Below, piece by piece: positions 1-64,000 of a DNA stretch of 64,000 nt (within the stretch, counting starts at the first letter, position 1; each line of letters opens with the position of its first letter). The notes below the pieces were generated by a model that saw only the letters and a list, made by a program, of their open reading frames with translations, did no database searches and had not been told where the DNA came from. The DNA is taken from contig NZ_JAKZLA010000003.1 in assembly GCF_022808775.1 (NCBI RefSeq), positions 1 to 64,000 of the forward strand. Direction: 5' to 3'. This DNA comes from Geothrix terrae. Its GTDB lineage: Bacteria > Acidobacteriota > Holophagae > Holophagales > Holophagaceae. A program made the translations under genes and the position numbers.

Positions 1-3
1 GCC

Positions 4-127
4 ACCTAACCCTCCGCTCAACTCGGACCCCGCCTGCATTGCCTTTCGCTCTCTCTCATCGTTCCGCTTTCTCGTCTCCGCTCATCGTCTCGGTGCAAGC
101 GGGTCCGGTTAGCTTCATTCGTTAGGC
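4..127 (+). repeat. attC site 1 of integron cassette array
   Basis: A 124-bp imperfect palindrome opens with the R'' box ACCTAAC (4-10) and closes with the R' box GTTAGGC (121-127). Inner complementary arms (CGCCTGCA near 31, TGCAAGCG near 94) and the L-box pair GCTCAACTCGG / CCGGTTAGC fit a folded single-stranded attC with an extrahelical base. It is the 3' end of a cassette whose gene lies left of the window. Confidence 0.9.
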
Positions 128-134
128 GCTGCAT

Positions 135-713
135 ATGCTTCGATACAGACCCTGGTTGATGGCTGTCGGAATTGCACTCGTGGTTTCCGGACCACTTTGT
201 GTGGCGAGCTATGTTGCTGGACGAAGGTTCGCCATTAGCGCGGTTTTTCAAGAACTCAATACTCTTGCATCCAGAAATCAAGCTGACGATGAAGAGATGC
301 TTGCCCACTTAAAAAAGGAAGTACCTACGGTTGATGGTTATGCAAATCAGATATATATTCAAAACCTGATTTCTTCTATGGAAAATCGGCCTTCTGGCTT
401 TATTTGTCTTGATGACACAACCAAGAATCTCTTCACCCCAGCTCAACGGATGATACTGGAAAAGTCGCTCAAATCTTACTTTGCACAGGTCTATTGGGGA
501 AAGGGTAATATTCCCATCAAGCACTTCGACGCCAATGGTGAACCTATCAATGGGTTTGTATTGGGGTATTCAATCAAGGTTTACCCTGGAATTGTGAAAA
601 TCAGCACCTCTTCTTGGTCGGGTATTTTGAGCGGCGGGGGCCATACAGATATCTACATCTGGAAGGGGCTCGGCTTTCGCTTTTACAAGCAATCACAAAT
701 GTGGATTTCTTAA
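135..713 (+). CDS. cassette 1: hypothetical membrane-anchored protein
   Basis: This 192-residue protein is not recognised. Residues 9-30 form a single N-terminal hydrophobic segment that would anchor it in the membrane or act as an uncleaved signal; the rest looks soluble. A basic/hydrophobic start followed by a predicted extracytoplasmic domain is all that can be seen. The ATG lies 8 bp after the R' box of attC1 and the stop lies 15 bp before attC2, the usual tight cassette packing. Sampled GC is near 40%, far below the roughly 67% of the flanking chromosome, which supports acquisition from elsewhere. It has no visible promoter and probably depends on read-through from an upstream cassette promoter. 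Confidence 0.75.
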   Translation: MLRYRPWLMAVGIALVVSGPLCVASYVAGRRFAISAVFQELNTLASRNQADDEEMLAHLKKEVPTVDGYANQIYIQNLISSMENRPSGFICLDDTTKNLFTPAQRMILEKSLKSYFAQVYWGKGNIPIKHFDANGEPINGFVLGYSIKVYPGIVKISTSSWSGILSGGGHTDIYIWKGLGFRFYKQSQMWIS

Positions 714-728
714 CCAAGGTATCGATGC

Positions 729-852
729 GCCTAACCCTCCGCTCAACTCGGACCCCGCCTGCATTGCCTTTCGCTCTCTCTCAACCTCTTGCTTCCTCGG
801 CTTCGTTCGTCGCCTCGGTGCAGGCGTGGCCGGTTAGCCACATTCGTTAGGC
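729..852 (+). repeat. attC site 2
   Basis: R'' GCCTAAC (729-735) and R' GTTAGGC (846-852) bound a 124-bp element nearly identical to attC1 and attC3-5. Both boxes match the consensus exactly, so the site looks competent for recombination. Confidence 0.93.
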
Positions 853-859
853 GTTACCC

Positions 860-1282
860 ATGAAATCGCTCCTCGTGATGGCCCTTCTACTCATGGCTTG
901 TACGCCACCGACTCCTTCATCAGAGCCATATCGGCCACTGAACGTTGATTCCCGTGATTACTGGGAACCAACATTGAAATCCGCTCCGATTGGATTCAAG
1001 TTCCCATCAAACTCGGCCACCTCGGAGAAGGTGGTCATCGATGTCGATACCCAGATTGATAAACAGGGCCTCCCAATCGGGGCAAAAGCCACGGCCCAAT
1101 CCTCAGCCTTTGCATCAGCCGCTGAAGAATATGTTATGGCCTGTATATTTCAACCAGCCAAATTGGATGGCAAGTGGACGGATTGTACTTTTAGAATCAA
1201 AGTTATCTTCAACACTCATAATCATGAAATCTACTTACGTACTAACAACAACAAGCAGTTTCGACCGCCTGATTCCAAATAA
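860..1282 (+). CDS. cassette 2: lipoprotein with TonB C-terminal-like domain
   Basis: The 140-residue product begins with a lipoprotein signal: a hydrophobic stretch ending in LLMAC, with the lipid-modified Cys at residue 14. The remainder resembles the C-terminal domain of TonB-family proteins: a beta strand with alternating valines (VVIDVDTQID), a QGLP turn, a helix with paired alanines, then FQPAKLDGKW followed by a final strand ending in VIF. TonB domains bind outer-membrane receptors, but this protein has no inner-membrane anchor or proline-rich spacer and is tethered by lipid, so energy transduction is unlikely. The ATG is 8 bp after attC2. The domain assignment is by eye and moderate. 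Confidence 0.7.
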   Translation: MKSLLVMALLLMACTPPTPSSEPYRPLNVDSRDYWEPTLKSAPIGFKFPSNSATSEKVVIDVDTQIDKQGLPIGAKATAQSSAFASAAEEYVMACIFQPAKLDGKWTDCTFRIKVIFNTHNHEIYLRTNNNKQFRPPDSK

Positions 1283-1295
1283 TGCGGCCCGTAAC

Positions 1296-1419
1296 GCCTA
1301 ACCTCTCGCTCAACTCGGACCCCGCCTGCATTGCCTTTTGCTCTCTCTCAACTTCTTGCTTCCTCGGCTCCGCTCAGCGCCTCGGTGCAGGCGGGGCCGG
1401 TTAGCTTCATTCGTTAGGC
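1296..1419 (+). repeat. attC site 3
   Basis: R'' GCCTAAC (1296-1302) and R' GTTAGGC (1413-1419) are both canonical. The length is 124 bp and the inner arms CGCCTGCA / TGCAGGCG pair perfectly. Confidence 0.93.
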
Positions 1420-1441
1420 ATCTTATGAAGGGATCGCCAAG

Positions 1442-2026
1442 ATGCTGGAATCCATTTCGAAATTCATCGAAGAGCTTCTGGCAAATTCCAATTTCGCCAA
1501 TGGCGTTGCCTTTTCTGCCTTTGGCATTTCTACGATTGGCTTAATTTGGACACGAAGGGCGGCACAAACCAGCCATCAAGCCCTTGTACATGCTCAAGCA
1601 GAGGCCGCAAAGTCAGAAAGACTCGAAACAGAAAAAAAGCGTTTCGAACTATTGTGTGCAATCAGCAATGAGAAAGCACAACTGATGACTACCGGCCTAG
1701 AACTTGGCGTCCTGAAGGCAAATCACGACGCCGACAGTCAGGCCGTCAAAGCCATGCTGAAGAATTTTTCTCAGATCTTTGATTACTTGCCACAGATTGA
1801 ATCATCTATCTCTCAGCTCGATCAGTTGTATTCGGAAATTGTTACGCTCGCTCCATCAGACGGACCGGTCGGTCTTCTCAAGCTCGCCGCCGAAAAGCAC
1901 AGGTTGAGCAAAGAGACCGAGTTCTTCATAAAATGCTGCACCGACTCACTTCCAACCTTCAATGAAAAGCGTCAACAGGCGATTTACGCACAACACTTCA
2001 CCCCTCTGCCAGACGAGAATGCCTAA
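1442..2026 (+). CDS. cassette 3: hypothetical membrane protein with coiled-coil region
   Basis: The 194-residue protein is unrecognised. Residues 17-36 form one transmembrane segment, followed by a charged Ala/Glu/Lys-rich stretch (about 40-75) that looks like a coiled coil, then a mixed helical domain. The predicted layout is a short cytoplasmic or periplasmic N-tail, one membrane pass and a long helical body. An AAGGGA ribosome site lies 9 bp before the ATG. The stop codon TAA is formed by the R'' box of attC4, so gene and recombination site overlap. GC is lower than the chromosome. Confidence 0.72.
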   Translation: MLESISKFIEELLANSNFANGVAFSAFGISTIGLIWTRRAAQTSHQALVHAQAEAAKSERLETEKKRFELLCAISNEKAQLMTTGLELGVLKANHDADSQAVKAMLKNFSQIFDYLPQIESSISQLDQLYSEIVTLAPSDGPVGLLKLAAEKHRLSKETEFFIKCCTDSLPTFNEKRQQAIYAQHFTPLPDENA

Positions 2027-2144
2027 CCCTGCGCTCAACTCGGACCCCGCCTGCATTGTCTTCCGCTCTCTTTCATCTCCCTGCTTCCTCGGCTCCGCTC
2101 ATCGTCTCGGTGCAGGCGCGGCCGGTTAGCCCCATTCGTTAGGC
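2021..2144 (+). repeat. attC site 4
   Basis: R'' GCCTAAC (2021-2027) supplies the stop codon of the upstream gene. R' GTTAGGC lies at 2138-2144. It is 124 bp long and canonical. Confidence 0.93.
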
Positions 2145-2165
2145 TTCAACCACCTAGGAGGTCCC

Positions 2166-2789
2166 TTGTTTAAGCCGTTTCTCCTGATAGTCATTTCGGC
2201 CCTCTCACTAGCCGCTCAAACCAATACAGGGTCCTCATTAAAAATTGGAGAAGAAATTTGCATCACGGCTAACAACGACAGCGCTGCGGCACACTCATCT
2301 CTGGGTACAAGAGCTTTAAATGATGCGCCCCCCCTTGCGCGAGTTCCTAAAGATCAACGCATTGATATTTCAGCTTTTGGGGTCACAGATGAAAATGGTG
2401 TTAAGCAGACCATTTCAGATCACAAAGGCAAAGTTATAGTTCTATGCTTTTGGACGCCGTCTTGCCAAGGTTCGCTCCGCGCACTCAAGTCCATGAAAAG
2501 TTTTCAGGTTGAAGAAAAACGAGGTGATTTTCTTGTTTGGCCAATTCACAATGAAGGATGGCCATGGGTACTATCTTTCATCCGAAGAAAGAAACCTGAA
2601 TACGAAGGTATAAAAATTTATAAAGCAGGTTTCGCCGAGCATGGAATGCATGTGTTAGGGGACCCAATTATTGCTCTACCCATGATCTACATTATTGATA
2701 GAAAAGGTCGCATTGCAGCTTCATATTCTGGTTACCGATCGAACTTCCTGCCTAGTCTCTTGAACGACTACTACACAGAAACGAACTAG
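2166..2789 (+). CDS. cassette 4: secreted thioredoxin-like protein with single active-site cysteine
   Basis: The 207-residue product has an N-terminal signal peptide (about 1-17, ending ALSLAA) and a TlpA/AhpC-like thioredoxin fold from about residue 65. The active-site region reads FWTPSCQGS: Cys100 stands where the first redox Cys is expected, while the second position of the CxxC motif is not Cys. The later LPMIYIID keeps the cis-proline loop typical of the fold. With one catalytic cysteine it may act as a peroxidase-like or mixed-disulfide protein rather than a classical thioredoxin. The chosen start is TTG at 2166, preceded by a strong AGGAGGT at 2156-2162 but with a short spacer. GC is low and the stop overlaps attC5. 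Confidence 0.75.
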   Translation: MFKPFLLIVISALSLAAQTNTGSSLKIGEEICITANNDSAAAHSSLGTRALNDAPPLARVPKDQRIDISAFGVTDENGVKQTISDHKGKVIVLCFWTPSCQGSLRALKSMKSFQVEEKRGDFLVWPIHNEGWPWVLSFIRRKKPEYEGIKIYKAGFAEHGMHVLGDPIIALPMIYIIDRKGRIAASYSGYRSNFLPSLLNDYYTETN

Positions 2790-2912
2790 CCTAACCCTCC
2801 GCTCAACTCGGACCCCGCCTGCATTGCCTTCCGCTCTCTCTCAACTTCTCGCTTCCTCGGCTCCGCTCATCGCCTCGGCGCAGGCGGGTCCGGTTGGCTT
2901 CATTCGTTAGGC
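2789..2912 (+). repeat. attC site 5
   Basis: R'' GCCTAAC (2789-2795) overlaps the TAG stop of the upstream gene, and R' GTTAGGC is at 2906-2912. It is 124 bp long and canonical at both ends. Confidence 0.93.
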
Positions 2913-2920
2913 GCCAGTAC

Positions 2921-3388
2921 ATGTTGATTCGCAGCTTCGAGGTTGGCGATGAACCGGTTCTGAGATCAGTGTTTTTTTCCTCGGTACACGATCTGACTGG
3001 AGGGCAGTACACGCTGGAGCAACAATCTGCCTGGGCTCCCTTCGAATACGACCAGGCTGCATGGGCTCACCGGATCAGAGATATTCAGCCCTTTCTGGTC
3101 CTAATGGATGGCGCCGTGGTTGGGTACGCCGACCTACAACCCTCCGGCTACATCGACCATTTCTACGTAGCTGGGGCCTATGCCAATCGCGGGATTGGAC
3201 GGGTTCTGATGAGTCATATTCATTCAGTGGCGAAAACCAACCAAGTCAACGAACTTTGGTCGAAGGTCAGCCTCACCGCAGAGCCCTTCTTTTCGAAATA
3301 CGGGTTCCATGTCGAGGCGCGCAACGAATTCCTTCTCCGGGGTGTGAAAATGTTCAACGCAACCATGCGTAAATCGATGCTCGCCTAA
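2921..3388 (+). CDS. cassette 5: GNAT-family N-acetyltransferase
   Basis: The protein is 155 residues if it starts at the ATG at 2921, 8 bp after attC5; an upstream in-frame start would lie inside the attC and is rejected. It transfers an acetyl group from acetyl-CoA to an unknown amine. The GNAT core is clear: strand IDHFYVAGAYANRGIG followed by RVLMSHI, where NRGIG matches the Q/RxxGxG/A pyrophosphate loop, and a C-terminal FFSKYGFH strand typical of the family's last motif. The stop codon TAA is supplied by the R'' box of attC6. The substrate cannot be inferred. Confidence 0.88.
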   Translation: MLIRSFEVGDEPVLRSVFFSSVHDLTGGQYTLEQQSAWAPFEYDQAAWAHRIRDIQPFLVLMDGAVVGYADLQPSGYIDHFYVAGAYANRGIGRVLMSHIHSVAKTNQVNELWSKVSLTAEPFFSKYGFHVEARNEFLLRGVKMFNATMRKSMLA

Positions 3389-3508
3389 CCCTCCGCTCAA
3401 GTCGGGCCCCGCCCCTTCGTTGCCTTCCGCTCTCTCTCAACTTCTCGCTTCCTCGGCTCCGCTCAGCGCCTCGATGCAGGCCGGGGCAGTTACCTTCATT
3501 CGTTAGGC
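3383..3508 (+). repeat. attC site 6
   Basis: R'' GCCTAAC (3383-3389) contains the stop of the acetyltransferase gene, and R' GTTAGGC is at 3502-3508. The element is 126 bp with a slightly altered inner arm (GCCCCGCCCC). It is the last site moving rightward with both boxes fully canonical. Confidence 0.9.
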
Positions 3509-3536
3509 GTCCGAGAGACCAATCGGGATTCACCCA

Positions 3537-4160
3537 ATGTCTGATTTGATAGCAAGTTTCACCAACCTACCCACCCACGGCATCTCGGCCGTCATCCTCC
3601 TGTTGCTCTATGCGGTGCAATCGGAGGTCCGCTTCGGCAGGCGCGCCCGTAGCGTCCGAACGGAGGCCTCCGATCACTACAGCACGCTTATCGTGTCGCT
3701 CTCAGCGACAGTTCCCGTTTTCGGCCTCTCCCTGGCAATCAAGTCGACATCGTCGCTTCCCGCATGGTTCAAAGCCGCCGTTATACCTGGGCTACCGTCG
3801 ATCGCCTGGGCCGGCGTTGCTTTCGGCTTCCTCGGCTTGGCCACCCGCCTATGGGCGGTTCTGACCCTTCGTGAGCGATATACGAAAACGCTTCTCGTCC
3901 ATGCCAGTCATGCGGTCGAGCGCGGTGGGCCTTACCGCTGGGTTCGGCATCCGGGCTACTTGGGCTCGCTTTTGATCCTCAACGGAGTTGCACTGGCTTC
4001 GGGCAATTGGGTGGTGTTTGTCTCTTCACTCATTGCTACCCTTCTCGCCTACACCTACCGGATCCGTGTCGAGGACAAAATGCTCGTTGGCGCTCTCGGC
4101 CAGCCTTACGCGGATTACCGTCAGCAGGTTCGGGCGCTGTTCCCAATTCCGCGACTATGA
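3537..4160 (+). CDS. cassette 6: isoprenylcysteine carboxylmethyltransferase-family membrane methyltransferase
   Basis: The 207-residue integral membrane protein belongs to the ICMT/phospholipid methyltransferase superfamily, which uses S-adenosylmethionine to methylate membrane-embedded substrates. Hydrophobic segments span about residues 13-28, 50-67, 77-95 and 145-170. The C-terminal half holds the family signature: ERGGPYRWVRHPGYLG (about 123-138), where RHPxY is the cofactor-binding element, then a conserved RIRVEDKML and a final YADYRQQV. The start is 28 bp after attC6. A second, distinct member of the same family lies outside the array at 15102-15575. The substrate is unknown. Confidence 0.88.
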   Translation: MSDLIASFTNLPTHGISAVILLLLYAVQSEVRFGRRARSVRTEASDHYSTLIVSLSATVPVFGLSLAIKSTSSLPAWFKAAVIPGLPSIAWAGVAFGFLGLATRLWAVLTLRERYTKTLLVHASHAVERGGPYRWVRHPGYLGSLLILNGVALASGNWVVFVSSLIATLLAYTYRIRVEDKMLVGALGQPYADYRQQVRALFPIPRL

Positions 4161-4176
4161 ACGCCCACGACCTGAC

Positions 4177-4300
4177 GCCTAACCTCTCGCTCAACTCGGA
4201 CCACGCCTGCATTGTCTTCCGTTCTCTCTCAACATCCTGCCATCTCGGCTCCGCGTGCCGCCTCGGCGCAGGCGGGTCCGGCTAGCTTCATTCGTCAGGC
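4177..4300 (+). repeat. attC site 7 (R' box altered)
   Basis: R'' GCCTAAC (4177-4183) is intact but R' reads GTCAGGC (4294-4300), breaking the GTT at the cleavage point. The length is 124 bp and the inner arms are conserved. Confidence 0.88.
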
Positions 4301-4341
4301 CCTGACCGAATCTATTCGCACCCGTAAGGGAATTTTCCACC

Positions 4342-5094
4342 ATGGACATCCCACGAATATTCGCCATCACTGAAAGTGCTCACCGCATCCACAACCCGAT
4401 CACACCCGAAAAGCTCGCCACGCTCGGCAAGACGCTGCGTCTGGAATCGGGGGCCCGAGTGCTTGACCTCGGCAGCGGCTCGGGGGAGATGCTGTGCACC
4501 TGGGCACGCGATCACGGTGTTATCGGCACCGGCATCGACATGAGCCAGTTGTTCACCGAACAAGCGAAACTCCGTGCTGAAGAACTCGGCGTCGCCGATC
4601 AAGTCAGGTTCATCCATGGCGATGCTGCGGGCTACGTCTCTGACGAGAAGGTCGATGTTGCAGCCTGTGTCGGTGCCACCTGGATCGCCGGGGGAGTTGC
4701 CGGCACTATCGAGCTTCTGGCGCGGAGCCTGCGCAGCGGAGGGGTCATCCTCATCGGTGAGCCCTACTGGCGGCAGTTGCCGCCGACGGAAGATGTTGCC
4801 AAGGGGTGTCTTGCCAACTCGCTCTCCGACTTCCTCGTGCTTCCCAAACTTCTCGCATCTTTCGGCCAGCTTGGCTACGACCTCGTTGAATTGGTTCTGG
4901 CTGACCAGGATGACTGGGACAGGTACGAGGCCGCCAAGTGGTTCACCATGCGCCGATGGCTTGAAGCCAATCCCGACGACGAGTTCGCGAAAGATGTTCG
5001 AGCCAAACTGACCTCGGAACCCGAGCGCTACGCCGCTTACACGCGTGAATACCTGGGCTGGGGTGTATTCGCGCTGATGCCGCGGTGGACCTAA
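4342..5094 (+). CDS. cassette 7: class I SAM-dependent methyltransferase
   Basis: The 250-residue protein carries a Rossmann-type SAM-binding fold. Motif I VLDLGSGSGEM lies at residues 40-50, an acidic end of strand 2 follows (GTGIDMS, about 66-72), then a VAACVGATW strand and a GGVILIGEPYW strand matching motifs II-III. It resembles small-molecule methyltransferases of the UbiE/COQ5 type; the substrate is not predictable. The ATG at 4342 is preceded by an AAGGGA site (4327-4332). The stop TAA lies in the R'' box of attC8. GC is closer to chromosomal than in cassettes 1-4. Confidence 0.87.
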   Translation: MDIPRIFAITESAHRIHNPITPEKLATLGKTLRLESGARVLDLGSGSGEMLCTWARDHGVIGTGIDMSQLFTEQAKLRAEELGVADQVRFIHGDAAGYVSDEKVDVAACVGATWIAGGVAGTIELLARSLRSGGVILIGEPYWRQLPPTEDVAKGCLANSLSDFLVLPKLLASFGQLGYDLVELVLADQDDWDRYEAAKWFTMRRWLEANPDDEFAKDVRAKLTSEPERYAAYTREYLGWGVFALMPRWT

Positions 5095-5215
5095 CCTCTC
5101 GCTCAACCCGGATGTTGCCTCTGTGAGCCACTTCCCTCTCACACAAGCGTACCGGAACTCTCGTCTCCTCTTACCGCACCGCCTCGGCATCGCCGGTTAA
5201 CCCTGTTCATTAGGC
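5089..5215 (+). repeat. attC site 8 (diverged)
   Basis: R'' ACCTAAC (5089-5095) fits the consensus, but R' reads ATTAGGC (5209-5215) and the central arms have diverged strongly from the array consensus. It is recognisable by spacing (127 bp) and the ends, and is probably poorly functional. Confidence 0.72.
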
Positions 5216-5330
5216 ATACCAGCCTCAGGTCATGTCGATTTCGCGCCTCCTCGTTCGACTACGTAGGCGAGGCGGAGAGCTAGCCGGGGGAGATCACCCG
5301 GAGGCGTCCGCCCGCCAACCGGAGGGTCTT

Positions 5331-6248
5331 ATGAGGAACTTCATTCGAATCAGGAACAAGCGCATTGCCGCATTCCTTTTGCCTCTGGCCACAGCGGCCT
5401 TCCTCCTCACCTTGGGCACCGTCACGCAAGCGGCAGCGCAACACTCGGAGCAACCAGGGAAGAATCAGAACATGCAAACCGTCCGGACGGGTTTCGCTCC
5501 CGTCAACGGCCTGCAGATCTATTTCGAGATACACGGCGTCGCGAGCCCCACGCAACCACCGCTCGTGCTTCTGCATGGCGGCGGCGACACCATCCAGACA
5601 TCGTTCGGCCAGATCCTACCAGCGCTGGCGAGCGGGCGACAGGTCATCGCCTTCGAGCAGCAGGGCTATGGACACACTGCGGACATCGCCGACCGGCCGT
5701 TCAGCTTCGAGCAATCCGCGGACGACGCCGCGGCCCTGCTCGAGTACCTGCACATCGAGAGAGCGGACCTATTCGGATACAGCAACGGCGGCACCATCGC
5801 GCTGCAGATGGCGATCAGGCATCCGAAAGCCATACGCAAGCTGGTGGTAGCGTCGGCTCTCGTCAAACACGATGGCGCCTATCCATGGCTCTGGGATGCG
5901 ATGGCCAACGCCAAGGTGGAGAACATGCCGCAAGTGCTGCAAAAGGAGTATCTCAAGGTCGCACCTCAGCCCGAGAACCTGCGGATGATGCACGACAAGG
6001 CCGTCCAGCGCATGCGCCACTTTAAGGATATCCCGGCCGATGCCCTCCGAAGCATCACTGCACCGACGCTCGTGGTGATCGGCGATGCCGACGTCATCCG
6101 CCCCGAACATGCCGTGGAGACGTTTCGGCTCCTTCCGCACGCACAGCTGGCGGTGCTCCCCGGCACCGATCACATGCAGGTGACGACGCGCACCAGGTGG
6201 CTGGCGTCCATGATCGGCGGGTTTCTCGATGCACGGGCAATCAAGTGA
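5331..6248 (+). CDS. cassette 8: secreted alpha/beta hydrolase
   Basis: The 305-residue serine hydrolase carries a signal peptide (about 1-36, ending TQAAAQ). The fold's landmarks are the oxyanion strand LVLLHGGGDT (78-87), the nucleophile elbow GYSNGG with Ser151, an acid in GDADVIRP (251-258) and His281 in GTDHMQV. It could be an esterase or peptidase acting in the periplasm. The ATG at 5331 is chosen because it has a GGAGGG site just upstream and gives a proper signal peptide; an in-frame start at 5232 would add an arginine-rich stretch. The 115 bp between attC8 and the gene contain two GC-rich hairpins (around 5246-5276 and 5284-5300). Confidence 0.88.
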   Translation: MRNFIRIRNKRIAAFLLPLATAAFLLTLGTVTQAAAQHSEQPGKNQNMQTVRTGFAPVNGLQIYFEIHGVASPTQPPLVLLHGGGDTIQTSFGQILPALASGRQVIAFEQQGYGHTADIADRPFSFEQSADDAAALLEYLHIERADLFGYSNGGTIALQMAIRHPKAIRKLVVASALVKHDGAYPWLWDAMANAKVENMPQVLQKEYLKVAPQPENLRMMHDKAVQRMRHFKDIPADALRSITAPTLVVIGDADVIRPEHAVETFRLLPHAQLAVLPGTDHMQVTTRTRWLASMIGGFLDARAIK

Positions 6249-6382
6249 CCGCCGCCGCCCCGCCAGTTGGGATCGCGCCGATGACGCTCGTGCCTTCGCC
6301 ACGCGACTCGCTGGACACATCAACCCACGTCCATAAGCACCTTCATTGTTGTGGCGTTGCCATCAGCTCGGCCCAGAAGCCT

Positions 6383-6504
6383 GCCTAGCCCTCAGCTCAA
6401 CTCGGACACCGCCTGCATTGTCTTCCGCTCTCTCAGCGTCCCGCTCCCGCGGCTCCGCTCGTCGACTCGGTGCAGGCGGGTCCGGTTAGCTTCCTTCGTT
6501 GGGC
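6383..6504 (+). repeat. attC site 9
   Basis: R'' is altered to GCCTAGC (6383-6389), while R' GTTGGGC (6498-6504) still fits GTTRRRY. The element is 122 bp with a conserved inner arm (CGCCTGCA / TGCAGGCG). The 134 bp between the hydrolase stop and this site hold nothing recognisable. Confidence 0.83.
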
Positions 6505-6558
6505 CATCCTTAAGGACTCAGTACAAGGTTTCGCTCACCGAAATCCTGCAGCAGTAGA

Positions 6559-7107
6559 ATGTTTGCCATGAGCCCTTCCAAGCCTTCTCTCAACGACCTT
6601 CTGGCGGTATTGGAACGAACGCCAGCGGGTCTCGCGAAGCTGCTTGAAGGACTGCCTGAAACCTGGGTGACAGCGACCGAAGGTGACAACACCTGGTCTC
6701 CCTATGATGTCATCGGCCATCTCATTTATGGCGAACAGGCCAACTGGATCCCCAGAGCACGACACATCTTGGCCGGGGAGACCCGAGCTTTTGATCCATT
6801 TGACCGGACCGCACAGTTCACCCAGAGCCAGGGTAAACCGCTATCAGAATTGCTCTCGACCTTCGCATCGCTTCGACGAGATAACCTAGCCATTCTTCGT
6901 GGGATGAATCTTACAAATGCCGACCTTGACCGCGTCGGTTTACATCCAGAATTCGGTCAGGTGACTCTCGCACACCTATTGGCAACCTGGACCGTCCATG
7001 ATCTTGACCACCTTGGGCAGATTGCTCGCACCATGGCAAAGACCTGCGCCAGCGCCGTCGGACCTTGGTCAAATGTTTTATCGATTTTGAAGGATCGTCA
7101 GCATTAG
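6559..7107 (+). CDS. cassette 9: DinB-family protein
   Basis: The 182-residue protein belongs to the DinB/YfiT four-helix-bundle superfamily, whose members bind a divalent metal through three histidines and often act as thiol-dependent transferases. Candidate ligands are His54 in DVIGHLIYG and the C-terminal pair in WTVHDLDHLGQI (about 145-156), the typical spacing for the family. An alternative ATG three codons downstream (6568) is possible. The gene lies 54 bp after attC9 and 30 bp before attC10. A second DinB protein is encoded at 18507-19007 outside the array; the two are not close in sequence. Confidence 0.87.
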   Translation: MFAMSPSKPSLNDLLAVLERTPAGLAKLLEGLPETWVTATEGDNTWSPYDVIGHLIYGEQANWIPRARHILAGETRAFDPFDRTAQFTQSQGKPLSELLSTFASLRRDNLAILRGMNLTNADLDRVGLHPEFGQVTLAHLLATWTVHDLDHLGQIARTMAKTCASAVGPWSNVLSILKDRQH

Positions 7108-7137
7108 CCGACTCAACAACGAGCAGGGTCGATCTTG

Positions 7138-7261
7138 GCCTAGCCCTCCGCTCAAGTCGGACCCCGTCTACCCTGTCTTCCGCTCTCTCCCACCATCCCG
7201 CTTCCTCGGCTCCGCTCGTCGCCTCGGTGCAGACGTGCCCGGGAGCGCCAATGATATAGGC
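7138..7261 (+). repeat. attC site 10 (degenerate)
   Basis: R'' is GCCTAGC (7138-7144) and the R' position reads TATAGGC (7255-7261). The middle still aligns with the family (CTCCGCTCAAGTCGGACCCC at left, TCGCCTCGGTGCAGACG at right). It is 124 bp long. Confidence 0.75.
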
Positions 7262-7266
7262 CACCC

Positions 7267-7863
7267 GTGCTCCCCGAATATTTCGCAATCATCGGCGCCA
7301 TCATCGGCTCACTCGGCGGCTTCTATTACCTATATGAGACCATCGCCGGCAAGGCCCAGCCCAACCGCATCACGTGGCTGCTTTGGGGAATCTTCCCGAT
7401 GGTCATCTTCGTGGCGCAAAGGGCGCAGGGCGTCGAGGGCGTATCGTGGGCGTCATTTGCCGCCGGCTTTACGCCGCTGCTTATCGTCGCTGTGTCTTTC
7501 TTCAACAAGAAAGCCTATTGGAAAAGCGAACCGCGCGACTACTACCTGATGGCGGCGGCGTTCCTCGGCATCATCCTCTGGGCCATGACCGACAAGCCCA
7601 ACCTGGCTTTGCTGTTCTCGCTGCTGGCCGACATGCTGGCGGGCATACCGACACTCATCAAGTCGTATCATCATCCTCATTCCGAGAGTTGGATTGCCTA
7701 TGCTGTCAGCGCCCTCGGCTTCGGAATAAGCCTATTGTCGGTTCAAACCTACAACTTCGAAAATATCACTTTTGTGGCCTACGTGTTCATCCTCAACGCC
7801 TCCCTCGCGGTGCTGGCCTCGCGGGGCCGAAAGCGCAAGCAGTCAACCAGCTGCTTTCGTTAA
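7267..7863 (+). CDS. cassette 10: hypothetical polytopic membrane protein
   Basis: The 198-residue protein is not recognised by family. It has about six or seven hydrophobic helices, roughly at residues 4-22, 36-50, 62-80, 93-108, 113-130, 141-160 and 167-184. Polar loops include GKAQPNRITW near residue 28 and SYHHPHSESW near 137. The repeated two-to-three-helix pattern with a Pro-Asn-x-x-[ST]W loop resembles small transporter-like proteins, but this is not proof of transport. The start is GTG at 7267, only 6 bp after attC10, so translation probably needs coupling or a weak ribosome site. Confidence 0.7.
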   Translation: MLPEYFAIIGAIIGSLGGFYYLYETIAGKAQPNRITWLLWGIFPMVIFVAQRAQGVEGVSWASFAAGFTPLLIVAVSFFNKKAYWKSEPRDYYLMAAAFLGIILWAMTDKPNLALLFSLLADMLAGIPTLIKSYHHPHSESWIAYAVSALGFGISLLSVQTYNFENITFVAYVFILNASLAVLASRGRKRKQSTSCFR

Positions 7864-7874
7864 ACTCGGCATCG

Positions 7875-7998
7875 GCCTGACCCTCCCCTCAACTCAGGCC
7901 CACTCCGCCTTGCCCTCCGCTCTCTCTCAATATTCCACCTCCCGGGCCCCGCTCAGCCCTTTGGCGCCAGCGGGACCGGAGATCTTCCATCGCTAGGC
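7875..7998 (+). repeat. attC site 11 (degenerate)
   Basis: R'' is GCCTGAC (7875-7881) and R' is GCTAGGC (7992-7998). The 124-bp length and the CTCAACTCAGGCC left arm still identify it, but several core positions are lost. Confidence 0.75.
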
Positions 7999-8015
7999 GC
8001 TTCCTCGGAAGTCCA

Positions 8016-8513
8016 ATGGCCCGCTACCCGATGTCCACGCAAATCCTCGGCCTCCTTGGGTGGCTATGTGTCTGCTTTGCAGCCGCGGCGCTGGGTGCTC
8101 TGGCCTCTGCTCAGGCTGGAGCGCTCTATCAGTCGCTCGTTCGCCCGCATTGGGCACCACCTGGGTGGCTCTTTGGGCCCGTATGGACGGTTCTCTATGC
8201 CCTCATGGGCATTTCCGCCTGGCTTGTCTGGAGGAAGAGCGGCTTCCAAAAGGCTGGCTCCGCCCTCTCCCTGTTTCTTTTTCAGCTGGCCGTAAACGCC
8301 TTGTGGACCTGGTTGTTCTTTGTCTGGCACCTGGGCTGTCTTGCATTTGTTGAAATCCTGTTTCTGTGGTTGTTGATCATCGCCACTGTATTTATGTTCT
8401 GGCGCCATCATCGTGTCGCCGGTGCCCTGCTGCTCCCTTACCTGGCTTGGGTATCGTTCGCCTCTGTTCTCACCTGGGCCGCATGGAAAGGCAACCCCCG
8501 CATCTTCACCTGA
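8016..8513 (+). CDS. cassette 11: TspO/MBR-family tryptophan-rich sensory protein
   Basis: The 165-residue protein has five predicted helices and the hallmark TspO/MBR motifs. The first loop carries a Pro/Trp signature (RPHWAPPGWLFGPVWTVLY, about 43-61) followed by MGISAWLVW, then ALWTWLFF in helix 3 and LPYLAWVSFASVLTWAAW in helix 5. Bacterial TspO proteins bind tetrapyrroles or sterol-like ligands and modulate stress or pigment regulation. A second ATG five codons in (8031) is possible. The stop TGA overlaps the R'' region of attC12. A TspO gene as an integron cassette is uncommon in my knowledge. Confidence 0.93.
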   Translation: MARYPMSTQILGLLGWLCVCFAAAALGALASAQAGALYQSLVRPHWAPPGWLFGPVWTVLYALMGISAWLVWRKSGFQKAGSALSLFLFQLAVNALWTWLFFVWHLGCLAFVEILFLWLLIIATVFMFWRHHRVAGALLLPYLAWVSFASVLTWAAWKGNPRIFT

Positions 8514-8632
8514 CCCCCCGCTCAACTCTGGCCTCGCCTGCATTGCCTTCTGCGCGCTCTCACCTCCCGGCCTCCTCAGATTTCGCTCCGCATCTTGGTG
8601 CGGGCGGATCCGGCCAGGTCCATTCGTCAGGC
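8508..8632 (+). repeat. attC site 12 (altered boxes)
   Basis: R'' is ACCTGAC (8508-8514) and R' is GTCAGGC (8626-8632). The inner arms CGCCTGCATTGCC and GGTGCGGGCGG are still paired. Its right box overlaps the stop codon of the opposite-strand oxidoreductase gene. Confidence 0.8.
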
Positions 8633-9640
8633 GTCTCCGGACACCTCGAACGCCCGACCGTGCAACGCGCGCAACAGCTCGACGGGGTCGACCGCCTCGG
8701 CCAGCGCCAACGCGCCGCTGTGTAGGTACGAGGGTGAGCGCAGACGCAGGGCGGCCTGGATCACAATGGGCGCCGTCACCGCATAGATGTCCCGCCCACG
8801 CACGCTGGCCGTCTTGGTCGCGCTGCCCTGCGCGAGCCGCACCTGCAGCTCGAAACGCTGCGCCGAACGTCCGCACTCGTCGACAGCAGTGGGCGGTGGC
8901 GTCGAGGCATCACGGATGTCCGCAAGCGCGGCGCGGTTGATGAGCGAGCGGATCGTGCCGGCCTTCAGATGATGGGCCATGGTGATGATCTCGCTGAACG
9001 GCAGCTCGACCATGGGCTGATGACCCAGCGGCGGAGAGAAGCTCCAGTCCGGCACCTCGGGTGATGGCACCAGAGGCTCAAGCCGCCCGCCCTTCACCAC
9101 CACACGGGGCACCTGGTTGCGCTCGCCGGTCCTGCGCGTGCCGGCGGTGGGCCACCAGTGGTCGAGTGCGATCGCCACCGTGATCTCGTCGATGTCGCCC
9201 TCAGAGGCCAATGCGCCGGCCAGCAGGTCGGCCAAGCCGCCATAGAATCCGGCCGCCGGAATCGCGACCCGGCCTGCTTCGCGCGCCGGGGCGTCGAAGT
9301 CGGCAAAGGTGGCTTGAGCGCTGGGCTGCTCCGCCGTCACGTCGATATAGTGGCAGCCGGCGCGTAGCGCCGCCTGTGCCACGGGCGCTGCGGTATCGAG
9401 AAACGGGCCGGCGCAGTTGATGACCACCGCACAGCCCGCGAAGGCCTGCTCGAGGCTGGCGGGATCGTCGAGCATCGCCACGCGCCGGGCAACGCCCGAG
9501 GGAAACGCGGCATCGAGTTGCGCGAGGCTGCGCCCGATGGCCACCACCGGAAGCCCCAGCCGCCGGGCCTCTTGGACGACAAATTGACCGGTGTGGCCGC
9601 TGGCGCCATACACGGCGATGTCCTTGGCTGTGGGATGCAT
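8627..9640 (-). CDS. cassette 12a: saccharopine dehydrogenase-like NAD(P)-binding oxidoreductase
   Basis: The 337-residue protein has an N-terminal Rossmann fold with VYGASGHTG (about residues 10-18) and the VVINCAGPF and ATPV-like segments of the saccharopine dehydrogenase / trans-acting enoyl reductase family. These enzymes reduce or oxidise small metabolites with NAD(P)H; the substrate is unknown. It is the only clear cassette-region gene on the minus strand, and its TGA stop (8627-8629) lies inside the R' box of attC12. A GGAGGG site precedes the ATG. It is divergent from a TetR gene 74 bp away, with two operator palindromes between, so it is likely repressed by that regulator. Confidence 0.87.
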   Translation of the reverse strand: MHPTAKDIAVYGASGHTGQFVVQEARRLGLPVVAIGRSLAQLDAAFPSGVARRVAMLDDPASLEQAFAGCAVVINCAGPFLDTAAPVAQAALRAGCHYIDVTAEQPSAQATFADFDAPAREAGRVAIPAAGFYGGLADLLAGALASEGDIDEITVAIALDHWWPTAGTRRTGERNQVPRVVVKGGRLEPLVPSPEVPDWSFSPPLGHQPMVELPFSEIITMAHHLKAGTIRSLINRAALADIRDASTPPPTAVDECGRSAQRFELQVRLAQGSATKTASVRGRDIYAVTAPIVIQAALRLRSPSYLHSGALALAEAVDPVELLRALHGRAFEVSGDA

Positions 9641-9662
9641 GAGTGCCCTCCAAAAATATAAT

Positions 9663-9702
9663 ACAGACCTGTCTGTTCTTCACACGTTACAGACAGGTCT
9701 GT
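9663..9702. promoter_or_regulatory. paired TetR operator palindromes
   Basis: ACAGACCTGTCTGT (9663-9676) and ACAGACAGGTCTGT (9689-9702) are near-palindromes and exact reverse complements of each other, with a centre-to-centre distance of 26 bp. They sit between the divergent oxidoreductase and TetR genes beside an AT-rich -10-like stretch (TATTAT on the minus strand). This is the expected place for an autoregulated TetR operator. Confidence 0.75.
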
Positions 9703-9714
9703 ACTCTGTCAAGC

Positions 9715-10377
9715 ATGCGCTCCAAATCCTCTCATCGTTCTCCGGGAAGCCCTGCACCGACCGGCCGCACCCTCGCGTCGAGGCGCTCCGGGAGAGCTGC
9801 GCCCGAACCGGTGGCCGACCTCCGCGAACACATCCTCGAAACGGCTTCCACCCTCTTCTACCAGCGCGGCGTGCGTGCCGTCGGCGTCGATCTGGTCGTG
9901 CAGGAAGCCGCGGTTGCGAAGACCAGCCTGTACCGCTACTTCCCCACCAAGGACGACCTCATCGTCGCCTTCCTGGAGCGCGAGGATCGCGAGTTCTGGG
10001 CGCTATGGGACGGCGTGGCCCAACAACACCCTCACGACCCTGCCGGTGAGCTGGAAGCCCACATGCGCTGGATTGGCGCGCGCCTGGCTCGCTCGAACTA
10101 CCGCGGCTGCCCCCAGATCAATGTGGCCGCCGAATTTGCCGACCAGGACCACCCTGCCCGCGAGGTCTCCCGGCGACACATGCAGGCGCTGAGAGGCCGT
10201 CTGCAGGACATCGCCAAGCGGCTGGACGGGCCTCGACCCAACCAGCTGGCCGCACAGCTCGCGGTGCTGGTCAATGGCGCCTTCGTCAGCTGGGCGCTGC
10301 TCAACCCAGAGGAAGCCACCGAGGTGCTGCTCGGATGCCTCAAGGCGCTGCTGGCGGGCGCGCGCGCTGGCAGGTGA
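9715..10377 (+). CDS. cassette 12b: TetR-family transcriptional regulator
   Basis: The 220-residue regulator has an N-terminal helix-turn-helix: LREHILETASTLFYQRG (about 36-52) followed by VGVDLVV and the recognition segment AAVAKTSLYRYFPTKDDL (about 63-80), the diagnostic TetR pattern. The C-terminal helical domain would bind an unknown ligand. The ATG at 9715 is chosen because it follows the operator region; the longer reading frame would include the operators. It likely represses both itself and the divergent oxidoreductase through the paired sites at 9663-9702. The gene ends just before a decayed attC. Confidence 0.9.
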   Translation: MRSKSSHRSPGSPAPTGRTLASRRSGRAAPEPVADLREHILETASTLFYQRGVRAVGVDLVVQEAAVAKTSLYRYFPTKDDLIVAFLEREDREFWALWDGVAQQHPHDPAGELEAHMRWIGARLARSNYRGCPQINVAAEFADQDHPAREVSRRHMQALRGRLQDIAKRLDGPRPNQLAAQLAVLVNGAFVSWALLNPEEATEVLLGCLKALLAGARAGR

Positions 10378-10444
10378 GTGTGGCGGCCTGGCCTCCCATC
10401 ACCTCCGGCTGGTCCGGCACCTCCCTTGGCGAGACCCGGCGCCG

Positions 10445-10566
10445 GCCCACATCTGGCTCACCCCGGCCCCGCTCGCTTGGCCCTTGGCGCTCTCCCTTCA
10501 TTTGTCCTCCTCGGCTTCGTCCAGCGTCGCGGGGCAGGCGGAACCGGCTAGCATCCTTCGCAAGAC
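10445..10566 (+). repeat. attC remnant 13
   Basis: This 122-bp stretch aligns along its length with the array attC (GGCTCACCCCGGCCCCGC at left, GGGGCAGGCGGAACCGGCTAGC at right), but R'' reads GCCCACA and R' reads GCAAGAC. It is a fossil site, probably inactive. Confidence 0.68.
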
Positions 10567-10582
10567 CGCATCCAAGGTTCAC

Positions 10583-10900
10583 ATGCACCCGAACTTCTCG
10601 CTGCTGATCGCCTCCCTGGTCCTCGCCGTCCTCGCCCTTCCCCTGGCCATGAGATGGGTTCGCCCGAATCCGCGGTACGGAGTTCGAATCCGCAGAAGTC
10701 TCCAGAACGAGCGGCTCTGGTTCAAGACCAACACGTTTGGCGGTTGGCTGCTGGTGGCGGTGGCCCTGTTCGGGGCCGGCCTCTCCATGGTCGGTTCGAC
10801 AGTCCTCGGGTTCTCTGCCAGCTTCAATTGGCTCCTTTTTGTGGCAGCACTTCTTGTCGCTCTGGTCATGTCAACGACCTACGCCCATCTTGCGGTCTAG
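10583..10900 (+). CDS. cassette 13: SdpI-like small membrane protein
   Basis: The 105-residue protein has three hydrophobic helices (about 6-22, 55-74, 80-100). Between the first and second lies RPNPRYGVRIRRSLQNERLW followed by KTNTFGGW, which matches the SdpI-family signature of a YG[VI]R turn, a W, and an N..[AG]G start of the next helix. SdpI of Bacillus is an immunity/signalling protein against a toxin; many distant homologues have no known role, so only the family resemblance is claimed. The start ATG at 10583 lies 16 bp after the attC remnant; the longer upstream reading frame runs back through the TetR gene and the attC remnant and is rejected. Confidence 0.75.
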   Translation: MHPNFSLLIASLVLAVLALPLAMRWVRPNPRYGVRIRRSLQNERLWFKTNTFGGWLLVAVALFGAGLSMVGSTVLGFSASFNWLLFVAALLVALVMSTTYAHLAV

Positions 10901-10999
10901 TTTGCGGCTTATTGAAGCAAGGGCTACCTGGCGCGACTGTCTGGCAAGCCTTGAATTCACCCCTCCCAACGACGGTTGCCTCATCAAGGAGCACCCACC

Positions 11000-11419
11000 A
11001 TGTCAGCAGAAGTCACAGCCGTCACGCGCGTGGTCGAATCTTTCGCCGAATGCTGGAACCGGCACGACATGAACGCCTTTGGAGAGTTGTTCTCGGCGGA
11101 CGCCGAGTTCGTGAATGTGGTCGGCCTGTGGTGGAAGGGGCGCGGGGAGATCAAGGCAGCCCACGAATTCACGCACCAAACCCTCTTCAGGAACAGCCGG
11201 TTGACCATCGCGGAAGTCTTCACGCGGTTCCCAGCGCCGCACATCGCGATCGCGCGATGCCGCTGGAAGCTCGAGGGCCACGTCACGCCCGGCGGAGCGC
11301 CACTGCCAGAGCGCAACGGCATCCTGCTGAACGTGCTGCGTCAGGAAGACGGCGGATGGTTCATCATCGATTCGCAGAACACCGACATCATTGAAGGAGT
11401 CGCGTCCAGACCGCAGTAG
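11000..11419 (+). CDS. SgcJ/EcaC-like SnoaL-fold protein
   Basis: The 139-residue protein has the cone-shaped alpha+beta barrel pattern of the SnoaL/NTF2-like superfamily (DUF4440 / SgcJ-EcaC group). It shows an N-terminal helix with VVESFAECWNRHDMNAFGEL, then LFSADAEFVNVVG, a strand pair around ALHVAIARCRWKLEG-like residues, and a C-terminal GGWFIIDSQNTDI strand. Such domains form small hydrophobic pockets used in isomerases, cyclases or stress proteins. The ATG at 11000 is preceded by AAGGAG (10986-10991). No attC separates it from the SdpI-like gene, so the two may form one two-gene cassette or an attC was lost. Confidence 0.82.
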   Translation: MSAEVTAVTRVVESFAECWNRHDMNAFGELFSADAEFVNVVGLWWKGRGEIKAAHEFTHQTLFRNSRLTIAEVFTRFPAPHIAIARCRWKLEGHVTPGGAPLPERNGILLNVLRQEDGGWFIIDSQNTDIIEGVASRPQ

Positions 11420-11453
11420 CGGCAAACGCCATGTCGCCGAATCGGCCGATGAT

Positions 11454-11571
11454 GCTCGGCCTTCCGCTCAAGTCCAACCTCTGCCTGCCAGGTCCTTCGC
11501 CCTTTCTCAACCTCCCGCGTCCTCCGGCCTTGATCGGCGCGCCGGCGGCGCCAAACCTTCATTCGATAGGC
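11454..11571 (+). repeat. attC remnant 14
   Basis: The left end CTTCCGCTCAAGTCC and the right end TTCATTCGATAGGC (R' position GATAGGC, 11565-11571) align with the array attC, while R'' has become GCTCGGC. The centre is eroded and the length is 118 bp. Confidence 0.62.
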
Positions 11572-11576
11572 AGCCC

Positions 11577-12020
11577 ATGAGCCACCGAATCCGATCGGCC
11601 AATCTGTCCGATGCCTCTGAAATCGCCCGGCTCTCTGACGCGCTTGGATACCCCGCGGGACGCGAGGAGATCGTCCGGCGCTTGGCCCTGCTGCTGCCCA
11701 ATCCTTCCCATCTGGTCCTTGTGGCAGAACCCCTGGAGGGCCATGGCCTCCTCGGCTGGCTTGCCGCAGAGCGGCGCATCACTCTGGAATCTGGAATCAA
11801 GTTTGAGATCGTGGGTCTGGTCGTGGACGGAACGGTCCGGCGGTCAGGCATTGGCAAAGCGCTGGTCCGAGCCGCAGAGGCGTGGGTCCTAGACCAATCG
11901 GGGGCCAGCCTCGGTGTCAGATCGAATGTCTTGCGTCCCGAGTCTCATGGGTTTTACGAGTCGCTCGGATACCTCCGCAAGAAGAGCCAACACGTCTACC
12001 ACAAGAGCCTGTCGGCCTGA
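11577..12020 (+). CDS. GNAT-family N-acetyltransferase, last cassette
   Basis: The 147-residue GNAT enzyme has an N-terminal RSANLSDASEIARLSDALGY segment and a core strand IVGLVVDGTVRRSGIGKALV (about 79-98), in which RRSGIG is the acetyl-CoA pyrophosphate loop. SHGFYESLGY near residue 128 is the conserved C-terminal motif. The small size and motif order resemble aminoglycoside or amino-acid-derivative acetyltransferases, but the substrate is unknown. The start ATG lies 5 bp after attC remnant 14 and the stop TGA is inside the remnant R'' of the next half-site. Confidence 0.88.
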   Translation: MSHRIRSANLSDASEIARLSDALGYPAGREEIVRRLALLLPNPSHLVLVAEPLEGHGLLGWLAAERRITLESGIKFEIVGLVVDGTVRRSGIGKALVRAAEAWVLDQSGASLGVRSNVLRPESHGFYESLGYLRKKSQHVYHKSLSA

Positions 12021-12070
12021 CCCTCGCTCAACTGCGACCCGGCCTGCTTAGCCTTCCGCATCCCTGCCCG
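12015..12070 (+). repeat. half attC, fossil right end of the cassette array
   Basis: GCCTGACCCTCGCTCAACTG followed by CGACCCGGCCTGCTTAGCCTTCC aligns with the left half of an attC, but no matching right half or R' box follows. It marks where the array was truncated or joined to ordinary chromosome. Confidence 0.6.
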
Positions 12071-12164
12071 CCTGGGCAGAATGAAGCAGCGATCCGCTAT
12101 CCGTGGCTGCTCCTTCCACCCCGGGCTCCCACCTGCCTTCTCTTCTGCCCTTCATGGAGTCGTG

Positions 12165-12701
12165 ATGAGCCTAGGAACCAGATGCGCATTCGGAATGCTG
12201 CTGTTCCTGCCCTTGATGGGTCAGGTGGCCACCCGGCAGGGGGCGGTGGCCGCTCGGCAGGGGACGATGGTCGATGTTCAGCAAAGCGAGTTCTCGTCCC
12301 CGATGGTCCTCGAGCTTCCGATGGACAGGCTCCACGTCGCGGAACCCGCGGGCATGTACTCGTTCACGGACCAGGGGACATTCGTCTGTGATGACGTCTC
12401 CCTTCCCCTGATCGTGGTGAAGAAGACCGTGAATGAGAAAGCCAAACGGGTGGAGCTGAAGATCCAGTCCACGGCCTACGTGCGCCCTTCCTTCGACCGG
12501 AAGGTGGTCCTTCGCTATTCGATCATCCGCTCCGGGCAGGCGCTGGCAACCTTCACGGAGCAGGAGATCTCGGCAAAGGAGAAGAAATACAGGTCCGACA
12601 GTTCCACTCTGGTGATGTCCAAGGACGAGTTCGACAGTCTCTTCGAGGGTGGAAACCACGGGGTGCTCAAGATCGTCATGATGGTCACGCCGGACCGATG
12701 A
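12165..12701 (+). CDS. hypothetical secreted protein
   Basis: The 178-residue product is unrecognised. Residues 8-20 are a short hydrophobic core (FGMLLFLPLMG) after a basic residue, consistent with a signal peptide. The mature part has alternating strand-like segments (VVLRYSIIRSG, GVLKIVMMV) and charged linkers such as SAKEKKYRSD. The ATG at 12165 has GGAG 6 bp upstream; a longer reading frame from 12081 would start in the eroded array end. No partner genes are evident and the next gene is convergent. Confidence 0.65.
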   Translation: MSLGTRCAFGMLLFLPLMGQVATRQGAVAARQGTMVDVQQSEFSSPMVLELPMDRLHVAEPAGMYSFTDQGTFVCDDVSLPLIVVKKTVNEKAKRVELKIQSTAYVRPSFDRKVVLRYSIIRSGQALATFTEQEISAKEKKYRSDSSTLVMSKDEFDSLFEGGNHGVLKIVMMVTPDR

Positions 12702-12777
12702 CACGGCCCTGAACAGGCTCCGGGGGGCGTGATTCCCTTCGACATACCCTTCGGTCCGGTGGGGTCCGGGCCTCCCC

Positions 12778-13137
12778 CTATCGCCGTCTTTCCTCGGCCT
12801 CGGCATCCTCATCCTCTTCATCCTCCTCGATGGCAGCCAAGGACACGGGGTTGCCCCGCAGGTCCAGGGGCGAACCCTCATCCGGGATGAAGATCTCGTG
12901 GTCCGGGTCCCAGCGCCCGCGCAGCTCATCGCCATCCGTGAAGAACCTGGCCTCCCCGGCCTCGGGAAACACGGCGACCCATCGGGCCTGGGTGCCGTAC
13001 CGCTCGTAGGCGACGAGGACCCACCAAGCCTCGCCCCGGCCCTCCGTGGTCTCGAGGGTTTCCATGAGCGTGTACGGCGGCGGGAAGGCCTGGCCGCGCA
13101 TCTCATCCAGATCCCTGATCACCTTGGTGCGCAGCAT
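12778..13137 (-). CDS. hypothetical protein with acidic C-terminus
   Basis: The 119-residue soluble protein is unrecognised. It contains aromatic strand segments (AWWVLVAYERYG, ARWVAVFPEAG) suggestive of a small beta-rich domain and ends in a run of Glu/Asp residues followed by arginines. The ATG at 13137 is preceded by GAGGAGG at optimal distance; the in-frame upstream extension has no such site. It is convergent with the secreted hypothetical and divergent from the next small gene. Confidence 0.68.
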   Translation of the reverse strand: MLRTKVIRDLDEMRGQAFPPPYTLMETLETTEGRGEAWWVLVAYERYGTQARWVAVFPEAGEARFFTDGDELRGRWDPDHEIFIPDEGSPLDLRGNPVSLAAIEEDEEDEDAEAEERRR

Positions 13138-13347
13138 GACCACCCTCCTCGGCCTGTCGCGTGACGGAGAAGAAGGACGATCATACTCCGGGCGGAAAGG
13201 GCCGGATTCCCGGCTTTCCAACCCGGGCGCGAGCCGCGATCAGAGGCCGGCAAGGAAGAGATCGCGGCATTCATGACCTGGGAAGGTGGCGGGACCACCT
13301 CCGGGGCCCGATCCTGGACCAGGCGCCGGAGCCATGCGGAGGTGCCC

Positions 13348-13536
13348 ATGAAACCTGCTTCGTTCCTCGCCACGGCCTTTCTCGGAATCGTCGCCTTGGC
13401 CCACCTGGTGCGGGTGATTCTCGGGCTGGAGGTCCAGATCGGCCGGGCCCTCATCCCCTCCTGGATGAGCCTGGCGGCGTTCCTGTTCTGTGGCGCCCTG
13501 GCGACGATGCTCTACCGGGAAAGCCGCGCGGATTGA
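13348..13536 (+). CDS. small two-helix membrane protein
   Basis: The protein has 62 residues with hydrophobic helices at about 4-24 and 36-54, separated by a short polar loop (LEVQIGRALIPSW). The function is unknown. A GGAGG site lies 5 bp before the ATG at 13348, which decides the start over a longer frame beginning at 13273. Confidence 0.65.
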   Translation: MKPASFLATAFLGIVALAHLVRVILGLEVQIGRALIPSWMSLAAFLFCGALATMLYRESRAD

Positions 13537-13601
13537 TCGCAGATGGATCACGGATCGGCCCTGGATGACATCCATCACAAAGCCAGGCCATGGGAGTTCC
13601 C

Positions 13602-14103
13602 ATGATCATCAGGCCGGAAACCGAAGCGGACATTTCCGCCATCGACCGGATCAACCTGGAAGCCTTCCAGAACCACCCCTACGGCCACCACACAGAACAC
13701 CTCATCGTCAGGGCCCTGCGGGCTTCTGGCGCTCTCACCCTATACCCTCGTGGCCGAATGGGAAGGCCAGGTGGTGGGCCATATCGCCTTCTCCCCGGCC
13801 TTCATCCATGGCGAGGGCCTCGGCTGGTATACGCTCAGCCCCGTGGCCGTCCTGCCTTCCCGCCAGAAGCAGGGCATCGGCGCTCCGCTCATCAGGACCG
13901 GCCTGGATGGCCTTCGCGCCCTCGGCGCAGGCAGCTGCCTGCTCGTCGGCGATCCTGCCTACCAGGTTCGGTTTGGCTTCAGGCAGGTCCCTCGGCTTCG
14001 CATCCACGAAGTGCCGCCGGAGTATGTCATGTGCCTTCCCTTCTCCGGGGACATCCCGAGCGGGCTCGTCACGCATCACCCGGCCTTCTTCACAACGGCC
14101 TGA
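13602..14103 (+). pseudogene. GNAT N-acetyltransferase (YhbS-like), frameshifted
   Basis: Two adjacent frames together encode one GNAT protein. The first part (13602 to about 13745) begins MIIRPETEADISAIDRIN and continues to ASGALTLY. The second part continues from about 13746 in the +1 frame with VAEWEGQVVGHIAFSP, the acetyl-CoA loop RQKQGIGAPLI, and a C-terminal YQVRFGFR. Removing one C from the TACCCTCG at 13743-13750 would restore a continuous reading frame. This is either a true inactivating frameshift or a base-call error in a C run. The family resembles YhbS acetyltransferases. The first frame, left to run on, reads nonsense to 14291. Confidence 0.8.
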
Positions 14104-14278
14104 TCCTCCGCCCGCCTGCCTCCGACCGAGGCAAAGTCCATTTTTTTACCAAGCGATCGGCTCTGGCACCCGGGGGAAACCGGGCTATCTTCATGTCCGT
14201 GGCATTCATAAAGATGCAGTCTCTATCTCACATCGCGGACCCATCCTGCCCCCGCCGGGTCCCTCAGGGAGCTTTCCC

Positions 14279-15100
14279 ATGGCCGAGCTGAGTCCAGACC
14301 AAGTGGCCGGGAACTGGGGCGCCATCGCCTCGGACTATGAGCGGGCCTTCGAGGGCCTGAGCGGCCAGTTCGCGGCGCACGCGCTGCGGCTACTGGGCCT
14401 GCGGCGGGGCGAACGCGTGCTCGACGTGGCCGCGGGCACGGGGGTCTTCGGCCTGATGGCCGCGCGGGCCGGCGCGAAGGTCCTCGCGACGGACTTTGCG
14501 CCGGGCATGGTGGCCCGGCTCCGCGAGCGCATCGCCGAGGAACAGCTCTCGGGCATCTCCGCCGAGGTGATGGACGGGCAGGCCCTGGACGTTCCGGACG
14601 GAGCTTTCGACGCCGGCGCCTCAGTGCTGGGCCTGATCTTCTTCCCGGACATGGACCGGGGCCTGGCCGAGCTTCGGCGCGCCCTGCGCGGAGGCGGACG
14701 CGCCGCGATCGTCTGCTGGCGCGACCCCGCCAACCTGCAGCTGATGACGCTGGTGCGGCAGGCGGTCCACAAGGTCGTTCCCGAGTTCCAGGCCCACGCC
14801 GCTCCCCCTGCGTGGGCGCGGCTCGCCGGCGCCGGGGCGCTCAAGACCCGCATGGAGGCCGCGGGGTTCCGTGAGGTGGAGATCGTGACCTCCACGGCCG
14901 TGCAGGAGATCGACGAACCAGAGGCCTACTGGTCGGGCTTCACACGGTCGGCGCCGCCCCTGGCCCACCTGTTCAGCCAGCTCGGGCCCGAAGCCACCGA
15001 AGCCGTGGGCCGCGAGTACATCGAGGCCCTCCGCGCCCAGTCCCGCCGCGGGATGCCCGTCATGAGGGCGGAGGCCTGCATCGGCCTCGGCCGGGCCTGA
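14279..15100 (+). CDS. class I SAM-dependent methyltransferase
   Basis: The 273-residue protein has a UbiE-like methyltransferase fold: VLDVAAGTGVFGLMAARAGA (motif I, about 47-66), VLATDFAPGMV (strand 2), MDGQALDVPDGAFDAGASVLGLIFF (motif II region) and ALRGGGRAAIVCW (motif III). It methylates an unknown small molecule. The ATG at 14279 follows a GGGAG site by 5 bp and gives the expected N-terminus for the family. Its stop is 1 bp before the next gene, an ICMT-type methyltransferase, suggesting a two-gene methylation operon. Confidence 0.87.
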   Translation: MAELSPDQVAGNWGAIASDYERAFEGLSGQFAAHALRLLGLRRGERVLDVAAGTGVFGLMAARAGAKVLATDFAPGMVARLRERIAEEQLSGISAEVMDGQALDVPDGAFDAGASVLGLIFFPDMDRGLAELRRALRGGGRAAIVCWRDPANLQLMTLVRQAVHKVVPEFQAHAAPPAWARLAGAGALKTRMEAAGFREVEIVTSTAVQEIDEPEAYWSGFTRSAPPLAHLFSQLGPEATEAVGREYIEALRAQSRRGMPVMRAEACIGLGRA

Positions 15101-15101
15101 C

Positions 15102-15575
15102 ATGGACGCGGACCGCACCAGCCCCGGGGTCCGGCTGCCGCCGCCCCTCGTGTTCCTCGCGGGGCTGGGCCTCGGCTTCCTGCTCCAGCGCCGCTTTCCG
15201 CTGCCCATCGCCGCGCCGGGGAACCTCCTTCCGCGGCTGCTGGGCGCCGCACTCGTCCTCAGCTCAGGGGCCCTGGCGCTCTGGGGCTTCCTCACCTTCC
15301 GCAGGGCCCGCACCACGGTGCGGCCCGACCGCTCCGCCTCGGCGCTCCTCACCGAGGGACCTTTCCGCTTCACCCGGAATCCCCTGTACCTCAGCCTGTC
15401 ACTGCTCCACACCGGCGTGGCCCTGCTGGCGGACGCCCTCTGGCCCGCGCTCATGCTGCTGCCCGTCCTGCTCGTCATCCGCTTCCACGTCATCGCCCGG
15501 GAGGAGCGCCACCTGGCGGCCCGCTTCGGGACGGAGTACGAGGCCTACCTCCGGACCGTCCGACGCTGGTTCTGA
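15102..15575 (+). CDS. isoprenylcysteine carboxylmethyltransferase-family protein
   Basis: The 157-residue membrane methyltransferase has helices at about 15-28, 43-66 and 100-126. The cofactor-binding signature is LLTEGPFRFTRNPLYLSLSL (about 82-101), where RNPLY replaces the usual RHPxY, followed by EERHLAARFGTEYEAYLRTV near the C-terminus. It starts immediately after the preceding methyltransferase stop. It is shorter than the array-borne family member at 3537-4160 and not closely similar to it. Confidence 0.87.
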   Translation: MDADRTSPGVRLPPPLVFLAGLGLGFLLQRRFPLPIAAPGNLLPRLLGAALVLSSGALALWGFLTFRRARTTVRPDRSASALLTEGPFRFTRNPLYLSLSLLHTGVALLADALWPALMLLPVLLVIRFHVIAREERHLAARFGTEYEAYLRTVRRWF

Positions 15576-15600
15576 CAGGCGCTCAAACTATGCTGGGGAC

Positions 15601-16155
15601 ATGATCGATTCGTTCCTCGCGCGCATCCCCACGCTGGCCGACGCCGAGCTTCGCCGCTACCTGGACCATCCCCAAGCCTACAAGGCCGAGGCAGTGGAGG
15701 CCGCCCTGGCGGAGCTGCGACGGCGGGGAGTGGCGGTTCCCGAAGCAGACCTGGCTCGGGTGCGGGAGGCGCTCCGGTCGCGGGAGGCGAGGCAGGCCGC
15801 GCAGGCCGGCCGCCTGCTGGGGACCGATCCGCTCGTCCGGCAGCACCGCATCCGCCGCGTCACGGCGGGCATCCTGACCGCGGGCCTCGGCGGTGCGGCC
15901 CTGATCTACCTCCGGGCCGCGCCCCAGGGGGCCAACCCCCTGGGCTACGAACCCGAGGACACCAAGAAATACCTGCGGGAGCTGGAGGTTTACGGAGGGA
16001 AGGTGAACGTCCTGATCACGGAGTTCCGGCGCTGGTTCGAGGGGCTCTGGCAGGGCCGGTCCCTGGCCGTCACCGTGGCGGTCCTCACGCTCATGCTCGC
16101 CCTGGGCTTCTGGTTCGTGGCCACTCGCCTCGCCCCGGACGGGGAGGGCCGCTGA
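15601..16155 (+). CDS. hypothetical membrane protein
   Basis: The 184-residue protein is unrecognised. An N-terminal helical soluble part (1-78) is rich in Ala, Glu and Arg with a repeated AELRR pattern. Two hydrophobic segments follow at about 87-104 and 152-172, separated by a charged loop containing [15 protein letters not shown]. The layout suggests a cytoplasmic helical domain plus a periplasmic loop. It ends 1 bp before rlmF, so the two are probably cotranscribed. Confidence 0.65.
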
Positions 16156-16156
16156 C

Positions 16157-17122
16157 ATGGCCCCCAAGCCATCGGCCCTAGCCGCCCGTCCCGCCAAGCC
16201 GGGCCTGCACCCCCGCAACCGCCACGGTGGCGGCTACGACTTCCCGCGCCTGGCCGCCGCCAGCCCGGAGCTGGGCCCCTTCGTGCGGCGCGCCCCCCAC
16301 GGCGGGCCCACCATCGACTTCGCGGATCCCGCGGCCGTGAAGGCCCTGAACCGGGCCCTGCTGCTGGAGGCCTACGGCATCCGCGGCTGGGACCTGCCGC
16401 CCGGCGCCCTCTGCCCGCCCATCCCCGGCCGGGCGGACTACCTGCACCACCTGGCGGACCTGCTGGCGGAGGGTGGGCCCGTCCCGCGGGGCGCCGCCGT
16501 GCGGGCGCTGGACATCGGCACCGGCGCCAGCCTCATCTACCCACTGCTGGGCCACCGGGAGTACGGCTGGTCCTTCGTGGGCTCGGACATGGATGGCGCG
16601 GCCCTGGCCTCCGCGGCCCGCATCCTGGCGGCCAATCCCGGCCTGGAGGTGGCCATCGCCCTGCGGCGGCAGCCCGATCCCAAGGCCATCTTCCGGAATG
16701 TCGTGGGGCCGGACGAGCGCTTCGACCTGACCCTCTGCAACCCACCCTTCCACGCCTCGGCGCGGGAGGCCCGGGAGGCGGCCCAGGCGAAGTGGCGGAA
16801 GCTGGGGCGGGGATCCGCCGGGATGGCCCGGAACTTCGGCGGCCAGGGCTCGGAGCTGTGGTGCGAGGGCGGCGAGGCGGGCTTCGTCCGGCGCATGATC
16901 GACGAGAGCGCCACCCTCAGAACCCGCGTGCGCTGGTTCACCACGCTCGTCTCCAGCTCCGCGAACCTGCCCGGCCTGCAGCGGGCCCTGCGCCAAGCCG
17001 GGGCCGTCGAGATCCGCACGGTGCCCATGGCCCAGGGCCAGAAGCAGAGCCGCTTCCTGGCCTGGACCTTCCTCGAGGTGGGCGCGAGGCGGACCTGGCC
17101 AGCGCAAGCCGCCGGGTTGTGA
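16157..17122 (+). CDS. rlmF: 23S rRNA (adenine(1618)-N6)-methyltransferase RlmF
   Basis: The 321-residue protein matches RlmF, which methylates N6 of A1618 in 23S rRNA using SAM. Landmarks are the N-terminal [14 protein letters not shown] (16-29), [12 protein letters not shown] (64-75), SAM motif ALDIGTGAS (117-125), the acidic GSDMD (142-146) and the N6-adenine catalytic motif NPPF (195-198). [13 protein letters not shown] segment characteristic of RlmF and a C-terminal [13 protein letters not shown] follow. Length and motif order fit the family well. Confidence 0.93.
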
Positions 17123-17171
17123 TCCGATATTTCGGATGAATCGGTATGATTTTGCGGTCCGGGAGCTTCCC

Positions 17172-17504
17172 ATGTTCGCCCTCCGCCGCCTGCCCGCCCT
17201 GTTCGCCCTGCTGATGCTGGGGGCCCACTTCCTCCGCTTCGCGCAGACGCCCCTGGTGCTGCTCTGCCTGGCCCTCCTGGTGCCCCTCTTCATCCCGCGG
17301 CCCTGGACACAGGCCCTGGTGCGCTGGTCCCTGGCCCTGGGAGCCCTGGTGTGGCTGTGGACCCTGGTGGAGGATGTCCGCCAGCGCCTGGCCTTCGGCG
17401 AGCCCTGGCTGCGCCTGGCCCTCATCCTGGGCGCCGTGGCGGCATTCACGGGATGGGCCGCCTGGCTGATCCGCGCCGATCAGAAGGTCGGATCATCGGA
17501 ATGA
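17172..17504 (+). CDS. small hypothetical membrane protein
   Basis: The 110-residue protein has four closely spaced hydrophobic helices (about 5-20, 23-38, 48-62 and 80-98), and conserved-looking tryptophans in helix 3. No family is recognised. The ATG at 17172 is preceded by GGGAG; an in-frame ATG at 17136 would add 12 polar residues. It is convergent with the glutaminase gene. Confidence 0.62.
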   Translation: MFALRRLPALFALLMLGAHFLRFAQTPLVLLCLALLVPLFIPRPWTQALVRWSLALGALVWLWTLVEDVRQRLAFGEPWLRLALILGAVAAFTGWAAWLIRADQKVGSSE

Positions 17505-17551
17505 GGGCAACAGCGATTGCGCTGGTCCAATGATCGGAACCCCTGTTCCTC

Positions 17552-18463
17552 CTAAAACACCGACCACCCCGTCCGCGTGGTGAAGCGGTCCAGGGCCTCG
17601 ACGCCGGCGATGCTGTTGCCATGGGGGTCGAGGGCGGGGCTCCAGACGCAGAGGACGCCGCGCTCGGGCAGCACGGCCAGGATGCCGCCGCCCACGCCGC
17701 TCTTGCCGGGCAGGCCCACGCGGTACGCGAAGTCCCCGGCGGCGTCGTAGGTGCCGCAGGTGAGCATGATCGAGTTGATGCGCTTGGATTCGCTGCGGGT
17801 GAGCAGGCGCGAGCCGTCCGCCCGCAGGCCGTGGTTGGCGAGGAAGAGCCCCGCCCTGGCCAGGTCCGCGCAGCTCATGGCGAGGCTGCACTGGCGGAAG
17901 TAGTGGTCCAGCACCCGGTCCACGGGGTTCTCCAGGTTGCCGCAGCTGGCCATGAAGTGGGCCAGCGCCGCGTTGCGATGGCCGTGGGAAGCCTCCGAGG
18001 CCGCCACCTCGGGATCCACGTCCACGGCCGGGTTGCCGCTCTCGGCCCGCAGGAAGTCCCGCAGCGTGCCCAGGGAATCGCCGGTGAGCGTGAGCAGGCG
18101 GTCGATGAGGACCAGGGCCCCGGCGTTGATGAAGGGGTTCCGCGGGATGCCCTTCTCGTATTCGAGCTGCACCAGCGAGTTGAAGGGGTTGCCCGAGGGC
18201 TCGCGGCCCACGCGCTTCCACAGCGCCTCGCCGTCCCGGGCCAGCACCAGGGCCAGGGAGAAGGCCTTGGACACGCTCTGGATGGAGAAGGGTGTGCGCC
18301 AGTCGCCGGTGCCGAAGAGCTGGCCGTCCGTGGTGGCCAGGGCCAGCCCGAAGCGCGCGGCGGGCACGGAGGCCAGGGCCGGGATGTAGTCCGCCACCTT
18401 TCCCTGTGCCGCCAGGGGCGCGGCTTCCGCTGCCAGATCATCGAGGAGGGCTTGGAGGTCCAT
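17552..18463 (-). CDS. glsA: glutaminase
   Basis: The 303-residue enzyme hydrolyses L-glutamine to glutamate and ammonia. It belongs to the beta-lactamase-fold glutaminase family. The catalytic Ser-x-x-Lys is visible as SVSK (63-66) in PFSIQSVSKAFSL, followed by NPFNSLVQLE, NPFINAGALV (a conserved family block), NPAVDVD, and the C-terminal GLPGKSGVGGGILAVLPE with YRVGL just before it. Length and start (ATG at 18463 behind a good upstream site) fit. It is divergent from the DinB-like gene with only about 40 bp between, so the two promoters overlap or are very short. Confidence 0.95.
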   Translation of the reverse strand: MDLQALLDDLAAEAAPLAAQGKVADYIPALASVPAARFGLALATTDGQLFGTGDWRTPFSIQSVSKAFSLALVLARDGEALWKRVGREPSGNPFNSLVQLEYEKGIPRNPFINAGALVLIDRLLTLTGDSLGTLRDFLRAESGNPAVDVDPEVAASEASHGHRNAALAHFMASCGNLENPVDRVLDHYFRQCSLAMSCADLARAGLFLANHGLRADGSRLLTRSESKRINSIMLTCGTYDAAGDFAYRVGLPGKSGVGGGILAVLPERGVLCVWSPALDPHGNSIAGVEALDRFTTRTGWSVF

Positions 18464-18506
18464 GCCCCCAGAATCCCACAGGAGCCGTGGGTATAGGATG
18501 GTCGCC

Positions 18507-19007
18507 ATGACGCCCCTCGCCGCCGACCTCCTCCTGCTGTTCCAGCGTGACCTGCGCTGCCTCATCCACGAAGTGGAGCTGTTCCCGGATGACCAGACGC
18601 TCTGGCGCACGGTGCCGGGCATCGCCAACAGCGCCGGGAACGTGGCCCTGCACGCGGCGGGCAACCTCCGGCACTTCATCGGCGCCGTGCTGGGCGGCAC
18701 CAGCTACGTGCGCCAGCGGGAGCGGGAGTTCGCCCAGCGGGAAGGCGCGCGGGCCGAGGTCGCCGCGGAGCTGGAGGCCGCCATCGCCGCCGTGGAGGCG
18801 GGCCTGGCGGCTCAGACGGACGCCTCCCTCCAGACGCCCTTCCCCACCCCCATCGGCGGGCACCGCATGTCCACCCGGCGCTTCCTCCTGCACCTGGAGG
18901 CCCACCTCGCCTTCCACCTCGGTCAGGTCGGGTACCTGCGCCGCGTGCTCACGGGGGATGCCGCCAGCGCCGGCGGCATGGCCATCCAGGACCTGGCCGA
19001 GGGTTGA
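18507..19007 (+). CDS. DinB-family protein
   Basis: The 166-residue four-helix-bundle protein resembles the DinB/DUF1572-type superfamily. Candidate metal ligands are His49 in NVALHAAGNLRHF and the C-terminal HLEAHLAFHLGQVGYLRR (about 129-146). The N-terminal ADLLLLFQRDLRCLIHEVEL forms helix 1. The ATG at 18507 is preferred; ATG 18498 three codons upstream is also possible. Members often act as thiol- or metal-dependent transferases, but nothing here specifies the substrate. Confidence 0.82.
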   Translation: MTPLAADLLLLFQRDLRCLIHEVELFPDDQTLWRTVPGIANSAGNVALHAAGNLRHFIGAVLGGTSYVRQREREFAQREGARAEVAAELEAAIAAVEAGLAAQTDASLQTPFPTPIGGHRMSTRRFLLHLEAHLAFHLGQVGYLRRVLTGDAASAGGMAIQDLAEG

Positions 19008-19058
19008 GCCACCGGCGGGGCCGGCGGAGAATCGAACATCATGCCTGAAGGAGGGCTC

Positions 19059-19817
19059 ATGTCCTTGAATGGATCTGTCGCGCTCGTCACCGGCGCCAGC
19101 CGTGGCATCGGGGCCGCCGTGGCCAGGGCCCTGGCCGCCGAGGGCGCCGCGGTGGCCGTGAACTACTTCGGCTCGGAGGCCGCCGCGAAGGCCGTGGTGG
19201 GCGAGATCCAGGCCGCGGGCGGCCGGGCCATGGCCGTGAAGGCGGATGCCCGCGACCGGGCCCAGGTGGAGGCCATGGCCGCCGCTGTGAAGGCGGAGCT
19301 GGGCCCCATCGGGATCCTGGTGCTGAACGCCGCCATCGGCTTCCCCATGAAGGGGATCCTCGAATACCCCTGGGAGGCCTTCGAGGCCAAGGTGCTGGGC
19401 GAGATGGGGGCGGCCTTCCACGGCTGCCAGGCCGTGGTGCCCCAGATGCTGGAGCGCCAAAAGCTGGATGGCCGGGGCGGCGCCATCATCGCCATCACCA
19501 GCGGCCTCGCCCGCAACCCCGGCTGGGGGTTCGCCGCCCACAGCGCCGCCAAGGCCGGCCTGGAGGGGCTCGTGCGGGCGCTGGCCTTCGAGCTCGGCCC
19601 CATGGGCATCCGCGTGAACGCCGTGGCTCCGGGCCTCACGCTGACGGACGCCACGGCGGACCTGCCGGAGAAGAACAAGCTGGCAGCGGCGGAGCATACG
19701 CCGCTCCGCCGCAACGGCCAGCCTGAGGACATTGCCGAGGCCGTGGTCGGCGTCCTCCGCGCCGGCTTCGTCAACGGCGCCACGATCCCCGTGAACGGCG
19801 GCGGGCACACCTTCTAG
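19059..19817 (+). CDS. short-chain dehydrogenase/reductase (SDR)
   Basis: The 252-residue oxidoreductase is a classical SDR. It shows the cofactor motif VTGASRGIG (about 9-17), NAAIG (strand 4), an active-site Ser in IAITSGLA, and a Ser-Ala-Ala-Lys segment in HSAAKAGLEGL. The position normally held by the catalytic Tyr is occupied by His (AAHSAAKAG instead of YxxxK), which is unusual. PGLT and a C-terminal VNGGG close the fold, which is FabG-like. The ATG at 19059 has AAGGAGG upstream. The next membrane protein starts 8 bp after its stop. Confidence 0.88.
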   Translation: MSLNGSVALVTGASRGIGAAVARALAAEGAAVAVNYFGSEAAAKAVVGEIQAAGGRAMAVKADARDRAQVEAMAAAVKAELGPIGILVLNAAIGFPMKGILEYPWEAFEAKVLGEMGAAFHGCQAVVPQMLERQKLDGRGGAIIAITSGLARNPGWGFAAHSAAKAGLEGLVRALAFELGPMGIRVNAVAPGLTLTDATADLPEKNKLAAAEHTPLRRNGQPEDIAEAVVGVLRAGFVNGATIPVNGGGHTF

Positions 19818-19825
19818 GAGCTTTC

Positions 19826-20362
19826 ATGGCGGCGGTTCGCACAGGTCTCCTCCTCGGCATCCTGGTGGTGCTCTGGATCTTCGTCATGGGCTTCACGGGC
19901 TGGTACCGACATCCCAGCCTCTTCTTCCTCCTCTGGCTGGCCATCCCCCTGCAGATCGGCCTCCTGATCCTGGCCCTCCGAGGCACCGCCTCGAGCCAGG
20001 GCTACCTGCGCCAGGTGCAGGACGGCGTGGGGGCCACCCTCATCGCCTCCGCCGTCATCTTCGTGGGCAGCCTGCTCTTCACCCTGGTGGTGTTCCCCAG
20101 CTACTTCGCCGAGATGGAGGCCCTGGGCCGCCTGAAGATGGTCCAGCAGGGCTTCACCCCCGATCAGATCGAGGCGGTGATGAAGGCCAAGGGCCCCATG
20201 CAGACCTCCCTGGGCCGGGCCTTCTCCTGGGCCCTGGGCACCTGGATCACGGGCCTGGTCACGTCCCTGGCCGCCGCGGTGAAGTACCACCGGCGCCGGC
20301 CGCTCGCGGCCATGCCGCCTGCGGGTGCCGACCGTCCGCACGAGGGTCCGACGGGCGCGTAG
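19826..20362 (+). CDS. DUF4199-like membrane protein
   Basis: The 178-residue membrane protein has four helices at about 6-24, 30-50, 67-90 and 133-152. A helical loop with MVQQGFTPDQIEAVMKAKG between helices 3 and 4 is the feature typical of DUF4199 proteins. The C-terminus is a short basic tail. Function is unknown for the family. It follows the SDR gene by 8 bp and is probably in the same transcript. Confidence 0.72.
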   Translation: MAAVRTGLLLGILVVLWIFVMGFTGWYRHPSLFFLLWLAIPLQIGLLILALRGTASSQGYLRQVQDGVGATLIASAVIFVGSLLFTLVVFPSYFAEMEALGRLKMVQQGFTPDQIEAVMKAKGPMQTSLGRAFSWALGTWITGLVTSLAAAVKYHRRRPLAAMPPAGADRPHEGPTGA

Positions 20363-20382
20363 GGCCTGTCCGCGCTCCCTCC

Positions 20383-20826
20383 TCAGCGCTCCTGCCTAAG
20401 GGCTGTGACGAGGGAGAGCGGGTGGGCCACGCCGGCGATGACGTCGTCCACGCAGCGCAGGACGAGGCCCGAGCGCAGGGGCGCGGCGGCCAGCTCGTCG
20501 CGGGTGAGCCAGCGGCACCCCAGGATGTCCGGATCCTCCGGAGCCGCTTCCGCGCCCTCGGGAACGCTGCCCCGGAAGCAGAGGCGGCAATAGTCCTTCC
20601 CGTTCCGCGCCAGGAGCTGGTAGATGCCCACGAGCGCCTCGGGCGTGAAGGCCAGGCCTGTCTCCTCGCGCACCTCGCGACGCACGGCGGCGAGGATGTC
20701 CTCGCCGGGCTCCACGTGCCCCGCGGGCTGGTTGAAGACGCGCTCAGGCGAGGCGCCGTCGGTCTCCTCCACGACGAGGTAGCGACCTTCCCGCTCGATG
20801 ATGGCGGCGACCGTGAGCTCCCACAT
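20383..20826 (-). CDS. Nudix hydrolase
   Basis: The 147-residue Nudix enzyme cleaves nucleoside diphosphate derivatives. The Nudix box lies at residues 36-58 (GHVEPGEDILAAVRREVREE followed by TGL), with all catalytic Glu residues present. VFNQPAGH before it and GCRWLTRDEL after it resemble NudJ-like phosphatases of thiamine and nucleotide pyrophosphates. Its ATG overlaps the TGA of the upstream DUF4337 gene (TGATG), so translational coupling is likely. Confidence 0.9.
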   Translation of the reverse strand: MWELTVAAIIEREGRYLVVEETDGASPERVFNQPAGHVEPGEDILAAVRREVREETGLAFTPEALVGIYQLLARNGKDYCRLCFRGSVPEGAEAAPEDPDILGCRWLTRDELAAAPLRSGLVLRCVDDVIAGVAHPLSLVTALRQER

Positions 20827-21356
20827 CACGCGCCCAGGAACAGGTAGAAGCCGTTGATGAAGTAGATGATCCCCACCACGCCCACCAGCAGGCCCAGGTA
20901 GTAGACGGGCTTCTGCTTGAGCAGGGCGGCGATGGAGGAGAGCAGGATGCCGATCTGGAGGAAGATCACCGCCAGGCCGAAGGCCGCACCGTGCCTCTGG
21001 GCATCGGTCTTGGCATCCTCGAAGCGGCGGGCCTCCTTCTGGATGTCGGCCTTCTCCCCGTCGTACTTGGCCACCTTCTTCTCCACGTCCGCGAGGCTCT
21101 TCTCCAGGGTGGGCAGGGCCGTCTTCGGCGCCAGCTCCAGCTCCCGGCGCAGGCGCATGGCCTCCACCTCGTAGAGGTTCCCCTTGATGCCCTTGGCCTG
21201 GTAGTAGGCCCACTGGTCCGAGGCCTGGCTCTGGCTCAGCACCGCCCGTGTGGAGTGGCCGCCGCCCTTGAAGGTCGCCAAGGTGGCGCAGACCGCGAGG
21301 ATCACGGTCGTCAGGGCCAGCAGGTTCAGCCAGGGTTCTTTCTTGTCGTCGCTCAT
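20826..21356 (-). CDS. DUF4337-family membrane protein
   Basis: The 176-residue protein has an N-terminal transmembrane helix (about 12-27), a periplasmic or cytoplasmic coiled-coil middle rich in Glu and Lys (about 60-110), and two C-terminal helices (about 120-138 and 146-168). The QASDQWAYYQAKGIK motif after the first helix is diagnostic of the DUF4337 family, whose function is unknown. The start at 21356 (MSDDKKE) is preferred over an upstream ATG with an arginine-rich lead. Confidence 0.82.
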   Translation of the reverse strand: MSDDKKEPWLNLLALTTVILAVCATLATFKGGGHSTRAVLSQSQASDQWAYYQAKGIKGNLYEVEAMRLRRELELAPKTALPTLEKSLADVEKKVAKYDGEKADIQKEARRFEDAKTDAQRHGAAFGLAVIFLQIGILLSSIAALLKQKPVYYLGLLVGVVGIIYFINGFYLFLGA

Positions 21357-21572
21357 GGGTCTCCGCCGCAATTGGCACCAACCATTCTACGGAAAAAGGC
21401 CCCGTTGCTTGAACCGGCGGGACTTGGGCCTATCGTGAAGGATTGGAGTCCTCCGGGATGTGCGCCGAATGTCGCAGTCCTCCTCCGATCCGACCAGGAT
21501 CCGCCACCCTTCCCCGGGGGCGGGCTCGGCGCGTCCGTCCCCACGTTCCCAAGCAAAGCCTAGGAGGCTCCC

Positions 21573-22451
21573 ATGCTGCACCGCACCGCGCTTTGCATCG
21601 GGATCAACCAGTACCAGAACTTCCCCGCGGCCAACCTGAACGGGTGCGTGAACGACGCCCACGACATGGCTTCGCTGCTGAAGGATCTGCTGGGCTTCGA
21701 GGATTCCGATATCACCCAGTTGACGGACCAAGCCGCCACCAAGGCCAACATCATGCGCGAGCTGCGACGCATGGTGGAAGGCGCCTTGGCCGGCCGCTAC
21801 AACCACCTGGTCTTCACGTTCTCGGGCCACGGCACCCAGGTTCCGGACCTGAATCTCGATGAGTTCGACCGGGCCGATGAGGCCTTCTGCCCCCATGACC
21901 TGGCCCAGAGCGGCCCCCAATGGGACCGCGACCACCTCATCGTGGACGACGAGCTTCACGATCTGTTCGTGCAGCTTCCCCAGAGCGTGATCCTGGAAAT
22001 CCTCCTCGATACCTGCCACAGCGGCGCGGGCCTGCGGGCGGCGGACCTGCTCATGGACCGCAAGCCCCGCTACCTGCCGCCGCCCTCGATCGAGGCCTTC
22101 CGCGACATCGAGTATCGCCGGGCCCGCCCCGGGCACCTCAAGCTGCTGGAGAAGGGCCTGTCGCACCACATCCTCTGGACTGCCTGCAAGGAGAGCCAGA
22201 CGGCTGCGGACGCCTTCATGCAGGGCGACTGGCACGGCGCCTTCAGCTGGCACTTCTGCCGCGAGGCGAGGGCCAGTGGCAACCACCTCACCCGGGCCAA
22301 GGTGCTGGCGAAGATCCGCTCCGACCTCAGCGCCGCCCACTTCACGCAGACGCCCCAGCTGGACTGCGAAGCCGTCACCCGCCATGCCGTGATGAAGGCG
22401 GTGGAGGTTCCCCCCAACCTGGCCCCGCTCCCCACGGAGATGCCCACCTGA
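21573..22451 (+). CDS. caspase-fold protease (metacaspase/orthocaspase-like, peptidase C14)
   Basis: The 292-residue protein is a single-domain caspase-fold protease. The N-terminal strand ALCIGINQYQNFP, the LNGCVNDAHDM helix start and FTFSGHGTQ with catalytic His86 are classic. ILLDTCHSGAG places the nucleophile Cys148. D/E-rich residues between (DEFDRADEAFCPHD) match the metacaspase calcium/P1 pocket region. There is no signal peptide, prodomain or second domain, and neighbours give no clue. Prokaryotic relatives are linked to stress, cell death or defence, but a role here is unproven. A clear AGGAGG site precedes the ATG. Confidence 0.92.
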   Translation: MLHRTALCIGINQYQNFPAANLNGCVNDAHDMASLLKDLLGFEDSDITQLTDQAATKANIMRELRRMVEGALAGRYNHLVFTFSGHGTQVPDLNLDEFDRADEAFCPHDLAQSGPQWDRDHLIVDDELHDLFVQLPQSVILEILLDTCHSGAGLRAADLLMDRKPRYLPPPSIEAFRDIEYRRARPGHLKLLEKGLSHHILWTACKESQTAADAFMQGDWHGAFSWHFCREARASGNHLTRAKVLAKIRSDLSAAHFTQTPQLDCEAVTRHAVMKAVEVPPNLAPLPTEMPT

Positions 22452-22479
22452 CGGATGGGTGTGGTTCTACCATTCGTAC

Positions 22480-22531
22480 AGGAAGCACGGCGCCTTGCGG
22501 CGCCGTGCTTCCTGAAACGCAGAGCGTTTCA
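22480..22531. terminator. bidirectional terminator hairpins
   Basis: AGGAAGCACGGCGCC (22480-22494) pairs perfectly over 15 bp with 22499-22513 around a TTGC loop. A second hairpin, TGAAACGC / GCGTTTCA (22513-22520, 22524-22531), follows directly. They lie between the convergent caspase and ahcY genes. Confidence 0.85.
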
Positions 22532-22533
22532 GC

Positions 22534-23943
<1,410 letters not shown>

Positions 23944-24011
23944 GGGACCTCCACGAAGGGCCGGATCGACAGGAGGGTGCATCCACCCCATCGCCCGGTT
24001 CAGGGTTGAGG

Positions 24012-24096
24012 TGAGCGCCGTTCCTGGAAGGATGGGTCCGAGCCTGAGATCCCGCACAGCCGATCTGCCGGGTCCTGCAGCGCTCCTCGGACCTCT
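24012..24096 (-). promoter_or_regulatory. SAH riboswitch controlling ahcY
   Basis: On the minus strand the leader contains GGTCCGAGGAGCGCTGCAGG, and later CAGGCTCGGACC and ACGGCGCTCA. These are the conserved blocks of the S-adenosylhomocysteine riboswitch. P1 pairs 24086-24093 with 24035-24042 over 8 bp. The pseudoknot pairs GAGCGC (24080-24085) with GCGCTC (24013-24018). A GC-rich P2 (CCCG...CGGG) lies between. The position directly upstream of ahcY is the canonical genomic context. Confidence 0.93.
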
Positions 24097-24134
24097 CCAG
24101 GATAGCGGTGACGACATGGGGGTGGTGGATTGGT

Positions 24135-24300
24135 TTGGTCTTGATTCATATTGTGTTGCTTTACAAAATTTTTTTGAAATTTTGATACAAGAAATAAAAG
24201 ATGAAATAATTTAAATTACTTATTTTTAATGATTTTTTGTCATTTTTATATAACAAAATTATTTATCAAAAAAAATTTTCCACTTGCAAATACACGACTT
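24135..24300. other. AT-rich intergenic island / divergent promoter region
   Basis: Roughly 165 bp of very low GC (about 13% in the 60 bp from 24181) sit in a chromosome of about 67% GC. Long A and T runs recur (e.g. AAATTTTTTT near 24168, AAAAAAAATTTT near 24270). It separates the ahcY leader from the comEA operon and could be a UP-element-rich divergent promoter or a nucleoid-protein site. No ORF or repeat explains it. Confidence 0.6.
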
Positions 24301-24351
24301 GTGAACTGGCACAACCCTCGATGAGACATGGCTGCCTGAAAGGAGGCAACC

Positions 24352-24666
24352 ATGTCCAACCCCTTCACTTCTCTGGCCCTGGCACTCGCCCTGGCCCTTC
24401 CCCTCTCCGCGGCAGCCGGCCGCGCTCCCCGGGCGCCCCAGCGGCCGGTGAACCTCAACACGGCCTCGGTCACCGAGCTCATGCAGCTGCCCCGCGTCGG
24501 CCAGAAGACCGCCGAGCGCATCGTGGCCTTCCGCAAGCAGCACGGCGGCTTCCAGCGGCCGGAGGAGCTCATGAACGTCAAGGGCATCGGCGAGAAGTCC
24601 TACGCCAAGCTCAAGCCCCACCTGGCCCTGACGACCGCGCCGCGCCCCGCGGCCGCGGCGAAGTAG
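24352..24666 (+). CDS. ComEA-type helix-hairpin-helix DNA-binding protein
   Basis: The 104-residue exported protein has a signal peptide (about 1-22) and a ComEA helix-hairpin-helix pair: VNLNTASVTELMQLPRVGQK (33-52) and later ELMNVKGIGEKSYAKL. ComEA-type proteins bind incoming double-stranded DNA in the periplasm during natural transformation. It starts behind an AAGGAGG site downstream of the AT-rich island. It is followed closely by a pseudopilin and radC, a grouping that points to pilus-linked DNA uptake, though no other competence genes are in the window. Confidence 0.9.
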   Translation: MSNPFTSLALALALALPLSAAAGRAPRAPQRPVNLNTASVTELMQLPRVGQKTAERIVAFRKQHGGFQRPEELMNVKGIGEKSYAKLKPHLALTTAPRPAAAAK

Positions 24667-24675
24667 GGGGTGGCC

Positions 24676-25176
24676 ATGCTCCGGAGCTGCCGCCTCTCCC
24701 AGCGGGGGACCTCCCTGCTGGACCTCACCGTCTCCATGGCCGTGGCCGCCGTCATGACCATGATCTGCCTGGCCCAGTGGGACCCCGGCAGTGCCGAGCT
24801 CTCGGTGGCCCACCAGGAGATCCGCGGCAGCCTGGAGCAGGCCTTCAGCCTGGCCCGGGCCCGGGGCACGAACGTCACTGTGGCCCTGGGCCAGGCCTCC
24901 GGCGCCGGAGAGCACCTTCCGGTGCAGCTCAGCCGCCGGATCAAGTGGGGCAAGCCCGCCCAGATCCCCCTGCCGCCGGGCATGGACGCGCCCACGGTGG
25001 CGGCCCGCACGGGCGAGGCCCACCCCATCCTCACGGTCACCCCCCGTCACACGGCCCTGGCCAGCACTTGGTTCCTGAACGATGGCCAGGAAGCGCTCTG
25101 CATGCGGCTCTCCGGCCAGGGCCGGCTCCAGGTGCTCCGGTGGCGGCGGGATCGCCAGAAGTGGGTGAGGGTCTGA
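24676..25176 (+). CDS. type IV pilin-like prepilin (GspH/FimT-like pseudopilin)
   Basis: The 166-residue protein begins with a short basic leader and a class III prepilin signal: RGTSLLDLTVSMAVAAVMTM, with cleavage expected after Gly11 and a hydrophobic helix following. The residue at position +5 is Asp (Asp16) instead of the near-invariant Glu. The rest, with strands such as AQIPLPPGMDAPTV and ALASTWFLNDGQEAL, resembles a GspH/FimT pseudopilin head. It sits between comEA and radC and its TGA stop overlaps the radC ATG. ATG 24676 is preferred; GTG 24670 is in frame. Confidence 0.8.
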   Translation: MLRSCRLSQRGTSLLDLTVSMAVAAVMTMICLAQWDPGSAELSVAHQEIRGSLEQAFSLARARGTNVTVALGQASGAGEHLPVQLSRRIKWGKPAQIPLPPGMDAPTVAARTGEAHPILTVTPRHTALASTWFLNDGQEALCMRLSGQGRLQVLRWRRDRQKWVRV

Positions 25177-25856
25177 TGCGCATCCTCGACCTCTCCCCCG
25201 ACCAGCGCCCCCGGGAGCGCCTCCTCGCCGGTCACGGCGAGACCCTCTCGGACGCGGACCTCCTGGCCCTGATCTGGGGCACGGGCCTCCGGGGCCACAG
25301 CGCCGTGGAGCTGGCCCAGGCCGTGCTGGGCCGCACCGGCGGCCTGGCGGGCCTCCTGTCCCTGGGCCTCGACGACTGGCTGGGCCAGCCCGGTCTCGGC
25401 CCCGCCAAGGCAGGCCAGCTCTGGGCTGCCCTGGAGCTCTCCCGGCGCGCCCAGCGCGGCTCGGACCGGCCCCGCATCACCAGCCCCCGCGCCGCCGGCA
25501 GCTACCTGCTGCCCCGCTGCCAGGGCTGGACCGAGGAGCGCTTCGGCCTCCTGGCTCTCAACGCCAAGGGCGACCTGCTGGCCGAGCGCATCCTCAGCCA
25601 GGGCACGGCCACCGCCACGCTCATCAGCCCCCGCGAGTTCTTCCGCGAGGCCCTGCGCTACGGCGCCAGCACCGCCCTGGCCTTCCACAACCACCCCAGT
25701 GGCGACCCCGCTCCCAGCCGCGAGGACATCCAGCTCACCCGCCGCCTCCAGGCCGCGGGCGAGTCCCTGGGCGTGCCCCTGGCGGACCACCTCATCCTCG
25801 GGAGCGAGCGCTATCACAGCTTCCGCGCGGCCGAAGGCTGGGATCAGCGAGGGTAG
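25176..25856 (+). CDS. radC: RadC-family JAB-domain protein
   Basis: The 226-residue protein has an N-terminal helix-hairpin-helix-like region (PRERLLAGHGETLSDADLLA; LGPAKAGQLWAALELSRR) and a C-terminal JAB/MPN+ metalloprotease-like domain. The zinc motif is FHNHPSGDP (170-178), with the upstream Glu in TEERFG. RadC proteins were once linked to DNA repair; their true activity is uncertain, and they are often found with competence genes or mobile elements. Its start overlaps the pseudopilin stop, so the three genes are likely one operon. Confidence 0.93.
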   Translation: MRILDLSPDQRPRERLLAGHGETLSDADLLALIWGTGLRGHSAVELAQAVLGRTGGLAGLLSLGLDDWLGQPGLGPAKAGQLWAALELSRRAQRGSDRPRITSPRAAGSYLLPRCQGWTEERFGLLALNAKGDLLAERILSQGTATATLISPREFFREALRYGASTALAFHNHPSGDPAPSREDIQLTRRLQAAGESLGVPLADHLILGSERYHSFRAAEGWDQRG

Positions 25857-25892
25857 GCGCGTGTCCAAGTCATCGATAGGGGCTGCATTGAC

Positions 25893-25980
25893 GGCAAAGG
25901 GCCATCAGGCAAGGAAGCGGGCGCAGGGCGGTACGGGTTCACCGTTCAAGCCCGGTGACGCAGCCTGGGGGCCCTTTGCC
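25893..25980. other. candidate structured intergenic RNA / long inverted repeat
   Basis: In the 274 bp between convergent radC and the M20 peptidase gene, GGCAAAGGGCC (25893-25903) pairs with GGCCCTTTGCC (25970-25980). Nested inside are CAGGC/GCCTG (25906-25910, 25963-25967), GCG/CGC and CGGG/CCCG. The nesting suggests a folded RNA or a complex terminator. The rest of the gap (25981-26130) shows no recognisable gene, although one + frame stays open to 26144. Confidence 0.35.
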
Positions 25981-26130
25981 ATCAACCCTTCGGGCAGGAG
26001 TGGCAGCCGTCGGGATACGGTGTCAAGCTCCTCGTCCTTGGAACCACCAAGGCCTTCGTCGCTTTCCTTGCCTCCCTCGGCTGGCACCCCTGTGCAGCCC
26101 CCACCCATGATTTGGACACGCTCCGAGGGC

Positions 26131-27645
26131 TCAGGGCTTGAAGGGCTCCTTCAGCGGCTCGCCGCAGGCGAGGTCGGTCAGGGTCTCGATGAGCACGTGG
26201 ACGCCGCGGTGCAGATCCTCGATCGGCACCTGCTCGTCCACGTCGTGCCCCGGGTAGGGCTGGCCGGGGAACCACATGCCGAAGGCGATGGCGTGGGGCA
26301 TGCGCTTGGCATAGGTGCCGCCTCCGGAGATGGCCGGCCGATCGACCCTTCCGGTGGCGCGGGCATAGTCGGCCATGAGGCGCTTCACCAGCCGGGACTG
26401 GGGATCGAAGGCCAGCGGCGTGTCCCCGAAGAAGCCCCCGAAGCTGAAGGTCGCGTGCCGGGCAGTGGCAAACTCGGAGACCACCTGCCGAAGGTGCGCC
26501 TCCAGCGCGGGTCCGTAACGCTTCGGCGTCGCGCGGATATTGAGGGTGAGCTTCAGGCCCCCGTCAGTCTCCGGCTTGAGGGTGGCCACGTTCACCGCAC
26601 ATCGGCCCCAGAGCGGGTCGGTTTCAGTGAGTCCCAGCCCGGTCCCGTACAGGTCCGTGCCCGCCTTCCGGGCGAAGGCCAGGAGGTCGTCCGCCCCGCC
26701 CGGGGGCAGCTCGCCGTCCAGCAGCCGCGCCAGGGCCACGAGCGCATTGCGACCCCCCTCCAGGTTGACGCCGCCATGGGCGGCCTTGCCCTGGACGGTG
26801 ACGGTCAGGGAGGCCCCGGCCCCTTCCGGCGCGAGGCTGAAGGCCGCCCGGCATCCGGGATCCAGCGGCCGAGCCTCCAGCCGCTTCCGGAGGTCGGTCA
26901 GGGGATCCGTCCCGGTCGCGGAGGCCAGGCGGATCACCGCCCGGTCGGGGACGATGCTCGTGGCCAGGCCCGCCTCCAGGGCCGCCACGGTCCAGGGGCG
27001 GTCCGCCGTGGGAGCGGTGGGTCGCTGGGTTGCGAGGGTGAGCGCGTTCCAGGCCTTCTCGCCCACGACCACGGGGAAGGCGGAATCGAGCACGAGGCTG
27101 AGGTCCGGCGGCCGGTTCGCCTTCAGGTAGTCCGTGATGTCGGTGTTGGTGCTCTCCTCGTCGCTTCCCACCAGGAGCCGGATGGTGCTGGTCCGGGCGG
27201 GGCCCGACTCCTTCAGGGCCTTCATGGCCAGGAGAGCCTGGATCATCGGGCCCTTGTCGTCCGCGGCCCCGCGGCCGAGGACCCGCCCATCCTTCACGGT
27301 CCCCGAGAAGGGCGGGATGCTCCAGTGGTCGTCCACGGGCTGCACGTCGCCATGGACGAGGAGGCCGAGCACCGGCGCCCCAGCTCGCGGGCCCGTGGCC
27401 GGCAGGTCCACCTCCATCACCTTGCCCGCGTCCCGCACCTCGAAACCCAGGTCCATGGCGAGCGCCTGGAGCCAGGCCTTCTGGTCCGTCCAGGCCTTCG
27501 TGTTCCCGGCGACCGTGGGGAAGCGGATCACCTCGGACAGCAGGGGCACCAGCCGGGGCGCGAGGCGGCGGTCGTAGTGGTCGTGGATCGGCCCCGCCGG
27601 CTGGGCCGCCCACAGGAGAGAAGGGATCATCAAGGAAAGCAGCAT
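26131..27645 (-). CDS. secreted M20-family metallopeptidase / dipeptidase
   Basis: The 504-residue enzyme has a signal peptide (about 1-14, ending LLWAAQ) and the M20 peptidase fold. LLVHGDVQPVDDHW carries the first zinc ligand His and Asp, GRGAADDKGPM the bridging Asp, and VGSDEES the catalytic Glu pair. A dimerisation domain follows, and FGMWFPGQPYPGHDVDEQV near the C-terminus supplies the final His. It resembles PepV/carnosinase-type dipeptidases and would act in the periplasm. ATG 27645 is preferred over the adjacent GTG codons (27651, 27654) because of spacing to GGAGG. Confidence 0.9.
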   Translation of the reverse strand: MLLSLMIPSLLWAAQPAGPIHDHYDRRLAPRLVPLLSEVIRFPTVAGNTKAWTDQKAWLQALAMDLGFEVRDAGKVMEVDLPATGPRAGAPVLGLLVHGDVQPVDDHWSIPPFSGTVKDGRVLGRGAADDKGPMIQALLAMKALKESGPARTSTIRLLVGSDEESTNTDITDYLKANRPPDLSLVLDSAFPVVVGEKAWNALTLATQRPTAPTADRPWTVAALEAGLATSIVPDRAVIRLASATGTDPLTDLRKRLEARPLDPGCRAAFSLAPEGAGASLTVTVQGKAAHGGVNLEGGRNALVALARLLDGELPPGGADDLLAFARKAGTDLYGTGLGLTETDPLWGRCAVNVATLKPETDGGLKLTLNIRATPKRYGPALEAHLRQVVSEFATARHATFSFGGFFGDTPLAFDPQSRLVKRLMADYARATGRVDRPAISGGGTYAKRMPHAIAFGMWFPGQPYPGHDVDEQVPIEDLHRGVHVLIETLTDLACGEPLKEPFKP

Positions 27646-27774
27646 CCGCACCACGACCTCCGCACAGCTGATCCCCGACTATACGTGTGCAGACAGAAAT
27701 TCCAGCCCGGATTGACGGAACGACAGATTTCGCCTTGAGGCGACAAGGGGCGGAGGCCCGAAGCAGACTGCCCA

Positions 27775-27857
27775 CGATTCAGTGACTTCGAATCCCTCTC
27801 TCCCCGCAAAAGCAAAGCCGCCTTTCGGCGGCTTCAGTGGCGGAGAGAGGGGGATTC
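27775..27857. repeat. 83-bp direct repeat, copy A (tRNA-Ser tail plus terminator duplicate)
   Basis: This unit repeats almost exactly at 27942-28024. Read on the minus strand it contains GAATCCCCCTCTCTCCGCCA, identical to the 3' end of the neighbouring tRNA-Ser(GCT), followed by a GCCGCC/GGCGGC terminator stem and then an inverted copy of the same tRNA tail. It carries no tRNA body. Confidence 0.85.
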
Positions 27858-27862
27858 CCTCC

Positions 27863-27941
27863 GGCCGCACGATTCGTTCGGCTTTCTGTCCCGGGTCCGA
27901 CAGCCCTGCGGGCTGTCTCCCCGGGCCAAGACGAAAGCCGG

Positions 27942-27960
<19 letters not shown>
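27863..27960. repeat. left arm of about 98-bp imperfect inverted repeat around tRNA-Ser pair
   Basis: It runs from GGCCGCACGATTCG to GATTTCGAATC. It matches the reverse complement of 28321-28419 over its whole length, with the core GGCTTTCTGTCCCGGGTCCG identical in both. Confidence 0.8.
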
Positions 27961-28097
<137 letters not shown>

Positions 28098-28180
28098 AAG
28101 GCCTTCCAGATTACCGTTGGGGGCGGTTCCGCACAAGGCTTCTTGCCCAGGGCCGCGCCCAGCCTTCAAGATGGAAGCAC

Positions 28181-28270
28181 GGAGGGATGGCCGAGCGGTT
28201 TAAGGCAACGGTCTTGAAAACCGTCGTGGGTGTGAGCTCACCGCGAGTTCGAATCTCGCTCCCTCCGCCA
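28181..28270 (+). tRNA. tRNA-Ser (anticodon TGA)
   Basis: The acceptor GGAGGGA pairs with TCCCTCC and CCA is encoded at the end (28268-28270). The anticodon stem ACGGT/ACCGT carries loop CTTGAAA with anticodon TGA at 28215-28217. There is a long variable arm (GGGTGTGAGCTCACC) and a T-arm CGAGTTCGAATCTCG. It decodes UCN codons and is divergent from the GCT tRNA 83 bp away. Confidence 0.97.
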
Positions 28271-28275
28271 CATCA

Positions 28276-28296
28276 GCGCCCCGCGACGCGGGGCGC
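28276..28296 (+). terminator. tRNA-Ser(TGA) terminator
   Basis: GCGCCCCGC (28276-28284) and GCGGGGCGC (28288-28296) form a perfect 9-bp stem around a GAC loop, five bases after the tRNA CCA. The U-tract is weak (CTTG). Confidence 0.75.
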
Positions 28297-28320
28297 CTTG
28301 ATGAATGCGCGGGGGAGCGT

Positions 28321-28419
28321 GATTCGAAGTCACTGAATCCCTGGCGCTCGCCTTGGCTCAGGGGGACAGCCGAGTGGGCTGTCGGACCCGGGACAGAAAG
28401 CCGGGCGATTCGTGCGGCC
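28321..28419. repeat. right arm of the inverted repeat around tRNA-Ser pair
   Basis: This is the reverse-complement partner of 27863-27960. It begins GATTCGAAGTCACTGAATCC, also an inverted copy of the start of repeats A and B, and ends CGATTCGTGCGGCC. An 11-bp stem (CCTCGGCGTCG 28418-28428 / CGACGCCGAGG 28438-28448) follows at once. From there to 28688 nothing else is recognised apart from a good ribosome site before the next gene. Confidence 0.8.
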
Positions 28420-28688
28420 TCGGCGTCGTACGTAGCGCGACGCCGAGGAAATCCCGCCCAGCGGCGACCTCACCTTGGCTCAACGGGTTTCAATCGCTTG
28501 ACGGATCAGAGCTTCATCAAGAAAAAAGGGATTCATCCCCGGGCCGGCGCCGTACCATGGGGGCGTCCAATCCGCCTTCGCGCTCTCGAAGGAGATGGCA
28601 GGCGATCTGGACGGATCTTGGTCAAGGCGTCTTCCCGGTTTTCAAGGCCCGACCGCCCCCGGTGGTCTGGGGGTGAAAGGAGGAGGCG

Positions 28689-29759
28689 ATGCTGGACACG
28701 CTTCGGTACCGGAGTCTCAACGGGGCCCGCGCCATCCGGCGCTGGGCCGTTCCCTATGTCGGGTCGCGGCTGCGGCCGGACGAGTTCCGGCCCCTGCTCT
28801 GCTACCTCTTCACCGACTGGAAGTGCAACATCGATTGCCACTACTGCTTCCAGTACGACAACCACCGGCCGGGCATGTCCCTCGAGACGGCACGCGCCTC
28901 CATCGACTGGCTGAAGACGGTGGGCTGCCGGGTCCTCGCCATCATGGGCGGCGAGCCCCTGGTGCGGAAGGACTTCATCCTGGACGTGATCCGCTACGGC
29001 AGCGAGAACGGGTTCTTCGTCTACCTGCCCACCAACGGCTACCTCATGGACCGGGCCTTCATCGATGCCGCCGGCGAAGCCGGCGTCACCGCCATCAACC
29101 TGGCCGTGGACTGCGTGGCACCGCGGAAGGGCCTGCCGAAGGCGCTCCTGGCCATCGAGCCGCAGTTCCGCTACCTCGTGGCCCAGCAGAAGAAGCACGG
29201 CTACATCCTCTTCTTCAACATCAACATCTGCGGCCCGAACCTGCGGGACGTGCGGATGCTCACGGAGATCGCGCGCCAGAACGGCATCGGCACCGACTAC
29301 CACCTGCTGGAGGATCCGCAGGCCACGGTGGACACGGAGCACTACGCCCACCCCGACAACGACCTGCGCATCCGGCCCGAGCAGTACGAGGAGGTGGACG
29401 CGCTGCTGGACTGGCTCATCGAGAAGCAGGACCAGGGCTGGTGCATGGTCAACGCGCCCGAGCACCTCCGGGCCATGAAGGACCGCCTGCGGGGCCGGAT
29501 CAAGCCCTGGGATTGCCGCGCCGGGCACAACGGCGCGCTGATCAAGCCGGACGGCTCCATCGCGCCCTGCTTCGACCTCATCACGCACCCCTATGACTGG
29601 GGGCGCATCTGGAAGCCCGACTTCAACCCCGAGGCGCTGCGGGCCGCGAAGGAGGCCTGCCTGCCCCACTGCTCCTCCACCTGCTTCTACAACCTGGGCA
29701 CTTACTACAACCTGCGGTCCCTGCCCACCTGGCTCGCCAAGCACGCGAGGATGGGCTGA
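28689..29759 (+). CDS. radical SAM/SPASM-type protein
   Basis: The 356-residue protein carries the radical SAM cluster motif CNIDCHYC (Cys46, Cys50, Cys53), MGGEPLVRKDF as the SAM-contacting GGE segment, and a C-terminal cysteine-rich region. That region reads DCRAGHNGALIKPDGSIAPC, followed by ACLPHCSSTC, which fits a SPASM/twitch domain binding auxiliary Fe-S clusters. Such enzymes modify peptides or other substrates by radical chemistry. No precursor peptide gene is seen beside it. An AAGGAGGAGG site precedes the ATG. The trihaem cytochrome gene is convergent. Confidence 0.88.
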   Translation: MLDTLRYRSLNGARAIRRWAVPYVGSRLRPDEFRPLLCYLFTDWKCNIDCHYCFQYDNHRPGMSLETARASIDWLKTVGCRVLAIMGGEPLVRKDFILDVIRYGSENGFFVYLPTNGYLMDRAFIDAAGEAGVTAINLAVDCVAPRKGLPKALLAIEPQFRYLVAQQKKHGYILFFNINICGPNLRDVRMLTEIARQNGIGTDYHLLEDPQATVDTEHYAHPDNDLRIRPEQYEEVDALLDWLIEKQDQGWCMVNAPEHLRAMKDRLRGRIKPWDCRAGHNGALIKPDGSIAPCFDLITHPYDWGRIWKPDFNPEALRAAKEACLPHCSSTCFYNLGTYYNLRSLPTWLAKHARMG

Positions 29760-29794
29760 CCCCCAGGGAGGGCAGCGACAGATTTCAAGGCGCG

Positions 29795-30142
29795 TCAGGC
29801 CTTCTTGTGGGCGTGGACCTTCGCGAACATGGCGTCGGTCATGGGCGACACCTTCTTCTTCCCGTGGCAGGTGGCGCACTGGGCCTTGTCCGGCATGATC
29901 AGGCCGGCCTTCTTGGCGGCGGCGGGATCCTTCATGACCCGGATGCCCTTGTACTCGCTGCCCGGGCCGTGGCAGCCTTCGCAGTCCAGCACGGGCTTCA
30001 GCTTGGCGTGCGGCGAAGCGCTCCAGGACTCGAACTGGACCTTGTGGCACAGCTTGCAGGACGCAGTGCCGATGCGGGTCGGGGCCGCACTGGCAACCGC
30101 GCACGCGATGAGCGCCACCACCACAGGACGGATCAGCACCAT
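29795..30142 (-). CDS. small trihaem c-type cytochrome
   Basis: The 115-residue exported protein has a signal peptide (about 1-20, ending ASAA) and three haem-binding CxxCH motifs: CKLCH (29-33), CEGCH (54-58) and CATCH (89-93). Additional histidines (His45, His110, His112) could be axial ligands. The spacing resembles cytochrome c554/c7-type electron carriers and suits extracellular or periplasmic electron transfer. No other cytochrome genes are beside it. The start has GGAGG at good distance. Confidence 0.92.
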   Translation of the reverse strand: MVLIRPVVVALIACAVASAAPTRIGTASCKLCHKVQFESWSASPHAKLKPVLDCEGCHGPGSEYKGIRVMKDPAAAKKAGLIMPDKAQCATCHGKKKVSPMTDAMFAKVHAHKKA

Positions 30143-30228
30143 GGCTTCCTCCTTGGAAGAGGTCTTCACGCTACGCGCCTGTGCCGGATATTTCATCCAA
30201 CCCACAGGTCCAGATTGAAAACCCGCGC

Positions 30229-31611
30229 TCAGGGCGTGCGGAAGCGGTGGTGCCGCAGGGGCGGAATGCCGTCGTGCAGGCACAGGCCGCGGGCCGACAT
30301 CGGCGGGGAGAACCAACGCTCGGTGGCGGGCCGGGTCCGGGGATCCTGGGTCTGGTTCATGGACCAGCGGGAGGCGCGCTCCTCCCCGTCGAGGCGGAAG
30401 CGGGCCCGCACCGACCACAGGTACTCTGTGGCCGGAGCCAGGGCGGCTTCAAGGCCGTGCTCCACGTAGGTCTTCTGCATCGGTGGCGCCTCCCCCTCGG
30501 AAGGAGACGCGGCGCCGGCCGGATCCAGGCGGGCTTCCAGCCGCATTCCGGTCCGCTCGTAGACCAGCGCGCCCGGACCGCCCCCCACGGAGGCCCAGAT
30601 CCGGAGGTCGTACCGGACGTCGGTGATGCGCCCGAACAGGCCGCCGACATCGTGATCAAGATCCTCCCGGCGGGGGAAGGCCTCCCACTGCAGGACAGGC
30701 CGGAGGCTTTCGACCTGGGGCGAGGCCCCCCCGAAGGGGAGGAGCGTGAGGGCCACGGGCCTGGGCCGGCGGGGCAGCAGTCCGCACGTCGCCGGGCCCA
30801 GTTCCTTCGAGATGAAGAAATCCTGGATCAGGAAGGCGGAATCGGCCACGGCCTCGGCCGCCGAATCCAGCGTGGCGTCCACGGCCTCCTGCAGCCGCTT
30901 CCCCTCTTCCGCGCCCCATTCCTGGAGGGGGCGCCGGGGGCCGCCGACAGAGAACCGCCGCGTCAGCAGGGCGGTCCCCTTCGGATCCAGCACACGGTAG
31001 AGGACCGTCAGCTGGAAGTCGGCCACGGGATGGGAGCCGACGCCGCCGTACAGCCCCCAGGAGAGGGCCGAGACCTCCACCCGCAGGTCCGGCACCGCGC
31101 CCGGGACCGCCAGAACCTTCCCCGTTCCGGGCAACCGCTGGACCACCCCCTTCGCCAGTTCGGCCGACAGATCCGCCTGGTTGCGCGCCAGGACCGCCTT
31201 CGCCGCCTCGGCATCCTTGGTGGGAATGCCGTGGGCGTAGCCCACAGCGGCCCCGCCCGCACCGCCGATCACGGTGCCTGCGGGCACGAGGATGGGGGCG
31301 AGGATGACGAAGAAGGGGCCGGTCTGCAGGGAAGCCAGGAATCCGGCCGTGGCCCCGGTGGCGGCCCCTGTGGCGGCCCCCTTCCCCGCCGCGCGCCCCT
31401 TGCCGATCTCGCTCCCGAGCTGGGCCTGGGTGCCGGGCTCGGGGGCCACCGGCACCACCGCCACGGCGACCGCCCCCCTCCGGACGGGCTCCGGCACGGC
31501 GGGCGTGTAGGCCAGAGGATGCGGGGTGGCGCAGCCCCAGGCCAGAACGGCCAGGAGACCCGCGGAGAGGCGAACTCCCCGGGCGGGTCTCCCGTGACGG
31601 ACGGTGGGCAT
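30229..31611 (-). CDS. large hypothetical lipoprotein
   Basis: The 460-residue protein begins with a lipoprotein signal ending LAWGCAT (lipid Cys27). A glycine/alanine-rich hydrophobic segment with GAATGATAGFLAS and GGAGGAAVGYAHG (about 78-125) resembles glycine-zipper domains that insert in membranes. The C-terminal half contains LRPVLQWEAFP and TEYLWSVRARFRLDGEE, a fibronectin-like pattern. The function is unknown. The gene follows ilvE by 25 bp on the same strand, so it may be read through from the mocR-ilvE transcript. Confidence 0.75.
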   Translation of the reverse strand: MPTVRHGRPARGVRLSAGLLAVLAWGCATPHPLAYTPAVPEPVRRGAVAVAVVPVAPEPGTQAQLGSEIGKGRAAGKGAATGAATGATAGFLASLQTGPFFVILAPILVPAGTVIGGAGGAAVGYAHGIPTKDAEAAKAVLARNQADLSAELAKGVVQRLPGTGKVLAVPGAVPDLRVEVSALSWGLYGGVGSHPVADFQLTVLYRVLDPKGTALLTRRFSVGGPRRPLQEWGAEEGKRLQEAVDATLDSAAEAVADSAFLIQDFFISKELGPATCGLLPRRPRPVALTLLPFGGASPQVESLRPVLQWEAFPRREDLDHDVGGLFGRITDVRYDLRIWASVGGGPGALVYERTGMRLEARLDPAGAASPSEGEAPPMQKTYVEHGLEAALAPATEYLWSVRARFRLDGEERASRWSMNQTQDPRTRPATERWFSPPMSARGLCLHDGIPPLRHHRFRTP

Positions 31612-31636
31612 GGCCCCCTCCGGAATGCCGGCTGGA

Positions 31637-32749
31637 TTATCCGACGATCTTCTTCATCCAGCCATGGGGGTCCGGCGCGAGGCCGTGCTGGAGGTTGAGG
31701 AGGGACTCGCGCAGCTTGGCGGCCACCGGGCCCGTCTCGCCGTTGTTCACGAGCCACTCGCCCCTGCGGGACTTCACGCGGCCCACGGGCGTGATGACGG
31801 CGGCAGTGCCGCAGGCGAAGGTCTCGGTCATGCGGCCTTCGGCGACCGCGGCCTTCCACTCCGCCACGCTGATCTTCCGCTCCTCCGACCGGTAGCCCAG
31901 CTCACGGGCCAGCTGCAGCAGGCTGTCGCGGGTGATGCCGGGCAGCAGGGTGCCCGTGAGCTCCGGCGTCACCACCACGGTCTCGCCCTTCTCCTGGTAG
32001 ACGAAGAAGATGTTCATGCCGCCCATCTCCTCGATGTACTCGCGGTGGATGGCGTCGAGCCACACCACCTGGTCGCAGCCCTCGCCCTTGGCCTGGCTCT
32101 GGGCCACGAGGCTGGCGGCGTAGTTGCCCGCGCACTTGGCGAAGCCGGTGCCGCCGGGCGCGGCGCGGACGTAGTCATCGGAGATCCACACGGTCACGGG
32201 CTTCACGCCGCCGGAGAAGTAGGCGCCGCTGGGGCTGGCCATGAGGATGAAGAGGTACTCGCTGCTGGCGTGGACGCCCAGGGCGGGCTCGGTGCCGATC
32301 ATGAGCGGACGCATGTAGAGGCTCTCGCCCACGGCGCCCGGCACCCAGGCCTGGTCCTGGGTGATGAGGGCCCTGGCGGCCTCGAGGAAGCGCTCCTCGG
32401 GCAGCTCGGGCATGGCCAGGCGCGCGGCGGAGGTGGCGAACCGGCGGGCGTTGGCCTCAGGGCGGAAGGAGGCGATGCTGCCGTCCTTCTGCTTGTAGGC
32501 CTTGAAGCCCTCGAAGATGGCCTGCCCGTAGTGCAGCACGGAGGAGGCCGGCGACATCTCGATGGGGCCGTAGGCCTTCAGCACGCCCTTGCCCCAGCCC
32601 TGCCCATCCTTGTAGGGGATCACCACCATGTGGTCGGTGAACACCTGGCCGAACCGGGGATTGGTCATGAGCTTGGCGCGCTGCTCAGGGCTGGCGGCGT
32701 GGTCCGAGGGGTGGATCTCGAGGGTGGGGGTGGACATCACGGGATTCAC
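31637..32749 (-). CDS. ilvE: branched-chain amino acid aminotransferase
   Basis: The 370-residue PLP enzyme of fold type IV catalyses the last step of leucine, isoleucine and valine synthesis, using glutamate as amino donor. Signatures are LHYGQAIFEGFKAYK, LYMRPLMIGTE, the cofactor lysine in GFAKCAGNYAAS, and IEEMGGMNIFFV with a C-terminal ACGTAAVITPVGR. It matches the longer (eukaryote-like) BCAT subgroup. The start may be 32749 or the ATG four codons in (32737). It lies 21 bp downstream of a MocR-type regulator on the same strand. Confidence 0.95.
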   Translation of the reverse strand: MNPVMSTPTLEIHPSDHAASPEQRAKLMTNPRFGQVFTDHMVVIPYKDGQGWGKGVLKAYGPIEMSPASSVLHYGQAIFEGFKAYKQKDGSIASFRPEANARRFATSAARLAMPELPEERFLEAARALITQDQAWVPGAVGESLYMRPLMIGTEPALGVHASSEYLFILMASPSGAYFSGGVKPVTVWISDDYVRAAPGGTGFAKCAGNYAASLVAQSQAKGEGCDQVVWLDAIHREYIEEMGGMNIFFVYQEKGETVVVTPELTGTLLPGITRDSLLQLARELGYRSEERKISVAEWKAAVAEGRMTETFACGTAAVITPVGRVKSRRGEWLVNNGETGPVAAKLRESLLNLQHGLAPDPHGWMKKIVG

Positions 32750-32770
32750 AGGCGCTCCTTGGAGATGAAG

Positions 32771-34240
32771 TCAGGCCCGGCGGACCAGGTGCCCGAGGCG
32801 CGCGATGGCGTCCCGGGTGGTGGCTGGGTCGTGCGTGGAGAAGTTCAGGCGGAGGCAGTTGGTGCCGCGGCCGTCGGCGAAGAAGAGCGGGCCCGGCGCG
32901 AAGCCGATGCCGTGCTGCAGGGCGTCCCGGTGCAGGTCCAGGGCGGAGTAGCCCTCGGGGAGGACCACCCACAGATGCATGCCGCCCTTGGGCTCGGAGA
33001 CCTGGGTGCCCGGGGGGAAGTGCTCCGCCAGGGCCTCCACCATGGCGTCGCGGCGCTCCTTGAGGGCGCGGCGCAGGCGGGCCAGGTGGCGGCGGAAGCC
33101 CCCGGTGTCCAGGAAGCGGGCCACCACCGCCTGCAGGAGCGGCGGCTGGCCGATGGTCTGCACCTCCTGGATGAGGGCCATGCGCCGGAGCAGATCGTCC
33201 TTCGCGATGAGGTAGCCCAGCCGCAGGCCCGCCGCCAGGGACTTGGAGAAGCTCCCCAGGTGGATGACGTTGTCGGCGCCTTCCAGACGGCGGTAGGGCG
33301 GCAGGGAGTGGCCCGAGAAGCGCAGATCGCCGTAGGCGGAGTCCGTCACCACGATCACCCCGTGGGCCCGGGCCACGGCCAGCACGCGCTCCCGGCGCAC
33401 CTTGGACTGGGTCATGCCCGTGGGGTTGTGGAAGCTGGGCACCGTGAAGAGCAGCTTGGCCTCGCTGCGCTGGAGGGCCGAGGCCAGGCGGTCGGGATCC
33501 AGGCCCTGGCGGTCCACGGGCACCGGCACGGCCTCCCGGCCCAGGGCGCGGATGAGGGCCAGGATGCCCACGTAGCAGGGGCTCTCCACCAGCACGCGGT
33601 CGCCGGGAACCGTGAAGGATTCCAGCGCCAGGGCCAGGCCGGACTGCGCCCCCGGGAGCGACCGGATGCCCCAGCCCTCGTCGATGGGCTCGCCTTCGGA
33701 GGCCAGCCAGCGGGAGACCGCTTCGAGGTAGGGGGGATGGCCCGCCGGCGCGGCGTAGACCCAGACCTCGGGGCCCATCTCCTTGAGGACCTGGGCCGTG
33801 ATCCGGCGCAGGTGCTCGCCCGGCAGCAGATCCGAGGGGATGAAGCCGGCGGAGAAGCTCACCAGGTGGCGATCCTGGACCCGCTCCAGGGTCTCGCCCA
33901 GCCAGGAGCCCAGCTCGCCATCGTGGACCAGCATGGGCGAGCCCTCGAAGGGGAACTCGCTGGTGGCCCGCAGGCCCGGGGCCTCCGGCAGGCGGGGCGC
34001 CACGAAGCTGCCCCGGCCCTGCACGGTCTGGATCCAGCCCGTGCGCTTCAGGCCCGCCAGCGCCTTCAGGACGGTCAGGCGATGGACGCCCCAGCGCTGC
34101 GCCAGCTCCGGCACCGCGGGCAGGCGCGAGCCCGGCCGCCACTCGCCTTCCTGAATGAGCCCCCTCAGCCGCCGTTGGAGCTGGAGATACAGGGGGCTGG
34201 AAGCGCCCGGGTCGAGGGAGGGATCGAGAACCATCCCCAT
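32771..34240 (-). CDS. MocR/GntR-type regulator with aminotransferase domain
   Basis: The 489-residue protein fuses an N-terminal GntR winged helix (PLYLQLQRRLRGLIQEGEW, RLPAVPELAQRWGVHRLTVL, GRGSFVAP; about 15-80) to a fold-type I aminotransferase-like domain. The latter has SLPGAQSGLALAL, FHNPTG, DSAYGDLRF and the PLP lysine segment GSFSKSLAAGLRLGY. MocR proteins sense PLP or an amino-acid adduct and usually regulate neighbouring genes. The close same-strand ilvE gene suggests a link to branched-chain amino acid or PLP control; autoregulation via the upstream repeats is possible. Confidence 0.92.
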   Translation of the reverse strand: MGMVLDPSLDPGASSPLYLQLQRRLRGLIQEGEWRPGSRLPAVPELAQRWGVHRLTVLKALAGLKRTGWIQTVQGRGSFVAPRLPEAPGLRATSEFPFEGSPMLVHDGELGSWLGETLERVQDRHLVSFSAGFIPSDLLPGEHLRRITAQVLKEMGPEVWVYAAPAGHPPYLEAVSRWLASEGEPIDEGWGIRSLPGAQSGLALALESFTVPGDRVLVESPCYVGILALIRALGREAVPVPVDRQGLDPDRLASALQRSEAKLLFTVPSFHNPTGMTQSKVRRERVLAVARAHGVIVVTDSAYGDLRFSGHSLPPYRRLEGADNVIHLGSFSKSLAAGLRLGYLIAKDDLLRRMALIQEVQTIGQPPLLQAVVARFLDTGGFRRHLARLRRALKERRDAMVEALAEHFPPGTQVSEPKGGMHLWVVLPEGYSALDLHRDALQHGIGFAPGPLFFADGRGTNCLRLNFSTHDPATTRDAIARLGHLVRRA

Positions 34241-34353
34241 CAGGATCGGTCAATTCGTGGGTGAAAACGATGAATTTCGCAGCCCAGAACAGACCATGTG
34301 CCGGGGTGACGGGGGGCCAGGCCATCTCTCAGACCACCCTAGACCAGTCACCG

Positions 34354-34389
34354 GGGCTCAACCCAGGGCTCAACCCCGGGCTCAACCAT
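34354..34389. repeat. three tandem 12-bp repeats upstream of mocR
   Basis: GGGCTCAACCCA, GGGCTCAACCCC and GGGCTCAACCAT lie head to tail in the 189-bp gap between divergent mocR and the DUF4136 lipoprotein gene. Phasing of about one helical turn makes them candidate regulator-binding sites. Confidence 0.7.
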
Positions 34390-34429
34390 GGCCTTTTCGG
34401 GACGTCCATAATGGTGATCCGGAGGTTCC

Positions 34430-34975
34430 ATGCGCCGCCTTGCCTTGCCCGCCGCCCTGCTCTCGCTCCTCGCCCTGGGCGCCTGCACGGGCTACAGCGT
34501 GAACTACGACTACGATGTGACCGCCTCGTTCGCCCGCTACAAGACCTTCGACTACTACACCTCCAAGAAGGGCACCGGCGGCACCACCAGCCTCATGGAC
34601 AAGCGGGTCCGCGCCGCCGTCGAGAAGGAGCTCCAGGCCAAGGGCTTCGTCATGGAGACCAAGGCGGATCCCGACTTCCTCGTGACCTACTACCCCATCG
34701 TCCATGAGCGCCGGTACCGCACCACCACCCACATGGGCTGGGGATGGGGATGGGGCTACCGGCCCTTCTACGGGGGCGTGGGCACCAGCATGAGCCAGGT
34801 CCACACCTACCAGGAAGGCACCATCGTCATCGAGATCGTGGACTTCAAGACCAACCAGATGATCTGGCAGGGCGCCGCCGCCGGCGCGCTCACGGGCCTG
34901 AACAACCCCGAGGACGCGGACGAAGTGGTGCCGAAGGCCGTCCGCGACATCCTGGCCAAGTTCCCGCCCCGGTAG
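34430..34975 (+). CDS. DUF4136-family lipoprotein
   Basis: The 181-residue lipoprotein has a lipobox LALGACT (lipid Cys19). The DUF4136 pattern follows: VNYDYDVTASFARYKTFDYY, then VRAAVEKELQAKGF, ADPDFLVTYYPIV, and a Gly/Trp/Tyr-rich insert (HMGWGWGWGYRPFYGG). It ends with GTIVIEIVDFKTNQMIWQG and DILAKFPPR. The family is found in the envelope of Gram-negative bacteria and its role is unknown. A GGAGG site precedes the ATG. Confidence 0.9.
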   Translation: MRRLALPAALLSLLALGACTGYSVNYDYDVTASFARYKTFDYYTSKKGTGGTTSLMDKRVRAAVEKELQAKGFVMETKADPDFLVTYYPIVHERRYRTTTHMGWGWGWGYRPFYGGVGTSMSQVHTYQEGTIVIEIVDFKTNQMIWQGAAAGALTGLNNPEDADEVVPKAVRDILAKFPPR

Positions 34976-34986
34976 CCGGTCCCCGA

Positions 34987-36408
34987 TCAGACCGAGATCC
35001 GCTTCGTGTGGCGGAAGAGGTCGTCCGGGTCGTAGGCCCGCTTGATGGCCGCCAGCTGGTCCAGGGTGGACCGACCGTAGGCGGCCTCGATGCGGTCCGC
35101 TCCCTCCTCCTCCGTGAGGAAGTTGACGTAGGCGCCTCCCGTCGAACAGGGCCTGGAGGCCTCGAAGCAGTCCCGGGCCCAGCGGATGTTCCCCGCGTCG
35201 TCCTCGGGCCGCTCCCAGGCGCTGGCGATGTTCAGCACGTAGGCCGCGTCCCGGTTCCCCGCGGGCGAATGGTCCGCTGGCAGCTCGTTCAGGGCCCCCG
35301 CCAGGTGGAACAGGAAGAAGGCCGAGTGGGGCGACACCATGCGCCCCAGGTGGGCCACCCCGATCTCGATGAGCTCCGGGCTGATGCCGGGCAGGTAGTG
35401 GGACTTCCAGTAGTAGCGCCGGCCCTTGGGCTGCGTGGCGTCCAGCAGGCTCTGCATCTGGGTGTAGGGGCGGCGGGTCACCGTATCGGCGATGGGGCTT
35501 CCGGTCCGGCGCAGGGGGGCCAGCAGGGCCTCGCCCTCTTCGATGCTCCCCGTGTGGCAGACGAAGATGAGTGCCACCGGCTTTCCGTGCTGTTCCTTCG
35601 GCAGCCAGGGCGCCGGGGGCGCGGTCCGCAGGGCGGCCACGCAGGTCAGCTCCCGTGGCGCCGCCGCGCTGACGGCGCGATAGGCCTCGAGGACCTGGCG
35701 CGCGTCCTCGCCGCGCCAGGCGAGGGCCCCACCCAGGATCTCGGGCCCCACGGGGAACAGCCGGTACTCGAAGGAGGTGACGATCCCGAAGTTGCCGCCG
35801 CCGCCCCGGAGGGCCCAGAAGAGGTCCGCGTGGGAACCGGCGGAGACCTGCCGGATCTCCCCGTCCGCCGTCACCACCTCCATGGAGACCACGTTGTCGC
35901 AGGTCCAGCCATGGCGGCGCGTGAGGTAGCCGAAACCGCCACCCACGGTGAGCCCCGCGATGCCCGTGGCCGACACGAACCCGAGGACCGTGGCCAGGCC
36001 GTGCGCCTGGGTCTCCCGGTCCAGGTCACCCAGGGTGCAGCCGGCCTGGGCCCGGGCCAGGCGCGCCCCGGGATCCACCCACACGCCCCGCATCGTCGAA
36101 AGGTCGATCATCAACCCGCCTTCGCAGACCGCCAGTCCGGCGATGTTGTGGCCGCCGCCACGCACGGACACCAGGAGCCCGTGGCGGCGGGCCAAGCGGA
36201 CCGCCTGGGCGACATCCGCCGTGCCCGCGCACCGGGCGATGAGGCCCGGCCGGCGGTCGATCATCCCGTTCCAGATCCGCCGGGTGTCCTCGTAGCCCTC
36301 GTCCCCGGGGACCAGCAGGGCCCCGCTGAACGCCCCACGAAACGCCTGGAACCCCTCGGGCGGGAGGTCCACCTTCCCGCCAGCCATACCGGTGAGCTGA
36401 ATCGCCAT
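34987..36408 (-). CDS. FAD-binding oxidoreductase of the berberine-bridge enzyme type
   Basis: The 473-residue flavoenzyme has a PCMH-type FAD domain. VSVRGGGHNIAGLAVC holds the His that typically forms a covalent 8-alpha-histidyl bond to FAD, followed by GFVSATGIAGLTVGGGFGYLTRRHG and ALRGGGGNFGIVTSFEYRL. The C-terminal YDPDDLFRHTKRI is the BBE domain ending. Such oxidases act on sugars or secondary metabolites; the second covalent Cys is plausibly Cys136 in AGCTLGDLD. The start at 36408 follows GAGGAGGG; a longer ORF start is rejected. The gene is convergent with the DUF4136 gene. Confidence 0.9.
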   Translation of the reverse strand: MAIQLTGMAGGKVDLPPEGFQAFRGAFSGALLVPGDEGYEDTRRIWNGMIDRRPGLIARCAGTADVAQAVRLARRHGLLVSVRGGGHNIAGLAVCEGGLMIDLSTMRGVWVDPGARLARAQAGCTLGDLDRETQAHGLATVLGFVSATGIAGLTVGGGFGYLTRRHGWTCDNVVSMEVVTADGEIRQVSAGSHADLFWALRGGGGNFGIVTSFEYRLFPVGPEILGGALAWRGEDARQVLEAYRAVSAAAPRELTCVAALRTAPPAPWLPKEQHGKPVALIFVCHTGSIEEGEALLAPLRRTGSPIADTVTRRPYTQMQSLLDATQPKGRRYYWKSHYLPGISPELIEIGVAHLGRMVSPHSAFFLFHLAGALNELPADHSPAGNRDAAYVLNIASAWERPEDDAGNIRWARDCFEASRPCSTGGAYVNFLTEEEGADRIEAAYGRSTLDQLAAIKRAYDPDDLFRHTKRISV

Positions 36409-36594
36409 GACGTCCCTCCTCGACGGGATTGGCCCGGATTTTTCCATATGATGCCGGCCGGATCCCAGGCGTTGCTTCCACCGATCAGCCTGATGAATGG
36501 GGCCAGACGGGCCCCCTCATGGGACAAAACCGTCCCCAGGACGCTCGGAATCCTTCCGGAGGCGTAAACTGGAAGTCCTCTAGGAGGAGTTCTC

Positions 36595-37092
36595 ATGGCC
36601 AAGGTCACCCTCAAAGGCAATCCATTCAACACCGCCGGCGATCTGCCGAAGGTGGGTTCGGCGGCTCCGGCCTTCACCCTGGTGCGCACGGACCTCTCCG
36701 AGGTCTCCAACAAGGATCTGGCCGGCCAGCGCGTGGTGCTGAACGTCTTCCCCAGCCTGGACACGCCCACCTGCGCGGCCAGCGTGCGCAAGTTCAACGC
36801 CCGCGCCAACGAGAAGCCCAACACGACCATCCTCTGCGTGAGCGCGGACCTGCCCTTCGCGCAGAAGCGCTTCTGCGGCGCCGAGGGCCTGGACAACGTG
36901 GTGCCCGCCTCCGTCTTCCGCGCCCCCGACTTCGGCAAGGCCTACGGCGTGACCCTGACGGACGGGCCCATGAAGGGTCTGCTCGCCCGCGCGGTGGTGG
37001 TGGTGGACGGCTCCGGCAAGGTGATCCACACCGAGCTGGTGCCCGAGATCGCGCAGGAGCCCGACTACAACGCCGCGCTGGCGGTGCTGTAG
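36595..37092 (+). CDS. tpx: thiol peroxidase Tpx
   Basis: The 165-residue atypical 2-Cys peroxiredoxin reduces organic hydroperoxides and H2O2 with electrons from thioredoxin. The peroxidatic Cys60 lies in PSLDTPTCAASVRKFN and the resolving Cys94 in QKRFCGAEG, the standard Tpx spacing. GNPFNTAGDLPKVG at the N-terminus is also typical. A strong AGGAGG site (36582-36587) precedes the ATG and a terminator follows the gene. Confidence 0.96.
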   Translation: MAKVTLKGNPFNTAGDLPKVGSAAPAFTLVRTDLSEVSNKDLAGQRVVLNVFPSLDTPTCAASVRKFNARANEKPNTTILCVSADLPFAQKRFCGAEGLDNVVPASVFRAPDFGKAYGVTLTDGPMKGLLARAVVVVDGSGKVIHTELVPEIAQEPDYNAALAVL

Positions 37093-37120
37093 GCTCAGGC
37101 TTCAGTCTTCAGTTGTTGGC

Positions 37121-37142
37121 GAGCGGCCCTTCGGGGCCGCTC
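37121..37142. terminator. terminator between tpx and MCP gene
   Basis: GAGCGGCCC (37121-37129) and GGGCCGCTC (37134-37142) form a 9-bp stem with a TTCG loop followed by TTCT. It serves tpx and abuts the convergent chemoreceptor gene's stop. Confidence 0.85.
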
Positions 37143-37144
37143 TT

Positions 37145-38881
37145 CTATTCCACCTGGAAGGCGGCGGCGGTGGCCTTGAGGGACTGGGCCACGCCGGCCA
37201 GGTCTCGGGTGGTGATGGCCAGTTCCGGCGCGGTGTTCGCCAGCTGGGCGGCGGCGAGCTGGACTTCGCCCGCGGAGGCCTGGCTGGCCTGCATCCGCCG
37301 GCTCACCTCGCCGCTGACCTTGGACTGCTCCTCCGCCGCCTGATGGATCTCGGCCGCCACCGCCTCGACGGCCCCCAGGGTCTCCTTCACGCGCATCAGC
37401 ACCTGCAGGATGGCCGCCGCCTGGCCTTCGCCTTCGCTGATCATCGGGTGGAGCGAGGCGTCCGAGCGCGCCTTCAGCCCGTGCAGGAGGTCCACCAAGG
37501 TCTGGGCGCGCCCGCAGGCGCCCTTCACTTCCAGGCCGGCGGCCTGCCCATCGTCCACCATGGCGTCCAGACTCGCCCGCACCTGGAGGACCGAGGTCTG
37601 GAGCTGGGCGACGGCATAGGCCACGTCCTCGGAAGCCTGGCGCTGGACCCGGCTACTGTTCGCGAGCTGCTGGGTGGCGGCGGAGACCTGCTCCGCGCTG
37701 GCGGAAAGCCCCGTGGCGCCGGTGGACACGCGGAAGGCATGGGCCTGGAGCGTCCGCGCCAGCTCCCGGAGGTGGGCGCTCATGGCGTTGAAGGCCTCGG
37801 TCATCCGGCCCGTCTCGTCGTGGCTGCGCACCGGCAGCTGGACGCGCAGATCGCCGTTCGTCATGCGGGCCATGCCGTCCGCCAGGGCGTGGATGGGCTC
37901 GGTGAGCAGCACCGTGGCGCGCCAGGTCCAGAGCAGCACCACCAGGCCGAAGAGGCTGAACCCCGCCGCCAGCAGCCAGCTCTTGGTGCGGGCGCCCCGC
38001 TCCAGCCCCTGGGCATCGGCCAGGATGTCCCTGCTCATCCGGTCCTGGACCCCCTTGAGGGCCTGCAGTTCCTCCGAAGCCGCCTTGGCCCAGGTCTCCG
38101 GATCCTCGATCACCCGCCCGGCCTGGACCAGGTCGCGCATGCGCTGGAGCTCGGGGGCGAAGGGCCCCGCCAGGGCCTTCCGGTAGTCCTCGCGGGCCGC
38201 TTCCGGAGCCGCGGAGAGGAAGGCCTCACCCTGGGCCTTCTGGGCGTCCAGCAGCGCCAGGAAGCGCTCCTGGGTGGCCACGTCCATGGTGCCGTGGGAG
38301 AAGACGTTGGAGAGGAGAGCGCCTTCGAGGCCCGCGGATTCCTTGGCCCGGATCAGGGTTCCGAAGGCCTGGAAGCGGCTCTCCAGCGGCGTTCCGGCAG
38401 CCGGCAGCATGAGCTGGTTCTGGACCCGGAGCAGCGCGTCCACCTCGCGGGTGTAGCCGTCGATCATCTCCAGGCTGGCGCCGCGCAGATCCGTGCGGCG
38501 CCGGAGATCCCTGATGCGGGCCCCATCCCGGATCTGGGCCGGGAACAGGGCTTTGAGCTCCGGCTCGGTCCCGGAGAGGATGCCGTCGAGGGCCGCCCGC
38601 TCCCGATCCACCGCATCCCGGCCGCGCGACATGGGAGCCTGGAGGACGCCTTCACTGCCGAGGAAGAGGGCCGTCCCCGAGGATTCCGCCTGGAGGGCAT
38701 GGACCAGGTTGCCCACCTCCACCGAGAGGCTCGAAGCCGCCCGCAGCCGCTGCATCCGCTCCAGCAGCCGGGTCTGGTTGGCCACCACCAGCCCCGACAG
38801 CAGGGCGCCGCCCACCACCGGAAGGAGCACCAGGCCGAGCAGCTTGATGCGGATGCGGACGTGGAGGAGGTCGAAGATCAT
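37145..38881 (-). CDS. methyl-accepting-type receptor with NIT sensor and degenerate signalling domain
   Basis: The 578-residue membrane receptor has an N-terminal helix (about 12-34), a large periplasmic helical region resembling a nitrate/nitrite-sensing NIT domain (QAESSGTALFLGSEG; VQNQLMLPAAGT), a second helix (about 303-322) and a HAMP domain (EPIHALADGMARMTNGDLRV). The C-terminal part is a long coiled coil (STGATGLSASAEQVSAATQQ; EEQSKVSGEVSRRMQ), but the usual hairpin tip with NLLALNAAIEAARAGE is absent. It may therefore not couple to CheA/CheW in the normal way. No che genes are nearby. Confidence 0.85.
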   Translation of the reverse strand: MIFDLLHVRIRIKLLGLVLLPVVGGALLSGLVVANQTRLLERMQRLRAASSLSVEVGNLVHALQAESSGTALFLGSEGVLQAPMSRGRDAVDRERAALDGILSGTEPELKALFPAQIRDGARIRDLRRRTDLRGASLEMIDGYTREVDALLRVQNQLMLPAAGTPLESRFQAFGTLIRAKESAGLEGALLSNVFSHGTMDVATQERFLALLDAQKAQGEAFLSAAPEAAREDYRKALAGPFAPELQRMRDLVQAGRVIEDPETWAKAASEELQALKGVQDRMSRDILADAQGLERGARTKSWLLAAGFSLFGLVVLLWTWRATVLLTEPIHALADGMARMTNGDLRVQLPVRSHDETGRMTEAFNAMSAHLRELARTLQAHAFRVSTGATGLSASAEQVSAATQQLANSSRVQRQASEDVAYAVAQLQTSVLQVRASLDAMVDDGQAAGLEVKGACGRAQTLVDLLHGLKARSDASLHPMISEGEGQAAAILQVLMRVKETLGAVEAVAAEIHQAAEEQSKVSGEVSRRMQASQASAGEVQLAAAQLANTAPELAITTRDLAGVAQSLKATAAAFQVE

Positions 38882-38960
38882 GGGTCACCCGGGGCCGGTC
38901 GCGGCAGATCCCACCAGTGTGGAAGCTTTGCTTCGATTCAGGGGACCATCGGGTAGTTAT

Positions 38961-38974
38961 TTGATCAAGATCAC
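38961..38974. promoter_or_regulatory. possible FNR/CRP-family binding site
   Basis: TTGATCAAGATCAC lies about 80 bp before the chemoreceptor start. It matches the FNR-type TTGAT-N4-ATCAA pattern except the last base. A single near-palindrome in a short gap is weak evidence. Confidence 0.35.
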
Positions 38975-38999
38975 CGCCAGGGCCGGTTTCTTCAAGCCT

Positions 39000-40247
39000 T
39001 CAGCCGATGCGGTCCATCCGGCGGAGCCCGGGCACCTTCCAGGCGGTGGTCGCCACCACCAGCAGGGTCATGCAGCCGCCGAAGATCACGGAAGGCACCA
39101 GACCCAGCAGCCGCGCCGCCAGGCCGCTCTCGAAGGCGCCGATCTCGTTGCTGGAGCCGATGAACACCTGGTTCACCGAGGACACCCGGCCCAGCATGTG
39201 CTCGGGCGTGAGGGTCTGGAGCAGGGTGGCCCGCAGCACCACGCTGACGTTGTCTACGGCCCCGCTGGCGGCCAGCAGCAGCAGACTGAGCGCGAAGCTC
39301 CGGCTCAGGGCGAAGGCGATCATGGCCGCACCGAAACCCGCCACGCAGAGCAGCAATGTGCGCCCGGCCCGCCGCAGGGGCGGCAGGTGGGCCAGGGTGA
39401 TCCCCATGAGCACCGAGCCCGCGGCCGGCGCCGCACGCAGGGCGCCGAGCCCCTGGGGGCCCACCTTCAGGACCTCCTTGGCGAACACGGGCAGCACCGC
39501 CACGGCCCCCCCGAAGAGCACCGCGAAGAGATCGAGGCTGATGGCCCCCAGCAGCAGCCGCTGGGAGAACACGAAGCGCAGGCCCTCGCCCAGGCTCGCC
39601 AGCACCGAGCCCACCCGCGGCGCCACCGGCCTGGGTGCGTAGCGGATGAAGAGCAGGCCCAGCGTGCCGCAGGCCAGGAGCAGCATCACCAGGAAGTGGG
39701 CCAGAGCCGGGCCCCGCCAGGCGTAGACGAGCCCGCCCAGCGCGGGACCCACCACCATGCCCGTGTGGAAGACGGACACCCGCCAGGTGGAGCCGTTCGC
39801 GTAGAGCGCCTTGGGGAGCAGATCCGTGCCCAGGGCCACATTGGCAGGGCGGTAGAAGGCCCGCACCAGGCCCGTGAGGAAGATGACGGCGTAGATGGGC
39901 CAGACGGCACGGGCCAGCGGGCCGGTGGAGCAGCGCCAGGTGAAGGTCCACAGCAGGCCCGAACAAAGCGCGAGGCCCAGGGTGGCGGCCATGCAGAGGC
40001 GCAGGCGGTTCGCCCGGTCCGCCGCGTGGCCGCCGAACAAGGCCGTGGCCAGGAAGGGCAGCGCCTCGGAGAGGCCCACCAGGCCCAGGGCCAGGGGGTC
40101 GCCGGTGCGGTCATAGACCTGCCAGCCCACCACCACGCCCTGCATCTGCAGGCCGAGCGTGACGAGCCCCATGGTCGCGATGAACCAGCGGTAGTTCCCG
40201 TCCCTCAGGGCGGCATAGGGGTCGTGCGTCGCCGCTGCGTCAGACAC
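39000..40247 (-). CDS. MFS transporter (EntS/MFS_3 type)
   Basis: The 415-residue protein has about 12 hydrophobic helices. FGGHAADRANRLRLC after helix 2 matches the A-motif GxxxDRxxRRR. The FYRPANVALGTDLLPKALYANGST and TLTPEHMLGRVSSVNQVFIGSSNEIG segments are characteristic of the EntS-like MFS_3 exporters. Substrates in the family include siderophores and drugs. It starts just 6 bp after the MacB-like permease stop on the same strand, so it may be part of an efflux operon. Confidence 0.88.
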   Translation of the reverse strand: MSDAAATHDPYAALRDGNYRWFIATMGLVTLGLQMQGVVVGWQVYDRTGDPLALGLVGLSEALPFLATALFGGHAADRANRLRLCMAATLGLALCSGLLWTFTWRCSTGPLARAVWPIYAVIFLTGLVRAFYRPANVALGTDLLPKALYANGSTWRVSVFHTGMVVGPALGGLVYAWRGPALAHFLVMLLLACGTLGLLFIRYAPRPVAPRVGSVLASLGEGLRFVFSQRLLLGAISLDLFAVLFGGAVAVLPVFAKEVLKVGPQGLGALRAAPAAGSVLMGITLAHLPPLRRAGRTLLLCVAGFGAAMIAFALSRSFALSLLLLAASGAVDNVSVVLRATLLQTLTPEHMLGRVSSVNQVFIGSSNEIGAFESGLAARLLGLVPSVIFGGCMTLLVVATTAWKVPGLRRMDRIG

Positions 40248-40253
40248 GCCGGA

Positions 40254-41471
40254 TCACTCGTACCTCAGGGCGTCGATCACATCCAGCTTGGCGGCCTTCA
40301 CCGCCGGCAGGAACCCCGCCGCCACGCCCACCAGGCCTGAGAAGCCCAGGCCCAGGGCCACGGCCCAGGATTCGGTCACGGCGGGCACGGCGAACTTCTG
40401 GAGGACGAACACGGCGCTGTAGGCGAAGGCGATGCCGATGAGACCTCCCAGCACGGACAGCACGATGGCCTCGATGAGGAACTGCCAGAGGATGCTGTGC
40501 TGCGTCGCCCCCAGGGCCCGGCGGATGCCGATCTCCCGGGTGCGCTCCGTGACGCTCACCAGCATGATGTTGGAGATGCCGATGCCGCCCACCACCAGGG
40601 AGATGCTGGCGGCCACGGCGAGCAGCGCCGTGAGGATGCCCGCCTGCTGGGTCTGCATTTGCACGATGTCGTCCTGCTTGCGGATCTGGAAGGGGTTGTC
40701 GTCCTTGGGGGCGACCTTCATGCGCTGGCGCAGCAGCGCGGTGACCTCCGCCTCGGCCAGCTCGGCCTTGCCCTCCTGGGCGCTCACCATGATGCGCTGG
40801 ATCTTGTCGCGGCCCATGATCTTGCGCATGACCGTGGTGTAGGGCGCCACGATGAGGTCGTCCTGGTCGCCGAACATGCCCGCGCCCTTCTTCTCCAGCA
40901 CGCCCACCACCTGGAAGGGCAGCGCCCCCACGCGGATGGTGAGGCCCACGGGATCCTCCCCGTTGGGGAAGAGGTTGTCCTTCACGGTCTGGCCGATGAC
41001 GCAGACCTTGGCCATGCCGCGAACCTCGGTGTCGGTGAAGAAGCGGCCGCTCTCCACCTCCCAGCCCCGGATCTGCAGGAACTCGGGGCCGGTGCCCTGC
41101 ACCTGGGTCACGTAGTTGCTGTTCTGGTAGATGATGGGCCGGGTGGTCTGGACCTGGGCCGTGGCGGCCACCACGCTGCTCTGGGCGAGCTCCTGCTGGA
41201 TCAGCGGGGGATCGCTCTCCAGGAGGATGTCGGCGCTGCCCATGGCCATGGGGCCGAAGCGGTTGCCGCCGGCCCCGGGGAAGATGGTGAGCATGTTGGA
41301 GCCCATGTTCTGGATGAGGGCGATGGAGGCCCGCTTGGAGCCCTCGCCGATGCCGATCATGGCGATGACGGCCCCCACGCCCACGATGATGCCGAGCATG
41401 GTGAGGAAGGCCCGCATCTTGTTCCGCGTGATGGCGAAAAGGGCGAGTTTGAGGAATTCCAGGAATCGCAT
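40254..41471 (-). CDS. MacB-like ABC transporter permease (no ATPase domain)
   Basis: The 405-residue permease has an N-terminal TM helix (LTMLGIIVGVGAVIAMIGIGEG, 23-44), a large periplasmic MacB_PCD domain (about 45-270) and three C-terminal helices of an FtsX domain with ISNIMLVSVTERTREIGIRR and ALGATQHSILWQFLIEAIVL. MacB proper carries an ATPase at its N-terminus, which is missing here, so a separate LolD/MacB-type ATPase must supply energy. None is encoded next to it. It follows a MacA-like adaptor by 12 bp. Confidence 0.92.
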   Translation of the reverse strand: MRFLEFLKLALFAITRNKMRAFLTMLGIIVGVGAVIAMIGIGEGSKRASIALIQNMGSNMLTIFPGAGGNRFGPMAMGSADILLESDPPLIQQELAQSSVVAATAQVQTTRPIIYQNSNYVTQVQGTGPEFLQIRGWEVESGRFFTDTEVRGMAKVCVIGQTVKDNLFPNGEDPVGLTIRVGALPFQVVGVLEKKGAGMFGDQDDLIVAPYTTVMRKIMGRDKIQRIMVSAQEGKAELAEAEVTALLRQRMKVAPKDDNPFQIRKQDDIVQMQTQQAGILTALLAVAASISLVVGGIGISNIMLVSVTERTREIGIRRALGATQHSILWQFLIEAIVLSVLGGLIGIAFAYSAVFVLQKFAVPAVTESWAVALGLGFSGLVGVAAGFLPAVKAAKLDVIDALRYE

Positions 41472-41483
41472 GGACCCCTCCGG

Positions 41484-42980
41484 CTACCGCCGTCCGCCGT
41501 TCATTCCGCCGGAGGCGCCGTTGGTCGGCTTGGTGTTCTCCACACCGGTGAGGATCATCATCCCCTCCTGCAGGCCTTCCCCCGTGATCTCCGTGAACTG
41601 GCCATCCGAGATGCCGGCCTTCACGACCAGCGCCTTGGGCTTCCCGGCCTCCAGCACCCAGACCCGGTCCTCGCGCCTGGCCACCACGCCGCCCTTGCTG
41701 CCCGACGTGCTCTGGGCGCCGGAGCGCGGCGGCCCCATCATCATGGGCCCGCCCAGCCGCGGCCCCTCGGTCTTCTTCTCCTCCTTGAGGAAGGCGGCGG
41801 GATTGAAGCGGAGGGCCGCGTTCGGCACCCGCAGCACATCCCGCTTCTGGTTGGTGATGATGGTGACATTGGCCGTCATGCCGGACCGGAGGGCCAGGTC
41901 GCCCGTGAACTTGGGGCCGCCCAGCAGGCTGGCGCCGCCGGGAGTCCGGGCGAGGGCCATGCGGTCCGCCGGGACCGCGCTGGGCTTCATCGTCGGGCGG
42001 GCCGTCTGGGTGGCGCTCGCGGCTTGGCGATCCTTGAACCGCTTGAGGAACTGCTCCTTGGTGACGCCCTGCGCCTCCATGCGCTCCTTCATGCGTTCCC
42101 AGGCCTTTTCGGGATCCCGCGCGCCGCCCGCCGGTGCGCCAGAGGTGGCGGGTTCACCACCGGGCCCGGAGAGAGGCTCGTTGGGCACCACCATCTCCAC
42201 CACGTAGTTCACCACGTTGCTGGTGGTGATGGGCTCCTGCCGCACCAGGCTCACCGTGGCCGCGAACTGCTTGTCCGGCAGGCTGTCCACGGTGAACATG
42301 GCCCGCTGGCCCACCTGCACCTCGTCGATGTCCGACTCGCCGATGGACACCTGGACCTTCATCTTCGACAGATCCTGGGCGATCTGGAACAGGTTCGGCG
42401 TGCTGAAGCTGGCCGCCACGGTCTGGCCCACGTCGGCCAGCCGGGAGATCACCACGCCGTCCACCGGGGCCGTGATGTCACAGTAGCCACGGTTGGCCTT
42501 GGCCCGGGCCAGGGAAGCCTGGGCGGACTCCAGGTTACCGCGGGCGTTCTTGAGGGCCGTCTCCTTGGTGTCGAGATCCTGGTCCGCCAGGAGCTTGTCC
42601 ATGGCCAGGCGCTTGCTGCGGTCATAGTCGGCCTTGGCGAAATCGTAGGCGGCCTGGGCGCGGAGCAGGCTGGCCTGGGCATCCTGGAGCTGGGTGTCCC
42701 AGACGGTCGGGTCGATCTGGGCGATGAGCTGCCCCTTCTTCACGATGCTGTTGTAATCCACGTAGAGGGCCGAGATCACGCCGGACACCTGGGTGCCCAC
42801 GGCCACCTGCACCACGGGGCTCACCGCGCCGGTGGCATTGATGCGCTGGGTGATGTTGCCGCGGTCCACCTTGGCTGAGCGCCACTTGATCTCTTCCTTG
42901 GGACGGGTGAGCAGGTAGGTCGCCCCCCCCGCCACCACCACGACGCCGATGCCGAGGCCGATCCAGGTGTTCCGTTTCAT
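41484..42980 (-). CDS. MacA-like periplasmic adaptor (membrane fusion protein)
   Basis: The 498-residue protein has one N-terminal membrane helix (about 7-24). A split biotinyl-lipoyl domain follows: INATGAVSPVVQVAVGTQVSG and GQTVAASFSTPNLFQIAQDLSKM, interrupted by a long coiled-coil hairpin (QDAQASLLRAQAAYDFAKAD; NARGNLESAQASLARAKANR). A beta-barrel with a large insert rich in charged residues (about 265-330, with DPEKAWERMKERM) comes next. It would bridge the adjacent permease to an outer-membrane TolC channel. Confidence 0.92.
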   Translation of the reverse strand: MKRNTWIGLGIGVVVVAGGATYLLTRPKEEIKWRSAKVDRGNITQRINATGAVSPVVQVAVGTQVSGVISALYVDYNSIVKKGQLIAQIDPTVWDTQLQDAQASLLRAQAAYDFAKADYDRSKRLAMDKLLADQDLDTKETALKNARGNLESAQASLARAKANRGYCDITAPVDGVVISRLADVGQTVAASFSTPNLFQIAQDLSKMKVQVSIGESDIDEVQVGQRAMFTVDSLPDKQFAATVSLVRQEPITTSNVVNYVVEMVVPNEPLSGPGGEPATSGAPAGGARDPEKAWERMKERMEAQGVTKEQFLKRFKDRQAASATQTARPTMKPSAVPADRMALARTPGGASLLGGPKFTGDLALRSGMTANVTIITNQKRDVLRVPNAALRFNPAAFLKEEKKTEGPRLGGPMMMGPPRSGAQSTSGSKGGVVARREDRVWVLEAGKPKALVVKAGISDGQFTEITGEGLQEGMMILTGVENTKPTNGASGGMNGGRR

Positions 42981-43093
42981 GACGCCGCGCTCCGCTTCTC
43001 AAGGGTCCGAACAGGGGCCCAGCCCTGTACCTTCGCATAACGATGTATGGACCACCAGGGAAGGTTCCCGGTTGAAGCCGGAAAACTGGAAAT

Positions 43094-44593
43094 CTAGCGG
43101 AGCAGCCCCAGGCCTTCCGTGATGGCCCGCTTCGCGAACCCGTCCGCCAGGGCGTACTGGATGAAGCCGCCCGCCAGGACGATGGCCGCGGACACCAGCA
43201 CGGCGGCGCCCGCCAGGGGGGCGCGGACCGCCGGGCGATCCGAGGCCAGACGCTCGGCCTCGGCGCTGGGGGCCTGGAGGAAGAGGGCCACCAGGAACCG
43301 CAGGTAGTAATAGGCGGACACCAGGCTCGCGATGACGCCGAGGATGGCCAGGCCCACATGGCCCGTGCCCACCAGCTCGCGGAAGATCATGTACTTGCCG
43401 TAGAAGCCGCCCAGGGGCGGAATGCCCGCCAGGCTCAGCATGAAGACGGCGGCCGAGAAGCCCATGGCCGGACGCTTCCAGCCCAGGCCCCGCAGGTCCT
43501 CGAAGGTGGTCTGCTCGCCCACCAGGCCGAAGGCGGTCAGGAGGCCGAAGGCGCCCATGTTCATGGCCAGGTAGATGACCAGGTAGAACAGCACGCCCGT
43601 GTAGGCGGCCGGGGTTCCGGCCACGAAGCCCAGCATGAGGTAGCCCGCGTGGCTGATGCTGGAATAGGCCAGCATCCGCTTCACGTTGGACTGCACCAGG
43701 GCCGTGAGGTTGCCGAGCACCAGCGTGGCGACGGCCAGCACCGCGAGCACCGCCTGCATCTTCGCCCCCACGGGGCCCAGGGAGCCGAAACTTCCGGGGA
43801 AGACGCGCAGAAGGGCGATGAAGGCCACGCCCTTGGTGGCCACGGACATGAAGCCGGCGATGGGATGGGGCGAGGCCTCGTAGGCGTCCGGCGTCCACTG
43901 GTGGAAGGGGACGGCGGAGACCTTGAAGAGGAAGCCCAGCAGCATCAGGGCGGCGCCCACCAGCACCAGGGGATCGAAGGTGAGTCCCTGGACCGTGAGG
44001 ATGGAGGCCGCGGCGGCCAGGTCGAAGGTCCCGCTCAGGCCGTAGGTGAGCACCCCGCCCATGAGGAAGCAGCTGGAGGCCACGGCTCCGGTCAGGAAGT
44101 ACTTCATGCCGCCTTCGGCGCTCTCGGAACGGGCCCGCACGGTGCCCACCAGGGCATAGAGGGGGATGCTGAACAGCTCCAGCCCCAGGAAGAGCACCAC
44201 GAAGTGGGTGGTGGAGGCGAAGAGCACCATGCCCACCACGGCGAAGAGCAGCAGGGCGAGGGTCTCTCCCTTCACCCAGCCTTCCTGGTGGAAGTGGTCC
44301 CAGCTCTGCAGGATGGTGAGGGCCGCGGCCACGGCCACGAAGATGCCCGTGAACTGGGCCAGGCGATCCATGTGGAGCTGGAAGAAGGCCGGCTGGCTGC
44401 CGGTCCTCCAGAGATCGGTCAGGTACCAGAAGCTGGCGCCCACGGCGAGGAGGGCCGTGCCGTACATGGCGCCCCGGATCCACTTGGTGGTGGCCTGGTC
44501 CTTGTCGATGGACATCAGGATGACCAGGCAGGCGCCGAAGGCCGGGATGAGCAGCGGCAGCAGGGCCGCCCACTGGCTGGGGGTGAGGCTCAT
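43094..44593 (-). CDS. nuoN: NADH-quinone oxidoreductase subunit N
   Basis: The 499-residue polytopic protein is one of the three antiporter-like proton-pumping subunits of complex I. It has about 14 helices and the family segments LFLGLELFSIPLYALVGTVR, FLFKVSAVPFHQWTPDAYEA and AYSSISHAGYLMLGF. Key charged residues are in place: the Glu in GLELF and the Lys in LFKVSAVPFH. Its ATG overlaps the nuoM stop (ATGA), and it is the last gene of the nuoH-N run. Confidence 0.96.
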   Translation of the reverse strand: MSLTPSQWAALLPLLIPAFGACLVILMSIDKDQATTKWIRGAMYGTALLAVGASFWYLTDLWRTGSQPAFFQLHMDRLAQFTGIFVAVAAALTILQSWDHFHQEGWVKGETLALLLFAVVGMVLFASTTHFVVLFLGLELFSIPLYALVGTVRARSESAEGGMKYFLTGAVASSCFLMGGVLTYGLSGTFDLAAAASILTVQGLTFDPLVLVGAALMLLGFLFKVSAVPFHQWTPDAYEASPHPIAGFMSVATKGVAFIALLRVFPGSFGSLGPVGAKMQAVLAVLAVATLVLGNLTALVQSNVKRMLAYSSISHAGYLMLGFVAGTPAAYTGVLFYLVIYLAMNMGAFGLLTAFGLVGEQTTFEDLRGLGWKRPAMGFSAAVFMLSLAGIPPLGGFYGKYMIFRELVGTGHVGLAILGVIASLVSAYYYLRFLVALFLQAPSAEAERLASDRPAVRAPLAGAAVLVSAAIVLAGGFIQYALADGFAKRAITEGLGLLR

Positions 44594-46218
44594 TGGTGCA
44601 CCTCGTGGGCGGTGGGAGCTTCGGGGGCGTGGGCGCCGGCGGCGCCGACAGCCTCATGGGCCTCGGAAGCCTCATGCACGGCGGGGGTCAGGATGAAGGT
44701 CCGGGGCGCCGGGGCCTTCACCTCCTGGAGGAGGGCGGTCACGGGCGTCTCGCTGGCGGCCACGAAGGTCTTCGGGTGGACACCCATCCAGACGATGAGC
44801 ACGACGACGGGCAGCATCACGGCGATCTCCCGGGCGTTGAGGTCGCTGTGCAGGTGGTGGGTGCCGCTATCCTCGTCCTTGTTCTCAGGGCCCCAGAAGA
44901 CCCGCATGAACATCCAGAGCATGTAGACCGCGCCGAGCACCACGCCGGACGTGGCGAGGCACGCGTAGAGGCGGCCCCACTGGAAGCCGGAGAGGAAGGT
45001 GCCGTTGAGGATCCAGAACTCGCCCACGAACCCGTTGGTGAGGGGCAGGCCGATGGAGCTGAGCGTCACGATCATGAAGAAGGTGGTGAAGATGGGCATC
45101 TTCACGGCGACGCCGCCGAAGTCGGCGATCATGCGGGTGTGGGCCCGGTCGTAGAGCATGCCCACCAGGAGGAAGAGCGCGCCCGTGCTGATGCCGTGGT
45201 TCAGCATCTGGAGCATGGCGCCCTGGGTGCCGATGACGGTCATGGAGGCCAGCCCCAGCATCACGAAGCCCATGTGGCTCACGGAGGAGTAGGCCACCAG
45301 CTTCTTGATGTCGCGCTGGACCATGGCCACCAGGGCCCCGTAGACGATGGCGATGACGCTCAGCAGGGCGATGGGCTTGGCGTAGTGCATCGCCGCCTGG
45401 GGGAACATGGGGATGGCGAAGCGGATGAAGCCGTATCCGCCCAGCTTCAGCAGCACGCCGGCGAGGATGACGGAGCCCGCCGTGGGCGCCTGCACGTGGG
45501 CGTCCGGAAGCCAGGTGTGCAGCGGGAAGAGCGGCACCTTGATGGCGAAGGCCACGGCGAAGGCGATGAACAGCCAGCCCTGGACGCCGAAGGGCAGCGC
45601 GGAGGCCGCCTGGGCCATCACGGCGGGATTGAAGCCGCCGGCCTTGTTGGCCAGGTAGAGCAGCGCCACCAGCCACAGGAGCGATCCGCTCAGCGTGTAG
45701 AGGAAGAACTTGTTGGCGGCGTAGCGGCGCTCATCGCCGCCCCAGACCCCGATCATGAAGTACATCGGGATCAGCATGGCTTCCCAGAACAGGTAGAACA
45801 CGAACAGGTCCTGGGCCACCAGGGCGCCCAGCATGCCGGTCTCCAGGAGGAGGAACAGGGCCGCGAAGGTGCCGAGGCGGTCCTTGAGGCTGTTCCAGGT
45901 GCCCAGCATGGTGAGGGGCACGAGGAAGGTCGTGAGGAGGACCAGCCACAGGTTCAGGCCGTCCACCGCCAGCGCGTAGTCCACGGGCAGGCCCACCAGC
46001 GTGAACCAGGGGGTGCGCTCGGCCATGACCGTGCCGCCCGCGGCAGGCGCGTGGCCCAGCAGCCAGGCGAGGCTCAGGACGAAGATGGCCAGGGCGCCCA
46101 GGAAGCCCAGCAGGCGCGCCAGCTTGCCCAGCGCGTGCGGCAGGGCCATGAGGAGGAAGCCCAGGACGGTCGGCGCGAAGACCAGGAAGGTGAGGGGATG
46201 GAGGTTCAGCCAGGTCAT
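44590..46218 (-). CDS. nuoM: NADH-quinone oxidoreductase subunit M
   Basis: The 542-residue proton-pumping subunit has about 14 helices. Signatures are FYLFWEAMLIPMYFMIGVWG with the conserved Glu, AFAIKVPLFPLHTWLPDAHV with the conserved Lys, and VAYSSVSHMGFVMLG. The C-terminus ends in an Ala/His-rich tail (HEASEAHEAVGAAGAHAPE) that is unusual and probably unstructured. The ATG at 46218 is chosen because it directly follows nuoL by 8 bp; a longer frame extends into nuoL. Confidence 0.96.
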   Translation of the reverse strand: MTWLNLHPLTFLVFAPTVLGFLLMALPHALGKLARLLGFLGALAIFVLSLAWLLGHAPAAGGTVMAERTPWFTLVGLPVDYALAVDGLNLWLVLLTTFLVPLTMLGTWNSLKDRLGTFAALFLLLETGMLGALVAQDLFVFYLFWEAMLIPMYFMIGVWGGDERRYAANKFFLYTLSGSLLWLVALLYLANKAGGFNPAVMAQAASALPFGVQGWLFIAFAVAFAIKVPLFPLHTWLPDAHVQAPTAGSVILAGVLLKLGGYGFIRFAIPMFPQAAMHYAKPIALLSVIAIVYGALVAMVQRDIKKLVAYSSVSHMGFVMLGLASMTVIGTQGAMLQMLNHGISTGALFLLVGMLYDRAHTRMIADFGGVAVKMPIFTTFFMIVTLSSIGLPLTNGFVGEFWILNGTFLSGFQWGRLYACLATSGVVLGAVYMLWMFMRVFWGPENKDEDSGTHHLHSDLNAREIAVMLPVVVLIVWMGVHPKTFVAASETPVTALLQEVKAPAPRTFILTPAVHEASEAHEAVGAAGAHAPEAPTAHEVHQ

Positions 46219-46226
46219 CGCCCCAC

Positions 46227-48131
46227 CTACTTCAGGAAGACATAGAGGAGGATCGCGGCCCCCAGCGCCATGCTGAGCGCGTAGTTCCGCACCCGGCCCG
46301 TCTGGAAGAGCGCCGTGAAATCCCCGGAGACCCGGGCCAGCGCACCCGGCAGGTTCACGCCCACGCCGTCGATGATGATGACGTCGAAGAGCTTCCACAT
46401 GAGGTTGCCGAACCAGCGGATGGGCCGGAGCAGGTAGAGCTCCACACCCTCATCCACGTAGTACTTGTTCACCAGCACCCGGTGGACCGTGGGGAACTTC
46501 TCTGCGAAGGCCAGCTCCCAGGCCGGGCCGTTCTTGTACTTCGACCAGCCCAGGAAGCCGAAGACCAGGCCCAGGGTCGTGGAGATCGCGGCCAGCAGCA
46601 CCGCCGGGCCCTCGTGATGGCCGTGGGCGGCGTGGGTCTGCCCGTAGGTCAGGGCCGGCTTCAGCCACTCGCCGATGGCGAAGTGGCCGCCGAAGGCCTC
46701 GGGCACGCCCCAGAAGCCCCAGAACAGCGAGCCCACCGCCAGCACCATGAGCGGCACCGTCATGGAGAGCGGGCTCTCGTGGGCGTGCTCGTAGGCGTGG
46801 TGGTCGCGGGGTTCGCCCCAGAAGGCCAGGGCCATGAGGCGCCACATGTAGAAGCTGGTGCAGCAGGCCGCGACGACGCCCACCGCCCACAGGGCCGGGG
46901 ACTTCAGGTAGGCCAGGTAGAGGATCTCGTCCTTGCTGAAGAAGCCGGAGGTGCCGGGGAAGCCCATGATGGCGACGGTGCCGGCCACCATGGTGATGAA
47001 GGTGATCTTCGTCTTGTTCTTCAGGCCGCCCATCTTGAAGAGGTCCTGCTCGTGGTGCATCGCGGTGATCGCGCTGCCGGCGCCGAGGAAGAGGAGGGCC
47101 TTGAACCAGGCGTGGGTGAAGACATGGAAGAAGCCCGCCGCGAAGCCCGCCGCGCCCAGGCCCAGGAACATGTAGCCCAGCTGCGAGACGGTGGAATAGG
47201 CCAGCACCTTCTTGATGTCGCGCTGGAAGAGGCCGATGGTGGCGGCGAAGAGGGCCGTGGCCGCGCCCACCCATGCCACCACGTCCAGGCTGATGGGCGT
47301 CAGCGTGTAGAGAGGAGCCAGGCGGCAGATCATGTAGATGCCGCTGGTCACCATGGTGGCCGCGTGGATGAGGGCGCTGACGGGTGTCGGGCCCGCCATG
47401 GCGTCCGGCAGCCAGAGGTAGAGGGGGATCTGGGCGCTCTTGCCCGTGGCCCCCACGAAGAGCATCAGCGTGGCGAAGGTGAGGATGCCGAAGCTCGCCT
47501 CGGGGGCCAGATGGCCCGCCTGGGTGAGGATGTCGGAAATGGTCAGGGTGCCGAAGGCGGCGAAGAGGACCAGCATGCCGATGGACACGCCCAGATCGCC
47601 CACGCGGTTGAAGAGGAAGGCCTTGAGGCCCGCCTGGGGCGCGAAGTCCGTCTCGAAGTAGTAGCCGATGAGCAGATAGGAGCAGAGGCCCACACCTTCC
47701 CAGCCCACGAACATCAGGGGCAGGCTCGAGCCCAGGATCAGGGTCAGCATGAAGAACACGAAGAGGTTCAGGTAGCTGAAGAACCGGGCGTAGCCCTCCT
47801 CCGCATGCATGTAGCCCACGGAGTAGAGGTGGATGAGGAAACCCACGCCGGCGACGATCAGCATCATGGTGCCGCTGAGCGGATCGATCACCAGGCCGAA
47901 GGGGACGGCCATGGATCCGGTCAGCATCCACTCACCGTAGTTCAGCACCAGCCGATGGTCCGGCAGGGCCTTCATGGCGAAGAAGGCGGAGAAGGCCAGC
48001 AGCAACGAGGCGAGCACCACGCCCACGCCCACTGCGGTGACGGAGCCCTTGCCCGCGCGCTTGCCCAGCATGCCGTTGAAGGCCGCGCCCAGCAGGGGGA
48101 GGATCGGAATGAGCCAATAATACTTGTTCAT
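46227..48131 (-). CDS. nuoL: NADH-quinone oxidoreductase subunit L
   Basis: The 634-residue protein is the distal antiporter-like subunit of complex I with a long lateral helix at its C-terminus. Signatures include LILGSSLPLMFVGWEGVGLC with the conserved Glu, ATGKSAQIPLYLWLPDAMAG with the Lys, LIHAATMVTSGIYMICR, and AYSTVSQLGYMFLGLG. The C-terminal RPIRWFGNLMWKLFDVIIID fits the lateral arm. It lies 7 bp after nuoK. Confidence 0.97.
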   Translation of the reverse strand: MNKYYWLIPILPLLGAAFNGMLGKRAGKGSVTAVGVGVVLASLLLAFSAFFAMKALPDHRLVLNYGEWMLTGSMAVPFGLVIDPLSGTMMLIVAGVGFLIHLYSVGYMHAEEGYARFFSYLNLFVFFMLTLILGSSLPLMFVGWEGVGLCSYLLIGYYFETDFAPQAGLKAFLFNRVGDLGVSIGMLVLFAAFGTLTISDILTQAGHLAPEASFGILTFATLMLFVGATGKSAQIPLYLWLPDAMAGPTPVSALIHAATMVTSGIYMICRLAPLYTLTPISLDVVAWVGAATALFAATIGLFQRDIKKVLAYSTVSQLGYMFLGLGAAGFAAGFFHVFTHAWFKALLFLGAGSAITAMHHEQDLFKMGGLKNKTKITFITMVAGTVAIMGFPGTSGFFSKDEILYLAYLKSPALWAVGVVAACCTSFYMWRLMALAFWGEPRDHHAYEHAHESPLSMTVPLMVLAVGSLFWGFWGVPEAFGGHFAIGEWLKPALTYGQTHAAHGHHEGPAVLLAAISTTLGLVFGFLGWSKYKNGPAWELAFAEKFPTVHRVLVNKYYVDEGVELYLLRPIRWFGNLMWKLFDVIIIDGVGVNLPGALARVSGDFTALFQTGRVRNYALSMALGAAILLYVFLK

Positions 48132-48138
48132 CGCATCC

Positions 48139-48471
48139 TCACTGCTTCAGGCTGGCGGCGCGGTCCGAGTCTGTGGTGTCCCGGTGGCGGTAGAGGCCGA
48201 TGATCAGCGCCAGGCCGACGGCCGCCTCGCAGGCGGCGACGGCGATGATGAAGAGGTAGAAGACCATGGCCTGGGCGTCCCCTCCGCGGAAGCGGGCGAA
48301 GGCCAGCAGGACCACGTTGGCGGCGTTGAGCATCAGCTCCACGCCCATGAACTGGAGGAGGAGCGTCCGGCGCAGCAGCACCGTCGCCAGCCCCAGGAAG
48401 AAGAGCAGAAGGGCCACCACCAGGTACCCCTGGAGGCCGCCGTGGAGGATCGCATCCATGCCGGTCATCAC
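48139..48471 (-). CDS. nuoK: NADH-quinone oxidoreductase subunit K
   Basis: The 110-residue protein has three helices. The conserved Glu residues of the proton path are visible in MGVELMLNAANVVLLAFAR and in AACEAAVGLALIIGLYR. Length and helix pattern fit NuoK. It is followed by nuoL after 7 bp. Confidence 0.95.
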   Translation of the reverse strand: MMTGMDAILHGGLQGYLVVALLLFFLGLATVLLRRTLLLQFMGVELMLNAANVVLLAFARFRGGDAQAMVFYLFIIAVAACEAAVGLALIIGLYRHRDTTDSDRAASLKQ

Positions 48472-48478
48472 TGGCTCC

Positions 48479-48973
48479 TCACAGGTTCCGTTTGGTCAGC
48501 GCCACGGCGCCGATCATCGCGGCCAACAGCACGAGGCCGGCCACCTCGAAGCCCAGCAGGTGGTCGGCAAAGAGGTTGGTGCCCACCGTCTGCAGGGTCA
48601 TGGCCTGGGGCATCGCCGCCCCCTTCACCGCCAGGGCCTTCACCCCGGGGGAGGCGAACACCAGCTTCACTGCGCCGAAGGCCAGCACCGCGAGCAGGGC
48701 CACGGACAGCCAGCGCTGGACGGGGTGGGAGACGGCGGCCGCCTCTTCCTGGTGGCTGCTCAGCATCATGATCACGAAGAGCACCAGCACCATGATCGCG
48801 CCAGTGTAGACGATGATCTGGAGCGCGGCGGCGACCGGGTTGGCCAGCAGCACGAAGAGCCCGGCCACGCCGAAGAAGGCGGCCACCATGCAGAGGCCCG
48901 CCACGACGACGTTCTTCTGCAGTAGCATCCCCAGGGCGCCCAGGAGGGTGATGAGGGCAAAGGTGATGAACAT
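48479..48973 (-). CDS. nuoJ: NADH-quinone oxidoreductase subunit J
   Basis: The 164-residue protein has five hydrophobic helices. VVAGLCMVAAFFGVAGLFVL and ALQIIVYTGAIMVLVLFVIM are the helices that include the TM3 pi-bulge region with the conserved IVYTGAIMVLF pattern. The C-terminal LLGFEVAGLVLLAAMIGAV is the last helix. It lies between nuoI and nuoK with gaps of 10 and 7 bp. Confidence 0.95.
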   Translation of the reverse strand: MFITFALITLLGALGMLLQKNVVVAGLCMVAAFFGVAGLFVLLANPVAAALQIIVYTGAIMVLVLFVIMMLSSHQEEAAAVSHPVQRWLSVALLAVLAFGAVKLVFASPGVKALAVKGAAMPQAMTLQTVGTNLFADHLLGFEVAGLVLLAAMIGAVALTKRNL

Positions 48974-48983
48974 GGCCGCTCCC

Positions 48984-49547
48984 TTACATCGCGATCGTGC
49001 GGCGCGGCACGGAGGGGGTGGGATCCTCGGAGATGAGCTCCTTGCCGTCGGCCTTGGCGTAGGTGTTCATCAGATCCCACTTGCCGTACTGCATGGCGAG
49101 CCGGTCGTAGGCGGCCACTTCGTAGTCCTTGCGGAGCCAGATGGCGTCCTTGGGGCAGGCCTCTTCGCACATGCCGCAGTAGATGCACCGCAGCATGTCG
49201 ATGCTGAACTTGGCCGGGCGCTTCTCCTCGAAGCCCTGGGTGATGTTGAGGTCGCTGAACTCCTCGGCCTCGATGCTGATGCAGCGGGCGGGGCAGGCCT
49301 CCTGGCACATGAAGCAGGCCACGCACTTGATGGCCCCGTCCTCGAAGCGCTTCAGCTCGTGGAGGCCGCGGTAGCCCTCGGGCATCTCCTTCTTCATGTC
49401 CGGGTACTGGATCGTGTAACGCTTGGCGGTGGGCGTGAAGAGCTGCCTGAAGAAGTGCCTGAGCGTGATGCCCATGCCCTTCATCACCGGCCAGACATAG
49501 GTGCGGTCCAGCCAGCTCAGCTCGACCTTCTTGACGACGACACCCAT
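48984..49547 (-). CDS. nuoI: NADH-quinone oxidoreductase subunit I
   Basis: The 187-residue iron-sulfur subunit carries two [4Fe-4S] clusters, N6a and N6b, that pass electrons toward the quinone site. The motifs are CVACFMCQEACP (Cys75, 78, 81, 85) and CIYCGMCEEACP (Cys121, 124, 127, 131). An amphipathic N-terminal helix (VMKGMGITLRHFFRQLF) docks it to the membrane arm. It lies 10 bp after nuoH. Confidence 0.97.
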   Translation of the reverse strand: MGVVVKKVELSWLDRTYVWPVMKGMGITLRHFFRQLFTPTAKRYTIQYPDMKKEMPEGYRGLHELKRFEDGAIKCVACFMCQEACPARCISIEAEEFSDLNITQGFEEKRPAKFSIDMLRCIYCGMCEEACPKDAIWLRKDYEVAAYDRLAMQYGKWDLMNTYAKADGKELISEDPTPSVPRRTIAM

Positions 49548-49557
49548 CGCCTACTCC

Positions 49558-50619
49558 TCAGTGGCCCTGGCTCATGCGCCAGGCGTGGAAGACCAGGTTG
49601 ACCATGGACATCGGCAGCATCGCCTTCCATCCGAGATGCATGAGCTGGTCATAACGGAACCGCGGCAGCGTCCACCGGATCCACACGAAGACCCAGGCGA
49701 AGAAGAGCATCTTCACCAGGAAGCTGGCCACCGAGAGCATCACCGGAGGGTTCTGCATGAAGGGCACCTGCCAGCCGCCGAAATACAGCGTGGCGATGAG
49801 CGCCGACGCCGTCATCAGATGGCAGTACTCGGAGAGGGCCAGCAGGCTGAACTTCATGCTGCCGTATTCGGTGTTGAAGCCCGCCACGATCTCGCTCTCG
49901 CCCTCGGCGAAGTCGAAGGGGAGGCGGTTCGTCTCGGCGAACATGCACGTGAAGAACACGATGAAGCCGAGGGGCTGGCGGACGATGTTCCAGGCCCAGG
50001 GAAGATGCCCCTGCGCCTTGATCACCTCGGAGGGATCGTAGCCGCCCGCCGTCATGAAGATGGTGACCACGGCCAGACTCATGCCGATCTCGTAGCTCAC
50101 CATGGTGGCCGACGAGCGCATGCCGCCGAGGATCGCCCACTTGTTGTTGCTGGACCAGGCGGCCACCAGCACGCCGTAGACCGCCATGCCCCCGATGGCC
50201 AGGGGGTAGAGCAGGCCCATGCCGTTGCCGGGATCCAGCAGCGCCATGTGGTATTCATGGCCGCCGCTCACGAAGCTGCGCCCGAAGGGGATGACGGCGA
50301 AGCCCATGAGGGCCGGCACCAGGGCCAGGAAGGGCGCCAGCCAGAACAGGCCCTTGTTGGCGTCGTGGGGGACCAGGTCCTCCTTGAAGAAGAACTTGAT
50401 GCCGTCCGCCAGGGGCTGGGCCAGGCCGATGATCTTGATCTTGCCGAAGAGGGCCGCGCGGTTGGGCCCGATGCGGTCCTGGATCATGGCGGCGCCGCGG
50501 CGCTCCACCCAGGTCCAGAGGGCCGCCAGCGAGAAGACGCCACCGAAGACGATGACGAGTTTCGCCACCATCCAAGCGATGGCAGGCGTGGTGTGCAGCA
50601 GGCTTGCGAGCTTGTCCAT
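49558..50619 (-). CDS. nuoH: NADH-quinone oxidoreductase subunit H
   Basis: The 353-residue subunit forms part of the quinone-binding channel of complex I. It has about eight helices and the family segments WVERRGAAMIQDRIGPNRAA, GLAQPLADGIKFFFKEDLVP, and EINRLPFD-like AETNRLPFDFAEGESEIVAGF (the conserved acidic loop). RWTLPRFRYDQLMHLGWK is at the C-terminus. The ATG at 50619 is chosen; an in-frame start 13 codons upstream adds a Gly/Pro-rich lead. The genes for subunits A-G are not upstream; glnS is. Confidence 0.96.
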   Translation of the reverse strand: MDKLASLLHTTPAIAWMVAKLVIVFGGVFSLAALWTWVERRGAAMIQDRIGPNRAALFGKIKIIGLAQPLADGIKFFFKEDLVPHDANKGLFWLAPFLALVPALMGFAVIPFGRSFVSGGHEYHMALLDPGNGMGLLYPLAIGGMAVYGVLVAAWSSNNKWAILGGMRSSATMVSYEIGMSLAVVTIFMTAGGYDPSEVIKAQGHLPWAWNIVRQPLGFIVFFTCMFAETNRLPFDFAEGESEIVAGFNTEYGSMKFSLLALSEYCHLMTASALIATLYFGGWQVPFMQNPPVMLSVASFLVKMLFFAWVFVWIRWTLPRFRYDQLMHLGWKAMLPMSMVNLVFHAWRMSQGH

Positions 50620-50813
50620 GGGCGGCTTCCCGGCAGGGCCACCCGCGGGGAGGCCCAACCCATCGAGCCTATCAGAGCCGTGAGGTTCCCGACACGGAGG
50701 GAAAGAACTCCGGGGGAGCCGATGCGACCTGGGTCACAGCCTCGGGCCAAAGCTCGCGCTTTGCCCCCCCCTGGAAAAAGCCAAGGCATCTCGCGCGGCA
50801 TGGCCGCGCTCAA

Positions 50814-50842
50814 GAGAAATCGTGGGCGAAGCCCGCGATTTC

Positions 50843-50844
<2 letters not shown>
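50814..50844 (-). terminator. glnS terminator
   Basis: GAGAAATCGTGGGC (50814-50827) pairs with GCCCGCGATTTCTC (50831-50844) with one mismatch around a GAA loop. It overlaps the glnS stop codon and separates glnS from nuoH. The rest of the 50620-50842 gap has no recognisable gene. Confidence 0.78.
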
Positions 50845-52552
<1,708 letters not shown>

Positions 52553-52611
52553 CGGGGCTCACAGGATGCAAACCTCAAAGATACCCGCTGGCCGGCCCTC
52601 CCCGGTAATGG

Positions 52612-53427
52612 TCATCCCAGTCCCGCCGCCACCTGGGTGGCGCGCTCGATGCCGCGGGCCACGACGGAGCGGATGCGGCCATCCTCCAGGGCCAGGAGGC
52701 CGGCGATGGTGCAGCCGGCGGGGGTGGTGACGTCGTCCTTGAGGGCGGCGGGGTGGCGGCCCGTCTCCAGCACCATGGCGGCGGCCCCCAGGGTCATCTG
52801 GGCCGCCAGCTCCACGGCCACGGCCCGCGGCAGGCCGCACTGGACGCCGCCTTCGGCCAGGGCCTCCAGGATGACGAACATGAAGGCCGGGCCGCTGGCG
52901 CTGAGGCCCGTGACGGCGTCCATGTGGCGCTCGTCCAGGTCCATGACCCGGCCCAGGGGCTCGAAGAGGGCCCGGGCCTGGGCCAGCTGGGCCTCGGTGA
53001 CCCCCTGCCCCGCCGCCAGCACCGTCATGCCCCGGCGGATGGAGCAGGGCGTGTTGGGCATGGCCCGCACCAGGGGCGTGCCTGCGGGCGTGTGGGCCGC
53101 CAGGAAGTCCAGGGTCGTGCCCGCCGCGATGGAGACCACCAGGGGGTGGTGGTCCAGAGCCCCCGACGCGGACAGACCCGCCAGCAGGCCCTTCAGCTCC
53201 TTCGGCTTCACGCAGAGCAGCACCAGCTCCGCATGGCGGACAGCCTCGTCCGCATCGCTCGAGAGCGCGATGCCCAGGGCCTCGGCCCGGGCCCGGGCCG
53301 CGCCCGGGTGCCGCGTGGCCGCGTGGATGCGGCTGGCGGGATAGCCGGACGCCTCCACCAGGCCGGCGCTGATGGCCTGGCCCATGGTGCCGAAACCGAG
53401 GATGGCGAGACGGGGATGGCGGCTCAT
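52612..53427 (-). CDS. proC: pyrroline-5-carboxylate reductase
   Basis: The 271-residue enzyme makes proline from pyrroline-5-carboxylate using NAD(P)H. The Rossmann motif LAILGFGTMGQAIS is at the N-terminus, LLCVKPKELKGLL and VSIAAGTTLDFLA are mid-domain, and VRAMPNTPCSIRRGMTVLA plus the C-terminal TGLSASGPAFMFVILEALA and DDVTTPAGCTIAGL signatures are typical. AAGGAG precedes the ATG. A rho-independent terminator with a possible leader peptide lies just upstream, suggesting attenuation. Confidence 0.96.
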   Translation of the reverse strand: MSRHPRLAILGFGTMGQAISAGLVEASGYPASRIHAATRHPGAARARAEALGIALSSDADEAVRHAELVLLCVKPKELKGLLAGLSASGALDHHPLVVSIAAGTTLDFLAAHTPAGTPLVRAMPNTPCSIRRGMTVLAAGQGVTEAQLAQARALFEPLGRVMDLDERHMDAVTGLSASGPAFMFVILEALAEGGVQCGLPRAVAVELAAQMTLGAAAMVLETGRHPAALKDDVTTPAGCTIAGLLALEDGRIRSVVARGIERATQVAAGLG

Positions 53428-53444
53428 GCGCGCTCCTTGGAACG

Positions 53445-53575
53445 AAAAACCCCCGCCGAGGGGGCGGGGGTGGATGGCGGGACCTGGATCCAGGTCAGCC
53501 GATCATGCGACTCCCCCCCGCACGCAAGGTGCTAGGGCGCGGGTGGATGGCCGGAATGAGGATCATGCGGATCAC
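53445..53575 (-). promoter_or_regulatory. candidate proC leader: peptide, hairpins and terminator
   Basis: On the minus strand, TTATAG (53575-53580) precedes a 23-codon ORF (53495-53566) reading MILIPAIHPRPSTLRAGG and ending SRMIG, with three Pro codons. Its TGA overlaps a 16-bp palindrome GACCTGGATCCAGGTC (53481-53496). An 8-bp stem CCCCCGCC/GGCGGGGG followed by TTTTT (53445-53470) is a textbook terminator 18 bp before proC. This order suits transcription attenuation but is inference. Confidence 0.45.
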
Positions 53576-53611
53576 TATAACCCTTCCGGACCTCCCGGCG
53601 GGCGGAAACCG

Positions 53612-53956
53612 CTACTGGTCCCGGCCCTGATCCAGGGTCCACCAGGGGCAGGCGCCCAGGTCTGAGACCACGAAGCCCTGCCGCATCTCGGAGATGAGCT
53701 GGAACTGTGTGCCGACCGGCGTGTGGAAGCCCGTGGTGATCTCGCCGGGCCCCGAGCGGACGCCGAAGAAGAAGTCCGCCTGCTCCAGACCCAGGCGCAG
53801 GATCGTCTCCTGGATGGCCTCCCGCTGGTCCATGCCCTCGGGAATGCCCTGGATCACCTGCACCGCGTCGCCCGCGATGATGGTGGGGGCGTAGGCCTCG
53901 GCGCCCTGGTCCTCCAGCACGGCCAGGGTGATGTGGGTGAACTCCTGGAGGTCCAT
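53612..53956 (-). CDS. hypothetical protein downstream of gltX
   Basis: The 114-residue protein is unrecognised. It starts MDLQEFTHITLAVLEDQGA and looks like a small soluble alpha/beta protein with strands AYAPTIIAGDAVQVIQG and ADFFFGVRSGPGE, ending in an aromatic-rich PWWTLDQGRDQ. Its ATG overlaps the gltX stop (TGATG), so translation is probably coupled to gltX. No membrane or signal sequence is visible. Confidence 0.72.
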   Translation of the reverse strand: MDLQEFTHITLAVLEDQGAEAYAPTIIAGDAVQVIQGIPEGMDQREAIQETILRLGLEQADFFFGVRSGPGEITTGFHTPVGTQFQLISEMRQGFVVSDLGACPWWTLDQGRDQ

Positions 53957-55428
53957 CAGAGCCACTTCGCCAGCCGCGCGGCCACTTCCTCCCGGCCCAC
54001 CAGCATGAGGGTGTCGAAGATGCCCGGGCTGACCGGCTTCCCGCAGAGGGCCACGCGGAGGGCCTGGGCCAGGTCCTTGGTCTTCAGGCCGTGGCGCTCC
54101 AGGATGGCGTTGAAGCCGGCCTCCAGGCCCTCGTGGCTGTAGTCCGTGAGCGCCGCGACCTCCCGCAGCGCGGGCTTGACGGCCGCGGTCATGAACTTCT
54201 CCACGGCCTTCTCGTCGAAGGCGGCGGGCCGCTCGAAGGCGAAGCGCAGGGCCTCGGCCATGTCCGTGAGCGACTTGCCCTTCTGGGTGGCCTGGATGGC
54301 CTGGGCGCGCCATGCCTCGGGTTTCTGCTCCCAGCTCTCAGGCACGAAGGGTCTGAGATGCGGCTCCAGCTCCTGCCAAGTGGCCCTCTGGATGAGCTTC
54401 TGGTTCAGCCACTGCAGCTTGTCCATGTCGAAGCGGGCTGCGCTCTTCTGGCAATCCGCCAGGTCGAAGAGCTGGATCATCTGCTCGTCCGTGAGCAGCT
54501 CCTCCTCGGCGCTCTCCACGGCCCTGCCGTCGATCTTGGGCGTCCAGGACAGCCGGGCCAGGGCGAGACGCACCGCGGAGGGCAGCAGGCCCATGGCCTG
54601 GTACTCCGTGATGCTGGTGGCGCCGTGGCGCTTGCTGAGCTTGGCGCCATCCGCCCCCAGGATCATGGGCACGTGGGCGAAGGCCGGCAGGTCGTAGCCG
54701 AAGGCGGCAAACAGCGGGATCTGCTTGGGCGTGTTGTTCAGGTGGTCGTCGCCGCGGATGACGTGGGTGACCTCCATGTGGGTGTCGTCCACCACCACGC
54801 AGAAGTTGTAGGTGGGAACGCCGATCTCGCCGGGCCCGTCGCCCGTGCGGGCGATGATCCAGTCGTCCAGGCTCTCGGCGGGGAAGCGGGTCTCGCCCTT
54901 GATGAGGTCGGGCACGACGATGTCGCCATCCACGGGCATGCGGAAGCGGATGGCCGCGGACTCGCTGGCGTCGTGGTTCGCGTCGGCGCAGCCCTTCCCC
55001 GCGTCCAGCCCGCGGTTGTACTGGAAGACCTTGCCGGCGGCCTCCACGGCCTTGCGGCGCTCGTCCAGGGCCTCCTTCGAACAGCGGCAGCGGTAGGCCA
55101 GGCCCTTGTCCAGGAGCTCCTGGATCTTGGCCTTGTACATGTCCATGCGCTGCATCTGGCGGTAGGGGCCGTGGGGTCCCTTCCACTGGCCGGGATCGCC
55201 CACGATCGGCCCCTCGTCCCAGTCCAGGCCGCACCAGGCCATGCCTTCCTCGATGATGCGGATGTTGTCGTCGGTGCTGCGGGAGAGGTCCGTGTCCTCG
55301 ATGCGCAGGATGAAGCGGCCTCCGTGCCGGCGGGCGTAGAGCCAGCAGAACAGCGCCGTGCGGACCCCCCCGATGTGGAGCATGCCGGTGGGGGACGGAG
55401 CGAAGCGGGTGACGACCTGGCGGGACAT
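53956..55428 (-). CDS. gltX: glutamyl-tRNA synthetase
   Basis: The 490-residue class I synthetase charges tRNA-Glu with glutamate. RFAPSPTGMLHIGGVRTALF contains the HIGH-type motif, FILRIEDTDLSRS is the Glu-binding segment, and GAKLSKRHGATSI the KMSKS loop. A zinc-binding-like CRCSKEALDERRKA segment is present. The C-terminal anticodon domain ends WLAKRAA-like (VAARLAKWL). With glnS nearby, it is likely a discriminating GluRS, but that cannot be decided from sequence alone. Confidence 0.97.
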   Translation of the reverse strand: MSRQVVTRFAPSPTGMLHIGGVRTALFCWLYARRHGGRFILRIEDTDLSRSTDDNIRIIEEGMAWCGLDWDEGPIVGDPGQWKGPHGPYRQMQRMDMYKAKIQELLDKGLAYRCRCSKEALDERRKAVEAAGKVFQYNRGLDAGKGCADANHDASESAAIRFRMPVDGDIVVPDLIKGETRFPAESLDDWIIARTGDGPGEIGVPTYNFCVVVDDTHMEVTHVIRGDDHLNNTPKQIPLFAAFGYDLPAFAHVPMILGADGAKLSKRHGATSITEYQAMGLLPSAVRLALARLSWTPKIDGRAVESAEEELLTDEQMIQLFDLADCQKSAARFDMDKLQWLNQKLIQRATWQELEPHLRPFVPESWEQKPEAWRAQAIQATQKGKSLTDMAEALRFAFERPAAFDEKAVEKFMTAAVKPALREVAALTDYSHEGLEAGFNAILERHGLKTKDLAQALRVALCGKPVSPGIFDTLMLVGREEVAARLAKWL

Positions 55429-55439
55429 GGAAGGGCTCC

Positions 55440-55525
55440 GGGCTATCAGCTATCGGCGGTCAGCTATCAGACAAAACAGCGGGCGCCATCGGCGCCCGAC
55501 TGAAAGCTGAGAGCTGATAGCCGAC
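55440..55525. terminator. long nested hairpin between gltX and the MglA-like gene
   Basis: GGGCGCC/GGCGCCC (55481-55487, 55491-55497) form an inner hairpin. GCTATCAGCT (55442-55451) and AGCTGATAGC (55512-55521) are a perfect 10-bp outer inverted repeat. The pair lies directly after the MglA-like gene stop on the minus strand and probably terminates its transcript. Confidence 0.6.
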
Positions 55526-55528
55526 AGC

Positions 55529-56413
55529 TTATTTAATATACAACTTCAGCTTGATCTCCACCGGGGAATCGCCGCTGAAGAGGCTGCGGTCCAACACGAT
55601 GGGCACCTCCACGACGCTGCGGTGGGGCATGTGCGTGGGAGCGGGGGCATGGGCCGGCGAGAAGGCGGAGTCCACGGGGAATTCGTCGATCTCTTCCAGC
55701 AGCTCGCCCGCGGACAGCTCCTCCACCTCCAGGGGCTTGGAATCCATGGCGGGGGTCGGGGGAGGTGGTGGTGGTGGCGGCGCTCCTCCCGTCAGGACAG
55801 TCTGGGGCTCCTCGACCACGCCGCCGCCGTACTTCTCGGCGAGGCTCTTCAGCACCAGCCGGGCCACGCCCGAGAGCGTCTCCTTGACCCCCTCGCCCCG
55901 CATGGCGCAGGCCTCGAAGGTGGGCACGCTGAAGAGGTTGATCTCCTTGTCCAGGGTGCCGATGGGCAGCGCGTTCGGCGTGTCCCGCTTGTTCCACTGG
56001 ATGACGTGGGGGATCTTCGACAGGTCGGTGCCCTGCTCCTTGAGGTTGGCGATGAGGTTCTGGAAGCTCTCCTTGTTGCTTTCCAGGGCCGGGGCCTGGG
56101 AATCCGCCACGAACACCACCGCATCGGCGCCGCGGAGCACCAGCTTGCGGGTAGCGTCGTAGAAGACCTGGCCGGGCACGGTGTAGAGCTGGACGCGGGT
56201 CTTCATGCCCCGGATGGTCCCGAGGTCGATGGGCAGGAAGTCGAAGAAGAGGGTGCGGTCCGTCTGGGTGGCCAGCGACAGCATCTTGCCGCGCCCCTCG
56301 CCGGGCAGCGTGTCGTAGATGTGCTGGAGGTTGGTCGTCTTCCCGCAGAGGCCAGGCCCGTAGTAGACGATCTTCGCCGTCAACTCCTTCGTGGCCGCGT
56401 TGAAAAGCACCAT
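55529..56413 (-). CDS. MglA-like small GTPase with proline-rich C-terminal extension
   Basis: The 294-residue protein has an N-terminal MglA-type Ras-like GTPase domain (about 1-195). The P-loop is GPGLCGKTTN (19-28), the switch/G3 region is LYTVPGQVFYDATRKLVLRG, and the G4 motif is QWNKRDTPNAL. MglA proteins set cell polarity and drive gliding or twitching motility. The C-terminal 95 residues are added: a GGAPPPPPPPPTPA linker, an acidic LEVEELSAGELLEEIDEFP stretch and a short strand-rich end. Classical MglA lacks this tail. No mglB (roadblock) gene is adjacent. The ATG at 56413 is chosen over a longer lead. Confidence 0.87.
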   Translation of the reverse strand: MVLFNAATKELTAKIVYYGPGLCGKTTNLQHIYDTLPGEGRGKMLSLATQTDRTLFFDFLPIDLGTIRGMKTRVQLYTVPGQVFYDATRKLVLRGADAVVFVADSQAPALESNKESFQNLIANLKEQGTDLSKIPHVIQWNKRDTPNALPIGTLDKEINLFSVPTFEACAMRGEGVKETLSGVARLVLKSLAEKYGGGVVEEPQTVLTGGAPPPPPPPPTPAMDSKPLEVEELSAGELLEEIDEFPVDSAFSPAHAPAPTHMPHRSVVEVPIVLDRSLFSGDSPVEIKLKLYIK

Positions 56414-56577
56414 GCTGCACCCTCGCGATTCATTCGCGTGATCTTCTGGGAAGATTGGCCGCTCCACCCAAACCCGTCAAGAAAGAACCGATATGGGGCT
56501 TCCACCCCCAATGAGCCGCCACGATGGCGGAGGGATGCGCTAAACTTCCCGCCATCCCACCTTCCCCGAGGGTTTCC

Positions 56578-57558
56578 ATGGCCAAGCTGCTGGTGCACGA
56601 AAGCGCGGGTACCCGCGAATTCGAGATCGTGGACGAGGAAGTCCACATGGGACGCGAGCTGGACAACACCCTGCGGCTCCCGGACCCCAGCATCAGCCGC
56701 CATCACTGCGTCCTGCGCAAGATGGGCGGAGGCTATGAGATCCAGGACCTCCAGAGCAGCAACGGCGTGCTCGTGAACGGCAACCGGGTGCAGTCCTCGC
56801 CCCTGCGGAACGGGGATCGCATCACCCTGGGCCAGGTGCAGCTCACCTTCCAGGATCCCCAGTCCGAGGTCGGCGCCACGGTGGCGGTGGCCCGCGAAAG
56901 CGCGGCCAAGCCCCCCCTCGGCACCGTGCGGATGTCCGCGGATGAGCTGGCCGCCATCCATGCCGGGAAGGCCCCGGCCGAGGATCCCGCGGTGCCCATC
57001 CAGCCCTCCACCGGCCCCATGCCCACCCCGGGGAAGCTCGTCCCTCCGGTGCCACCTGTGGCTCCGCCTCCGGCGCCCCGGCCCGCGGCTCCCTCCCGGC
57101 CTCCCGAACAGTCCTTCCTCGGCTCCCTCCTGCCCTCCATCCCCGACGACGCCGTGACCGTGGGCGAACGCGGCGACCTGGTGAACCGGCTCCTGGCCGT
57201 CCTCATCGACGCCGTGCCGGCGGTGCTCATCTCCATGGCCTTCATGGTCCTGTCCCACCTGCCCGTGATCGGGTGCGTCCTGATGCCCGTCAGCGTCCTC
57301 GCCCAGATCGCCTACTACTGGCTCTTCATCCCCTGGTGCGTCTCGAAATATGGCGCCAGCATCGGCAAGAAGATGATGAAGCTGCGGGTGGTGCCGGAGG
57401 GCAACCCGCAGGGCCGCATCGAGTTCGGCCCCGCCATCCTCCGCCAGATCGGCAACATCCTCGCGCTCAACCTGATCGTCCTGGCCGTGAAGGGCGACGA
57501 GCGGATCAGCCTCAGCGACATGCTGGCCAAGACCGAAGTGCTGAAAGTGGACCGCTGA
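56578..57558 (+). CDS. FHA-domain and RDD-domain membrane protein
   Basis: The 326-residue protein joins an N-terminal FHA domain (about 1-90: MGRELDNTLRLPDPSISRHH, then LQSSNGVLVNGNRV) to a Pro/Ala-rich linker (about 135-200) and a C-terminal RDD membrane domain with helices around 215-240 and 245-268. FHA domains bind phosphothreonine, so it could recruit a kinase-modified partner to the membrane. GKKMMKLRVVPEGN is the typical RDD second-half motif. Its start is divergent from the MglA-like gene and it ends 2 bp before dcd. Confidence 0.9.
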   Translation: MAKLLVHESAGTREFEIVDEEVHMGRELDNTLRLPDPSISRHHCVLRKMGGGYEIQDLQSSNGVLVNGNRVQSSPLRNGDRITLGQVQLTFQDPQSEVGATVAVARESAAKPPLGTVRMSADELAAIHAGKAPAEDPAVPIQPSTGPMPTPGKLVPPVPPVAPPPAPRPAAPSRPPEQSFLGSLLPSIPDDAVTVGERGDLVNRLLAVLIDAVPAVLISMAFMVLSHLPVIGCVLMPVSVLAQIAYYWLFIPWCVSKYGASIGKKMMKLRVVPEGNPQGRIEFGPAILRQIGNILALNLIVLAVKGDERISLSDMLAKTEVLKVDR

Positions 57559-57560
57559 CG

Positions 57561-58088
57561 GTGATCCTCACCGGCAAGCAGATCCTCGAGGCCCGGAACC
57601 AGGGGAAGATCCGCATCGATCCCTGGTCCGACCGGCAGTTGAACCCCAACAGCTACAACCTGCGCCTGGGGGATGACCTGGCCGTCTACACCGAGCGCGA
57701 GCTCGACATGGCCAAGCCCAACGGCATCGAGTTCCTGAAGATCCCCGCGGAGGGCCTGCTGCTCCAGCCCGGCACGCTCTACCTGGGGCGCACGCTGGAA
57801 TACACGGAGACCCACGGCATGGTGCCCATGCTGGAGGGCCGCAGCAGCGTGGGGCGCCTGGGCCTCTTCGTCCACGTCACCGCCGGCTTCGGCGACATCG
57901 GCTTCTGCGGCTTCTGGACCCTGGAGATCAGCTGCATCCAGCCCGTGCGCATCTACGCCGGCGTGGGCATCTGCCAGATCTTCTACCACACCGTCAGCGG
58001 CGAGTATGAGAGCTACGAATCCGGGAAGTACCAGCGCAACTCCGGCATCCAGCCGTCGATGCTGTGGAAGGACTTCGTGAAGGAATGA
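57561..58088 (+). CDS. dcd: dCTP deaminase
   Basis: The 175-residue enzyme converts dCTP to dUTP for thymidylate synthesis. MLEGRSSVGRLGLFVHVTAG and FGDIGFCGFWTLEI carry the active-site Ser-Arg and Glu of the family, and LNPNSYNLRLGDDL and YESGKYQRNSGIQPSML are also diagnostic. The GTG at 57561 is the start because it gives the conserved MILTGKQIL N-terminus; longer reading frames overlap the FHA-RDD gene. Confidence 0.95.
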   Translation: MILTGKQILEARNQGKIRIDPWSDRQLNPNSYNLRLGDDLAVYTERELDMAKPNGIEFLKIPAEGLLLQPGTLYLGRTLEYTETHGMVPMLEGRSSVGRLGLFVHVTAGFGDIGFCGFWTLEISCIQPVRIYAGVGICQIFYHTVSGEYESYESGKYQRNSGIQPSMLWKDFVKE

Positions 58089-58499
58089 TCAGGACTGGGT
58101 CTGGAGCACCCAGATCCAGTTGGCCAGCAGCAGGGTGACCCCCACGGCCAAGAGGACGCCCCGTTCCCGCAGGGATGCCGCCACGCGCAGCGTCCGCCCC
58201 GTGGCCAGCCGCGTCAGCAGCCACAAGGCCGCCAGGCCCAAGCCGAGGGCCACCAGTGGATTCAGGCGCAAGGCGCCGGCCCAGTCCCCGTGCGTGAAGG
58301 CCAGCACCACCCGGGTGCTGCCGCAGGTGGGACAGGGATGTCCGGATAGCCGGTGGAACAGGCAGGTCTCGACGGAAGGGGCACCCCGCCGCTCCAGCAG
58401 CACGCCTCCCAGCACCAACAGGAGCCAGCATCCCACCAGCGCCGCGGCCCACCCTGGGGGCCGCGGCAGCCGGGGGGATCGTTCCCAGTGGAAGTGCAC
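58089..58499 (-). CDS. DUF2752-family membrane protein
   Basis: The 136-residue protein has three helices and the DUF2752 core: TCLFHRLSGHPCPTCGSTR (about 46-64), with the paired cysteines of a CPxCG motif, followed by GDWAGALRLNPLVALGLGL. The family is widespread with unknown function. The GTG at 58499 is the chosen start; longer frames run into the neighbouring gene. Convergent with dcd. Confidence 0.82.
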   Translation of the reverse strand: MHFHWERSPRLPRPPGWAAALVGCWLLLVLGGVLLERRGAPSVETCLFHRLSGHPCPTCGSTRVVLAFTHGDWAGALRLNPLVALGLGLAALWLLTRLATGRTLRVAASLRERGVLLAVGVTLLLANWIWVLQTQS

Positions 58500-58513
58500 C
58501 GGGGAGTCTCGGA

Positions 58514-58804
58514 TCAGTGGTGGCTCATCGCTCCGAGGGCGGCCATGCCGCCGAAGAACACCGCCCAGATGAGGCCGAGGATACCCAGCACGCAGCCGAT
58601 GATCCCGAGGATCTTGGCGGCCTTGGTGAGGCCTTCGCCGCTGGGATCCATCTTGCCTTCGGCCATGGCCTTGAGATCGCTGCTGCCCATGACCCACGCG
58701 AGGATGGCGAAGATGATGCAGCAGAGGAGGCCGAGGATGCCGAACACCAGCAGCATGGTGCCCCGGTGGGCCTTCACCGGCGCGGCGGACGTGTAGTCGT
58801 TCAT
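58514..58804 (-). CDS. small DUF4190-type membrane protein
   Basis: The 96-residue protein has two hydrophobic helices (about 17-38 and 65-86). The first contains the FGILGLLCCIIFAILAWVMG pattern and is followed by the DLKAMAEGKMDPSGEGLTKA loop common to DUF4190 proteins. The role is unknown. It lies 14 bp upstream of the DUF2752 gene on the same strand. Confidence 0.82.
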   Translation of the reverse strand: MNDYTSAAPVKAHRGTMLLVFGILGLLCCIIFAILAWVMGSSDLKAMAEGKMDPSGEGLTKAAKILGIIGCVLGILGLIWAVFFGGMAALGAMSHH

Positions 58805-58914
58805 GGGGGCTCCTGGGAGCAGATGGGACCGGGGTTGACCCGGAAAGGGTTGGGGATGGGCCCAGTCTAAGGGGATTCCAGGGGACTTGGCCAGGGCCGG
58901 TCCATCAAATCACT

Positions 58915-60528
58915 TCAGGCTTTTCCCGCTCCCACCGTCGGCCGGTCCTCTTCCCACAGCACCTCAAAGGGGCGCACCTCATGCTCGATGCCCTTGAGCA
59001 GGGATCCCTCCAGCTGCCGCAGGCGGGCCGGGCCCACCAGCTCGGCCGTCCGGGGCCCGATGACGATCTGGCCGGGTCGGGCCACACCGCTCTCCAGGCG
59101 GGAGGCCAGGTTCACGGTGCTGCCCATGACCGTGTAGTCCATGCGCTTCTCGCAGCCGATGTCGCCCGCGAAGGCCTCGCCGCTGTTGATGCCGATCCGC
59201 ATCTTCAGCTCGGGGTAGCCCTCGGGCCGAGCTTCGTTCAGGGCCCGCAGGGTCTCTTGCATGGCCGCGGCAGCCTCCACCGCGTGGCGGGCATGGCCGG
59301 GATCGGGGTTGGGCGCGCCGAAGAAGGCCATGATGGCATCGCCGATGTACTTGTCGAGGGTGCCCCCCCGGCTGAAGATCTGGTCCGTCATGGCCTCGAA
59401 GGTGCGGTTCAGGATGCCCGCCAGCACCAGAGGTTCCATGCCTTCGCTCATGCGCGTGAAGCCCGAGATGTCGGCGAAGAGCACGCTGATCTGGCAGCGC
59501 TGGGCCTGGAGGGCTGGAGCCTCCTTGCTCTGGCTGGACTTGAGGATCTGGTCCACCACGGCCGGGCTGTGGTACCGCTCCAGGCGCTGGCGGAACTTGG
59601 CCTCCCGCTCGCGCTGGATGCCCACGGCGGCGAAGTTGGCCATGGCGCTCAGCAGGTGCTCGTCCTCCCGCTTGAAGCCGCCCTTGCTGAGGCTGGTCTC
59701 CAGGTAGATCACCCCCAGCGACTGGTTCTCCACGATGAGGGGCGCGCAGAGGGCCGAGGTGATGCCATGGATCTTGATGCTCTCCCCGGCGCTGAAGCGG
59801 GGGTCCATGCGGGCATCGGTGGTGAGGATGGCCACCCGGTCCTTCATGGCCGTGCGGGCGATGGTGCGGCTGATGGGGTTGGCGTTCTGACCCGCCTGCT
59901 CCTCCCAGACCAGCTCAGGCACCAGCTCGCCATTGGCATCCGCCAGGAGGATGAAGCCCCGCTGGCAGGGGATCTGGGCCGTCACCAGGCCCATCACGGA
60001 TTCCAGCAGCTCCGCCAGGCCCGCCGCCCGCAGCAGGGTGCCGGCCATGCTGGCGAGGCGCTGGAACAGGGTCACGGCATCGCCCGCAGGGTGCTGCCCG
60101 CCGGCCTGGGCCAGCATGGCCTCCAGGCTGGCATGAGGCACCAGGATTGAGCCGGAGGCATCGAAAGCGCGGTCCTCGAGGGAGATCTTCGGGCCGGCGG
60201 TCCGGCCCACCAGGTTCAGTCCCTGCGTCGGGGAACCGGGCACCGGCTCGGGCATCCAGCGCACCACGGCCTCGCCCAGGAGCACCGTGTCCCCGGGATG
60301 CAGGGGCGCGGGCTCGGCCAGGACCGCTCCGTTGAGCGTGGTGCCGTTCAGGGACTTCATGTCCATGACGTGAGGCTGGCCATCCTTCAGGAAGATCCGG
60401 GCGTGGACCCGGCTTACCGCGTTGGCCTGGATGCGGATGGTGGCCTGGTCGCCCCGGCCCAGGGTCACACCCTCTTCCGTGAGCGTCACGGGATGCAGGG
60501 CGCCGTCAACCTGGAGGGTGAGCTTCAT
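58915..60528 (-). CDS. adenylate/guanylate cyclase with FHA and GAF domains
   Basis: The 537-residue signalling enzyme has an N-terminal FHA domain (about 1-95: RGDQATIRIQANAVSRVHAR; MKSLNGTTLNG), a GAF sensor domain (about 150-310: CQRGFILLADANGELVPELV; GVIYLETSLSKGGF), and a C-terminal class III nucleotidyl cyclase (about 345-515). The cyclase has both metal aspartates (VLFADISGFTRMSE; KYIGDAIMAFFG) and the GINSGEAFAGDIG and MGSTVNLASRLE motifs. It is predicted soluble and would make cAMP or cGMP in response to a GAF ligand and phosphoprotein binding. Confidence 0.93.
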   Translation of the reverse strand: MKLTLQVDGALHPVTLTEEGVTLGRGDQATIRIQANAVSRVHARIFLKDGQPHVMDMKSLNGTTLNGAVLAEPAPLHPGDTVLLGEAVVRWMPEPVPGSPTQGLNLVGRTAGPKISLEDRAFDASGSILVPHASLEAMLAQAGGQHPAGDAVTLFQRLASMAGTLLRAAGLAELLESVMGLVTAQIPCQRGFILLADANGELVPELVWEEQAGQNANPISRTIARTAMKDRVAILTTDARMDPRFSAGESIKIHGITSALCAPLIVENQSLGVIYLETSLSKGGFKREDEHLLSAMANFAAVGIQREREAKFRQRLERYHSPAVVDQILKSSQSKEAPALQAQRCQISVLFADISGFTRMSEGMEPLVLAGILNRTFEAMTDQIFSRGGTLDKYIGDAIMAFFGAPNPDPGHARHAVEAAAAMQETLRALNEARPEGYPELKMRIGINSGEAFAGDIGCEKRMDYTVMGSTVNLASRLESGVARPGQIVIGPRTAELVGPARLRQLEGSLLKGIEHEVRPFEVLWEEDRPTVGAGKA

Positions 60529-60629
60529 GCGAAAACCGGGGGGAAGGGTGAGTCTAGCATGCAGGTGCTGACTTCATCGGCCGGTGGCGATAATCTATGA
60601 GGTTCCACCTGATGGTGGATGGAGGTCCG

Positions 60630-62006
60630 TTGACCAAAGTCGGTTTCATGTCCCTGGGCTGCCCCAAGAACCTCGTCGATTCCGAGGTCATGCTGGGCCA
60701 CCTGCGCCTCAAGGGCTACCAGATCACCCCGGTGCTGGAGGAGGCCCAGGTGCTGGTGGTGAACACCTGCGGCTTCATCGACGCCGCCAAGCAGGAGAGC
60801 GTGGAGGCCATCCTCCAGGCCGCGTCCATGAAGAAAGAGGGCGCCTGCGAGAAGCTCATCGTGGCCGGCTGCCTGGTGGAGCGCTACCGGGACGAGCTCA
60901 TGACCGAGATGCCGGAGATCGACGCCTGCCTGGGCACCCGGGACATCGAGCAGATCGCCGAAGTCATCGGCGCCGGCGCCGCCTACGAGCTGGACCCCAA
61001 CCCGGACTACCTCTACACCGAGCAAAGCCCCCGGATGCTCACCACCCCCAAGGCCAGCGCCTACCTCAAGATCAGCGAGGGCTGCGACCACGCCTGCGCC
61101 TTCTGCGTCATCCCCCAGCTCCGGGGCGCCCAGCGCAGCCGCAGCATCGAGAGCGTGGTGGCCGAGGCACGGAACCTGGTGGCCCAGGGCGTGCTGGAGA
61201 TCAGCCTCGTGGGACAGGACACCACGGACTACGGTCGCGATTTCGGCGATCCCGATGCCCTCGAGAAGCTGGTGCGCGCCCTGGGGAAGGTGGAGGGCCT
61301 GCGCTGGTTCCGCATCCACTACGCCTATCCCAACCGGCTCACGGACGGCCTGCTGCAGGCCATGGCCGAGACGCCGAACTGCGCGAAATACCTGGACATG
61401 CCCCTGCAGCACGCCGACGCCGCCATCCTCAAGGCCATGGCCCGGGGCGGCGGCCGGGCCCAGTTCCTGAAACTGATCGAAAAAGTCCGCCGCATCGTGC
61501 CGGGCATCGCCATCCGCTCGAACTTCATCGTGGGCTTCCCCGGCGAGGATGAGGCGGCCTTCGAGGAACTGAAGGCCTTCGTGAAGGAGGCCCGCTTCGA
61601 CCATGTGGGCGTCTTCACCTACAGCCCCGAGGAGGGCACCACCGCCCACGACCTGGGCGATCCCATCCCGAGGCGCACCAAGGAGGCCCGCAAGCGGCGC
61701 CTCCTGGAGCTGCAGCAGAAGGTCGCCCGGGAGAAGAACCAGGAGAAGGTGGGCCAGGTGATCGATGTGCTCGTGGAAGGCGCCCACGAGGAGACCGACC
61801 TGATCGTCAAGGGCCGCCACCAGGGCCAGGCTCCGGACATCGACGGCAACGTGCTGCTGGTGGATGGCATGCCGCAGGTGAACACCATCCAGAGGGTGCG
61901 CATCGTGAAAGCCCACGCCTACGACCTCATCGGCGAAGTGGAGGAGGGCGGCCTCGAGGCGAGCACGGTGGCCTACGAGGCATCCTTCCGGGCGAAACGG
62001 GCCTAA
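60630..62006 (+). CDS. rimO: ribosomal protein S12 methylthiotransferase RimO
   Basis: The 458-residue radical SAM enzyme adds a methylthio group to an Asp of ribosomal protein S12. The N-terminal UPF0004 domain holds the first cluster ligands (MSLGCPKNLVDSEVM; VVNTCGFIDAAK; VAGCLVERY). The radical SAM cluster is CDHACAFC in SEGCDHACAFCVIPQLRG, and a TRAM domain ends the protein. TTG at 60630 is chosen because GGAGGT precedes it and it gives the family N-terminus TKVGFMSLGCPKN; an ATG at 60597 would add 11 residues. Confidence 0.96.
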   Translation: MTKVGFMSLGCPKNLVDSEVMLGHLRLKGYQITPVLEEAQVLVVNTCGFIDAAKQESVEAILQAASMKKEGACEKLIVAGCLVERYRDELMTEMPEIDACLGTRDIEQIAEVIGAGAAYELDPNPDYLYTEQSPRMLTTPKASAYLKISEGCDHACAFCVIPQLRGAQRSRSIESVVAEARNLVAQGVLEISLVGQDTTDYGRDFGDPDALEKLVRALGKVEGLRWFRIHYAYPNRLTDGLLQAMAETPNCAKYLDMPLQHADAAILKAMARGGGRAQFLKLIEKVRRIVPGIAIRSNFIVGFPGEDEAAFEELKAFVKEARFDHVGVFTYSPEEGTTAHDLGDPIPRRTKEARKRRLLELQQKVAREKNQEKVGQVIDVLVEGAHEETDLIVKGRHQGQAPDIDGNVLLVDGMPQVNTIQRVRIVKAHAYDLIGEVEEGGLEASTVAYEASFRAKRA

Positions 62007-62060
62007 ACGGACCCCGGAGGGTCTCGTAGGACTTTGAGAACCGTTCTCCGGGGATCTTTC

Positions 62061-64000
62061 ATGCGCCATCCGGCCTTGGCCTTCGCCTGCCTGCCCATCC
62101 TGGCCTCCCAGGCCCCCCATCCGCCCCACCTGGCCATCCCCCGGCTGGCCCAGGCGCCTTCCATGGCCCGGGACGCGGACCTCTCCACCTGGAAGGATGC
62201 CCAGGTCCTCACCGAGTTCGGCATGATCATGCCGGACGACCAGGGCGAGAACCGCTGGCCCACCATTGTCCACGTGGGCTGGGGCCCCGATGCGCTCTAC
62301 GTCGCCGTGGAAGCCAAGGACCCCGAGCCATCGAAGATCCACGCCGCCCGCCACATGCGCGACACCAACAACGGCGACTTCGACTTCGTGGGCGTGGACC
62401 TGGACCCCTCCGGCAAAGGCCAGAGCATCGTCCGCTTTTTCGTGACGCCCCTGGGCGGCCAGATCGACGAGATCATGACAGACAGCACCGGCGAGAACGC
62501 CTCCTACGACTGCCTCTGGGATTCCACCGGCGTGCTGACGCCGGACGGCTACGTCGTGAAGATGCGCATTCCCTACAGCAGCTTGCGCCGGCGACCCGGC
62601 GACTGGGCCTTCCGCATCCTGCGCATCATCCCCCGGGAACGGCGCTACGGCATCTCCTGGCCGCGCATGAGCAAGGACGTGCAGTGCGACATCTGCCAGA
62701 TGGCCCGGGTCTCCGGCGCCCCGGTGGACAAGCCCGGCTCACCCTTCCTGGTGATCCCCTTCGCCACCTACACCCGCGCCCAGTCGCTGGAGACCAACCC
62801 GTCGGCCCCCGTGGAATCCAAGGCCCGCCTGGGCATGGATGTCCGCTACGCCACCACCGCCCTCACCTTCGAAGGCACCTACCGGCCCGACTTCGCCACG
62901 GCGGACGCGGATGTGGACCCGCTTCAGATCAACAGCCGGTTCAAGGTGTTCTATCCCGAGCGCCGGCCCTTCTTCCTGGAGGGCATGGATCTTCTTTCCC
63001 CTCCGGCGGCCCAGCGGCAGTTCTTCAGCCGCTCCATCCAGAGCCCCCTCTACGGCCTGAAGGCCTCGGGCCAGGGCTCGCTGGCCAGCTGGACCATGCT
63101 CCACGCCAAGGACGAGGATGGCGGCCTCATGCTGAGCGCCAACGGCGCCCAGGGCGTCGAGGGTCTGCCCACCCAGGACACGGCGGCCGCGCTGCGCTTC
63201 CAGTTGGACGGGCGCGGCTCGGGCCTCTCCTTCCTCGGCACGGACAAGCGCCTGCAGGGCGGGCCGGATGCCGCCGGCGGGCTGATCGGCGGCCAGAGCG
63301 GCGGCCTCTATCTGGATCAGTACCTGGGCTCCGAATTCCACTTCATCGGCAGCGCCATGACCGCCACCTCGCACCTCCCCCAGGCCGATGGCAGCCTCCT
63401 CTCCCAGCGCGGCACCTCCACCTCCGCCGAGCTGGACTGGAACACCCGCCACTGGTTCGCCACCGCCGTCAGCCAGACCACCAGCCCCGGCCTGGTGCTG
63501 GTCTCGGGGTTCACCGATCTCCGAGGCTACCGCCAGCAGAACGGGACCTTCGGCTGGCAGAGCAACTGGAATGGGGGGAAGCTCTCCCAGGCGAACCTCT
63601 ACCTGCGCGCACGCCGCCTCGTGTGGTGGGATGGAAATCCCTTCGACCGCGCCGTGGGCCTGAGCACCTATGTGGAGACCGCCGACCGCTGGGCCTGGAG
63701 CCTGGACTGGGACATCGCGGGGCGCACCTGGGCGGACGACGAGGTGACCTCCAACGCCACCCGCAATATCAACATGGCCCTGAGCTGGAAGAAGCTCAGC
63801 TGGGCCCAGATGCTGGTGCGGGTCATCCACGGGCGCACCATCGACCTGGCCTCGGGGGCCCCGGCACGCATCCACACCCTCAGCTTCAGTTCCCATGGCG
63901 CCATCGGGGATGTGTGCTACGACCTCTCCGCACAGAAGACCGAGCTGAACCGCGAGTCCGACGACCTGCTGCTCGTGCGGGCGCGGAAGCTGGCCGCCAC
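62061..64000 (+). CDS. DUF5916-type carbohydrate-binding/outer-membrane protein, partial
   Basis: The reading frame is open from the ATG at 62061 to the right edge (about 646 codons), so the C-terminus is missing. A signal peptide (about 1-18) is followed by a CBM9-like domain (about 40-210: STWKDAQVLTEFGMIMPDDQ; DFDFVGVDLDPSGKG; GYVVKMRIPYSSLRRR). Then comes the DUF5916 hallmark RFKVFYPERRPFFLEGMDL and alternating strands suggesting a beta-barrel. The family is found in the envelope of Bacteroidota and Acidobacteriota and is thought to be outer-membrane; its role is unknown. Confidence 0.85.
   Translation, partial: MRHPALAFACLPILASQAPHPPHLAIPRLAQAPSMARDADLSTWKDAQVLTEFGMIMPDDQGENRWPTIVHVGWGPDALYVAVEAKDPEPSKIHAARHMRDTNNGDFDFVGVDLDPSGKGQSIVRFFVTPLGGQIDEIMTDSTGENASYDCLWDSTGVLTPDGYVVKMRIPYSSLRRRPGDWAFRILRIIPRERRYGISWPRMSKDVQCDICQMARVSGAPVDKPGSPFLVIPFATYTRAQSLETNPSAPVESKARLGMDVRYATTALTFEGTYRPDFATADADVDPLQINSRFKVFYPERRPFFLEGMDLLSPPAAQRQFFSRSIQSPLYGLKASGQGSLASWTMLHAKDEDGGLMLSANGAQGVEGLPTQDTAAALRFQLDGRGSGLSFLGTDKRLQGGPDAAGGLIGGQSGGLYLDQYLGSEFHFIGSAMTATSHLPQADGSLLSQRGTSTSAELDWNTRHWFATAVSQTTSPGLVLVSGFTDLRGYRQQNGTFGWQSNWNGGKLSQANLYLRARRLVWWDGNPFDRAVGLSTYVETADRWAWSLDWDIAGRTWADDEVTSNATRNINMALSWKKLSWAQMLVRVIHGRTIDLASGAPARIHTLSFSSHGAIGDVCYDLSAQKTELNRESDDLLLVRARKLAA

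Follow-up and report, generated by a model that had tools for sequence, protein, structure and literature searches.

Ribosome-mediated attenuators are known for the trp, his, leu, thr, ilv, and pheA operons (PMC1183508, in the part of the paper that is accessible). According to that part, such a leader contains a short open reading frame (ORF) with codons for the pathway's own amino acid, four segments (I-IV) with mutually exclusive pairings, and a terminator before the gene, and the choice of regulatory codon matters. The leader that we describe here, upstream of proC in Geothrix terrae, has the same layout, with exclusive pairings that are predicted. Compared to the attenuators treated there (PMC1183508), it differs in that its putative signal is proline, its two control codons are one residue apart, its ORF is predicted to be leaderless or to have a very short 5' UTR, and it is found in Acidobacteriota.

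Three other kinds of leaders are similar in part. In Salmonella, the mgtA and mgtCBR (mgtP) leaders contain proline codons in a short ORF, and low Pro-tRNA raises transcription (PMC3641672, accessible part), as we propose here. However, the Salmonella leaders control mgtA and mgtC/mgtB, and mgtP contains three proline codons in a row as well as a Shine-Dalgarno-like sequence (PMC3641672). The leaders that we describe precede genes of proline synthesis. In S. meliloti, the ATG of trpL (rnTrpL) is the 5' end of the transcript, which is what we predict here, but trpL concerns tryptophan and trpE(G), and it has further roles in trans, through both its peptide and its terminated RNA (PMC7298713, accessible part). 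Finally, candidate leader peptides of Actinobacteria, including the mycobacterial cys leaders, were found by comparing amino-acid-specific ORFs, as were ours. The accessible text of that survey does not contain the word proline, and its cys leaders are without conserved terminators (PMC1262725).

Within the open PMC set (titles and the starts of abstracts; subscription papers and preprints lie outside it), none of the matches listed describes a proline leader before proline synthesis genes, and neither do the accessible parts of PMC6951406 and PMC7815308. The proposed mechanism itself is classical ribosome-mediated attenuation; what appears to be new is proline as the putative signal for proline synthesis, the predicted leaderless (or nearly leaderless) ORF, and the occurrence in Acidobacteriota. 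A leaderless polycysteine attenuator has reportedly been tested in mycobacteria.

From sequence comparisons, we think it very likely that the leader before proC is a ribosome-mediated proline attenuator. An earlier note on this DNA had suggested a proline-sensing attenuator on proC, and this is now supported by the conserved ORF, by its Pro-x-Pro codons, and by the presence of the same device before proBA.

The proC leader and its occurrence in Holophagaceae

The window that we analysed is a stretch of 64,000 nucleotides from G. terrae (contig NZ_JAKZLA010000003.1). The parts of the leader are listed in Table 1. The earlier note had described a short ORF, a hairpin, a 16-nt palindrome, and a terminator before proC, and all of these are present where it placed them.

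Table 1. Features of the proC locus in the window.
Feature	Sequence or product	Position	Strand	Remark
-10-like hexamer	TATAGT	53574..53579	-	7 nt upstream of leader ATG
Leader ORF	MILIPAIHPRPSTLRAGGSRMIG, then stop	53495..53566	-	23 codons; predicted leaderless; ATG 53566-53564
Pro-x-Pro regulatory codons	CCG CGC CCT	53534..53542	-	codons 9-11; candidate control codons
Hairpin 1:2	CCCGCGCCCTAGCAC / GTGCGGGGGGG	53513..53543	-	Pro codons on 5' side
Segment 2	GCGGGGGGG	53513..53521	-	predicted antiterminator strand; complementary to terminator 5' arm
Perfect 16-nt palindrome	GACCTGGATCCAGGTC	53481..53496	-	between segments 2 and 3; overlaps ORF stop
Segment 3 (terminator 5' arm)	ACCCCCGCC	53463..53471	-	common to terminator and antiterminator
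Segment 4 (terminator 3' arm) and T run	GGCGGGGGT and T run	53445..53457	-	T run ends at 53445
Shine-Dalgarno of proC	AAGGAG	53433..53438	-	sequence
proC	pyrroline-5-carboxylate reductase	52612..53427	-	P5CR_dimer and F420_oxidored matches; ATG at 53427

The terminator stem (53471-53449) has 9 pairs, 8 of which are GC, and the gap between the end of the T run and the start of proC is 17 nt. Segment 2 (RNA GUGCGGGGGGG) resembles the 3' arm of the terminator in sequence and is able to pair with its 5' arm. In many relatives, the -10-like box of the proC leader is TATGCT instead. No two-box sigma-70 promoter passed a promoter scan of 3 kb, and there is no clear -35 box at the leader. The closest named proC, among the best 80 of 165 matches listed, is from Geothrix paludis (99% identical). 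Upstream of the leader, on the minus strand, are gltX and then a short ORF without a Pfam match. This ORF (114 codons, 53612-53956) lies between gltX and the leader, and by eye, a similar sequence also precedes proC in many relatives.

Taken alone, the stretch in the window is only mildly unusual and is not strong evidence. When 3 kb were scanned for terminators, there were 2 sites, which overlap, compared to 0.7 ± 0.7 in shuffled sequences; the fold z-score of the stretch is -1.75, and 10 of 200 shuffles were at least as stable. At the gathering score, no Rfam family matched the leader (the best sub-threshold match was anti-hemB, with 22.9 vs. 49.5 bits). The weight of the case comes from conservation, across 34 distinct proC leaders and 26 proB leaders.

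We searched 77 genomes from the family and found a match to proC in 57 of them. One of these (in G082) is only the 3' part of the gene, so 56 loci are readable. The leader is present in 34 of the 56 loci and absent from 22. (We picked the 34 leaders by eye, partly for Pro-x-Pro, and tallied them by hand.) All 34 differ in sequence. In each, an ATG opens an ORF of 20-25 codons with an in-frame Pro-x-Pro, and a hairpin with some T run, which is weak in L124 and L135, precedes proC. The distance from the -10-like hexamer to the ATG is 6-7 nt in 30 leaders and 10 nt in the other four (L132, L134, L135, and L136). The in-frame Pro-x-Pro is offset by 24 nt from the ATG in 23 leaders, and in the others it is at 27 nt, at 33 nt, or at several places. 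The stem of the terminator ends 14-30 nt upstream of the aligned start of proC. In L003, L005, and L007, a run of G's has six bases instead of seven and the ORF's stop comes earlier.

Leader peptides from other lineages differ yet keep Pro-x-Pro (MFFHPGLPPQPGTPGAAGRCAR, MTFHLAPSPCPLPRTLGAVERYGCR, MYIVPRISIPHPRPFSRGGWGVSR, MSVAPRITMPNPNPGVTAVR, MTSFAFNPAPSPRPSVAGGGPGTD, and MSALHFQTPRPSLPPPGAPAGEGLS). Isoleucine codons, which the earlier note had pointed out in the ORF, are not conserved across leaders; the Pro-x-Pro pair is conserved instead. As the N-terminal residues of the leader peptides vary freely, a role for isoleucine as a signal is not supported. The ORF itself, which the earlier note had proposed from the window alone, is kept in relatives (34 proC leaders and 26 proB leaders, with the ATG 6-10 nt from the -10-like box).

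Among the 22 loci without a leader, two (L119 and L133) do show a site that resembles a terminator, but no proline ORF. In several of the 22, proC lies closely behind the short ORF that is downstream of gltX. In four others (L008, L011, L019, and L028), what remains between proC and the ORF upstream of it is a short remnant that is T-rich or forms a small hairpin. By eye, it looks like the leader was deleted, several times, rather than never having been present in the genomes with remnants. Outside of the family, no leader was found in 8 of 9 genomes with a proC match (L138-L145; G057 was left out), and the named distant proC loci among the best 80 of 165 matches listed (L067-L110) yielded only copies that were already counted.

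We also note that in five genomes that are 96-100% complete (G002, G032, G001, G018, and G068), proB and proA are below the family's cut-offs, and proC and its leader are kept. In these genomes, pyrroline-5-carboxylate (P5C) may be derived from ornithine.

Related leaders upstream of proB

We looked for proB and proA in 47 Geothrix genomes, and proB was above the cut-off in 27. In G071, proB is truncated by the end of the contig, so we left it out, which leaves 26 readable loci. A leader of the same design precedes proB in all 26, including the window's own genome, where it is outside the window (locus L162, MFTVTTFNPRPSHPITGRPAGGL). These leaders align without gaps from the -10-like box onwards. 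In all 26, a CACACT-like box lies exactly 9 nt before the ATG (or GTG in L165). All 26 have the second proline, and 25 have the first (L153 has glutamine there), within variants such as NPRPSHP, NPIPSQPIPG, NPPPSQP, NPNPCPALP, and DPRPSHP. The terminator stem ends 14-23 nt before the ATG of proB (in the 22 of 26 leaders for which our script took an ATG). With a terminator just before the gene, transcripts from the leader must cross it. Because the same device is found before proBA, proline is the likely signal.

In the wider family, we found proB in 35 genomes. In four genomes from other genera (G073, G074, G089, and G093), the match to proB begins just 20-32 nt past the match to proC. With proB directly behind proC, the two genes would form an operon in these bacteria, and the proC leader would stand at its start. 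In G088, proC has no leader, but there is one before proB (MTSAAVRPASPRPSHLGAPERVPSA). The proB of G092 (G092:C186, L228) has a proline-rich ORF upstream (MLNLRPIPRPPFRPTGA) with no obvious T-run terminator, and this may be another form of control. By eye, there is no proline-rich leader ORF before the proB of G075 or G082.

Codon-level evidence and other explanations

We counted changes by codon position on trees of proB and proC. Outside of the two proline codons, they are evenly spread over the three positions (75, 72, and 64 in the proB leaders; 100, 103, and 93 in the proC leaders), so the rest of the leader peptide appears to be free to vary. At the two proline codons, the changes by position are 0, 1, 9 and 0, 0, 8; the third-base result for proC is partly forced, because that alignment was anchored on Pro-x-Pro. 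In frame 0 of the proB leaders, only codons 9 and 11 (proline) and 13 (histidine or glutamine) have at most 1 change at bases 1-2 and at least 4 changes at base 3, and no triplet in frames +1 and +2 has such a pattern. In other words, the proB leaders keep their control codons in a peptide that is otherwise free; in the proC leaders, this pattern is partly forced by the anchor. Both kinds of leaders have a short ORF with codons for the amino acid of the controlled pathway (proC, proB/proA) and an intrinsic terminator between the ORF and the gene.

The second proline codon is usually CCT: in 20 of 26 proB leaders (CCC in 6) and in 26 of 34 proC leaders (CCC in 6, CCG in 2). CCT accounts for just 32 of 630 proline codons in 25 ORFs from the window (chosen by length and GC3, not curated), as compared to 81 of 245 in 60 leaders. 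In theory, the sensitivity of an attenuator depends on which of the synonymous codons is used for control (PMC1183508, accessible part), and a rare CCT control codon would fit this theory. Alternatively, RNA pairing could constrain the same bases.

The proline content of the leaders is less telling. In the three frames of the proB leaders, 121, 95, and 118 of 594 codons are CCN, so the frame of the ORF is not enriched. The pattern CCNNNNCC is present in frame +2 as well, in 33 of 34 proC leaders and in all 26 proB leaders, and much of the leaders' proline content comes from C-rich hairpins alone. We dropped proline enrichment as evidence because CCN is about as common in frames +1 and +2 as in the frame of the ORF. 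In 16 hand-picked pairs of proC leaders, pN/pS was only 0.64, which is weak.

A ligand-binding riboswitch or a protein-binding leader might govern the terminator, with the ORF as a by-product of C-rich hairpins. This would agree with the CCN counts and with the weak pN/pS, and also with the fact that CCGCGCCCTAGC and GTGCGGGGGGG are strongly conserved at the nucleotide level within the core group. We nevertheless consider it unlikely, because the distance from the -10-like box to the ATG is fixed in 26 of 26 proB leaders and because third-base-only change at the two proline codons is confined to the ORF's frame. Also, three divergent leaders (L020, L061, and L124) keep Pro-x-Pro and lose the nucleotide motif, and the leader has no Rfam family at the gathering score.

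If the ORF is translated, the leader could instead sense slow translation of proline codons in general, such as from a shortage of EF-P, rather than the proline supply. Some leaders do contain Pro-Pro or Pro-Pro-Pro (L132, L134, and L020), but the conserved feature is Pro-x-Pro with a variable x (R, P, I, or N), not Pro-Pro. The targets that we found are proline biosynthesis genes, so we doubt this explanation strongly.

It is very improbable that the hairpin only ends the transcript of gltX, which lies upstream, or acts as a roadblock, with proC being read from elsewhere. There is a short ORF behind gltX just upstream of the leader, and 22 of 56 genomes do without the leader, with proC close behind that ORF in several of them, as might be expected for a terminator of gltX. 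But the stem ends about 20 nt from the start of proC, which leaves no room for a promoter; the hairpin is accompanied by a -10-like box and an ORF; and the same set recurs before proB, elsewhere in the genome. Lastly, T-box leaders are found on proline genes of Firmicutes, so a T-box for tRNA-Pro could in principle have the same target genes, but with no T-box match at the gathering score or in an Rfam search at E up to 5, we give this almost no credence.

Predicted pairings and proposed mechanism

If the leader is a ribosome-mediated attenuator, then it would sense the proline supply, via charged tRNA-Pro, and it would control proC, with a sister copy on proBA. Transcription would start at the leader's ATG or within a few bases of it, and the ribosome would load on the fresh 5' end; the evidence for a leaderless ORF is the spacing of 6-10 nt from the -10-like box to the ATG. 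If Pro-tRNA is plentiful, the ribosome would clear the two proline codons, reach the stop, and cover segment 2, so that segments 3 and 4 would pair and RNA polymerase would halt before proC. When Pro-tRNA is scarce, a ribosome would instead stall at CCG/CCU, within the 5' strand of hairpin 1:2. This would leave segment 2 free to pair with segment 3 while segment 4 has yet to be transcribed, so the terminator would fail and proC would be transcribed. We infer the start of the transcript, the stalling, and the read-through from the arrangement of these parts.

In our model of these pairings, the ribosome hides the RNA as far as 14 nt beyond the first base of its A-site codon, and the pairing is calculated for RNA that does not yet include the 3' arm. 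In L001, the predicted probability of the antiterminator is 0.81 with the ribosome at codon 9 and 0.77 at codon 11; it then falls to 0.55, 0.45, and 0.12, and it is 0.04 at the stop. In the model, the antiterminator is more probable with the ribosome at the control codon than at the stop for 23 of 23 modelled proC leaders (out of 34) and for 26 of 26 proB leaders. Its probability at the control codon is above the mean of shuffled sequences for 20 of 23 proC leaders and 21 of 26 proB leaders, and it beats at least 95% of the shuffles for 7 of 23 and 9 of 26. It is below the shuffle mean for L062, L065, L125, L151, L152, L158, L163, and L171. In the model, Pro-x-Pro tends, with exceptions, to lie near the last codons at which a stalled ribosome would leave the antiterminator free to form. 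The earlier note had suggested looking for alternate pairings in relatives, and these are predicted in most leaders, a minority of which do better than their shuffles individually.

Once the ribosome has reached the stop, the model gives the terminator a probability of 0.97-1.00 in 33 of 34 proC leaders (it is 0.04 in L065) and 0.84-0.99 in 26 of 26 proB leaders. In some proB leaders, antiterminator pairing is predicted to persist at the stop, at up to 0.58 (0.46 for the window's genome). As free RNA, most leaders are predicted to form the terminator, but L020, L022, L023, L065, and L152 hardly do. If full-length RNA is allowed to reach equilibrium, the terminator often wins even if the ribosome is stalled (0.92 for L001 at codon 9). 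The switch would therefore have to be kinetic, with the antiterminator forming first, during transcription.

We also aligned 23 of the 34 proC leaders (20 from the core group and 3 others). The consensus structure contains hairpin 1:2, a hairpin at the palindrome, and the terminator, and the covariation term is slight (-0.98). In hairpin 1:2, both bases of one pair differ in 3 of 23 leaders, and both bases of another in 1 of 23. In the palindrome, 3 of 23 leaders have a CG pair in place of UA, and the length of the loop varies while the pairing is kept, which disfavours the palindrome as a site in DNA for a protein. By eye, the palindrome is not seen in the divergent leaders L061, L065, L123, and L132. 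From these alignments, it is an RNA hairpin of this group, to judge by its predicted pairing, and not a general part of the leader.

A 14-base motif from the leader has 12 matches in 11 of 20 genomes, and 9 of these are in proB or proC leaders; the other 3 (L207, L209, and L217) are in long open frames. The reversed control pattern has 26 matches in the same genomes, so the number of matches is not above chance, and only their positions are telling.

Overall, we think it probable that Holophagaceae have a dedicated regulon (proC, proBA, and proC-proB) in which a leaderless ORF reads the charging of tRNA-Pro at a rare CCU codon. This would add a proline class beside the leaders for Trp, His, Leu, Thr, Ile, and Phe, and the leaders might also be a source of small trans-acting RNAs, as S. 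meliloti trpL is. If this is true, coupled transcription and translation would serve as a sensor in Acidobacteriota, with an initiation that is predicted to be leaderless.

The same genome contains another putative leader, with three tryptophan codons (MTLSFPTLRQGFLQGAWWWRAGSDGSLCEA) and a terminator, before a trpE-like gene (G000:C1:400943-402268, L218; this gene is below the family's cut-off). Its ATG is 31 nt past a TTGACA, and it is possibly leaderless. The layout is the same as that of the proline leaders, which may be part of a device that is used for tryptophan too, and this suggests attenuation as a wider habit. By eye, there is no such leader within 250 nt of hisG or leuA of this genome. 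Elsewhere in the window, we noticed a SAH riboswitch (24006-24094, minus strand) and two tRNA genes that point away from each other, with 83 nt between them (28008-28267).
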